Below are positions 1 through 35,950 of a stretch of 35,950 nt of DNA, piece by piece. The DNA is taken from assembly GCA_902563305.1 (NCBI GenBank), contig CACEWP010000003.1, positions 1 to 35,950 on the forward strand, in the 5' to 3' direction. The notes under the pieces were generated by a model. That model saw only the letters and a program-made list of their open reading frames with translations, did not search any database and was not told where the DNA came from. Numbering within the stretch: the stretch's first letter is position 1; every line of letters starts with the position of its first letter. The position numbers and the translations under genes were made by a program. Source of the stretch: an uncultured Alphaproteobacteria bacterium. Lineage in GTDB: Bacteria > Pseudomonadota > Alphaproteobacteria > Methylaequorales > Methylaequoraceae.

Positions 1-3000
1 AACGTCAGAAACTCTGAGGTCTCACTTACTGGGCAACAGGGTGGAGAGGATCTAACAATTTCAGGAACAGGAAGTGTTGTAAGTAAAAATGTTGGGAATG
101 GAAAGTTAGTCACTACATCAGGTTTTACTTTAGGTAATGGTCAAAGTGGAACACCAGGTTCAGCATCAAATTACACATTTAGTGGAGGAACGCAAACCTT
201 TAATATTACGGAAAGAGTATTAAATATGTCTGCAAGTAGGGATTATAATAGTCTAAAAACAGTTTCATCCGCAATAGTAACCCTATCCAATTTAGTTGGG
301 AGTGAGACTTTAGGACTTTCTGGCAACGGATCGGTCTCTAATGAGGATGTTGGCACCAATAAAACAATAGGTGTAGATACACTTAGCACGGCTGATGGGG
401 CTAACGGAGGGATAGCCTCAAATTACACTTTGAGTGGAGGCACGCACATTTTAACTATAAATAAGAGCACAATTTCGATTACTGGTACCCGTCAATACGA
501 CGGCTCTACAAATGCTCTTTCTACAGCTTTGTCATTAAATAATCTTCAAGGCGGAGAAAATTTAACATTAAGTGGAGTTGGAACTATAAGTGATAAAAAT
601 GTAGCTAATGGAAAAACACTAGATGTATCCGGTCTGACGTTAGGAGATGGATCTGGAGGTACTCCAGGATTATCATCAAACTACAAATTAGCTGGTGGAA
701 CGCACACATTCAACGTAACCAAAAAGAATATAACGTTTTCAGGGTCCCGAGTATATGACGGAACAACAACTGTTAGTTCGTCAGATTTGATAACAAATGA
801 TACAACTAGTGGAGAAAACCTGACTTTTACTGGAAATGGTTCTGTGTCATCCGCGAATGTTCAAAATAATCAGGCAGTAACTAAGGGTACTATAGCAATT
901 GCCGATGGATCTGGAGGAGGTTTGGCCAGTAATTATAACTTAACTACAGGAACGTTTAATATCAGTCAACAATGGGTAACTGTAAGTGGTCAAAGGATAT
1001 ATGATGCTACAAACACGGTAAATAGCTCAGACTTAGGGGTTACAGGAGAAGTTTCAGGAGAATCCATATCAATTACTGGAACAGGTTCCATAACTGATAA
1101 AAATGTAGGCTCTGGAAAAACTATTAATACATCAGGCTTATCATTAGCTAACGGAACTCACTCAGCTTCAAATTATACTATAGGAACAACAAGTTTTGCT
1201 GTAACACGCAGAAATGTTTCAATTAGTGGTGAAAAGGTATACGACGGAAATGGAACCGTTTCTTCAAATCAGATAGATTCTATAAACACAGCGGGAGGCG
1301 AAACACTAAGTATAGGTGGTCAAGGAAGTGTTTCATTACCGTCGGTAGGAACCAATAAATCTATTACTTTAGGTACGCTTTCAATAAGTGATGGTACATC
1401 CGGGACAATTGGCCTTGCTTCTAATTATACACTTGATTCAGGTTTATTTGATGTAACAGCAAAACCCATAACTTTAAGTGGTTCAAGGCAGTATGATGGA
1501 ACAACAAATGTTGTGAGCAATGATATAACTCTAGTAGGAGAGGTATCAGGGGAATCAATCACAATAACAGGAACAGGCTCGGTAAGTGATAAAAATGTTG
1601 GCTCCGGAAAAACAATCAACACGACTGGCTTGAGTCTGGCCAATGACACCTCTAATGCCTCTAATTACAGTTTAAGTTCAGGGACTTTCGCAATCACTCA
1701 AAAGGCAGTTAACCTCACAGGAACAAGACAATATGATGGAACAACAACGGTTTCATCAGGAAGTATAACACTTTCTGGATTAATTGGATCGGAAACACTT
1801 AATAAATCTGGTTCTGTCACTATAACATCTTCAAATGCCTCAACATACTCATCCGGGTCAATTAATACTTCCTCATTGAGTTTGTCTGATGGAAGTAACG
1901 GAGGATTGAGCTCTAACTATACTCTTTCTGGTGGTTCCCATAGTGTATCAATTGATAAAAAGTCAATCGGGTTAGACGGATCGAAGGTTTATGATGGAAA
2001 TACTACAGTTTCATCTTCTGATCTCTCTTTAAATGGGTTAATTGGCTCTGAAACCCTTAATTTGTCTGGTGCAGGGAGTGTTGTTAATAGTTCAGTAGGT
2101 GATAATAAAACAGTCACCGATGTAAACTTTAGTATCTCTGACAACGGAGGATCCGCAAGTAACTATATTCTGAATGGTTTGCTTCAGGTTGATATCACTA
2201 AAAGACCTGTAGTTGCCTCTGGTAGTAGAGTTTACGATGGAAGTACATCAGTTGGTGGATCAAGTTTAACAACTTTTTCAAATTTAGTTGGTTCAGAAAC
2301 ACTAGCGATTACGGGAAGTGGAACTGTAAGTTCTGGAAACGTAGGAACAGGGAAATCAATTACGCTTGGCACATTAAGTTTAGCTAATGGATCAGGTAGT
2401 GCCAGCAATTATAGCCTTTCCAATGCAAATCTTGATATAACTAAAAGAGCACTTACACTTATTGGATCAAAAATTTATGATGGTAATACAACTATTCAAG
2501 GAAATGAGATTACCACATTTACCAATATTGTGGGATCTGAAACACTTTCAGTATCGGGGTCAGGAACAGTTTCATCTGAAAACGTAGGTTCGTCAAAGGC
2601 ATTAGCGATTGGAGGGTTTTCATTAGTAGATAATAGTGGATTGGCATCTAATTATTCAATTAGTTCTGCAACGGCAAATATAACCCAAAGACCAGTAAAT
2701 ATAACAGGCTCAAGAGCCTACGATTCAACCCGAACAGCTTCTGGGTCTGATTTGAGTTTTACAAATTTAGTAACAGGGCAAACCCTTGGATTAACTGGAA
2801 ATGGTGTTTTGAATTCACCTGCTGCTGGAACACAAACAATAGTAAATACTAATACTTTAGCAATAGTCGATGGATCAGGTTCGGCTAGCAATTATACATT
2901 GACAGGTGGCACCTTAAATATGACAATTATACCTAGATCGACAAGCGTTTCAGGAACTAAAACTTATGATGGAACAACTTCAATTAATCCAGCAGATATA

Positions 3001-6000
3001 ACAACTTTTAGTAATTTAGCTGGATCTGACACACTATCGTTAACAGGTTCTGGAAGCGTTACGTCAGCCGATGTAGGAGCGGCTAAAACAGTCAATATTT
3101 CTGGATTTACTATCGATAACAGCTCAGGTGTTGGATCAAATTATATACTTTCGAGTGGAACTGTAAGTATTGTTAAGAGAAAAATTAATTTAAATGGTGT
3201 AAGAGCATTCGATGGGACTGCTAGTGTTGCAAATTCAGATTTAAACCTTGGAAATCTAGTGAGTGGACAAAATTTAACTCTTTCAGGAACTGGAACAGTC
3301 TCTAGTTCAGCAGCAGAAATGAATAAAGCAATAACGCTCGGAAGTTTATCTATTACTGATGGTTCAGGTGGAGATGCCTCAAATTATACATTAACAGGGG
3401 GATCCCATACATTAGATATTTCTCAGTTATCAGTAAATATTACAGGGAACCGACAATATGATGGAACGAAGACGGTAAACAGCTCGGACTTAAATTTAAC
3501 CAATTTGGTAAGTGGAGAAATAGTAAGTTTGACTGGAGCTGGTACCGTCGCAGATGAAAACGTAGGTGCTAACAAGACTGTTACTGCAGGATCACTTGCA
3601 CTAACAGGTGCAGGTGCTGGAAATTATACTTTAAGTAATTACACTACAACATTTGAAATTACCCCAAGAGTACTTAATTCTTCAGGCACAAGAGTCTATG
3701 ATGGTTCAACAAGTGCTAATGCTTCAGATTTATTGTTATCAAACCTAGTTGGCTCTGAAACTTTAAATCTCTCAGGTTCAGGCACTATATTATCTGCTGC
3801 AGTACAAAATGGTAAAACAGTAAGTAAAAATACTCTTGCATTGTCTAATAATTCAGGTCAAGCAAGTAATTACACTCTTGACGGAGGGACTCATACTCTC
3901 AATGTGACAAAAAGACCGATAACACTCTCTGCAAGTAGAGTTTACAATGGTACTAACGTTCTTGATGGTACAGACATCTCTACTACATTTACATATAGTA
4001 ATGTTGTTGGTTCAGAGATTTTGTCACAGACTGGAACAGGAACAGTTTCAAGTGCTAATGTAGGATCAGGTAAAGCGGTTACAGTTGTTAATTTGGCTCT
4101 GGTCGATGGGTCGGGTGCTGCTGAAAACTATAATTTAACTACGACAACACTTAGTATTACTGGAAGACCAGTCAATCTTGAAGGAACAAGGGTTTATGAT
4201 TCTAGTACGGTGGCCTCGGCATCTGATTTGGCAACAATAAGTAATTTGATAGGCTCTGAAACACTTGTATTATCTGGAAACGGTGCTGTAGGGAATAAAA
4301 ATGTAGGAGATTCTAAAGCGTTAACCGATGTAAGCGGATTGTCGCTTGGAGATGGTTCAAATGGAGGATTAGCAGCTAATTATACTTTATCTGGTGGAAC
4401 ACATTCACTCAGTGTAACTAGAAGACCGGTGACAATAGTTGGAACAAAAATATACGATGGGTTGGCAACGGTTTCAAACTCTGCAATTACATCAATCAAT
4501 AATCGAGCTGGAAGTGAAACTTTATCCTTAACTGGCTCAGGCACAATTGGTTCAGTTGGAGTGGGATCAGGTAAAACAATTTCATTAGGTACATTAGACT
4601 TAGCAGATAATTCAGGTTCTGCCTCAAATTATGAATTAGAATCGGGGACATTTGATGTTACAAAAAGAGATGTAACCTTTGTGGGTGGTCGGGTTTATGA
4701 CGGAACAACAAATGCTAATTCTTCGAATTTTACTACAACTTTCAGCAATCTCGTTAGTGGAGAAAACTTAAACTTGACAGGAATTGGAACAGTTGCTTCT
4801 AAAAATGTTGCTTCGGGACAATCAATTACACTTGGAAGCATTGCCCTTGCTAATGGAAATGCAGCTGCAAGTAACTATAATCTAACAACAGGGACTTTAA
4901 ATATCAATAAAAGACCATTAGGGCTAGAGGGATCACGCGTTTATAATTCTTCCTCGACAGCTTCTGCATCAGATCTAACAACAGTTTCTAATCTGGTGGG
5001 TTCAGAAACAATCTCACTCTCTGGTAATGGTGCTATGGGAAATTCAAATGTCGGAGACTCTAAATTGATAACAAATATTAGTGGATTATCGCTTGGTAAT
5101 GGAACAAATGGTGGTTTGGCAGCTAACTATTCATTAACAGGTGGAACACAAACAATGAGTGTTACCAGGAGACCAATAACAATCAGTGGATCGAGATTTT
5201 ATGACGGAACTACAACTGTCGGTAGTTCAGATATATCGACTTTTAATAATCGATCTGGTAGCGAAACATTATCAATTACAGGTTCAGGTTCAATTGCAAC
5301 AGCAATTTCAGGTTCAGGAAAATCTATTTCATTGGGTACGCTTCAATTAGTTGACGGAAGTGGATTAGCATCAAATTACTCGTTGGCTAGTGGTACGTTT
5401 ACTGTAAATGCTCGTCAGTTAAATGTATCTGGATCAAGAGTGTATGATAATACCACTATTGTAAATGGTTCTGATTTAGTAGTAACCACAGGAATAGGCT
5501 CAGAGCTTATTACTTTAAATGGTCAAGGTAGTATCTCGAATGCTAATGCAGCTAATAACAAATCAGTTACACAAAACACATTAAGTCTGGTAAGTGCAAA
5601 TGGAAACGCATCTAACTATAGTATGGGTACAATAACACTTAATGTAACTCAACGACCAGTTAATGTTGCTCTCGAAAAAGTTTATGATGGAACATTAAAT
5701 GCTCCTGCCTCAGGTTTAAAAGTTGGTGGTATATCCAATACAGTAGGAGGACAAACCCTTACATTAAGTGGAACAGGTTTAATGCAAGATAAAAATGCTG
5801 GGATAGCAAAGAGTGTAGTAAACAATAATTCGCTTACCTTAGGAAGCGGTTCAGGAGCTGCATCTAATTATACTTTATCAGGGGGAGTGCACACTATAGA
5901 TGTTACTCCAAGAGGAACTGTAGCGTCAGGAGGTAGGTCATACGATGCAACTACCACAGTTAAAGGAGATGTATTTGATACATTTACTAATACGGTGGGT

Positions 6001-6573
6001 TCTGATACCGTAACATTAGTTGGCTCTGGCACAATTAACACAGCCAGTGTTGGATCAAAATCAGTAAATATTGGGTCTTTAGCTTCAGCGCATCAAAATT
6101 ATACATTGACTGGTGCGTCAATGAATGTAACCAAGAAACCCATTAACCTCTCGGGTACAAGAATTGCAGTCGACAATCCATCGTTAGTGGTTTTGGCTAA
6201 TGAATTAGACATTATAACAGTTAATAATGAAACTTTAACTCTTTCGGGATCAGGGAATATTTTAGCAAATAATCCTGGTACCACTCAACCCATTTCATTG
6301 GGCACCCTTTCTTTTTCGGACGGAACTGGATTAGCATCTAACTATACTTTTTCAGGCGGTTCATTTTTAATGATTTTAAAGCACAAATTGACTTTTGCCG
6401 CAAGGATAAGGAATATTTTAAAAAAAGGACGCTCAGGTAAGAATTTAACACTCCTTCCAACACGAACATCTCACAGAAATGTACCAGCAGTAGCTGAGAA
6501 AATTAATATCTCTACTCCAGACCAATCAGTAAAAGTAGCACCGTGTATTTTACAAAATGGTCTTTGTAACTAA
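1..6573 (+). CDS. Giant YDG-repeat exoprotein (adhesin-like), 5' end outside window
   Basis: The frame is open from base 1 to the TAA at 6571-6573, so at least 2190 codons are present. The ATG at 226 is only an internal methionine. The protein is almost wholly tandem repeats of about 82 residues, each opening with a G-[ST]-[RK]-x-YDG motif followed by [NT]L-x-GSETL, GSG-x-V, and ASNYTLSGG-like segments. This matches the YDG/MBG-type beta-rich repeats of bacterial filamentous-haemagglutinin-like exoproteins. The composition is dominated by Ser, Gly, Thr and Asn. The last 70 or so residues (from about 6367) are different: basic, and ending in two cysteines seven residues apart, the only ones I found. 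No autotransporter beta-barrel follows, so secretion by a separate TpsB-type porin is likely, though no partner is in the window. Surface adhesion is inferred. The family is fairly sure; the ligand is unknown. Confidence 0.88.
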   Translation, partial: NVRNSEVSLTGQQGGEDLTISGTGSVVSKNVGNGKLVTTSGFTLGNGQSGTPGSASNYTFSGGTQTFNITERVLNMSASRDYNSLKTVSSAIVTLSNLVGSETLGLSGNGSVSNEDVGTNKTIGVDTLSTADGANGGIASNYTLSGGTHILTINKSTISITGTRQYDGSTNALSTALSLNNLQGGENLTLSGVGTISDKNVANGKTLDVSGLTLGDGSGGTPGLSSNYKLAGGTHTFNVTKKNITFSGSRVYDGTTTVSSSDLITNDTTSGENLTFTGNGSVSSANVQNNQAVTKGTIAIADGSGGGLASNYNLTTGTFNISQQWVTVSGQRIYDATNTVNSSDLGVTGEVSGESISITGTGSITDKNVGSGKTINTSGLSLANGTHSASNYTIGTTSFAVTRRNVSISGEKVYDGNGTVSSNQIDSINTAGGETLSIGGQGSVSLPSVGTNKSITLGTLSISDGTSGTIGLASNYTLDSGLFDVTAKPITLSGSRQYDGTTNVVSNDITLVGEVSGESITITGTGSVSDKNVGSGKTINTTGLSLANDTSNASNYSLSSGTFAITQKAVNLTGTRQYDGTTTVSSGSITLSGLIGSETLNKSGSVTITSSNASTYSSGSINTSSLSLSDGSNGGLSSNYTLSGGSHSVSIDKKSIGLDGSKVYDGNTTVSSSDLSLNGLIGSETLNLSGAGSVVNSSVGDNKTVTDVNFSISDNGGSASNYILNGLLQVDITKRPVVASGSRVYDGSTSVGGSSLTTFSNLVGSETLAITGSGTVSSGNVGTGKSITLGTLSLANGSGSASNYSLSNANLDITKRALTLIGSKIYDGNTTIQGNEITTFTNIVGSETLSVSGSGTVSSENVGSSKALAIGGFSLVDNSGLASNYSISSATANITQRPVNITGSRAYDSTRTASGSDLSFTNLVTGQTLGLTGNGVLNSPAAGTQTIVNTNTLAIVDGSGSASNYTLTGGTLNMTIIPRSTSVSGTKTYDGTTSINPADITTFSNLAGSDTLSLTGSGSVTSADVGAAKTVNISGFTIDNSSGVGSNYILSSGTVSIVKRKINLNGVRAFDGTASVANSDLNLGNLVSGQNLTLSGTGTVSSSAAEMNKAITLGSLSITDGSGGDASNYTLTGGSHTLDISQLSVNITGNRQYDGTKTVNSSDLNLTNLVSGEIVSLTGAGTVADENVGANKTVTAGSLALTGAGAGNYTLSNYTTTFEITPRVLNSSGTRVYDGSTSANASDLLLSNLVGSETLNLSGSGTILSAAVQNGKTVSKNTLALSNNSGQASNYTLDGGTHTLNVTKRPITLSASRVYNGTNVLDGTDISTTFTYSNVVGSEILSQTGTGTVSSANVGSGKAVTVVNLALVDGSGAAENYNLTTTTLSITGRPVNLEGTRVYDSSTVASASDLATISNLIGSETLVLSGNGAVGNKNVGDSKALTDVSGLSLGDGSNGGLAANYTLSGGTHSLSVTRRPVTIVGTKIYDGLATVSNSAITSINNRAGSETLSLTGSGTIGSVGVGSGKTISLGTLDLADNSGSASNYELESGTFDVTKRDVTFVGGRVYDGTTNANSSNFTTTFSNLVSGENLNLTGIGTVASKNVASGQSITLGSIALANGNAAASNYNLTTGTLNINKRPLGLEGSRVYNSSSTASASDLTTVSNLVGSETISLSGNGAMGNSNVGDSKLITNISGLSLGNGTNGGLAANYSLTGGTQTMSVTRRPITISGSRFYDGTTTVGSSDISTFNNRSGSETLSITGSGSIATAISGSGKSISLGTLQLVDGSGLASNYSLASGTFTVNARQLNVSGSRVYDNTTIVNGSDLVVTTGIGSELITLNGQGSISNANAANNKSVTQNTLSLVSANGNASNYSMGTITLNVTQRPVNVALEKVYDGTLNAPASGLKVGGISNTVGGQTLTLSGTGLMQDKNAGIAKSVVNNNSLTLGSGSGAASNYTLSGGVHTIDVTPRGTVASGGRSYDATTTVKGDVFDTFTNTVGSDTVTLVGSGTINTASVGSKSVNIGSLASAHQNYTLTGASMNVTKKPINLSGTRIAVDNPSLVVLANELDIITVNNETLTLSGSGNILANNPGTTQPISLGTLSFSDGTGLASNYTFSGGSFLMILKHKLTFAARIRNILKKGRSGKNLTLLPTRTSHRNVPAVAEKINISTPDQSVKVAPCILQNGLCN
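232..6366 (+). repeat. 25 tandem YDG-type repeat units plus one partial unit
   Basis: Unit starts, placed at the residue before the [ST]-[RK]-x-Y motif, fall at 232, 484, 742, 988, 1228, 1480, 1720, 1978, 2221, 2464, 2707, 2953, 3196, 3445, 3685, 3931, 4183, 4441, 4684, 4930, 5188, 5431, 5671, 5929 and 6154. The mean spacing is about 247 bases (82 residues). Bases 1-231 are the end of a further unit. The YDG tripeptide is YDG in most units, with YDA, YDS, YDN, YNS and YNG variants. The last unit (6154) has lost the tyrosine motif. At DNA level the units differ at many synonymous sites, so this is an old, divergent array and not an assembly collapse. Confidence 0.9.
3931..5430 (+). repeat. Higher-order duplication of a three-repeat block in the adhesin
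   Basis: Units 16-18 (3931-4683, 753 bases) and units 19-21 (4684-5430, 747 bases) correspond one to one. The first unit of each block has a TTF-S insertion and ends NYNLTT followed by an LEG linker. The second units share S-x-ASASDL, SGNGA-G, NVGDSK, SGLSLG and GGLAANY. The third units share INNRAGSETLS or FNNRSGSETLS. The match is clear in protein and weaker in DNA. It indicates a duplication of the three-unit block followed by divergence. Confidence 0.75.
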
Positions 6574-6587
6574 TATATTATGAAAGC

Positions 6588-7805
6588 ATGTTTTCGTTAT
6601 TAGTAAATTCAAAAAAAGTTAGATCCTGGTGCTTATTTGATTTTGGGATTTCTAGTTACCCCACTTTAATTCTCACCTTTTTTTATGGGGCATTTTATGC
6701 AAAGAAAATTGCAAAGAACCCAACAATAGGTACAAGTTCCTGGGGCTTTGCCTTATCATCTGCAAGTATTTTATGTTTTCTGCTATTATCGTTTATACTA
6801 ATTCGCGGCAAATATTTATTCAAAGAAATAAATACAGGTTTTTTCAAATTTTTTTTCTACTTAATGATTTTTTTCACATTAGGCTTAATACTGTTTGACG
6901 AGGGTTCGAATCATATTGTGCCTCTTATATTTATAGTAATTTCGTATATTTCATTTGAGATTGTAACACTTTTTTACAACATTTCACTTTTCAAAATTAA
7001 AAGTAAAAATAATGTCGGTGCTCTGTCTAATTTAGGTTGGGCGTCTGGTTACTTGGGAGGCTTAATTTCATTATTTTTAGTTTACTTATTACTAAATTAT
7101 ACTGCTAATCAAGATTATAGAATATTCAATGTTTCTGTTTTTATTTTCATTGGACCATTCGTCGCAGTATGGACAGTTTTTTTTGGACTTTCTTTATTCA
7201 AACAACTTGAGAAGATAAATTTTGCCCCCCCGGATATTTTTCAACTTGTAAAAAACTTAAAGTCAGAGGGTTTGCCAAAGTTTTTAATAAGCTATTTTTT
7301 TTTTAATAATGCAGTAATTTCAATTTTTGCATTTGCTAGTATGATCGCCGCTTTTTTATTTGGACTATCAGAGTCACAAATTTTATTTCTAGGAGTTTTT
7401 ATAAACCTTTTTGGTATTCTTGGTTGTTTGATTTTTGGAAAATTTGAAGATACGATAGGATCGTTGTTAACTTTAAAAATTTGTATTTTTAGCCTTCTTG
7501 TTTTAACTTTTTCTCTTTTTTTTATAAAAGATAATGTAAGTTTTTGGTTGCTAGCTCTAGCAATTGGTTTTTTTATTGGGCCCATTCAAGCTTGTAGTAG
7601 AAGCTTTCTTGTAAAGAAAATAAAATCTAAGAATGAAATGTCGGCTTTTAGTCTTTATGCGATGTTTGGAAATTTATGCTCAATACTCGGGCCTTTTTTA
7701 GTAGGACTCACAATAGATTTAAGTAATTCAATAAGGTTTGGCGTTTTGATAATCCCCATTTTTTTTTTTCTATCTTTGATTCCTTTATTTAAATCTAATG
7801 TTTAA
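6588..7805 (+). CDS. UMF1/Atg22-like MFS transporter
   Basis: This 405-residue, very hydrophobic protein has about twelve predicted membrane segments and should sit in the inner membrane. The N-terminal pattern (WCLFDFGISSYPTLILTFFY), then SSWGFALS and the LSNLGWASGYLGG stretch near residue 148, are typical of the UMF1 (unknown major facilitator 1) family related to yeast Atg22. The closest characterised relative effluxes amino acids from the vacuole; the bacterial substrate is unknown. The start is the ATG at 6588, 14 bases after the adhesin stop; an ATG at 6580 runs into a stop within eight codons. The gene converges on purH and overlaps its end by 11 bases. The short gap after the adhesin would allow cotranscription, but no functional link is evident. 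Confidence 0.82.
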   Translation: MFSLLVNSKKVRSWCLFDFGISSYPTLILTFFYGAFYAKKIAKNPTIGTSSWGFALSSASILCFLLLSFILIRGKYLFKEINTGFFKFFFYLMIFFTLGLILFDEGSNHIVPLIFIVISYISFEIVTLFYNISLFKIKSKNNVGALSNLGWASGYLGGLISLFLVYLLLNYTANQDYRIFNVSVFIFIGPFVAVWTVFFGLSLFKQLEKINFAPPDIFQLVKNLKSEGLPKFLISYFFFNNAVISIFAFASMIAAFLFGLSESQILFLGVFINLFGILGCLIFGKFEDTIGSLLTLKICIFSLLVLTFSLFFIKDNVSFWLLALAIGFFIGPIQACSRSFLVKKIKSKNEMSAFSLYAMFGNLCSILGPFLVGLTIDLSNSIRFGVLIIPIFFFLSLIPLFKSNV

Positions 7806-9363
7806 AATGCCTAATACCCGTAAATACATGTGGTATACCATTCTTGTTTGATTCTTCGATAACACTTTCATCATTTTTAGATCCACCGGGTTGAATTATC
7901 CCACTTATATTATTTTTAGAGCATAACTTGACTATATCAGGGAAAGGAAAAAAACCATCTGATGCTAATACAGGATTGGATTTTTTGAAATTAGATTTCA
8001 TTTTTTTAATTGCCTGTTGAGCGGAATCGAATCTACTAGTCTGACCAACACCTATTCCTTTAGTCGCGAGATCTTGAACCAACACTATAGCGTTCGAGTT
8101 GACATATTTAGAAACCACAAAAGCAAATATCATATCTTCAATAGTTTTTTCTTTAGGTCTCTTTCTAGTTTTTACTATTATATTTTTTCTTGTTATGATT
8201 TTATTATCTTTATTTTGTAAAAGTAAAAAATTCCTTGAGCTTTTAAAATGTAACTTTGTCTTATTTTTGGAAGAAATGTATTCAACAAGAACTAGGTTCT
8301 TTTTTTGTGAAAGAAGTTTCTTAGATTCATATGAAAAACTTGGAGCAATAACAACTTCGGTGAATAAATTGTTAATTTTTTTTGCAGTCTCAATAGAGAG
8401 TTTTCTGTTAAAAGCTACAATACCCCCAAAAGCACTTACTCTATCACATTGTAAAGCTTTACTATATGCTTTCTCCTGGCTTGTATCGAGAGCTACTCCA
8501 CATGGATTACCGTGTTTCAGAATAACACATGATGCTATAGAAAATTGTTCAGCTAACTCTATTGCAATTTCTAAATCATGAATATTATTGTAAGACAACT
8601 CTTTACCAGATATTTTTTCTAACTTATTAGTCCCAAATCTAAATAATGCAGCCTTTTGATGAGGATTCTCACCATATCTCAATTGAGAAATTTTTTTTAA
8701 GGGTATAGTAATTTTTTTCTTGCAATAATGACTTTCATCTTTGTTAAACCAATTTGAAATAACAGCCTCATAAAATGCAGTATTCTCAAATGCAAGTTTT
8801 GCACAACACTCTCTGAACGTTTTTGATGTAGAATTGTTCTTTTTTGTTTCTTTTAAAAACAGTTCATATTGGCTAGGTTCTGAGAGAATAGTAACATTTT
8901 CATAATTCTTTGCTGCAGATCTAATAAGAGTCGGCCCTCCAATATCTATGTTTTCTATACATTTTTCTTTAGTGGAGTCAGTTTCATTTATAACTTTTTC
9001 AAATGGATATAGATTGACTACTACCAAATCAACGAAAGGCACACTAATCTTTTTTAATTCTTTCTGATGAGTAGGGTCTGCTTTTTTTGCAAGGATTCCA
9101 GAGTGAATGTATGGATGCAAAGATTTGACCCTTCCTCCAAGAATTTCATTGAATTTAGTAAAGTCAGCAATTTCAATAAGATTGATATTCTTGCTATATT
9201 TTTTTAAAAAATTGGAAGTTCCACCGGTACTTAAAACTTGTATATCATTCTTAATGAAGTAATCAGCAAGTAAATTTAGGTTGGTTTTATCAAAGACTGA
9301 TACAACCGCTCTCTTAATCTTTATTGTTTTCAATTTTTTTATACTCTGGTAAAAGTTTTTCAA
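7795..9363 (-). CDS. purH: Bifunctional AICAR formyltransferase / IMP cyclohydrolase PurH
   Basis: PurH catalyses the last two steps of purine synthesis, AICAR to FAICAR (using 10-formyl-THF) and FAICAR to IMP, in the cytosol. The N-terminal MGS-like cyclohydrolase domain shows VVSVFDKTNL, STGGTS and GGRVKSLHPYIHSGIL. The transformylase domain shows LRYGENPHQ, the catalytic K-H in LKHGNPCG, DRVSAFGG, ASDGFFPFPD and the C-terminal IQPGGSKND with the GIRHF-type end. The length of 522 residues is normal. The start is uncertain. The first in-frame candidate is a TTG at 9363, overlapping the upstream gene by 50 bases; a TTG at 9333 would fit the family better and overlap it by 20. Neither has a convincing ribosome binding site. 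It is the last gene of a minus-strand run that begins with two polysaccharide genes. Confidence 0.96.
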   Translation of the reverse strand: MKNFYQSIKKLKTIKIKRAVVSVFDKTNLNLLADYFIKNDIQVLSTGGTSNFLKKYSKNINLIEIADFTKFNEILGGRVKSLHPYIHSGILAKKADPTHQKELKKISVPFVDLVVVNLYPFEKVINETDSTKEKCIENIDIGGPTLIRSAAKNYENVTILSEPSQYELFLKETKKNNSTSKTFRECCAKLAFENTAFYEAVISNWFNKDESHYCKKKITIPLKKISQLRYGENPHQKAALFRFGTNKLEKISGKELSYNNIHDLEIAIELAEQFSIASCVILKHGNPCGVALDTSQEKAYSKALQCDRVSAFGGIVAFNRKLSIETAKKINNLFTEVVIAPSFSYESKKLLSQKKNLVLVEYISSKNKTKLHFKSSRNFLLLQNKDNKIITRKNIIVKTRKRPKEKTIEDMIFAFVVSKYVNSNAIVLVQDLATKGIGVGQTSRFDSAQQAIKKMKSNFKKSNPVLASDGFFPFPDIVKLCSKNNISGIIQPGGSKNDESVIEESNKNGIPHVFTGIRHFKH

Positions 9364-11143
9364 AATATCTTATTGAATTTAATTTGTTATGACTACTAAC
9401 TTCAGAAATCAATTTGTTGAAATTAATATTTTGAGAGGGAAATAATCTAGTGTTTGTTGATAAAATTCCTTTAACATGTGTTTTTTTTACAACCTCATCT
9501 TTAAAAAAAAGTTCTTCGTTTAGTTTTTCACCATTTCTTAGACCAGTGATTTTAATTTCAATGTCTTGTTCGTTAGCTCCAGATAGTGTAATCATTTTCT
9601 TAGCTAAATCTTTAATATAAATTGAATCACCCATTTCAAGTATAAAGATCTCACCATTTTCTTTAATATTAAGTTGTGAAGAAATTAAAACTAGTTCAAC
9701 AGCTTCGCGTATTGTCATAAAAAATCTTTTTACTTTTGGATGAGTGATTGTAACAGGACCACCATTACTAATTTGTTTCTCAAAAAGAGGAACAACTGAT
9801 CCAGTAGAACCTAAAACATTTCCAAATCTAACAATTGTGAAAATTGTTTCTTTGGATCCAACAGAAATCTTCTGTATATATTTTTCACACAACCTTTTGG
9901 AAGCTCCCATGATATTCGTAGGATTCACAGCTTTATCTGTTGATATAAAGATCATTTTCTTTATTTTCAGATTTTTGCATAGCTGACATAGCTTTACTGT
10001 AGCTAAAAAGTTTGTTTGAATAGCTTCTAAAGGGTCTTCTTCAACAAAAGTTATATGTTTAAGTGCTGCAGTATGAAAGACATAATCAGGTTTATATTTT
10101 TTAAGAAGTTCCTCTATCTTATGATGGTCTCTGATATTTGTAAGACTGTTTATTGTTTTTGTTTTAAAATGTGAAGATATTTTAAAAAGGTTATACTCGT
10201 TTTGCTCAACTAGTATAAGTAATTTTGGATTTAATCTAAAAATTTGTTTGCAAAGTTCACTTCCAATACTCCCACCTGCTCCTGTAACTAAAACAATTTT
10301 TCCAGAAATTTTTTCTAGTAAATTTGAATTATTAACTTTTTGTTTTCTTCCTAGTATATCTTCTATAATTATTGGTTTAGGCTCAAATTCATTGATATTC
10401 TGATTCGATATTTCAGAAACACTTGGAAGCATTCCAATGGCCAGACCATTATTTTTTGAAAATATATATAATGATTCTAATATATTTGGTTTTATTTTAG
10501 GATCAGAAATTATCATTCTTTGGGGTAATTTTTTCATTTTTTTTAAAATTTCAGATAATAGATCAATCTGGTTAACTGAACTTATTATTGGAATATTATG
10601 TATTCTTCGACCAATTGATGAATCTTTAAAGCTAACAATTCCAATAACCTCATATAATGAATTACTGTCTTGTTTTGAAAATCTAATAAAATTTTCAGTA
10701 GTCATGCTGTCGCCAACTACTAAGATAGGAATTCTTTTAAGATTAGTTTTCTTTAAGTTATCCTTAAGAATTCGATACAAAATTCTTGGACTTGTGACAC
10801 AAAAAATTGAAATTATAAATAGAAGTATTGGAAAAGATCTAGGAATATTTTCTAATCTAAAAATTAGGAAAAACACAGATAGCAATAAAAGAATAGAGAT
10901 GGACACACTTTTTATTATTGAAATTATTTCATGTAATGATGCATACCTCCAAATACCTAGGTACAATCCAAGGTATTTTAAAAGGATAATATTAGTTAAT
11001 GAGAATAAAAGGAGAAATTCCCATAGTTCTTTTATCAAATTTGATGCACTAGCAAAATCTAGTCTTACCCAAAGGGCAACAAAAAAAGATATGCCAAAGA
11101 AAATAAAGTCATGAAGTATTGTAAAAATTATTCTAAAATTCAT
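9314..11143 (-). CDS. WbpM/CapD-type membrane nucleotide-sugar 4,6-dehydratase
   Basis: This 609-residue protein has about four N-terminal membrane segments (residues 10-115), a Rossmann-like middle domain (about 137-250) and a C-terminal extended-SDR domain starting at VLVTGAGGSIGSELC (284-298). This is the layout of WbpM, CapD and FlaA1-like large enzymes that turn UDP-GlcNAc into a 4-keto-6-deoxy sugar at the inner membrane. The catalytic region STDKAVNPTNIMGASK has methionine (M412) where ordinary SDRs have tyrosine, with K416 four residues on. That is the S/T-M-K triad known from the WbpM branch. The start codon overlaps the upstream transferase stop as ATGA, implying translational coupling. 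A role in O-antigen or capsule sugar supply is well supported; the exact sugar is not known. Confidence 0.9.
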   Translation of the reverse strand: MNFRIIFTILHDFIFFGISFFVALWVRLDFASASNLIKELWEFLLLFSLTNIILLKYLGLYLGIWRYASLHEIISIIKSVSISILLLLSVFFLIFRLENIPRSFPILLFIISIFCVTSPRILYRILKDNLKKTNLKRIPILVVGDSMTTENFIRFSKQDSNSLYEVIGIVSFKDSSIGRRIHNIPIISSVNQIDLLSEILKKMKKLPQRMIISDPKIKPNILESLYIFSKNNGLAIGMLPSVSEISNQNINEFEPKPIIIEDILGRKQKVNNSNLLEKISGKIVLVTGAGGSIGSELCKQIFRLNPKLLILVEQNEYNLFKISSHFKTKTINSLTNIRDHHKIEELLKKYKPDYVFHTAALKHITFVEEDPLEAIQTNFLATVKLCQLCKNLKIKKMIFISTDKAVNPTNIMGASKRLCEKYIQKISVGSKETIFTIVRFGNVLGSTGSVVPLFEKQISNGGPVTITHPKVKRFFMTIREAVELVLISSQLNIKENGEIFILEMGDSIYIKDLAKKMITLSGANEQDIEIKITGLRNGEKLNEELFFKDEVVKKTHVKGILSTNTRLFPSQNINFNKLISEVSSHNKLNSIRYFEKLLPEYKKIENNKD

Positions 11144-12159
11144 TTAAACTTTCTCGAACTAAAAAAAAGCAACAATAGGGAGGTTGATGCAAATGCCAAT
11201 AGAAATGAAAGTACAGGAAAATGAACTGATAAAATAGCTAGAAATAGTAAGACTATGTTCAAGTAAATAATTCTTTGCAAAACATACTGGTGATCGTAGC
11301 CTTTCCTGATAGTTTTTTGATAAAAATGGCTACTGTGTGCTTTGAAAATATTCTCTTTTTTTATAAATCTAATAAAAATAGTAATTATAGAGTCGAGTAG
11401 ATAATACATCATAATTATTAAAAAGGGGATTATTAAATTTGCTTTGATAATATTATAAATTATTATAAATCCTAATAAAAAACCAATAGGTATCGATCCA
11501 ACGTCACCCAAAAAAATTTTAGCAGGTGGTTTATTTACAGAATAAAAGGCAAATAATACAGTCAAAAGAACTAAACTAAAATACAAAAAATGGATCTCTA
11601 TAAGTCCTAAAATAGCAAGTGAATTTGTCAAAATAGCCAGCGAGCTAACTTGAACAACAGTAATGCCATCCATACCATCCATAAAATTAAACATATTAAT
11701 AATCCACACCCATGCAATCATGAATATAAATATAATTATACAACTTTGAAAAAAGGGTGTGTCTTTGAAAAAAAAAAAATCCAACGATCCTTGGAAAATA
11801 CTAAGTTCATTTTTAAACAAAAACAATGAAGATAGAACACAAAACCCTTGAAAAGTTAATCTTATACCAGAGTTGATATTTTTTAGATCATCTAATAATG
11901 ATAATATAGTTAGAATTATGCAGAATCCAAAAATACTTAACCAATAATAATTGAGAATTTCCTCCAAAAAAAAAACTAATAAAGTTGCAAATATGATTAG
12001 TGGTATTAGTATTAAACCAGCACCCTTTGGTTTAGGAGTTTTATGGTTGCTTCTTGCAGTTGGGAAGTCTAAAAGTGCGGGGTTTTTAAAATATTTTAAT
12101 GATCTTTTCAATATTGCAGAAGTGACTAGATATAAAGATATAATTATTATAAAACTCAT
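11140..12159 (-). CDS. WecA/WbpL-like undecaprenyl-phosphate sugar-1-phosphate transferase
   Basis: This 339-residue polytopic membrane protein belongs to the MraY/WecA superfamily, which starts O-antigen or capsule repeats by joining a sugar phosphate to undecaprenyl phosphate. Visible motifs are RSNHKTPKPKGAG (36-48), the LLDD pair (D90, D91), NFMDGMDGI (158-166), FLGDVGS (217-222) and a histidine-containing cytosolic loop AHSSHFYQ (274-281), short of the full HIHH of MraY. The end resembles the WbpL branch, which uses 6-deoxy-HexNAc donors, and this fits the adjacent WbpM-like dehydratase. The ATG at 12159 is 31 bases from the divergent dehydrogenase start. It heads the minus-strand run of transferase, dehydratase and purH. 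Donor specificity is inferred. Confidence 0.88.
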   Translation of the reverse strand: MSFIIIISLYLVTSAILKRSLKYFKNPALLDFPTARSNHKTPKPKGAGLILIPLIIFATLLVFFLEEILNYYWLSIFGFCIILTILSLLDDLKNINSGIRLTFQGFCVLSSLFLFKNELSIFQGSLDFFFFKDTPFFQSCIIIFIFMIAWVWIINMFNFMDGMDGITVVQVSSLAILTNSLAILGLIEIHFLYFSLVLLTVLFAFYSVNKPPAKIFLGDVGSIPIGFLLGFIIIYNIIKANLIIPFLIIMMYYLLDSIITIFIRFIKKENIFKAHSSHFYQKTIRKGYDHQYVLQRIIYLNIVLLFLAILSVHFPVLSFLLAFASTSLLLLFFSSRKFK

Positions 12160-12173
12160 ACTTAATTAAAATC

Positions 12174-12180
12174 TATTATA
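12174..12180. promoter_or_regulatory. Candidate overlapping divergent -10 elements
   Basis: In the 31-base gap between the two divergent polysaccharide genes, the minus strand reads a perfect TATAAT (12180 to 12175) and the plus strand reads TATTAT (12174-12179) over the same bases. Such symmetric -10 sites can fire in both directions. The leaders would be very short on both sides and no good -35 was found. In DNA this A+T-rich, chance matches are common, so confidence is low. Confidence 0.3.
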
Positions 12181-12190
12181 TTCAATACAA

Positions 12191-13450
12191 GTGATAAAAG
12201 AAAAAAAAATTGCAGTTCTTGGTTTGGGATACGTTGGTTTACCGCTTGCTGTTGGATTGTCTTCATCTTACAAGATTATAGGATTTGATATCAGTTTAGA
12301 AAGAGTTAGTCAACTTCTCAAAGGAAATGACAAAACATTAGAGGTGAAAAAAGAAAAACTGAAAAGTTGCTTGAACAAAAACTTAAAAATTACAAATGAT
12401 TTTAATAAAATTTCTGAATGTAATATCTTTATAGCTACAGTACCAACTCCAATAACAAAGAATAATCAACCAGATTTTAAGCCTCTTAAGAATGTATGTA
12501 AAATAATAGCAAAATTATTAAAAAAGGGCGATATTGTAGTCTTTGAAAGTACTGTTTATCCCGGAGCTACAGAAGAAATTTGCGCTCCGATATTAGAAAA
12601 CAATAAAAATAAATTAAAATCAGGTCGAGACTTCTTCTTAGGTTACTCTCCTGAAAGGGTTAATCCCGGAGATAGAACTCATACTATTGATAAAATTAAC
12701 AAAGTAATATCAGGTGAAAATAAGTTGGTAGAAAAAGTTCTCAAGGAGGTTTATTCGAAACTAACAGTTGGAAAGATTTTTATCGCAAAAAATATTAAGG
12801 TTGCAGAGGCATCTAAAGTTATCGAGAACGCCCAAAGAGACATAAATATTGCTTTTGTAAATGAAATAGCAAAAATTTGCAATAAGTTAGATATAAGTAT
12901 ATTTGATGTTTTAGACGCATCATCAACTAAATGGAACTTTCTACCATTTCAACCTGGATTAGTGGGTGGGCATTGTATTGGTGTAGATCCATACTATCTT
13001 TCATACAAATCGACAAAACTTAACGTAGACCCTAAAGTAATTTTATCTGGAAGAAAAACGAATGACGAAATGCCAATTTTCATTGCAAAAAAAATAAACG
13101 AAAAATTAAAAAAAGGATCAAAGATTCTATTTCTTGGAATTACTTTTAAAGAAGATGTTCCTGACATAAGAAATTCAAAATCCTTTGAAATAATATCATT
13201 TCTGAGAAAAAGAAATCACAAAGTTGAATTGCATGATCCTTTTATTTCATTTAAAGAGATAGGTTTGATTGATTTTAAAAAAATAACTAATTTTAGTTTT
13301 GATGGAATTGTCTTAGCGGTGCCTCATAAGTTTTATCTTCAAAATCTTTCTAAAATTAAGAAATTTTTAAAACCGAATGGAATTTTATTTGATGTAAAAG
13401 GAAAATTTATTAATAAAAAAAAATTAGATATTAAAATTTGGTCCTTATAA
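12191..13450 (+). CDS. tviB: UDP-N-acetyl-D-hexosamine 6-dehydrogenase (TviB/WbpO type)
   Basis: The product oxidises C6 of a UDP-N-acetylhexosamine, probably UDP-GlcNAc or UDP-GalNAc, to the uronic acid with two NAD+, supplying acidic sugars for surface glycan. The N-terminal NAD domain starts VLGLGYVGLPLA (9-20). VPTP, ESTVYPG and GYSPERVNPGD follow, then the substrate-contact region with K209 and N213, and the catalytic cysteine C262 in GGHCIGVDPYYL. The spacing and the FLPFQPGLVGGHC context match the TviB/WbpO group better than the ordinary UDP-glucose dehydrogenases. The length of 419 residues is normal. The start is a GTG at 12191. Its stop directly abuts the convergent heparinase stop. 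The choice between GalNAc and GlcNAc as substrate cannot be read from sequence alone. Confidence 0.92.
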   Translation: MIKEKKIAVLGLGYVGLPLAVGLSSSYKIIGFDISLERVSQLLKGNDKTLEVKKEKLKSCLNKNLKITNDFNKISECNIFIATVPTPITKNNQPDFKPLKNVCKIIAKLLKKGDIVVFESTVYPGATEEICAPILENNKNKLKSGRDFFLGYSPERVNPGDRTHTIDKINKVISGENKLVEKVLKEVYSKLTVGKIFIAKNIKVAEASKVIENAQRDINIAFVNEIAKICNKLDISIFDVLDASSTKWNFLPFQPGLVGGHCIGVDPYYLSYKSTKLNVDPKVILSGRKTNDEMPIFIAKKINEKLKKGSKILFLGITFKEDVPDIRNSKSFEIISFLRKRNHKVELHDPFISFKEIGLIDFKKITNFSFDGIVLAVPHKFYLQNLSKIKKFLKPNGILFDVKGKFINKKKLDIKIWSL

Positions 13451-15061
13451 TCAGTTTATTAATCTAAAGAGCCATTTAATATTTTTTTTTTTTAAAATTT
13501 TATTACTTAATAGAATATGGTGGTTGGGTTGTACAACTTTATTTTCACCAAGATAAATTCCGTCTTCAATTCTAATTATTGGTTCTGAACAAATAAACTC
13601 CCAACCCGTATTATTTCTTAATTTCAATACAACTTTTTTTCTGCTAGTGGTTACATTTAGTTTAATACTTGGATGAATATGAAATCTTAGAAAATATTTT
13701 GATTTATTTTCAAGAATACTTTTTTTCTCATATTTAAAAGACTCTTCCCCCCTTATTATGTAGTTGTTAAGGTCTATATGAATTGATCTAAAGTGAGTAA
13801 TTCCAAATAGCTTTTTATATCCCTCATGGAAAGAATTTATCCAGATACTATCATCCTTTTCAAATTGTTCCGAATATACATCTGCAATTCTCGTTGTTGT
13901 ATCTTTATTGAAAAATATATCTGAGGAATTAATTTCATTTATATTCAATGTACTGTGAGCTGCAGTAGATCTCATTGCATCATTCCAGTCCTTATTATTT
14001 ATGAAGGGAGATCCACAATTTACAACAATCTTCTCAGAAGAGTGCGAAAATTCAAAAGAAAGTGTGCCCGCTTGAGTTTGTTCTTTAGTTGGTTTTCCAC
14101 AATCCATAATAAATGTTAGTTTATTTTTTGATACTCTCTTAAAGCCATTACATTCATAAACCTTAGGCAATCTGTACTTATGTCCAATTTTTTTTAATAC
14201 ATTATTAATCTTATTTTTACTTATAAATTCATATTTATTGAAAATTGCAAGATTTCCATCACCTATTTTAAAGAAATATAGGATAGACCCCATTTCATCT
14301 ATGACTTGATTAAGATAGGGTGGTATTTCTTTATTTAAATTTCCAATAAAATTTTTTATATCTAACAAAGAACAGAGAAAGTAAAAGTGATCGCTGGGTG
14401 ATCTTAAATAATGCATTCCCTCTTTTAGAGTATTATCAATGATAAATCTTAGTAATTTAATAGATAGTTCATAATGAACTTTTAGGTTTCTAAAACACAT
14501 TGATGACAGAATCATAGATTTTACTGCAAAAATATTATTCTGTAATTGTTCAGGCCTTTTATATTTTTTAAACAATAGAATACATTGTTTATTAATATTA
14601 TTTGAGAGTTTTTTTTGGAAGTTCTCATCTGCTGTCTCGAAAAAAAATGATAAGTTTGTAAGAAGATAAAAAATTCTCTTTGATAAAACCTCATTATTCC
14701 AAATAGCGGAATTCAAATAATCAGATTCTTCAATCCATGAAACGATCTTTTTCCTTAAAAAAATTCTTGCCTGATCAGTGCCTACCTCCCGGATATCTTT
14801 AATCCACATAAAGCTATTAAGATAATTGTTCCATGAAGAACTCCCATGATTTTTTTTCCAAACATTATTATCAAAATAAACTGTTTCTTTTTGATAATTT
14901 AAGAATCCGTCGATAATTCTTACACCATTTGATTTATTTCCTATCCAAAGACTTTCTGGATTATGTAAGATTTTATCATCAATTGCTTTATTGAATATTA
15001 GGTTATAAATAGAGCTTTTAAAGAAAAGCGATAATCTAATTTTTTTGAATAAATCAAACAT
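13451..15061 (-). CDS. Heparinase II/III family protein
   Basis: This 536-residue protein is the alphaproteobacterial heparinase II/III-like product usually found between rsmB and purH. The C-terminal half holds the family's beta-sandwich signature: AGTLSFEFSH, VVNCGSPF and the AHSTLNINEINSSDIF stretch around residues 371-386. The N-terminal part (about 50-260) resembles the alpha-helical toroid domain of polysaccharide lyases. No signal peptide is evident, so a cytoplasmic or periplasm-facing role cannot be assigned. Known relatives cleave uronic-acid glycans, but members in this chromosomal position have not been assigned a substrate that I know of. The ATG at 15061 lies one base after the rsmB stop, so the two are probably cotranscribed. 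Confidence 0.85.
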   Translation of the reverse strand: MFDLFKKIRLSLFFKSSIYNLIFNKAIDDKILHNPESLWIGNKSNGVRIIDGFLNYQKETVYFDNNVWKKNHGSSSWNNYLNSFMWIKDIREVGTDQARIFLRKKIVSWIEESDYLNSAIWNNEVLSKRIFYLLTNLSFFFETADENFQKKLSNNINKQCILLFKKYKRPEQLQNNIFAVKSMILSSMCFRNLKVHYELSIKLLRFIIDNTLKEGMHYLRSPSDHFYFLCSLLDIKNFIGNLNKEIPPYLNQVIDEMGSILYFFKIGDGNLAIFNKYEFISKNKINNVLKKIGHKYRLPKVYECNGFKRVSKNKLTFIMDCGKPTKEQTQAGTLSFEFSHSSEKIVVNCGSPFINNKDWNDAMRSTAAHSTLNINEINSSDIFFNKDTTTRIADVYSEQFEKDDSIWINSFHEGYKKLFGITHFRSIHIDLNNYIIRGEESFKYEKKSILENKSKYFLRFHIHPSIKLNVTTSRKKVVLKLRNNTGWEFICSEPIIRIEDGIYLGENKVVQPNHHILLSNKILKKKNIKWLFRLIN

Positions 15062-15062
15062 T

Positions 15063-16355
15063 TTATTTTATCTTTTTTACAATAGAAATAAAAAACCCAT
15101 CTATACCCCCTAGTATTTTTGTTTCATCTGGAAGTATCAATAGCATACCTTTTCCTAATATTTTTCCAAAGCTGGATATTTTTCGATTAAGATTAATATT
15201 TGTAAAATTTAAATTATTTTTAAGAAAATTTTCTATTTGATTTACACCTTCTTTTGAATTTATAGAACAAACACAATAGACAATATAACCACCGACTTTC
15301 AATATTTTGGCAGCTTGATCTAGTAATCTTTTCTGTTTTGACATTAGTTTCTCTAGATTTATTTCTTTATTGCGGATCAGTATTTCTGGTTTCTTTTGGA
15401 TCAAACCGGATGCTGTGCAGGGTGCATCAACTAAAACACAGTCAAATAACTTATGTATTTTATATTCAAATACATCTTTACAAACTGCTTTGGTTTTTAA
15501 TTTTAACCTGTTTAGGTTTTCTTTAAATCTTCTCATTCTCCTCTCAGAAATATCTATAGATGTCACATCAAAATTCTCTTCAATGAGCTGGAAGGATTTA
15601 CCACCCGGAGCTGCTCCAACATCTAGGATAGAGACTTTTGTTTTATCCTGATCATTATAAATTTTTGATATGAGTCGGACTGGTAAAGTTGATGAAAAAT
15701 TTTGAACCCACCAAATACCATCATTAAAAAAAGGTTTTTCTTCAATTGGTCCATCATTTTTAATTCTAATAATATCATTTAAGATTGATTCTCCATTGAG
15801 GATTTTTTCCCAGTTTTTTTTTCCTATATATTTTTTTTTAACTTTAATATCTAAATATGGTTCTTTAACTATAGTTTTTGAGATTTTTATTAAAGCATCT
15901 GTTCCTAGATTGTTTTTAATATCTTTTTTAATCCAATTCGGGATATTTGTTTCAAGTGCAGATCTTTTTAGGATTTTAATTTTATTTCTGCAAATATTTC
16001 TTAAGACTCCATTAACAAATTTATCAAATTTATAATTTTTAGCAATTTGTACAGCAGAATTTACAATCGAGTATTCTTTAATTTCTAGGAAAAGAATTTG
16101 GCAAATAGAAATTCTTATAAGATTTAAAATAAAAATATCTTTTTTTTTTAATGGTCTTCTGACAAATTCATTAATAACTTCCATAATTTGACCATTTCGT
16201 CTTAGTGTATTTAAGATTATGGATCTTACAAATGCCTTATCTCTAGGTTCAAGACGGTTAAAATTTTTATTTTGTAATATGGCAGTCTCAAAAAAATCTA
16301 ATTTTGTATATATATTATTGAGTATTTGAGTTGCTATTTCTCTTGAACTAGACAA
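15063..16355 (-). CDS. rsmB: 16S rRNA (cytosine-967 C5)-methyltransferase RsmB
   Basis: RsmB (Sun/Fmu) methylates cytosine 967 of 16S rRNA using SAM. The 430-residue protein has an N-terminal NusB-like RNA-binding domain (about 1-125) and a C-terminal Rossmann methyltransferase domain. The SAM site is VSILDVGAAPGGKS (241-254). The two cysteines of the m5C mechanism are C313 in VDAPCTASG and the catalytic C363 in YCVCSINSKEG. The start is a TTG at 16355: a stop lies seven codons upstream in frame with no better start between, and the next methionine would remove the domain's beginning. It is divergent from the DUF1674 gene across 41 bases and runs directly into the heparinase gene. Confidence 0.95.
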   Translation of the reverse strand: MSSSREIATQILNNIYTKLDFFETAILQNKNFNRLEPRDKAFVRSIILNTLRRNGQIMEVINEFVRRPLKKKDIFILNLIRISICQILFLEIKEYSIVNSAVQIAKNYKFDKFVNGVLRNICRNKIKILKRSALETNIPNWIKKDIKNNLGTDALIKISKTIVKEPYLDIKVKKKYIGKKNWEKILNGESILNDIIRIKNDGPIEEKPFFNDGIWWVQNFSSTLPVRLISKIYNDQDKTKVSILDVGAAPGGKSFQLIEENFDVTSIDISERRMRRFKENLNRLKLKTKAVCKDVFEYKIHKLFDCVLVDAPCTASGLIQKKPEILIRNKEINLEKLMSKQKRLLDQAAKILKVGGYIVYCVCSINSKEGVNQIENFLKNNLNFTNINLNRKISSFGKILGKGMLLILPDETKILGGIDGFFISIVKKIK

Positions 16356-16396
16356 TTTGTTATGGAAAAAATTATTTTATTAATTAAATTATAAAC

Positions 16397-16531
16397 ATGA
16401 ATAAATTAATTAAACAGAAAAAAATCAAAAATTCAAAATCTCAAAAAATTAAAGAAATTGGTGGACCTTCAGGTCCAGAACCCACAAGATATGGTGATTG
16501 GGAAAAAAAGGGGATATGTTATGACTTTTAG
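16397..16531 (+). CDS. DUF1674 / SDHAF4-like succinate dehydrogenase assembly factor
   Basis: This 44-residue gene carries the DUF1674 signature at its C-terminus: [18 protein letters not shown] followed by C-x-DF and the stop. This is the conserved tail of the mitochondrial protein SDHAF4 (yeast Sdh8), which helps assemble the flavinated SdhA subunit of complex II. The basic N-terminal 20 residues are low-complexity and the protein is shorter than most relatives. Placement beside rsmB is typical of alphaproteobacteria. The ATG at 16397 has no clear ribosome binding site. Its stop lies four bases from the convergent acs stop. The family call rests on an essentially diagnostic motif; the role in succinate dehydrogenase assembly is by homology. 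Confidence 0.92.
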
Positions 16532-16535
16532 TTTC

Positions 16536-18452
16536 TTATTCTCTGTTTTTTATTAATTCATCCACTACTTCAGGTTCATTTAAAGTTGAGGTATCTCCAA
16601 TTGAATCTTCCTCATTACAAGCAACTTTTCTGAGGATACGTCTCATTATTTTTCCAGACCTCGTTTTAGGAAGATTAGGCGCCCACTGTATTATATCTGG
16701 AGCAGCAATTGGACCAATAACTGTTTTTACCCATTTTACTAATTCACTTTTTAATTCCACTGTATACTCATGCCCTTGCATAAGCGTTACGTATGCGTAA
16801 ATTCCTTGACCTTTTATATCATGTGGATACCCAATCACTGCTGCCTCCGAAACTTTTTCGTGTAAAACTAACGCACTTTCAACTTCGGCGGTTCCCAATC
16901 TATGTCCTGAAACATTAATTACATCATCAACTCGACCAGTAATCCAATAATATCCATCACTATCTCTCTTACAACCATCTCCAGTAAAGTATTTTCCTTT
17001 AAAAGAAGAAAAATATGTTTCAATAAATCTTTTATGATCATTATAAACAGTTCTCATCATTCCTGGCCACGAGTTGGTAATACATAGATTACCCTCGCAT
17101 TCACCAAATAATATTTCACCCTTACTATCAACAATGACTGGTTCTACTCCGAAGAATGGTAGAGTTGCAGAACCCGGTTTGAGAGGAGTTGTTCCTGCTA
17201 CTGGAGAAATTAATGCTGCACCAGTTTCTGTTTGCCACCAAGTATCAATAACTGGACATTTTTTTCCACCAACGACTTCGTAATACCACTTCCACGCTTC
17301 AGGATTAATTGGTTCGCCAACGGTTCCTAGAATTCGTAACGATGATCTTTTTGTTGTTTCAACAAACTCGTTACCTAAGCCCATTAGAGCTCTGATTGCA
17401 GTAGGAGCTGTATAAAAGATATTTACATTAAATTTATCTACTACCTCCCAGAACCTCGATGCAGTTGGGAAAGTAGGAACACCTTCAAACATTAAAGTTG
17501 TAGCACCGTTACACAAGGGTCCATAGACTATATAGGAATGTCCTGTAACCCAACCAACATCCGCAGTACACCAATAAACATCTTCATCTTGAAGATTAAA
17601 AATAACTTTGTGACTTAACGAGGCATGAAGTAAATAACCTGCACTAGTATGAAGCACGCCTTTAGGTTTTCCAGTTGAACCAGATGTGTAAAGTATAAAA
17701 AGAGGATCCTCTGAATTTTGTTCAACAATCTCACAATGCACTGATTGTTTTGAAACTAATTCATCGTACCAAATATCGGTATTTTGATCGAAGTATTTAG
17801 TACAATCGGTTCGTTTAACTACTATTGTTTTTTTTAATTTAGAGTATCCCTTTAAAGCTTTTTTTACATTTGACAAAAGAGGTATTTTCCTTCCCCCCCT
17901 TATTCCTTCATTAGCAGTTATTAAAAAAGTAGAATCACAATCTTCAATTCTGTTTCTTAATGATTCTGGTGCAAATCCTCCAAAAACAACAGAGTGAATA
18001 GCACCAAGCCTTGCACAAGATAGCATTGCAATTGCAGCTTCAGGGATCATAGGCATATAAATAGTTACTCTATCACCTTTCTCAACCCCAAGAGACCTTA
18101 ATCCATTGGAAAATCTACAAACCTCATTATGAAGTTCCTTGTATGTAATTGTTTTTGAAATATTAGGATCATCAGACTCCCATATAATTGCTATTTTATC
18201 TCCCTTATCTTTAAGGTGTCTATCTAAACAATTATAGCTTACGTTAAGTGTGCCGTCGGCAAACCACTTTATATTAACTTTATCTTGAAATGAACCCTCT
18301 TTAACCTTTTTAAATTTTCTTATCCAATCTAATGTATTTGCTTTCTCGCACCAAAAAAGCTCAGGATCATTTACTGATTTTTCATATTCTTTTTTATAAT
18401 CTTCTAAAGACATACATTTAGAATTGATATTATTTTTAAAAAATTTTTTCAT
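16536..18452 (-). CDS. acs: Acetyl-CoA synthetase Acs
   Basis: Acs makes acetyl-CoA from acetate, ATP and CoA through acetyl-AMP in the cytosol. The 638-residue length is typical of AMP-forming Acs. Motifs in order are [12 protein letters not shown] (254-265, ATP loop), [13 protein letters not shown] (295-307), the WWQTETG adenylation motif (405-411), [19 protein letters not shown] (hinge and A8 region) and the C-terminal SGKIMRR, whose lysine is the residue acetylated in known Acs enzymes. The ATG at 18452 follows a recognisable promoter in the 73-base gap after the YciI-like gene, so it is probably its own transcription unit. It converges with the DUF1674 gene. Confidence 0.96.
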
Positions 18453-18475
18453 TAAAAGTACATAATTTAAATCAA

Positions 18476-18505
18476 ATTTTAACTACACGTTTGAAGGGTG
18501 GTCAA
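18476..18505 (-). promoter_or_regulatory. Candidate sigma-70-type promoter for acs
   Basis: Read on the minus strand, TTGACC (18505-18500) is separated by 18 bases from TAAAAT (18481-18476). Each hexamer matches five of six consensus positions. The predicted transcription start is near 18469, giving a leader of about 17 bases before the acs ATG at 18452. It lies in the only sizeable gap in this minus-strand run. Confidence 0.5.
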
Positions 18506-18525
18506 TATTATTTTATAATTTAAAA

Positions 18526-18798
18526 TCAAAGAACTTTTTTAAATTCTAAAATTTTTATACTCTTAAAAAGTTTCACTTTTGAATATGGGTCATTTTTTAA
18601 AAACAAATTTACTCTTTCAATATTATCAAAGTCTAAAACTAGAACAGTACCAACAGGATTTTCATTTTTATCAAGAATAGGTCCAGCAAGTATTAACTTT
18701 TTTTTAATCTTTTTTAGATATTTTATGTGTTTTTCTCTTGTTGCAAGCCTCAAATCAATTGAATTTTTTTTATCAACACACGTAATTAAGTAAGCCAT
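18526..18798 (-). CDS. YciI-like protein
   Basis: This 90-residue protein matches the YCII-related family: an N-terminal MAYLITCVDK strand, R-x-x-H-IKYL with the family histidine near residue 24, AGPILD around residue 40, then VLDFDN and a C-terminal KVKLFKSIKILEF strand. The family has a ferredoxin-like alpha/beta fold with a His-Asp pair; most members have no proven reaction. The start ATG shares a base with the gpsA stop (TAATG), so translation is coupled to gpsA. The tsaD–gpsA–YciI order recurs in alphaproteobacteria. The family is confident, the function is not known. Confidence 0.85.
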   Translation of the reverse strand: MAYLITCVDKKNSIDLRLATREKHIKYLKKIKKKLILAGPILDKNENPVGTVLVLDFDNIERVNLFLKNDPYSKVKLFKSIKILEFKKVL

Positions 18799-19733
18799 TA
18801 GTTTTCAAATTGAAGTGGTCTCGAAAGAAGTTTTGAAATAATTTTATTTGAGTCAACTCCTTTAATTATTTTTTGTACAGAATTGCATAAGGGAAGCTCA
18901 ACCTTATATTTTTTTCCTAAATTACATATACTTTCACAAGATTCAACACCCTCAAGAACAATGTTTTTTTTCAGCTGAGAATAATTTTTTCCATTGGCGA
19001 GGTCGAAACCAAATTTTGTATTTCTAGATTTAAGTGACGAACATGTAAGTACAAGGTCTCCAATTCCTGATAATCCGTAAAAGGTTTTTGTTTTGGCACC
19101 CATATTCAAACCTAATTTAACTATCTCAGATATTCCTCTGGTTATTATGGCAGCTTTTGCATTTTCTCCTAGTCTGTTACCTTTTACGAAGCCGCATGCA
19201 ATAGCAATAACATTTTTCATAGCACCTCCAAGCTGGGTACCAATAATATCATTATTAAAGTAAACTCTAAATCTTTTTTGTGAGAAGATAGTTGAAACCT
19301 CAAATAACGTTTTTTTATTTAAAGAGGATAAAACGCATGCGGATGGTTTTTTTGCAATTAGCTCTGATGAAAAATTTGGACCAGAAAGAATAACAACCTT
19401 ATTACTAGGAAAAATATCTAATATCACTTCATTCATTAGTTTGCATGTTTTTCTTTCAACACCTTTACTACAAACTATGAAGACAATGTTTGTATTTTTT
19501 ATTTTAGCTTTTAATTCTATTAGATTTTTTCTTATAGTTTGAGATGGTATTGCTAAAAAAATATATTCAGAGTCGTCTAATTCTTCAAATTTATCTGTAA
19601 ATTCAATTTTCTTGTTCGCGTATTTTTTTTTATCAAAAGTTTTTCTGTATTTAATTTTAATTTTTTTTTCTACAATAACTTTTGTTAATGCCAACGCCCA
19701 TGATCCTGAGCCAATAATAGATATTTTTTTCAT
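18798..19733 (-). CDS. gpsA: NAD(P)-dependent glycerol-3-phosphate dehydrogenase GpsA
   Basis: GpsA reduces dihydroxyacetone phosphate to sn-glycerol-3-phosphate, the backbone for phospholipids. From the ATG at 19733 the protein is 311 residues and begins MKKISIIGSGSWALALT, the dinucleotide-binding loop. The usual GSGSWGTALA has alanine in place of the glycine after tryptophan here. Further motifs are SGPNFSSELI, the catalytic lysine region GGAMKNVIAIACG, the KAAIITRGISEI helix and GLSGIGDLVLTCSS. An ATG 18 bases upstream (19751) would add six residues that do not belong to the family. The chosen start overlaps the tsaD stop as ATGA, which supports it. It is cotranscribed with tsaD and the YciI-like gene. 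Confidence 0.94.
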   Translation of the reverse strand: MKKISIIGSGSWALALTKVIVEKKIKIKYRKTFDKKKYANKKIEFTDKFEELDDSEYIFLAIPSQTIRKNLIELKAKIKNTNIVFIVCSKGVERKTCKLMNEVILDIFPSNKVVILSGPNFSSELIAKKPSACVLSSLNKKTLFEVSTIFSQKRFRVYFNNDIIGTQLGGAMKNVIAIACGFVKGNRLGENAKAAIITRGISEIVKLGLNMGAKTKTFYGLSGIGDLVLTCSSLKSRNTKFGFDLANGKNYSQLKKNIVLEGVESCESICNLGKKYKVELPLCNSVQKIIKGVDSNKIISKLLSRPLQFEN

Positions 19734-20761
19734 AAACTGTCCAGTCTCCATCGAGGCTTGGGAGGTGTGTTAATTTTGCTACTTATCTTTCTGTATTTCA
19801 TAATTTCAAGACCAGCCCATGCTATCATAGTTGCATTATCAACACATAATTTTTTATCTGGAGCAAAAAAAGATATTTGATTTTTTTTACATAATAATTC
19901 AAAGCTCTTTCTTATGTATTCATTCGATGCAACACCACCAGATAAGACAAAATTACAAATCTTTAGTTTTTTATTTAAAAGTTTAAAAGAGGAATCTACT
20001 TTTTTTATTAAGCATTCTGTTATAGCGTTTTGAAACTCTTTGGCTAAATCATATTGCTGATTTTTAGTTATGCCTTTTTCAATTATCCTTCTAACTGCTG
20101 TTTTTAATCCAGAAAAAGATAGATCTAGAGTTTTATTTCTTAAAAGCGGCTTTGGAAGGTCAAAATTATATTTACCATTACTTTTTTTTGCTAAGTGTTC
20201 AATTATAGGTCCTCCTGGGTAACCATAACCCATAGTTTTCGAAACCTTGTCATAAACCTCTCCCACAGCATCATCAAGAGTTTCACCCAATATTTTAAAT
20301 TTATTATAGGCTTGCGCTAATAAAATCTGACAATGTCCACCTGAAACAAGGAGGCATATAAAAGGAAAAGGAATAGACTTCTTCATTCGTGAAACCAATA
20401 CGTGCCCTTGTAGATGATTCACTGATAAGAATGGTTTTTTTGATGAAATTGCTAGAGCTTTAGCATAATTTGTCCCAACTAGCAGTGCACCAAGAAGGCC
20501 TGGACCTGTAGTTGCAGCAAAAGCATCAATTTTTTTTAAAGATATTTTAGAGGACTTTAAGGTCTCTTTAACAATAAAATCAAGATTTTTACTGTGTTCT
20601 CTGGATGCCAGCTCAGGAACCACTCCACCAAATTTTTTATGTTTACTAATTTGTGACAATGTTCTTTCCGATAAAACCTTACCAAAGTTGTTTTTTTTTT
20701 CTTTTTCAACTATTGAAACAGACGTCTCGTCACAACTTGTTTCTATTCCTAGAACTATCAT
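19730..20761 (-). CDS. tsaD: tRNA N6-adenosine threonylcarbamoyltransferase TsaD
   Basis: TsaD transfers threonylcarbamoyl to A37 of ANN-decoding tRNAs, working with TsaB and TsaE. The 343-residue protein opens MIVLGIETSCDETS, typical for the ASKHA-fold family. It has the metal-binding histidines H116 and H120 in NHLQGH (commonly HMEGH), LLVSGGHCQ, GETLDDAVGEVYDKV, FVLSGGVASN and the metal aspartate in VDNATMIAWAG. It heads a coupled minus-strand run with gpsA and the YciI-like gene and is divergent from hemC across 59 bases. Confidence 0.96.
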   Translation of the reverse strand: MIVLGIETSCDETSVSIVEKEKKNNFGKVLSERTLSQISKHKKFGGVVPELASREHSKNLDFIVKETLKSSKISLKKIDAFAATTGPGLLGALLVGTNYAKALAISSKKPFLSVNHLQGHVLVSRMKKSIPFPFICLLVSGGHCQILLAQAYNKFKILGETLDDAVGEVYDKVSKTMGYGYPGGPIIEHLAKKSNGKYNFDLPKPLLRNKTLDLSFSGLKTAVRRIIEKGITKNQQYDLAKEFQNAITECLIKKVDSSFKLLNKKLKICNFVLSGGVASNEYIRKSFELLCKKNQISFFAPDKKLCVDNATMIAWAGLEIMKYRKISSKINTPPKPRWRLDSL

Positions 20762-20781
20762 TTTTAAATTAAATTAAAATT

Positions 20782-20800
20782 ATTATAATAATTTTATAAT
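20782..20800. promoter_or_regulatory. Candidate divergent -10 elements between tsaD and hemC
   Basis: The 59-base gap is almost pure A and T. On plus, TATAAT occurs at 20784-20789 and again at 20795-20800, the second about 21 bases before the hemC ATG. On minus, a TATAAT (20787 to 20782) overlaps the first plus hexamer and points to tsaD. No clear -35 is visible. Perfect hexamers on both strands in the right place suggest a shared divergent promoter, but base composition makes chance matches likely. Confidence 0.35.
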
Positions 20801-20820
20801 AGTAAAATAAAATAAATACT

Positions 20821-21744
20821 ATGCATAATTATGAAACAATAATTTTGGGTTCCAGAAAAAGTTTATTGGCAAGAAAGCATGTTGAAATCTTTGAATTAGA
20901 ATTTAAAAAGAAAATAGGGACATCATCAAAAATTAACATTGAAAAAAAATTTTTTAAAACTTCTGGTGATAAATTTCTAAATACTAAAATTTCAGATTTA
21001 GGAAACAAAGGTTTATTTACAAAAGAAATTGATGATGCACTTTTAAATAGCGAGATTAATTTGGGAATTCATTCTCTAAAAGATCTTCCAACAACCTTAC
21101 CAGATGGTATTGATGTAGGAGCAATACTTAAAAGAGAGGATTTCAGAGATGTACTTATAACCGAGAAAAATTTTAACCTCAATGATCTTAAATCAAACTC
21201 AATAATAGGTACCTCTTCAATAAGAAGAGAAATGCAACTAAAAAAAGTTAGACCCGATTTAATCATTAAAAGTATTAGAGGTAATGTCGATAGTAGGATA
21301 AGAAAACTCAGAGAAAAAAGGTTTGATGGTATTATTCTTGCTCACGCAGGTTTGAAAAGGCTAGGAATTCAAGAAAATTACAATATTTTAGATCCAAGAA
21401 TAATTTTTCCAGCTTTAGGTCAAGGTGCAATAGCTTTGGTTATAAATAAAAAAAATAAAAAAATTAATAAGGTTATAAATAAACTAAATCATCTAAAAAC
21501 TTATCTTGAAACAGAGTGTGAAAGAATTTTTTTAAAAGCTCTTGATGGGTCATGTCAAACTCCAGTTGGAGGATATGCTGTTATGAGAAAAGCTGGAAAT
21601 GAGCAAAAGATTTTTTTCAGTTTCATCGCTTTTTCAAATGATGGGTCGGTTCATGTTAGGGATAAGGTTGTTTTTAACGTTAAAAATTTCAGAACAGAAT
21701 GTTATAAATTGGGTATAAGTGTTAGAAAAAAAATTAATAAATAA
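20821..21744 (+). CDS. hemC: Hydroxymethylbilane synthase (porphobilinogen deaminase) HemC
   Basis: HemC joins four porphobilinogen units into hydroxymethylbilane in heme synthesis. The 307-residue protein shows ILGSRKSLLA near the N-terminus, GLFTKEIDDALLN, the HSLKDLPT substrate-binding stretch, IGTSSIRR, the SIRGNVDSRIRKL arginines and the dipyrromethane-cofactor cysteine C245 in LDGSCQTPVGGYA. The ATG at 20821 begins the plus-strand run hemC, hemD, Mic60, HemY, with each gene overlapping the next. Translation of hemD appears to begin inside the hemC end. Confidence 0.96.
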   Translation: MHNYETIILGSRKSLLARKHVEIFELEFKKKIGTSSKINIEKKFFKTSGDKFLNTKISDLGNKGLFTKEIDDALLNSEINLGIHSLKDLPTTLPDGIDVGAILKREDFRDVLITEKNFNLNDLKSNSIIGTSSIRREMQLKKVRPDLIIKSIRGNVDSRIRKLREKRFDGIILAHAGLKRLGIQENYNILDPRIIFPALGQGAIALVINKKNKKINKVINKLNHLKTYLETECERIFLKALDGSCQTPVGGYAVMRKAGNEQKIFFSFIAFSNDGSVHVRDKVVFNVKNFRTECYKLGISVRKKINK

Positions 21745-22471
21745 CAGAGTAAATATTCTTTTAACAAGGCCAGAAAGAGATTCTCAAAAAATCTATAGAT
21801 TTCTGGATAAAAAAAAATTTAGATTTTTCATCGCACCACTTTTAGAAATTTCTTTTAATAAATATAAATTTGATAAAAAAATGAATTACGATTTGGTTAT
21901 TTTTACAAGTAGAAATGGCATCTTAAATTTTAGACACAGCCTTCGCAAAACCAAAGTATTCGTTATTGGTGATGGTACATTTTTATTAGCAAAAAACAGA
22001 GGGTTTGAGAATATAATAAATATCAAGGGAAACTTAGAAAACCTTAAAACTAAAATTGAACCTTTTCTTAAACCAAATTTAAGAATACTACACCCAACCT
22101 CTACTAAATTTAATAAATGTCTCGAAGACTTTTTTAATTTACAACGTTGTATATATAATCCAATTGGTTGTTATAAATCAAAGATGGTTAATTCAAATGC
22201 AGAAAGATTTGAAAATTTTTTTAACTCATGTAAGGATGGTTTAATAACATTATTTTCAAGAAGAACAGCTATATCATTTAAAAATGAAATATTGAAATTA
22301 GGCTATTTAAAAAATGCACAGAGTAAAAAGATTTTAGTTCTTAGCAAAGTTATTGCAGAAGAGCTTAAAGATATTTCTACAGGTGAAGTTTTTATTAGTA
22401 AAAAACCTAATGAAGACGGAATGATAGATCTAATAGAAAAGATTTCCCAGAAGGAGAATTTTATTGACTGA
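21719..22471 (+). CDS. hemD: Uroporphyrinogen-III synthase HemD
   Basis: HemD cyclises hydroxymethylbilane to uroporphyrinogen III with inversion of ring D. Sequence conservation in this family is poor; the call rests on the N-terminal ILLTRPERDSQ motif, VIFTSRNGI near residue 60, VIGDGT, LITLFSRRTAISF, the normal length of 250 residues and the position directly after hemC. The first usable start is a GTG at 21719, giving a 26-base overlap with hemC; there is no later ATG, GTG or TTG before the TRPE motif. The gene ends inside the start of the next gene (8-base overlap). Confidence 0.88.
   Translation: MLEKKLINNRVNILLTRPERDSQKIYRFLDKKKFRFFIAPLLEISFNKYKFDKKMNYDLVIFTSRNGILNFRHSLRKTKVFVIGDGTFLLAKNRGFENIINIKGNLENLKTKIEPFLKPNLRILHPTSTKFNKCLEDFFNLQRCIYNPIGCYKSKMVNSNAERFENFFNSCKDGLITLFSRRTAISFKNEILKLGYLKNAQSKKILVLSKVIAEELKDISTGEVFISKKPNEDGMIDLIEKISQKENFID
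22451..22466 (+). promoter_or_regulatory. Strong ribosome binding site fixing a TTG start
   Basis: AAGGAG at 22451-22456 lies seven bases before the TTG at 22464-22466. It is one of the few near-perfect Shine-Dalgarno sequences in the window. It decides the start of the Mic60-like gene even though the initiator is TTG and lies within the end of hemD. Confidence 0.7.
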
Positions 22472-23492
22472 AAATAAAAAGTCATCGCCACAGAAAGGTG
22501 AGTTTATTGATTTAGAAAAGGGCCAATACAAGAAAAATACAAACTTTAAGAAATATTTTTTAATTAGCTTTTTTATTGTTAGTTTGGTAATAGTCGCTTT
22601 CTTATATTTCAACTTTTTTAATTTTAAAGATTTATCAATTTTGAATAGCATAAACAAACAAACAGAACTTAAAGATGAGCAAATTTTAGTTACCACCTCC
22701 AAAAAAGAATTTTCTAAGATTGATAATGAACAAATTAATTTAATAAAAAATAAGTTGGATGACTTAAGTGCGCAAATTATTAATTATCAAGCCAAGCTGT
22801 CTGAGACTGATGATAAAATTATAGATTTAACTAAGCAAATACAAATTTTAGAGAGAAGAAATCAACAAAATTCAGATTTCCTTTTTGCTGAAAAATATAT
22901 TATTTTGAATGCTTTATTAAATTTAAAAAATAAATTTGAAGGAAGAAAAGAATTTAAAGATGAATTGAATGTGTTGAATTCAAGATTGTATAATGAATCA
23001 GAAATAAAAAATTTGATTTCATTTTTTGAAAATTTAAATATTAAAAGAATCAGCAAAGTTGACGAATTATTGGATAGGCTAAACAAGAAGATAAATTATT
23101 ATGAACAAGATTTAGACGCAATAGTTAATAGCAGGCTTAACAAAAATATAACTGACAATTTGAAAATAATAGAATCTAAAGAAGATCTTATAATATATCT
23201 AAAAAGCCTATTTCATAGTACTTTTAAAATTACAAAAGTTGATAAAGAATCAAATTTTCAATCCCAGCTTACGTTTGAAGACTTGAATGTTCTTAAGTTT
23301 TTAAATAAATCAAAAGAGTATCTGATGATTGGTAATATCAATGAATCTATAAACGTACTCAACAACTCAAGTTTAGATGATATTGAGATAAATCAATGGA
23401 TTGATGATGCCTCAGATCTTCATAATTCAAGAGAAAAACTTGAAAGCTTAGAATCAATTTTATTAGAGATTATAGGAAGAGATGTTTATTAA
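22464..23492 (+). CDS. mic60: Mic60/mitofilin-like inner-membrane coiled-coil protein
   Basis: The 342-residue protein has a short polar N-terminus, one membrane segment (about residues 30-50) and a long coiled-coil-rich region (about 70-160, rich in Lys, Glu, Asn and Gln), then a helical C-terminal domain. This is the architecture of alphaproteobacterial Mic60 (mitofilin), which bends inner membranes and, in species with intracytoplasmic membranes, helps form contact sites. Direct sequence motifs are weak; the decisive evidence is its place between hemD and HemY, where the alphaproteobacterial Mic60 gene is found and where enterics have hemX. The start is a TTG with a strong ribosome binding site. 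It overlaps the next gene by 11 bases. A generic HemX-like protein is the alternative. Confidence 0.75.
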   Translation: MTENKKSSPQKGEFIDLEKGQYKKNTNFKKYFLISFFIVSLVIVAFLYFNFFNFKDLSILNSINKQTELKDEQILVTTSKKEFSKIDNEQINLIKNKLDDLSAQIINYQAKLSETDDKIIDLTKQIQILERRNQQNSDFLFAEKYIILNALLNLKNKFEGRKEFKDELNVLNSRLYNESEIKNLISFFENLNIKRISKVDELLDRLNKKINYYEQDLDAIVNSRLNKNITDNLKIIESKEDLIIYLKSLFHSTFKITKVDKESNFQSQLTFEDLNVLKFLNKSKEYLMIGNINESINVLNNSSLDDIEINQWIDDASDLHNSREKLESLESILLEIIGRDVY

Positions 23493-24804
23493 AACGTTTA
23501 GATTTTTTCTTACTATCATTTTATTTTCCTCTTTAGTTGTATGGTTATCAAATAATCCAGGAAAGGTAGAGATACTCTGGAAAAACTATTTTCTTGAAAC
23601 TAATTTATTAGGTGTTGTTTCGATATTTTTCTTTCTAATTCTTTTTGTTTTGCTATTAATTAATATTTTCTCCTCATTAAAAAATATTCCTAAAAATTTT
23701 GTATCTAGGAAAAATAAAAGATATTTAAAGTTAGCTGATGAAAGTTTAGATAACATTGCGGAGGGCTTACTGCTTGGTGACTCTGAAAGCATTGAGAAAA
23801 ACTCTAGAATGATTAAAAAATACCTTAACAACGATTTGTTTTCTTCTTTTATGTTATTTAATTCATCTCTTATAAGAAATGATCTTAAAGAATCATTAAA
23901 ATATTTGAGGGTGTTAGAATCTATTCCTAGAGCTAAATATATTGCTCACCGAGGTAAAGTCATTGTCATGTTAAAAAAAAATGAAAATAATAAGGCCAAG
24001 GAAACTCTAATAGAGTTTTGTAAGCAATATCCTAACGACCATTGGTTTCACGATAAATTATCACGAATGTATGCACTTGAAGATAATTGGAAACTAGCAC
24101 ACGATTCAATTAATAATCTTAAAAATATTTCTAATGTACTAAAAGTAAATTTAGCTGATTTAAAAATACTTTCAGGTGGATCTGCACTTGAGGCATATTA
24201 TTTATCAAGTAATTCAATTTTGGTTGTTAAAGAAACAATTAAATATTATATCGATCAATCTAACTTAAAAAAGGCATCTGAGGTAATAAACAAGACATGG
24301 AGTAAACTTTTATGCATAGAATTAATTGAAACTTTTATGCAGTATAGAGTAAAAGATGATAAAGAAATCTTGAAAAGATATAAGTTAATTTCCAAGGTAT
24401 TAAAGAAATTTATCGATGAGAAATCAAATGAAACAAAGTTAAGCTTAGCATTTGCAAGTTTTAAAGCAAATATTTGGGGAGAAGCTCAAAACTTTTTAGA
24501 TTTAATTAATAAAGATCAAAGAGATGAGAGAATGATTGAACTCTATAAAAAGATATTTGAAAAAACACCAAAATTCCAGCCACTTGAACTGAAGGGTGAT
24601 ATATTATTGAAGCCAAAATGGAAATGTTTATCATGCCATTATCAACATGAGAGGTGGAAATTTAATTGTGAAAATTGTAGTTCAGTTGGGACTATTGTAT
24701 GGCCTAAAAGTAGTGTTAAATCTGACATAGATAGTTCTGATTTTTTTAAAGAGTTTTTACAAAATCCTCTCAGACATCTTCCAAAGATGAAGAGAAACAA
24801 TTGA
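23482..24804 (+). CDS. hemY: HemY-like TPR membrane protein with C-terminal zinc ribbon
   Basis: The 440-residue protein starts with two membrane segments (about 5-22 and 42-65) of the HemY_N type, including VVWLSNNPGKVEILW. TPR-like helical repeats follow over about 85-360. Near the end lie four cysteines, C382, C385, C396 and C399, in a C-x2-C...C-x2-C zinc-ribbon arrangement with WKCLSC and GTIVWP around it. Such an end is shared with alphaproteobacterial HemY and recalls the rubredoxin-like domain of LapB. The biochemical role is not settled; the name reflects the hem operon and not protoporphyrinogen oxidase. Its last 48 bases overlap the convergent DNA glycosylase gene. Confidence 0.85.
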   Translation: MFIKTFRFFLTIILFSSLVVWLSNNPGKVEILWKNYFLETNLLGVVSIFFFLILFVLLLINIFSSLKNIPKNFVSRKNKRYLKLADESLDNIAEGLLLGDSESIEKNSRMIKKYLNNDLFSSFMLFNSSLIRNDLKESLKYLRVLESIPRAKYIAHRGKVIVMLKKNENNKAKETLIEFCKQYPNDHWFHDKLSRMYALEDNWKLAHDSINNLKNISNVLKVNLADLKILSGGSALEAYYLSSNSILVVKETIKYYIDQSNLKKASEVINKTWSKLLCIELIETFMQYRVKDDKEILKRYKLISKVLKKFIDEKSNETKLSLAFASFKANIWGEAQNFLDLINKDQRDERMIELYKKIFEKTPKFQPLELKGDILLKPKWKCLSCHYQHERWKFNCENCSSVGTIVWPKSSVKSDIDSSDFFKEFLQNPLRHLPKMKRNN

Positions 24805-25371
24805 AAGGAATGGTTCAAATTCATTTTTAAACTTAATGTGTCTTTCTTCAATTTCGTTTAATTTATTGATCATTTTTTTAATTACTAGATCTTGCTCAGG
24901 AAAAATATTAAGCCTTTTAAAATAGAATATTAGAGTCATATTGCATGTCCAGATGCCTACTCCGTTGTACTTAAGCATCATAGTCTTAAATTCACCTTCA
25001 TCCATTTCAGCTAATTTTTCTTTACAAATTTTTTTATTTGATATTGCCAAAAAAAGATTCGAAATATAATTTCTTTTCTGTCTCGAGATATTTAGATTTT
25101 TTAATGTTTCATTTAAGAAGATTAAATTTTTAAAATTATTAATTGATAAAGTCTTTGCATTAAGTTGATTACATAATCTAGACCAAATTAAGTTAGCGAC
25201 ATTATTTGAAATTTGTTGAGAAATGATTGTTTTCACAAGAAAAGAAAAGAAATCTAAATTATTTTTTTTAATTCTTATTACTCCATTTTTCTCTATTTCT
25301 TTTTTTAAAAAAGGAAATTTAATACTTTTTTTAATTATTAAAGAGTGGATATCCTCATATTGAATTTTCAC
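24757..25371 (-). CDS. HhH-GPD DNA glycosylase (AlkA/3-methyladenine type)
   Basis: This 204-residue protein belongs to the HhH-GPD base-excision family. It has KTIISQQISNNVA near residues 47-59, the helix-hairpin-helix KYNGVGIWTCNM (134-145), and the catalytic aspartate D161 in FPEQDLVIKK. The tryptophan and threonine after the hairpin are as in DNA-3-methyladenine glycosylase II proteins that remove alkylated purines. There is no iron-sulfur cluster cysteine set as in EndoIII or MutY. It is shorter than E. coli AlkA and lacks the N-terminal domain, as in many compact relatives. The start is a GTG sharing a base with the upstream stop (TAGTG). Confidence 0.85.
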   Translation of the reverse strand: MKIQYEDIHSLIIKKSIKFPFLKKEIEKNGVIRIKKNNLDFFSFLVKTIISQQISNNVANLIWSRLCNQLNAKTLSINNFKNLIFLNETLKNLNISRQKRNYISNLFLAISNKKICKEKLAEMDEGEFKTMMLKYNGVGIWTCNMTLIFYFKRLNIFPEQDLVIKKMINKLNEIEERHIKFKNEFEPFLSIVSLHLWKMSERIL

Positions 25372-25670
25372 TAATTAACTTTCATTATTTTTGTGGGATC
25401 ATTTTTTTTCTTTCCTTCTTTTCTTATTAGATAAATATTTCTGGAATAGATTAAGAAACCGCAGGATTGTCCAACAATAAATACTGGATCTTCTTTATGA
25501 ATTGCATAGCTTAACAAAACCATACTCCCTGCCAAACTTATCCACCAAAAAATATTTGGTATTATGCTCTTTGATGCTCTCTCACTTACAACCCACTGTA
25601 CTAGAAATCGGGAAGCAAAAATTGTTTGACCAATAAAGCCAATTATTAGCCAAATTTGTTCATTCGCCAT
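25371..25670 (-). CDS. Lipid-A-disaccharide-synthase N-terminal-like (LAB_N) membrane protein
   Basis: This 99-residue protein has three membrane segments and the LAB_N pattern: GFIGQTIFASRFLVQWVVSE (residues 12-31), then FWWISLAGSMVLLSYA (41-56) and GQSCGFLIYSRNIYLI (67-82). Stand-alone LAB_N proteins lack the LpxB catalytic domain and usually sit beside GT2 and ArnT-like genes, where they may aid lipid A or lipid-linked sugar handling. It overlaps the GT2 gene by 11 bases and the glycosylase by one, so all three are likely cotranscribed. The exact role is unknown. Confidence 0.88.
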   Translation of the reverse strand: MANEQIWLIIGFIGQTIFASRFLVQWVVSERASKSIIPNIFWWISLAGSMVLLSYAIHKEDPVFIVGQSCGFLIYSRNIYLIRKEGKKKNDPTKIMKVN

Positions 25671-26367
25671 TTTTTTTCTCCTTTTTAATTAATATCCAAA
25701 CTTTTATTAAGTCTATAATACCTATCCAAAATCTATTATTAAAAGAATATTTTGAAATCCCAGCATCTCTTGGTCTATCATTAACTTGAATATTATATAT
25801 TCTACAGTCATTCATCTTAAATAGGGCTGGAAGAAATCTATGCATATTTTTAAAATATTTAATTTGCAAATAATCATTTTTTAAAAAAACTTTTAATGCG
25901 CACGCAGTGTCATTGCAATCATCATTAAGAAAAAATTTCCTTACTTTATTTGCAATCTTTGAGCTAATTCGTTTGGTTAAAGTGTCTTGCCTATTAACAC
26001 GATTGCCACAAATTAAAAATTTCTTTTTTCTTTCTTTGGGAAGAGAACTCCAGAATTTTATTAATTTTTTTACTTCATAAGGAGGGTTTTGACCATCACC
26101 ATCCATTACACAAATAAGGTTATTCGAAGCTACGGATACCCCTGTTAACATTGCCATACATTTGCCAAGATTTTCTAGGTGATTTTCTATTTTTATTTTC
26201 TTATACCTTGGAGATTTAATTTTTTTATCAAAGCCATCATTACTCCCGTCATTAATAATAACAATTTCTGGAGATTTATTTTTAAATTCATTATGGATTT
26301 CTTCTATTAATTTGAATATGGATCCAGATTCATTGTAAATTGGTATTATAATACTAAAATTTTTCAT
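25660..26367 (-). CDS. Family 2 glycosyltransferase (polyprenyl-phosphate type)
   Basis: The 235-residue protein is a GT-A fold GT2 enzyme like dolichyl-phosphate mannosyltransferases and ArnC. It has IIIPIYNESGSI (residues 6-17), VIINDGSNDG, the metal-binding VMDGDGQNPP (about 88-97), the acceptor-side DTACALKVF and DRPRDAGISKYSF near residue 200, and a C-terminal hydrophobic stretch without the two long membrane helices of ArnC. It probably charges undecaprenyl phosphate with a sugar for use by the divergent ArnT-like enzyme at 26416. The sugar is unknown. The ATG at 26367 is 48 bases from that gene. Confidence 0.88.
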   Translation of the reverse strand: MKNFSIIIPIYNESGSIFKLIEEIHNEFKNKSPEIVIINDGSNDGFDKKIKSPRYKKIKIENHLENLGKCMAMLTGVSVASNNLICVMDGDGQNPPYEVKKLIKFWSSLPKERKKKFLICGNRVNRQDTLTKRISSKIANKVRKFFLNDDCNDTACALKVFLKNDYLQIKYFKNMHRFLPALFKMNDCRIYNIQVNDRPRDAGISKYSFNNRFWIGIIDLIKVWILIKKEKKNGE

Positions 26368-26415
26368 TTTGAATGTATGATATTTTTAAATCTAGTCTAG
26401 TATGTATATTTAGCA

Positions 26416-28020
26416 ATGAATATTTCTTTTGATAAAAAATTTATCCTCTTCTTATTAATTTGTTTAGTAATTTATTTCCAAGGAATCTTAAGGTTACCAG
26501 TTATGGACAGGGATGAGGCTAGATTTGCCACTGCGTCTAAAACAATGCTTATTAATGGAGACTATATTGACATACAAATGGTTGACGAGAAAAGGTATAA
26601 AAAACCAATTGGAATTTATTGGTCACAAACTCTGGCCAACACAGTAATTGGAAAATTTCCATACGATAAAATATGGATTTACAGATTACCCTCATTGTTT
26701 GGGATTTTTATAAGTTTCTTAGTGATCTTTTTATTAATTAAGAAAATTGAAAATTCCAATGTTGCTTTCTTGACAGTATTTTTTCTTGCATCATCCATCT
26801 TAACAATTTCTGAAGCTCATCAATCCAAAACAGACGGTTTATTGTTTTTATTCATAACCTTATGTAATTTAATTATTTACAAACTTATTCATGTCCAAAA
26901 ATTAAAAAACTTAGATAAATTGATTTTTTGGATTTCATTCTCAATGGGTATATTAATTAAAGGTCCAATTATTTTGATCTTTACTATTCTGCCATTACTT
27001 CTTTTTTCATTTGTTAAGAAGCAGAATTATCTAAAAAGTATATGGTCAACTTTTGGTTTTTTACTTTTAATTTGTATTACGCTTCCATGGTTTGTCTTGA
27101 TAAATATTAAATCAGGGGGATTATTCTGGCACGAGTCAATTGGAAATGATCTTTTTGAAAAGGTTAAATCTGGAAAGGAGTCACATGGCTTTCCACCTGG
27201 ATATTATAGTTTGCTAATATTTCTTTTCTTCTGGCCTGGCTGTATATTCTTAATCAGTTTGCTCAAAAAAATAAGATTGAATTTCAGAAAAATATTTAAT
27301 AATGACAAATTTTCATTTTATCTTATCTTAAGTTTTCTATGTCCATTTATACTGTTTGAAATGATACCTACCAAACTCCCCCACTATGTTTATCCAGCAT
27401 ATCTTCCTTTGAGTATTTTAATTTCAAAGAACATTATTGCTAATAGTTTTAAGTCAAAAATAATTAGTTATTCTTCAATTCCACTATTAATTTTTCCAAT
27501 TGCAGTAATTGCTTTAATAGTTTTCTCAATTATTCAGTTTTCAAAAGTAGATTTGAATTTTCTAATTATAATATGTTCATTAGTATCTTTCACATTATCT
27601 TTATTTTGGATAAAAATTAAAAAAAATGTTAGGAGTTTGATCATAGCTTCAGGCCTTTTTCAAATATTCACATATTTAGTTCTTATCTTTTTTTTAATAC
27701 CGAGGTTAGAGAATTTATGGATTTCTGAAAAAATAAATAAGATAATTACTAAACATGAAAAAAGTGTTGATAAAGTTTTTACTATTGGATTCAATGAACC
27801 AAGTCTATTATTTTTGACTTCTCATAAATCGAGTAATTCACTAGAGAACTTAGATTTTAATCAAATTAAAGAGAAAAAAATTTTACTAATTATTACTGAG
27901 AAATTTAATAAAAATATTTTAGAAAAAAAAGATTATTCTAGTTTTATACTTATTGATGAATTTGTTGGTTTTAATTATTCGAGAGGTAAAAATGTATATT
28001 TTAAAGTTTACAAGAATTAA
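26416..28020 (+). CDS. ArnT-like family 39 glycosyltransferase (GT-C)
   Basis: The 534-residue protein has about eleven to thirteen membrane segments and the GT-C signature MDRDEARFATASKTML near residues 30-45, where the Asp-Glu pair serves the polyprenyl-phosphate sugar donor in ArnT and PMT enzymes. EAHQSKTDGLLFLF and the KLPHYVYPAYLPLSIL stretch are also ArnT-like. The C-terminal 100 residues form a soluble periplasmic domain. It should transfer a sugar from undecaprenyl phosphate to lipid A or another envelope acceptor on the periplasmic side. Neighbours (GT2, LAB_N, PAP2) support that. Whether the sugar is aminoarabinose is doubtful, since no arnA or arnB is in the window. Confidence 0.88.
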   Translation: MNISFDKKFILFLLICLVIYFQGILRLPVMDRDEARFATASKTMLINGDYIDIQMVDEKRYKKPIGIYWSQTLANTVIGKFPYDKIWIYRLPSLFGIFISFLVIFLLIKKIENSNVAFLTVFFLASSILTISEAHQSKTDGLLFLFITLCNLIIYKLIHVQKLKNLDKLIFWISFSMGILIKGPIILIFTILPLLLFSFVKKQNYLKSIWSTFGFLLLICITLPWFVLINIKSGGLFWHESIGNDLFEKVKSGKESHGFPPGYYSLLIFLFFWPGCIFLISLLKKIRLNFRKIFNNDKFSFYLILSFLCPFILFEMIPTKLPHYVYPAYLPLSILISKNIIANSFKSKIISYSSIPLLIFPIAVIALIVFSIIQFSKVDLNFLIIICSLVSFTLSLFWIKIKKNVRSLIIASGLFQIFTYLVLIFFLIPRLENLWISEKINKIITKHEKSVDKVFTIGFNEPSLLFLTSHKSSNSLENLDFNQIKEKKILLIITEKFNKNILEKKDYSSFILIDEFVGFNYSRGKNVYFKVYKN

Positions 28021-28023
28021 AAT

Positions 28024-28800
28024 ATGAAAAATTTAATAAATTTTGAACTCTTAATATCAATAAGATTTTTTATTTTTATATCGTTTTTTATATTGGTTCT
28101 ATTTCTTTTTTTTGATGTTTATTTATTTGAACTATCTAGATCTTTCCCTGGAATTTTATTTAGTTTTTTCAAAAACATTATTGATCCACTTTCAAGTATT
28201 TTAGATCCTTTAAATTTGATCATAATTTGTTTGCTTACTTTATTATTAAATTCAAATGTTAAAGTAATTATTAAAAATGAAAAAAAATTTGAAATAATTA
28301 GGTCCAAAACTGATTTTGATATAGAAAAAGTAAAAGATCTCTTTGCATATACATCTCTTGTTTGTAGGCATTTTGTTTTTTCATTAGCACTTGCAGGAAT
28401 ATTTTGTAATATTTTGAAATACGTTTTTGGTGTATCCAGACCTAAATACTTTTTTTTAGAGGGATATGAAAGAATTAATTTTTTTAATTTAGAACATAAA
28501 GTAAGTTCATTTCCTTCAGGACATACTCAAGCTGCTTTTACTTTAGCAGTTCTAATAATTATCTATTCTAAAAGATATTATTTTGTAATTATCAGCTTTG
28601 CAATTTTAATGGGTTTATCAAGAATTTTTATGTCTATGCATTTTCCCAGTGATATTGTTGCAGGAGCTTATTTAGGCTCGTTAGTGCCGATTATTCTTTA
28701 TAACTTAAGTTTTAAATATAAAATTGAAAAAATAAAAAAAAAACATGATTTCTTTTTTAAAGATCTTGTAAGATTAATGTACTGGAGAATGTTCATATGA
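28024..28800 (+). CDS. PAP2-family membrane phosphatase
   Basis: This 258-residue integral membrane protein has the complete three-part PAP2 acid-phosphatase signature: K132 through R139-P140 in KYVFGVSRP, PSGH at 164-167, and SR-x5-H-x3-D at 199-210 (SRIFMSMHFPSD). It likely removes phosphate from a lipid such as undecaprenyl diphosphate, phosphatidate or lipid A; LpxE- and LpxF-like roles are possible given the neighbours. It starts three bases after the ArnT-like stop and overlaps the next gene by four bases (ATGA). Confidence 0.9.
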   Translation: MKNLINFELLISIRFFIFISFFILVLFLFFDVYLFELSRSFPGILFSFFKNIIDPLSSILDPLNLIIICLLTLLLNSNVKVIIKNEKKFEIIRSKTDFDIEKVKDLFAYTSLVCRHFVFSLALAGIFCNILKYVFGVSRPKYFFLEGYERINFFNLEHKVSSFPSGHTQAAFTLAVLIIIYSKRYYFVIISFAILMGLSRIFMSMHFPSDIVAGAYLGSLVPIILYNLSFKYKIEKIKKKHDFFFKDLVRLMYWRMFI

Positions 28801-29117
28801 AAAAAATTCTTTTCTCTATTTTTTTAATTTTTTGCCTATCTATTTCGTTCAAGAATGCCAAATCTGCAAATTGGTGCAAAGCAATTTATAATCAAAATAT
28901 GACTGATGGTCAGTTGAAAGAACAACTATCTAAATGTAAAAACTCGGACAACGTATTTTTTGCTATACATACTGGATTCCAAAATGCAGGCCATCTTCTA
29001 AATTCACTAGTAGCAGAATATTGTGACATAAGAAGGAATATAGTTTCAACTAAACCTAGAAATGGTGACCCATATTTTACGGCGGTTTGCGAATTTAGAC
29101 GTCATATTTTAAGATAA
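28797..29117 (+). CDS. Small secreted four-cysteine protein of unknown function
   Basis: I do not recognise this 106-residue protein. It has a clear Sec signal peptide (MKKILFSIFLIFCL, with likely cleavage after residue 23). The mature part keeps four cysteines, C27, C47, C76 and C98, which could form two disulfides in the periplasm. The stretch FFAIHTGFQNAGHLLNSLVAEYCD (split around residues 54-77) contains two histidines, H58 and H66, and looks like a conserved core. Its ATG overlaps the PAP2 stop as ATGA, so it is translated with the lipid-modification genes. An envelope role next to PAP2 and ArnT is an inference from position only. Confidence 0.8.
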   Translation: MKKILFSIFLIFCLSISFKNAKSANWCKAIYNQNMTDGQLKEQLSKCKNSDNVFFAIHTGFQNAGHLLNSLVAEYCDIRRNIVSTKPRNGDPYFTAVCEFRRHILR

Positions 29118-29155
29118 ATCACTAAACAATTTTGTAATAAGTCGTTTTAAGAAAT

Positions 29156-29329
29156 ATGCTTAGTTTAATTCATAGTCTTAGATTAGATAGAAACAAAGAA
29201 AAAACTAATTTTTCATTTAAAAAAGATCTTGATAACTACAACACTTCTGAACTGATTCCAGCGTCATCTGCTGTTTTAAGCAACAAACAACTATCTTCAA
29301 ATTGGCTTTCTATTTACAGAAAACAATAA
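29156..29329 (+). CDS. Candidate 57-residue small protein
   Basis: An ATG at 29156 opens a 57-codon frame that ends in a TAA lying inside the stem of a strong terminator hairpin, the layout expected of a real short gene. The product (starting MLSLIHSLRLDRN, ending WLSIYRKQ) is basic, has no cysteine, no membrane segment and no family I know. An upstream AAGAA is at best a weak ribosome binding site. In DNA this rich in A and T, 57 codons without a stop is uncommon but possible by chance. It lies 38 bases after the secreted four-cysteine gene. Confidence 0.5.
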   Translation: MLSLIHSLRLDRNKEKTNFSFKKDLDNYNTSELIPASSAVLSNKQLSSNWLSIYRKQ

Positions 29330-29356
29330 AACCCCAGTGAAACTAGGGTTTTATTG
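29324..29356 (+). terminator. Strong hairpin terminator
   Basis: The arms CAATAAAACCC (29324-29334) and GGGTTTTATTG (29346-29356) pair perfectly over 11 bp. Inside, after one C-A mismatch, AGT and ACT pair again around a GAA triloop. The TTTTATT tract on the right arm supplies the U-rich run, so it looks like an intrinsic terminator; the A-rich left arm would give one on the other strand too. It would end the ArnT–PAP2–secreted-protein run. Confidence 0.75.
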
Positions 29357-29443
29357 GAGGAAATTAAAATAGACTTGAAACTAGTAATAACAAAAATATT
29401 GATGAGAATGTTATTGCACAAAATTTCGTTATTATCATACTAG
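29356..29443 (+). other. Orphan Shine-Dalgarno with a possible tiny reading frame
   Basis: GGAGG at 29356-29360 is a perfect Shine-Dalgarno core just after the terminator stem. In the following frame a TTG (29375) opens 22 codons ending at TAG 29441-29443; an ATG at 29402 is in the same frame. The predicted peptide is Lys- and Leu/Ile-rich. The distance from GGAGG to the TTG is 14 bases, longer than usual. Translation is unproven; the site could instead be chance or part of an RNA structure. Confidence 0.2.
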
Positions 29444-29447
29444 CCCA

Positions 29448-29496
29448 AAATCAATATATAGTAAGTTATATTATAAGTCAAACAATATATTGATTT
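29448..29496. repeat. 12-bp inverted repeat upstream of the lipid-modification operon
   Basis: AAATCAATATAT (29448-29459) and ATATATTGATTT (29485-29496) are exact reverse complements, 25 bases apart, 42 bases before the first gene of the operon. The spacer itself contains TATATTATA-like -10 candidates. The spacing and dyad suit a regulator binding two half-sites around a promoter, or an RNA stem. The arms are almost all A and T, so some self-complementarity is expected by chance, though 12 perfect pairs is long. Confidence 0.4.
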
Positions 29497-29538
29497 ATTT
29501 TGTTTAATTTAATTTTTTTTTTTTTAAAATCATTCTTA

Positions 29539-30771
29539 ATGAGTAAATTAAAAATAGCCGTAATAGGAAGTGGCATTTCTGGGTTATCAACTGCATGGTA
29601 CTTAGCGAAAAAGTATGATGTTGATATTTATGAAAAAAATAATTATTTTGGTGGGCATTCAAACACTCACTCATTCAAATTTAAAAATAGTGAATTAAGC
29701 ATTGATACAGGTTTTATTGTTTTTAATGAAAAAAATTACCCAAATTTATGTAGTTTTTTTAAACTATTAAATGTAAATTCTTACGAAAGTGATATGTCAT
29801 TCTCAGTATCAATGAATAAAGGAAAATTAGAATATTCAGGATCTTCACTATTATCAATCTTTGCTCAAAAAAAAAATTTATTTAACTTTAAATTTCTTAA
29901 AATGCTCTATGAAATTGTAAGATTTTACAATGAGGCTGAAGCAGATAGAAAAGTCTTTACTAATCTAACGATTTGTGAATATTTGGATTTGAAAAAATAT
30001 TCTCACTATTTTAAGTATAATCATTTATTTCCAATGGCATCAAGTATTTGGTCATCTCCAATTAGTAAAATTCCTGACTATCCATTTGTAGAGTTTGTAA
30101 ATTTTTTCTCTAATCATGGACTATTGAGAATTTTTAATAGACCTAAATGGCGTACAGTAGACGGGGGAAGCAAAGAATATGTAAAAAAAATTTTAATGAA
30201 TAAAAGAATTAAATCATTTAAGTCTTCAAAAGCAGTTATCAAAAAAAAAAAAAGTAAATGGGAGGTACAAAGTAATAAAAAAAAAAAATATTATGATCAC
30301 GTAGTTGTAAGTGTTCATTCCGATCAAGTGAAAGACTTAGTTTTTTACCCCAAGTACAAAGATTTAGAAATATTCTCAAAAATAAAATATAGTAAAAATA
30401 AAGTATATCTGCATTCAGATCCCAAATTAATGCCAAGAAGAAAAGATGTCTGGGCAAGCTGGAATTATATAGAAAATAAATCTGGAATAACAGTTACATA
30501 TTGGATGAATTTATTACAAAAAATTGGAACTGATAAAGACTTTTTTGTGACACTAAACCCTGAGCACCCTCCAGAGTCTAATAAAATTGAAAAAGAAATC
30601 ATATATGATCATCCCATTTATGACTTAGAAACTTTTAAAAACCAAGCTAAAATAGAATTGTTGCAGGGAAAAGAAAATTTATGGTTCTGTGGAGCTTACC
30701 TTGGATATGGTTTTCACGAGGATGGTATAAAGTCTGGTATAAAAGTGGCAAAAAAATTACTTAAAGGGTAA
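29539..30771 (+). CDS. NAD(P)/FAD-dependent oxidoreductase of the DUF1365/cyclopropane-synthase cluster
   Basis: From the ATG at 29539 the protein is 410 residues and begins MSKLKIAVIGSGISGLSTAW, a GxGxxG dinucleotide fold, followed by YEKNNYFGGHSNT, the second FAD-contact motif. DTGFIVFNEKNYPNL, WRTVDGGSKEYVKKI and the C-terminal FCGAYLGYGFHEDGIKSG are typical of the flavin amine-oxidase-like proteins always found beside DUF1365 and a cyclopropane-synthase homologue. A TTG 39 bases upstream would add a tail encoded largely by a T13 tract, which is unlikely. It probably oxidises or desaturates a membrane fatty acyl chain; that is inferred from the cluster. The coding region contains A13 and A12 runs. 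Confidence 0.88.
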   Translation: MSKLKIAVIGSGISGLSTAWYLAKKYDVDIYEKNNYFGGHSNTHSFKFKNSELSIDTGFIVFNEKNYPNLCSFFKLLNVNSYESDMSFSVSMNKGKLEYSGSSLLSIFAQKKNLFNFKFLKMLYEIVRFYNEAEADRKVFTNLTICEYLDLKKYSHYFKYNHLFPMASSIWSSPISKIPDYPFVEFVNFFSNHGLLRIFNRPKWRTVDGGSKEYVKKILMNKRIKSFKSSKAVIKKKKSKWEVQSNKKKKYYDHVVVSVHSDQVKDLVFYPKYKDLEIFSKIKYSKNKVYLHSDPKLMPRRKDVWASWNYIENKSGITVTYWMNLLQKIGTDKDFFVTLNPEHPPESNKIEKEIIYDHPIYDLETFKNQAKIELLQGKENLWFCGAYLGYGFHEDGIKSGIKVAKKLLKG

Positions 30772-30777
30772 TAAATT

Positions 30778-31539
30778 ATGAGTCAAATAATTTTTCAAGA
30801 CGATAGTCTTTTTGAAGGAGTAATAACTCACTTTAGAACCCAACCTTTTACACATAGTTTTAAATATTATGCTACATATTTTTGGTTAGATATAAAAGAT
30901 CCTCTCGAGAATTTTCTTTTAAAAAAAAATAGATTTAGTTTATTCTCTTTCAACGAGAAGAATCATGGTAAAATTAACAGAAAAGATTCGTTGTATGGAT
31001 CAATAATTAATAATCTAAGAAGAATAAGCGATACAAAGATTGATCAAATAAAGATTTTGTGTCTTCCTGATATTTTAGGTTACTCATTTAACCCAATTTC
31101 AGTTTTTATAGCTTTTGATAGATTAAAGAAAGCAAAAATTGTTATATTTGAAGTTAATAATACTTTTAATGAAAGGCATGCATACTACTGTCAGATTTTA
31201 AAAAATAAAAAGTTTTTTTTTTTTAAAAAAAAACTTTATGTTTCACCTTTTTTTAAAGTTCAAGGGGCATATAAAATAGAGTTAAAGATGATAAATAAAA
31301 AAATCTCTCTTAATATTGATTATGAAGTAAAACGAAAGAAAGTATTTAGTGCAAACTTTTCTGGAAAAACACTTGAGCTTAATTCTAAAAATTTAATTAA
31401 AGTATTTTTAAAAAGAATTTTCCAAAATATAAAGATAACTTTTGGAATATATTTTCAAGCCTTGAAACTATTCATTAAAGGGGCTAAATATATAAAAAAA
31501 CCTTCTAAACCAATTAATGATTTTACAGTAATTAAATAA
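30778..31539 (+). CDS. DUF1365 family protein
   Basis: This 253-residue protein matches DUF1365: an N-terminal EGVITHFRTQPFTHSFKY, WLDIKDPLENFLL, the central LCLPDILGYSFNPISVFIAFD (about residues 100-120), VNNTFNERHAYY, and VSPFFKVQGAYKIEL. The family has no signal peptide and no proven reaction but is linked to methyl- or furan-fatty-acid and cyclopropane gene sets. It follows the oxidoreductase by six bases and shares its final base with the next start codon. The coding region contains a T12A9 tract at 31213-31233. Confidence 0.9.
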   Translation: MSQIIFQDDSLFEGVITHFRTQPFTHSFKYYATYFWLDIKDPLENFLLKKNRFSLFSFNEKNHGKINRKDSLYGSIINNLRRISDTKIDQIKILCLPDILGYSFNPISVFIAFDRLKKAKIVIFEVNNTFNERHAYYCQILKNKKFFFFKKKLYVSPFFKVQGAYKIELKMINKKISLNIDYEVKRKKVFSANFSGKTLELNSKNLIKVFLKRIFQNIKITFGIYFQALKLFIKGAKYIKKPSKPINDFTVIK

Positions 31540-32726
31540 TGATCAATTCAGATTTTAATAAAAAATTAGATTTATTTTTTGAAGTGCTTTCTCAAAGTAA
31601 ATTTGGAAGTATTACTGTCGAGTATAAAAAAGAAATACTATTCAAATATAATGGACAGTATGAGGGCCCGGACTCGAAGATCATTATAAGGAAAAAAAAA
31701 TGTTTAGACGATTTTTTTATAAAAGGTGATTTAGGATGGGCAGAAAGCTTTATTCAAGAAAATTGGAGCACACCTAATCTTACAAACTTTTTAGAATGGG
31801 GTGCAAAGAACTTTCATGAATTTTCAAAATTTATAAGGGGTAAGTGGTATATTATTTTTTATTTAAGAATTATGCATTTCTTCAATAGAAATACAAAAAA
31901 TGGATCTCAAAAAAATATTAAATTTCATTATGATTTGGGCAATCACTTTTATCGATCATGGTTAGATAAATCGATGACATATTCATCAGCTATTTTTAAA
32001 AACAAAAGAGATGACTTATATGATGCACAAATAAATAAATATAAGAATCTCGCAGAGTTAATTAATGTAAAAAAAAATGAGAAAATATTGGAAATTGGTT
32101 GTGGCTGGGGTGGTTTTAGTGAGTTTCTTGCTCAAAACTATGAGGCTAAAGTAACCGCAATTACAATTTCCGAAAATCAGTACAAATCTGTGAAACAGAA
32201 TATTCTGCGAAAAAAATTAAATGATTTAGTTGATGTTAAATTAATTGATTATAGAGATGTTTCTGGAAAATTTGATAAGATAGTCTCGATAGAAATGTTC
32301 GAAGCTGTAGGGGAAAAATACTGGGAAGATTATTTTAAAATTTTAAGTAATAATCTGAAAAATGATGGGTGTATTGGTCTTCAAACTATCACAATTGATA
32401 ATAAGTTTTTTACAAAGTATAGGAAATTTCCAGATTTTATTCAGACATACATTTTTCCAGGTGGTATGCTTCCATCGATTGAAGCAATGAGTCAAGTTTT
32501 GGATAAAAATGGCTTGAAAGTAGATTCTCATTTCATGTTTGGAGACCACTACGCAAAAACTCTCGAATTTTGGAGAAAGTCTTTTGAAAATTCGTGGGAC
32601 AGTATTAGAAATATGGGCTTCAATGACACATTTAAAAGAATGTGGAATTACTATCTAAGTTATTGTCAGGGTGGTTTTCAATCTGGGAATATAAATGTTG
32701 GTCAATTCTTGATTAAGAAAATTTAA
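31539..32726 (+). CDS. Cyclopropane-fatty-acid-synthase family SAM methyltransferase with variant active site
   Basis: The 395-residue enzyme has the family order FHYDLGNHFYRSWLDKSMTY (129-148, in part), the SAM loop EIGCGWGG (185-192), VSIEMFEAVGEKYW (249-262), FPGGMLPS and the C-terminal YCQGGFQSGNINVGQF. It should methylate or cyclopropanate double bonds of membrane phospholipid chains. Compared with E. coli CfaS, the bicarbonate-binding cysteine 139 appears as serine (S149 in MTYSSAIF) and histidine 266 as glutamine (Q282 in LQTITI), while the key glutamate (E256) remains. It sits between DUF1365 and a transporter, as in clusters tied to methylated or furan fatty acids. True cyclopropane formation is therefore uncertain. 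Confidence 0.9.
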   Translation: MINSDFNKKLDLFFEVLSQSKFGSITVEYKKEILFKYNGQYEGPDSKIIIRKKKCLDDFFIKGDLGWAESFIQENWSTPNLTNFLEWGAKNFHEFSKFIRGKWYIIFYLRIMHFFNRNTKNGSQKNIKFHYDLGNHFYRSWLDKSMTYSSAIFKNKRDDLYDAQINKYKNLAELINVKKNEKILEIGCGWGGFSEFLAQNYEAKVTAITISENQYKSVKQNILRKKLNDLVDVKLIDYRDVSGKFDKIVSIEMFEAVGEKYWEDYFKILSNNLKNDGCIGLQTITIDNKFFTKYRKFPDFIQTYIFPGGMLPSIEAMSQVLDKNGLKVDSHFMFGDHYAKTLEFWRKSFENSWDSIRNMGFNDTFKRMWNYYLSYCQGGFQSGNINVGQFLIKKI

Positions 32727-32727
32727 A

Positions 32728-34011
32728 TTGAAGATAAATTTGAGAGATATCCTCTATGCATCTCCTGCATTTGCATTTGCTATTCCAACATTTCCTGTAA
32801 TGATATTTCTACCAGCTCTTTATACTGAAAGCCTTGGAATGTCAGTGGCAAAAGTTGGTTTATTCCTTTTTATTGCAAAACTAATTGATATCTTAAGTGA
32901 CCCTTTTATTGGATGGCTGAATGATAAAAGAATTCTTAGTAGAAAAGTTTTAATAGTAATTGGATCGATAATATCAGCAATTTCTTTATGTAAATTATTT
33001 TTAATTAGTAAAATTCCTTATGAAGAATATTTACTACTTTGGATTGGTTTATTATACCTAGGTTGGACTATGTTTCAGATACCTTATCTTTCTATAGGTT
33101 ATAATCTTGAAAATGGTTATTTCTATAGAACTAAACTAAGTGCAACTCGCGAATTGTTCATATTAATAGGACTATTTTCTTCTTTATGTATTCCAATGTT
33201 TCTTTCAATAAATAATATTGTTTTGGCAAAATACTTAGTAAAGATGGCATTGGTTACTGGTTTTATAGGAATTTTTTTTTTATGTTTTTTCATTAAAGAT
33301 GATAATAATTTCAAGAAATCAATCTCTATAAAATATTCTCTTACAAACATATTGTCCCATCTAAGATTAAAAAGATTTTTATTTATATGGTTTATAAACT
33401 CATGTGCAAATGTTTTTCCAATGATTTTATTTGCTTTTTACATAACGTATGTATTAGATGGGAATGATTTTGATAGACAGAGGATTTTATTCTTTTATTT
33501 TCTATTTGCTATTATTGGAGTTCCATTTTGGACTCAATTAAGTAAAAAAACAAATAAAGCTAAAGCTTGGTCTGCTTCATTAATATCATCAGCAACTTTT
33601 TTTATTTTTGTAATATTTCTCAATCCTGGAGATTTATTTTTCTTTACATTAATTTCTTGTCTTACAGGATTTTGTCTTGGTGCAGATTTGGTCATTCCAC
33701 CTTCAATTCAGGCAGATATGACAGATATGCATGAACAGAAATACAAAGAAGAAATTTCAGGAGTGCTTTTTTCTCTCATAACAGCAATAACAAAATTATC
33801 ATTTGCTTTAGGAAGCTTTTTTGTTTTTGGTTCTCTAGGTTTATTAGGTTTTGATGCAAATTTACCGACTAGTAGAGAAATTGAGTATTTTATTATTTTT
33901 TCTTATGCCGTTATTCCTATAATTCTAAAGATAATATCTTTCATTAAATTGATAAACTTTAAATCTAGTCATGAGGAGTTAATTAATATTCAAAAGAAAA
34001 TTAACAGATGA
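32728..34011 (+). CDS. MFS transporter, GPH/MelB-like
   Basis: This 427-residue protein has about twelve membrane segments and the glycoside-pentoside-hexuronide (MFS_2) pattern: LPALYTESLGMSVAKVGLF, then AKLIDILSDPFIGWLNDK around residues 50-68, ISGVLFSLITAITKLSFALG late in the protein, and GADLVIPPSIQADMTD. Members in cyclopropane/DUF1365 clusters have unknown cargo; a lipid or lipid-derived solute is only a guess. The start is a TTG at 32728, one base after the previous stop; a second TTG lies at 32740. Confidence 0.85.
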   Translation: MKINLRDILYASPAFAFAIPTFPVMIFLPALYTESLGMSVAKVGLFLFIAKLIDILSDPFIGWLNDKRILSRKVLIVIGSIISAISLCKLFLISKIPYEEYLLLWIGLLYLGWTMFQIPYLSIGYNLENGYFYRTKLSATRELFILIGLFSSLCIPMFLSINNIVLAKYLVKMALVTGFIGIFFLCFFIKDDNNFKKSISIKYSLTNILSHLRLKRFLFIWFINSCANVFPMILFAFYITYVLDGNDFDRQRILFFYFLFAIIGVPFWTQLSKKTNKAKAWSASLISSATFFIFVIFLNPGDLFFFTLISCLTGFCLGADLVIPPSIQADMTDMHEQKYKEEISGVLFSLITAITKLSFALGSFFVFGSLGLLGFDANLPTSREIEYFIIFSYAVIPIILKIISFIKLINFKSSHEELINIQKKINR

Positions 34012-34041
34012 AATAACTAACGAATTGATTATATTATATTA

Positions 34042-34566
34042 GTGAAAAGTTTTTTTGTTATATTATTACTTTTTTTAAATTCCTGTACTAGTGAAATGAA
34101 TCTAAATAAATTTTCAAATATGAAACCAGAGTTTTCCTTAGAGGATTATTTTTCTGGTAAAACTGAAGCATGGGGATTGTTTCACGATAGATTTGGGAAC
34201 TTAAAAAGATCTTTCAAAGTCGATATTACTGGGACTTTGTCAGGAAATTTACTTACGCTTGACGAAAAGTTTTTATATGATGATGGAGAAGAAGATCAAA
34301 GAATATGGAAAATCAAGTTATTAGGTAATAAAAAGTATTCTGGAACCGCTGATGATGTTGTAGGTTCGGCTATTGGTGAAGCCAGTGGAAACGCACTTAA
34401 TTGGAAATATAAACTTAATTTGAAGATAAAGGATTCGACTGTTAAGGTAGATTTTGACGATTGGATGTTTTTGCAAGATAGAGGTATATTAATTAATCGA
34501 GCTGAGGTAAAAAAGTGGGGACTTAATGTTGGTGTTGTAACAATTACATTTTTAAAAATTAATTAA
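34042..34566 (+). CDS. DUF3833 lipoprotein
   Basis: The 174-residue product has a short lipoprotein signal ending in LNSC (cysteine near residue 15), so it should be anchored to a membrane in the periplasm. The mature part has the DUF3833 pattern: FSLEDYFSGKTEAWGLFHDR, FGNLKRSFKVDITG, LDEKFLYDDGEEDQRIWKI, and SAIGEASGNALNWKYKLNLK near residues 113-132, likely a lipocalin-like beta-barrel. It belongs to the same cluster as DUF1365 and the methyltransferase. The start is a GTG at 34042. Its stop and the convergent gene's stop share the four bases TTAA. Confidence 0.88.
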   Translation: MKSFFVILLLFLNSCTSEMNLNKFSNMKPEFSLEDYFSGKTEAWGLFHDRFGNLKRSFKVDITGTLSGNLLTLDEKFLYDDGEEDQRIWKIKLLGNKKYSGTADDVVGSAIGEASGNALNWKYKLNLKIKDSTVKVDFDDWMFLQDRGILINRAEVKKWGLNVGVVTITFLKIN

Positions 34567-34964
34567 TTATGCATTTTTTTAAAAATCGATCCAACAATAG
34601 GTAAATTAGAGTAAACATTTTTCCCACTATCCCAATAATCAATGTGTTTAATAATAAGATTCTTTTCTATCACCAACTCACTTACCCCATCAAAGTTTAT
34701 TTTCTTATTAGAAGATTGATATTGAAAATTCCATTTAATAAAAGTTAAATCTTTTTCTTCAAGTACATTTAAAATTCTGAATTTCGGATTTCTTATTTTC
34801 ACGAACATTTTCTTGAGAAATTCCCTAAAACTTTCTTTGCCTATTATTTTATTAAATGGATCAACAAAAATAAAATCTTCGTGCAAACAATTTATTAGAT
34901 TACAAATTGTAGAGGGTTTTAATTGCTCAAAAGATCTGACGTATTTTTTTGTAATAATTTTCAT
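34563..34964 (-). CDS. SnoaL/NTF2-like protein
   Basis: The 133-residue protein has the cone-shaped NTF2 fold pattern: an N-terminal helix pair (FEQLKPSTICNLINCLHEDFIFVDPFN, split around residues 13-39), then IIGKESFREFLKKMF, and strands with FIKWNFQYQSSNKKINFDGVSELV, ending IKHIDYWDSGKN. The FVDPF and DYWD motifs are typical of nuclear-transport-factor-2-like proteins in SDR/DUF1365/cyclopropane clusters. No reaction is proven. Its ATG overlaps the SDR stop as ATGA, so it is coupled to it. Confidence 0.85.
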   Translation of the reverse strand: MKIITKKYVRSFEQLKPSTICNLINCLHEDFIFVDPFNKIIGKESFREFLKKMFVKIRNPKFRILNVLEEKDLTFIKWNFQYQSSNKKINFDGVSELVIEKNLIIKHIDYWDSGKNVYSNLPIVGSIFKKMHN

Positions 34965-35716
34965 CCTGGTAGTTTAATAAACTTTTTAATTAGAAAGAAA
35001 TAAATCTTATATGGTAAAAAACTAATTAATTTCATTGGAATTAATAGTATCTTCGGAAAGTAGATTTCAAAGACATCTGAGTTAATTTTAGAGAAAATTA
35101 TTTTTGCTGCTTTTTCAGAACTCATTAAAAATGGCATAGGAAAAGTATTTTTGTCAGTCATTGGTGTTTTGATGAAACCTGGGTGAACAACCTGAACTTT
35201 TATATTGTATTGTTCTAACTCTATCTTTAAAGTTTCAGCTAAAAAAGTTAAACCTGATTTCGTTACTCCGTATAAACCAGCACCTGGCATGCCCCTATAT
35301 CCTGCAGGTGAAGATACAAACAAAATATGACCTTTATTTTTTTTTTTCATCATATTAACTATTATGGGGAGGCAATTGATGACACCTGTTAAATTAATAT
35401 CAATTACTTTCTTAGCGTTAGTTGGAGATATTTCTTGTAAGGAGCCAGGACTATAAATTGCTGCATTAAGTATTAATAAATCAACAAACTTAAATCTCTT
35501 GATTATTTTATTTGCAACCTTGTTTACCTCTTTCAAATTACTAACATCAAGTCTAAATGGAAATATTTTTTTATTGTTGTACTTTGAAACCTCTATAAGT
35601 TTTTCTTTCCTTCTTCCACTTATTATTACATCATACCCGCTATCACATAATTTTTTTGCTAGTTCTTTTCCAATACCTGTTCCACCTCCTGTAATCCAAA
35701 CTAAACCTTTATTCAT
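34961..35716 (-). CDS. Short-chain dehydrogenase/reductase
   Basis: The 251-residue classical SDR starts VWITGGGTGIGKELA (TGxxxGxG cofactor loop, residues 6-13), with SGRRKEK after the second strand suggesting NADP(H), NAA in LILNAAIYSPGS, the catalytic serine in LFVSSPAG and tyrosine-lysine in YGVTKSG, and PGFIKTPMT. The C-terminal 40 residues are hydrophobic and basic and may touch the membrane. Members in this cluster probably act on a lipid-derived ketone or alcohol; the substrate is unknown. It overlaps the upstream gene end by eight bases and the downstream gene by four. Confidence 0.92.
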   Translation of the reverse strand: MNKGLVWITGGGTGIGKELAKKLCDSGYDVIISGRRKEKLIEVSKYNNKKIFPFRLDVSNLKEVNKVANKIIKRFKFVDLLILNAAIYSPGSLQEISPTNAKKVIDINLTGVINCLPIIVNMMKKKNKGHILFVSSPAGYRGMPGAGLYGVTKSGLTFLAETLKIELEQYNIKVQVVHPGFIKTPMTDKNTFPMPFLMSSEKAAKIIFSKINSDVFEIYFPKILLIPMKLISFLPYKIYFFLIKKFIKLPG

Positions 35717-35950
35717 TAATATCGAAGTCCTTTAAAAAGTACTCTATTGTACTTCCGTCTTTATAGAATATCATTTTAACCCATTGAGAGTTTTCATACC
35801 AAATATCAATATCAACATCATCCCCAGTAAATTCTTTGCCAGTCAACTTAAAATGTTCAGCCAAAATTTTTTTATCATAAATATTTTCTTCCCCTAAGTA
35901 ATCAATCTTGAAGTCTATAAAAGTGCAGTCCTGAGTATTTAAAACTATTT
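35709..35950 (-). CDS. DUF6134-like protein, 5' end outside window
   Basis: The minus strand is open from the right edge to a TAA at 35711-35709, giving the last 79 residues of a protein. The ending shows LGEENIYDKKILAEHFKLTG, then DVDIDIWYENSQWVKMIFYK (in part) and a closing GSTIEYFL strand. Alternating beta-strands with a WY-x5-WVKM pattern resemble the C-terminus of DUF6134 proteins, which have signal peptides and sit near SDR, DUF1365 and cyclopropane genes. The start, signal and N-terminal half are outside the window, so the family name is tentative. It overlaps the SDR start by eight bases and is probably cotranscribed with it. Confidence 0.65.
   Translation of the reverse strand, partial: IVLNTQDCTFIDFKIDYLGEENIYDKKILAEHFKLTGKEFTGDDVDIDIWYENSQWVKMIFYKDGSTIEYFLKDFDINE

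Follow-up and report, generated by a model that had tools for sequence, protein, structure and literature searches.

The methyltransferase gene considered here is very probably ufaM, encoding the enzyme with which bacteria begin the synthesis of furan fatty acids, and it lies in a predicted ufaD-ufaO-ufaM operon within the 35,950-nucleotide stretch of DNA that was analyzed (the window). Furan fatty acids are protective compounds made from membrane fatty acids. The fact that an FAD enzyme, a DUF1365 protein, and a CMAS-family protein are encoded side by side, and that the last of these carries UfaM residues, indicates that the window holds this operon.

An earlier sequence-only reading of this DNA had proposed a relative of cyclopropane synthases, and this much is borne out. 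The open reading frame (ORF) encodes a CMAS-family protein (PF02353, E=2.6e-86) that is full length, including the N-terminal domain, and has the CMAS fold expected of CfaS. Its closest solved relatives by sequence are the cyclopropane fatty acid synthases 5z9o, 6bqc (Escherichia coli CfaS), and 7qos, and the same three structures are the fold matches of an AlphaFold2 model with a mean pLDDT of 93. With 267 bits, the protein falls short of the 400-bit threshold of the NCBIfam CfaS equivalog (NF008686), and of the Glu, His, and Tyr ligands that characterize CfaS, Glu and Tyr are present and His is replaced by Gln. Membership among canonical CfaS enzymes was ruled out by clade, residues, and gene context.

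Table 1. Features of the furan fatty acid locus and of the codons for active-site residues, in window coordinates.
Feature	Position	Strand	Basis or remark
Hairpin of 15 pairs resembling a terminator, between ufaD and the genes upstream of the operon	29324..29356	-	weak
ufaD-like FAD/NAD-binding amine-oxidase-type enzyme	29539..30771	+	36% identity to Cereibacter johrii ufaD homologue
ufaO-like DUF1365 protein, 253 aa	30778..31539	+	PF07103 E=2.2e-58, 198 bits vs cut-off 25
ufaM-like SAM-dependent fatty-acyl methyltransferase, CMAS/PF02353, 395 aa	31539..32726	+	ORF and profile match
S150 codon	31986..31988	+	opposite E. coli CfaS C139, bicarbonate contact, changed
E252 codon	32292..32294	+	opposite CfaS G236; E in 66/66 UfaM-type, G in 50/50 CfaS-type
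E255 codon	32301..32303	+	opposite CfaS E239, bicarbonate ligand, kept
A256 codon	32304..32306	+	opposite CfaS H240; A in 66/66 UfaM-type, H in 50/50 CfaS-type
Q282 codon	32382..32384	+	opposite CfaS H266, bicarbonate ligand, changed
I284 codon	32388..32390	+	opposite CfaS I268, bicarbonate contact, kept
Y338 codon	32550..32552	+	opposite CfaS Y317, bicarbonate ligand, kept
MFS_2 transporter, RSP1089 homologue	32728..34011	+	24% identity to G066 homologue
DUF3833 protein, RSP1088 homologue	34042..34566	+	29-30% identity
SnoaL-like protein, convergent with the operon	34563..34964	-	ORF list and profile match
Short-chain dehydrogenase, RSP1087 homologue	34961..35716	-	33% identity

In E. coli CfaS, bicarbonate is contacted by C139, E239, H266, I268, and Y317 (PMC3132707). 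The sequence-only reading had placed S149, E256, and Q282 opposite the first three, an assignment that was to fall if a proper alignment put other residues there. When the window protein was aligned by MAFFT with E. coli CfaS (L004; sequence from the MG1655 record), the letters S, E, and Q held, although two of the numbers did not: the aligned residues are S150 and E255, S149 is the preceding serine that is conserved in both UfaM-type and CfaS-type proteins, and position 256 holds an alanine. That cysteine and histidine are gone while the glutamate is retained is likewise seen in this alignment, as are the kept contacts I284 and Y338, which had gone unmentioned. Because the Glu, Ile, and Tyr contacts remain, the bicarbonate site is changed but not lost. 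Two further substitutions, E252 and A256, lie outside the three sites originally named; both fall inside an EMFEA block, and both discriminate fully between the two protein types. The window protein has in common with E. coli CfaS (6BQC) the fold, the SAM site, and the equivalents of E239, I268, and Y317, and it differs from it in having S150, E252, A256, and Q282 in place of C139, G236, H240, and H266.

The loss of residues had been offered as an argument for a product other than a cyclopropane, and for this purpose it is insufficient. The E. coli C139S variant keeps 31% of its catalytic efficiency, and cotton GhCPS1, which has S602 and Q737 at the C139 and H266 positions, nevertheless forms cyclopropane fatty acids (17:0 and 19:0) when expressed in yeast (PMC3132707). 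Indeed, cotton enzymes lack the histidine and have serine or cysteine, and in most cases glutamine, at the same two positions, and some of them make cyclopropanes (PMC3132707). Serine and glutamine alone therefore do not predict the product, and plant enzymes that carry the same C139 and H266 substitutions and make cyclopropanes weigh against a UfaM assignment (PMC3132707).

These precedents give some standing to the possibility that the window protein makes cyclopropane fatty acids in spite of its substitutions, with E255, Q282, and Y338 holding the bicarbonate and the FAD protein just helping. The kept Glu, Ile, and Tyr contacts would suit such an enzyme, as would the finding that the fused oxidase domain of GhCPS1 increases activity (PMC3132707). 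Plant cyclopropane synthases and Arabidopsis UFAMD1 (AT3G23510) carry the FAD and CMAS domains fused, whereas separate genes encode them in the window (PMC3132707, PMC10940516). We consider a cyclopropane product improbable, however, given that the window protein groups with bacterial UfaM rather than bacterial CfaS and that a ufaO homologue is part of the same operon. Moreover, no cyclopropane was formed in yeast by the Agrobacterium proteins homologous to the two halves of the plant enzyme (PMC3132707), and UfaM of Halomonas made a methyl-branched product (PMC12089945).

The placement with UfaM comes from a survey of 100 regions of alphaproteobacterial genomes and eight plasmid regions, for which CMAS proteins, their residues, and their neighbors were recorded. 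Residues were compared between 66 UfaM-type (Q-type) and 50 CfaS-type (H-type) rows. The H266 position is glutamine in all of the former and histidine in all of the latter, and the G236 and H240 positions separate both types just as completely (E and A in 66/66 versus G and H in 50/50). The C139 position is more varied, with serine (58), alanine (7), or glycine (1) in UfaM-type proteins and cysteine in 50/50 CfaS-type proteins. In a maximum-likelihood tree, the Q-type rows (the window protein included) and the H-type rows split on one branch with an SH-aLRT of 99, and the window protein is placed with its own family inside the Q-type. Since the S/E/Q residue pattern is fixed throughout a whole clade, it is not a product of chance.

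An additional 16 CMAS proteins encoded near DUF1365 genes all have glutamine at the H266 position and alanine at the H240 position. Cysteine is retained at 139 in two of the 16, one of which also has glycine at 236. One more CMAS protein, from a genome with its DUF1365 gene on another contig, has alanine at the H266 position. These proteins mark the H240-to-A and H266-to-Q changes as the firmest and the C139 position as looser. One linked CMAS protein (L282 4115-5386) combines residues of both types: its set of C, G, E, A, and Q is CfaS-like at 139 and 236 and UfaM-like at 240 and 266. The window protein conforms to the residue set S/A-E-E-A-Q-I-Y, a pattern that was derived here and is not a published definition. 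The altered residues are present, and they are what is usual in a large subfamily that is already known. Judged from these alignments, the altered residues are a hallmark of the UfaM branch and not a peculiarity of this bacterium.

Genomic linkage divides the two types as well. Among Q-type rows, 48 share their locus with a homologue of ufaD, of ufaO, or of both, and 13 are unlinked, a number that includes the window's own row (which has no locus neighbors in the table) and the UfaM genes of the Rhodobacter group, which lie apart. Among H-type rows, 49 are beside neither gene. The few H-residue rows that scored as linked comprise an extra copy in L210, whose locus also has a Q-type gene, and shorter paralogues that carry EMFEHM or similar motifs and resemble plant N-methyltransferases. 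DUF1365 is present in 42 of the 44 genomes in which a Q-type gene was read.

The shorter CMAS paralogues near ufaD or ufaO (L041 7610-8941, L042 7876-8982, L254 1132-2172, and L273 263-1357) have EMFEHM- or EMWEHM-like motifs where read, and those of L041 and L042, on annotated plasmids, adjoin DUF1295 genes. It is possible that these four are FufM-like methylases for dimethyl furans. FufM is the dimethylating enzyme, whose homologue in Arabidopsis has been described as a methyltransferase dependent on SAM (PMC10940516). We suspect that FufM belongs to the CMAS family. No further CMAS protein above the Pfam cut-off was found in the organism's own genome, which is 78% complete; if FufM is indeed of this family, this finding would suggest a monomethyl furan fatty acid as the product. 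That the gene has no such companion also counts in favor of the UfaM assignment.

In the window itself, homologues of both ufaD and ufaO adjoin the ufaM-like gene, and the gene order is kept throughout the window's family. The sequence-only reading had noticed the neighboring FAD enzyme and missed the DUF1365 gene, the ufaO homologue, that lies between the two. The ufaD-like ORF was listed from a TTG at 29500, although translation more probably starts from the ATG at 29539. Its product has domains of the Amino_oxidase/NAD_binding_8 type and resembles UfaD in being an NAD/FAD-binding, desaturase-like protein encoded beside ufaO. The window has homologues of all five R. sphaeroides proteins RSP1091-1087, plus ufaM. 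The hairpin upstream of the operon is a weak feature because one was found where shuffled sequences led us to expect 1.8. Further upstream (25660-28800) are a glycosyltransferase-like ORF, a PAP2 phosphatase (Pfam), and a 534-aa multi-span membrane protein that by eye is like a lipid A sugar transferase, and positions 226-6573 form a single ORF of 2115 aa.

FAD-DUF1365-CMAS blocks were also observed on plasmid-labeled records of Klebsiella pneumoniae (L037, NZ_CP129856.1) and Pseudoalteromonas (L039), accompanied by SDR, NTF2-like, DUF2878, and DUF3833 genes. The L039 block has a photolyase and a ChrR anti-sigma gene as neighbors. ChrR is a known regulator in R. sphaeroides, and several relatives of the window organism have its gene beside the same operon. 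Regulation by an RpoE-ChrR pair was sought via ChrR in the organism's own genome (G000), and no ChrR anti-sigma factor was found in the 78% of the genome that is available. Singlet-oxygen regulation is accordingly without support here, which is a point against the UfaM assignment.

Among the closest characterized systems are those of Rhodobacter/Cereibacter sphaeroides, Rhodopseudomonas palustris, and Halomonas. For R. sphaeroides we used genome G066, which is of the same genus as Cereibacter johrii, a genus reached by way of its reaction-center L protein. The genes of its DUF1365 locus encode 245, 186, 401, and 249 aa and so match RSP1087, RSP1088, RSP1089, and RSP1090, with published sizes of 738, 561, 1206, and 750 bp (PMC7380195); on this agreement, G066 was taken as R. 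sphaeroides. For ufaD, the comparison was made with Cereibacter johrii, since the G066 locus has only N in its sequence toward ufaD. UfaM of G066 is 40% identical to the window protein over 392 aa and carries the same seven residues. Thus, the window protein has in common with UfaM (RSP2144) both the clade and the S, E, E, A, Q, I, Y set. The arrangement differs, in that Cereibacter genomes have ufaM apart from ufaD and ufaO (in Cereibacter johrii it adjoins an ORF that by eye reads as a photolyase) and the window has all three adjacent.

The adjacent arrangement is matched in R. palustris RPA2571-2569 and in Halomonas sp. YLGW01, each of which has three neighboring genes of the same families as the window. 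In R. sphaeroides and R. palustris, UfaD, UfaO, and UfaM are respectively of the FAD/NAD-binding amine-oxidase, DUF1365, and CMAS families, the same order as in the window; the corresponding R. palustris genes RPA2571, RPA2570, and RPA2569, consecutive by locus tag, are sufficient for 9M5-FuFA (PMC7380195). The pathway leads from a phospholipid cis-vaccenoyl chain to 11Me-12t-18:1, then to 11Me-10t,12t-18:2, and with O2 to 9M5-FuFA (PMC7380195). UfaM of the consecutive Halomonas cluster made 11-methyloctadec-12-enoate in E. coli (PMC12089945), and Caenorhabditis elegans FCMT-1 is a relative thought to methylate cis-vaccenate (PMC10876521). It is clade and operon, rather than the serine and glutamine alone, that predict the product of the window protein. 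Within the UfaM branch the gene looks ordinary, and such bacterial operons are already known.

Two other products were weighed. In the actinobacterial Tms/Bfa pathway, the product of a methyltransferase is reduced by a flavoprotein, which in the case of TmsA we take to be of the FAD_binding_4 type. A CMAS protein also adjoins a flavoprotein in the window, such that a methylene or 10-methyl type of product followed by flavoprotein reduction could be imagined. This is extremely unlikely, because the flavoprotein is of the Amino_oxidase/NAD_binding_8 type, as described for UfaD (PMC7380195), and not of the FAD_binding_4 type, and because DUF1365 is also present. Alternatively, UfaM might make the methylated trans-alkene, with the UfaO and UfaD homologues, whose similarity is weak, converting it to some oxidized fatty acid other than a furan. 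Identities to characterized proteins are in fact moderate (UfaM 40%, UfaD 36%, UfaO 26-27%), which tells against the UfaM assignment too, and the DUF1365 protein has just 26-27% identity to Cereibacter UfaO. However, the putative Arabidopsis UfaO is equally low against that of C. sphaeroides (26%; PMC10940516), and the gene order is kept in the window's family, leaving a non-furan product very unlikely.

On the UfaM assignment, the protein would transfer the methyl group of SAM to a cis double bond in an acyl chain of a membrane phospholipid. No cyclopropane would be closed; a proton would instead be lost from a neighboring chain carbon to give a methyl-branched trans-unsaturated chain (11Me-12t-18:1 in R. 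sphaeroides). As deduced from this known product, methylation of C11 would place a positive charge at C12, and the proton would leave C13. In CfaS, by contrast, the proton is lost from the new methyl group. UfaD would then desaturate the methylated chain to a conjugated diene, and UfaO would insert an O2-derived oxygen to close the furan ring. The sequence-only reading, in which a methylated chain is handled by the neighboring FAD enzyme, is probably right in this respect and fits the UfaM-UfaD-UfaO pathway encoded by the three adjacent genes.

We infer that the window protein performs the same reaction as UfaM of R. sphaeroides and R. palustris and that E252, A256, S150, and Q282 help set the product. 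The base may be bicarbonate held by E255, Q282, and Y338, or it may be E252 itself. A hint comes from coclaurine N-methyltransferase (6GKV), a CMAS-family relative of the window protein that acts on nitrogen. Its E204, which is near the methyl acceptor and whose alanine mutant has 4-6% activity (PMC6099451), would fall opposite E252 by the E-x-x-E-H spacing, as deduced from residue numbers (PMC6099451). This correspondence makes E252 a candidate base or cation stabilizer. The catalytic H208 of the N-methyltransferase is kept and, by the same spacing, is opposite A256. A more specific proposal, which we put forward tentatively and regard as doubtful, is that in the UfaM branch E252 rather than bicarbonate removes the proton, that A256 makes room at a site occupied by histidine in CfaS, and that E252, A256, S150, and Q282 together form a switch by which one and the same methyl-transfer chemistry leads to a methyl-branched alkene rather than a ring.

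The residue signature sharply divides UfaM from true cyclopropane synthases, which databases label alike; indeed, the annotated plasmid records surveyed name ufaM-like genes "cyclopropane-fatty-acyl-phospholipid synthase family protein". It also makes the question of ring closure versus methyl branching testable with a few mutants. The genome that hosts the window, that of an uncultured and probably alphaproteobacterial organism, is small and AT-rich. The synthesis of furan fatty acids, which has been described in a few phototrophs and one Halomonas, would thereby be placed in a family of small-genome alphaproteobacteria in which this CMAS gene is the only member of its protein family above the cut-off in the genome.
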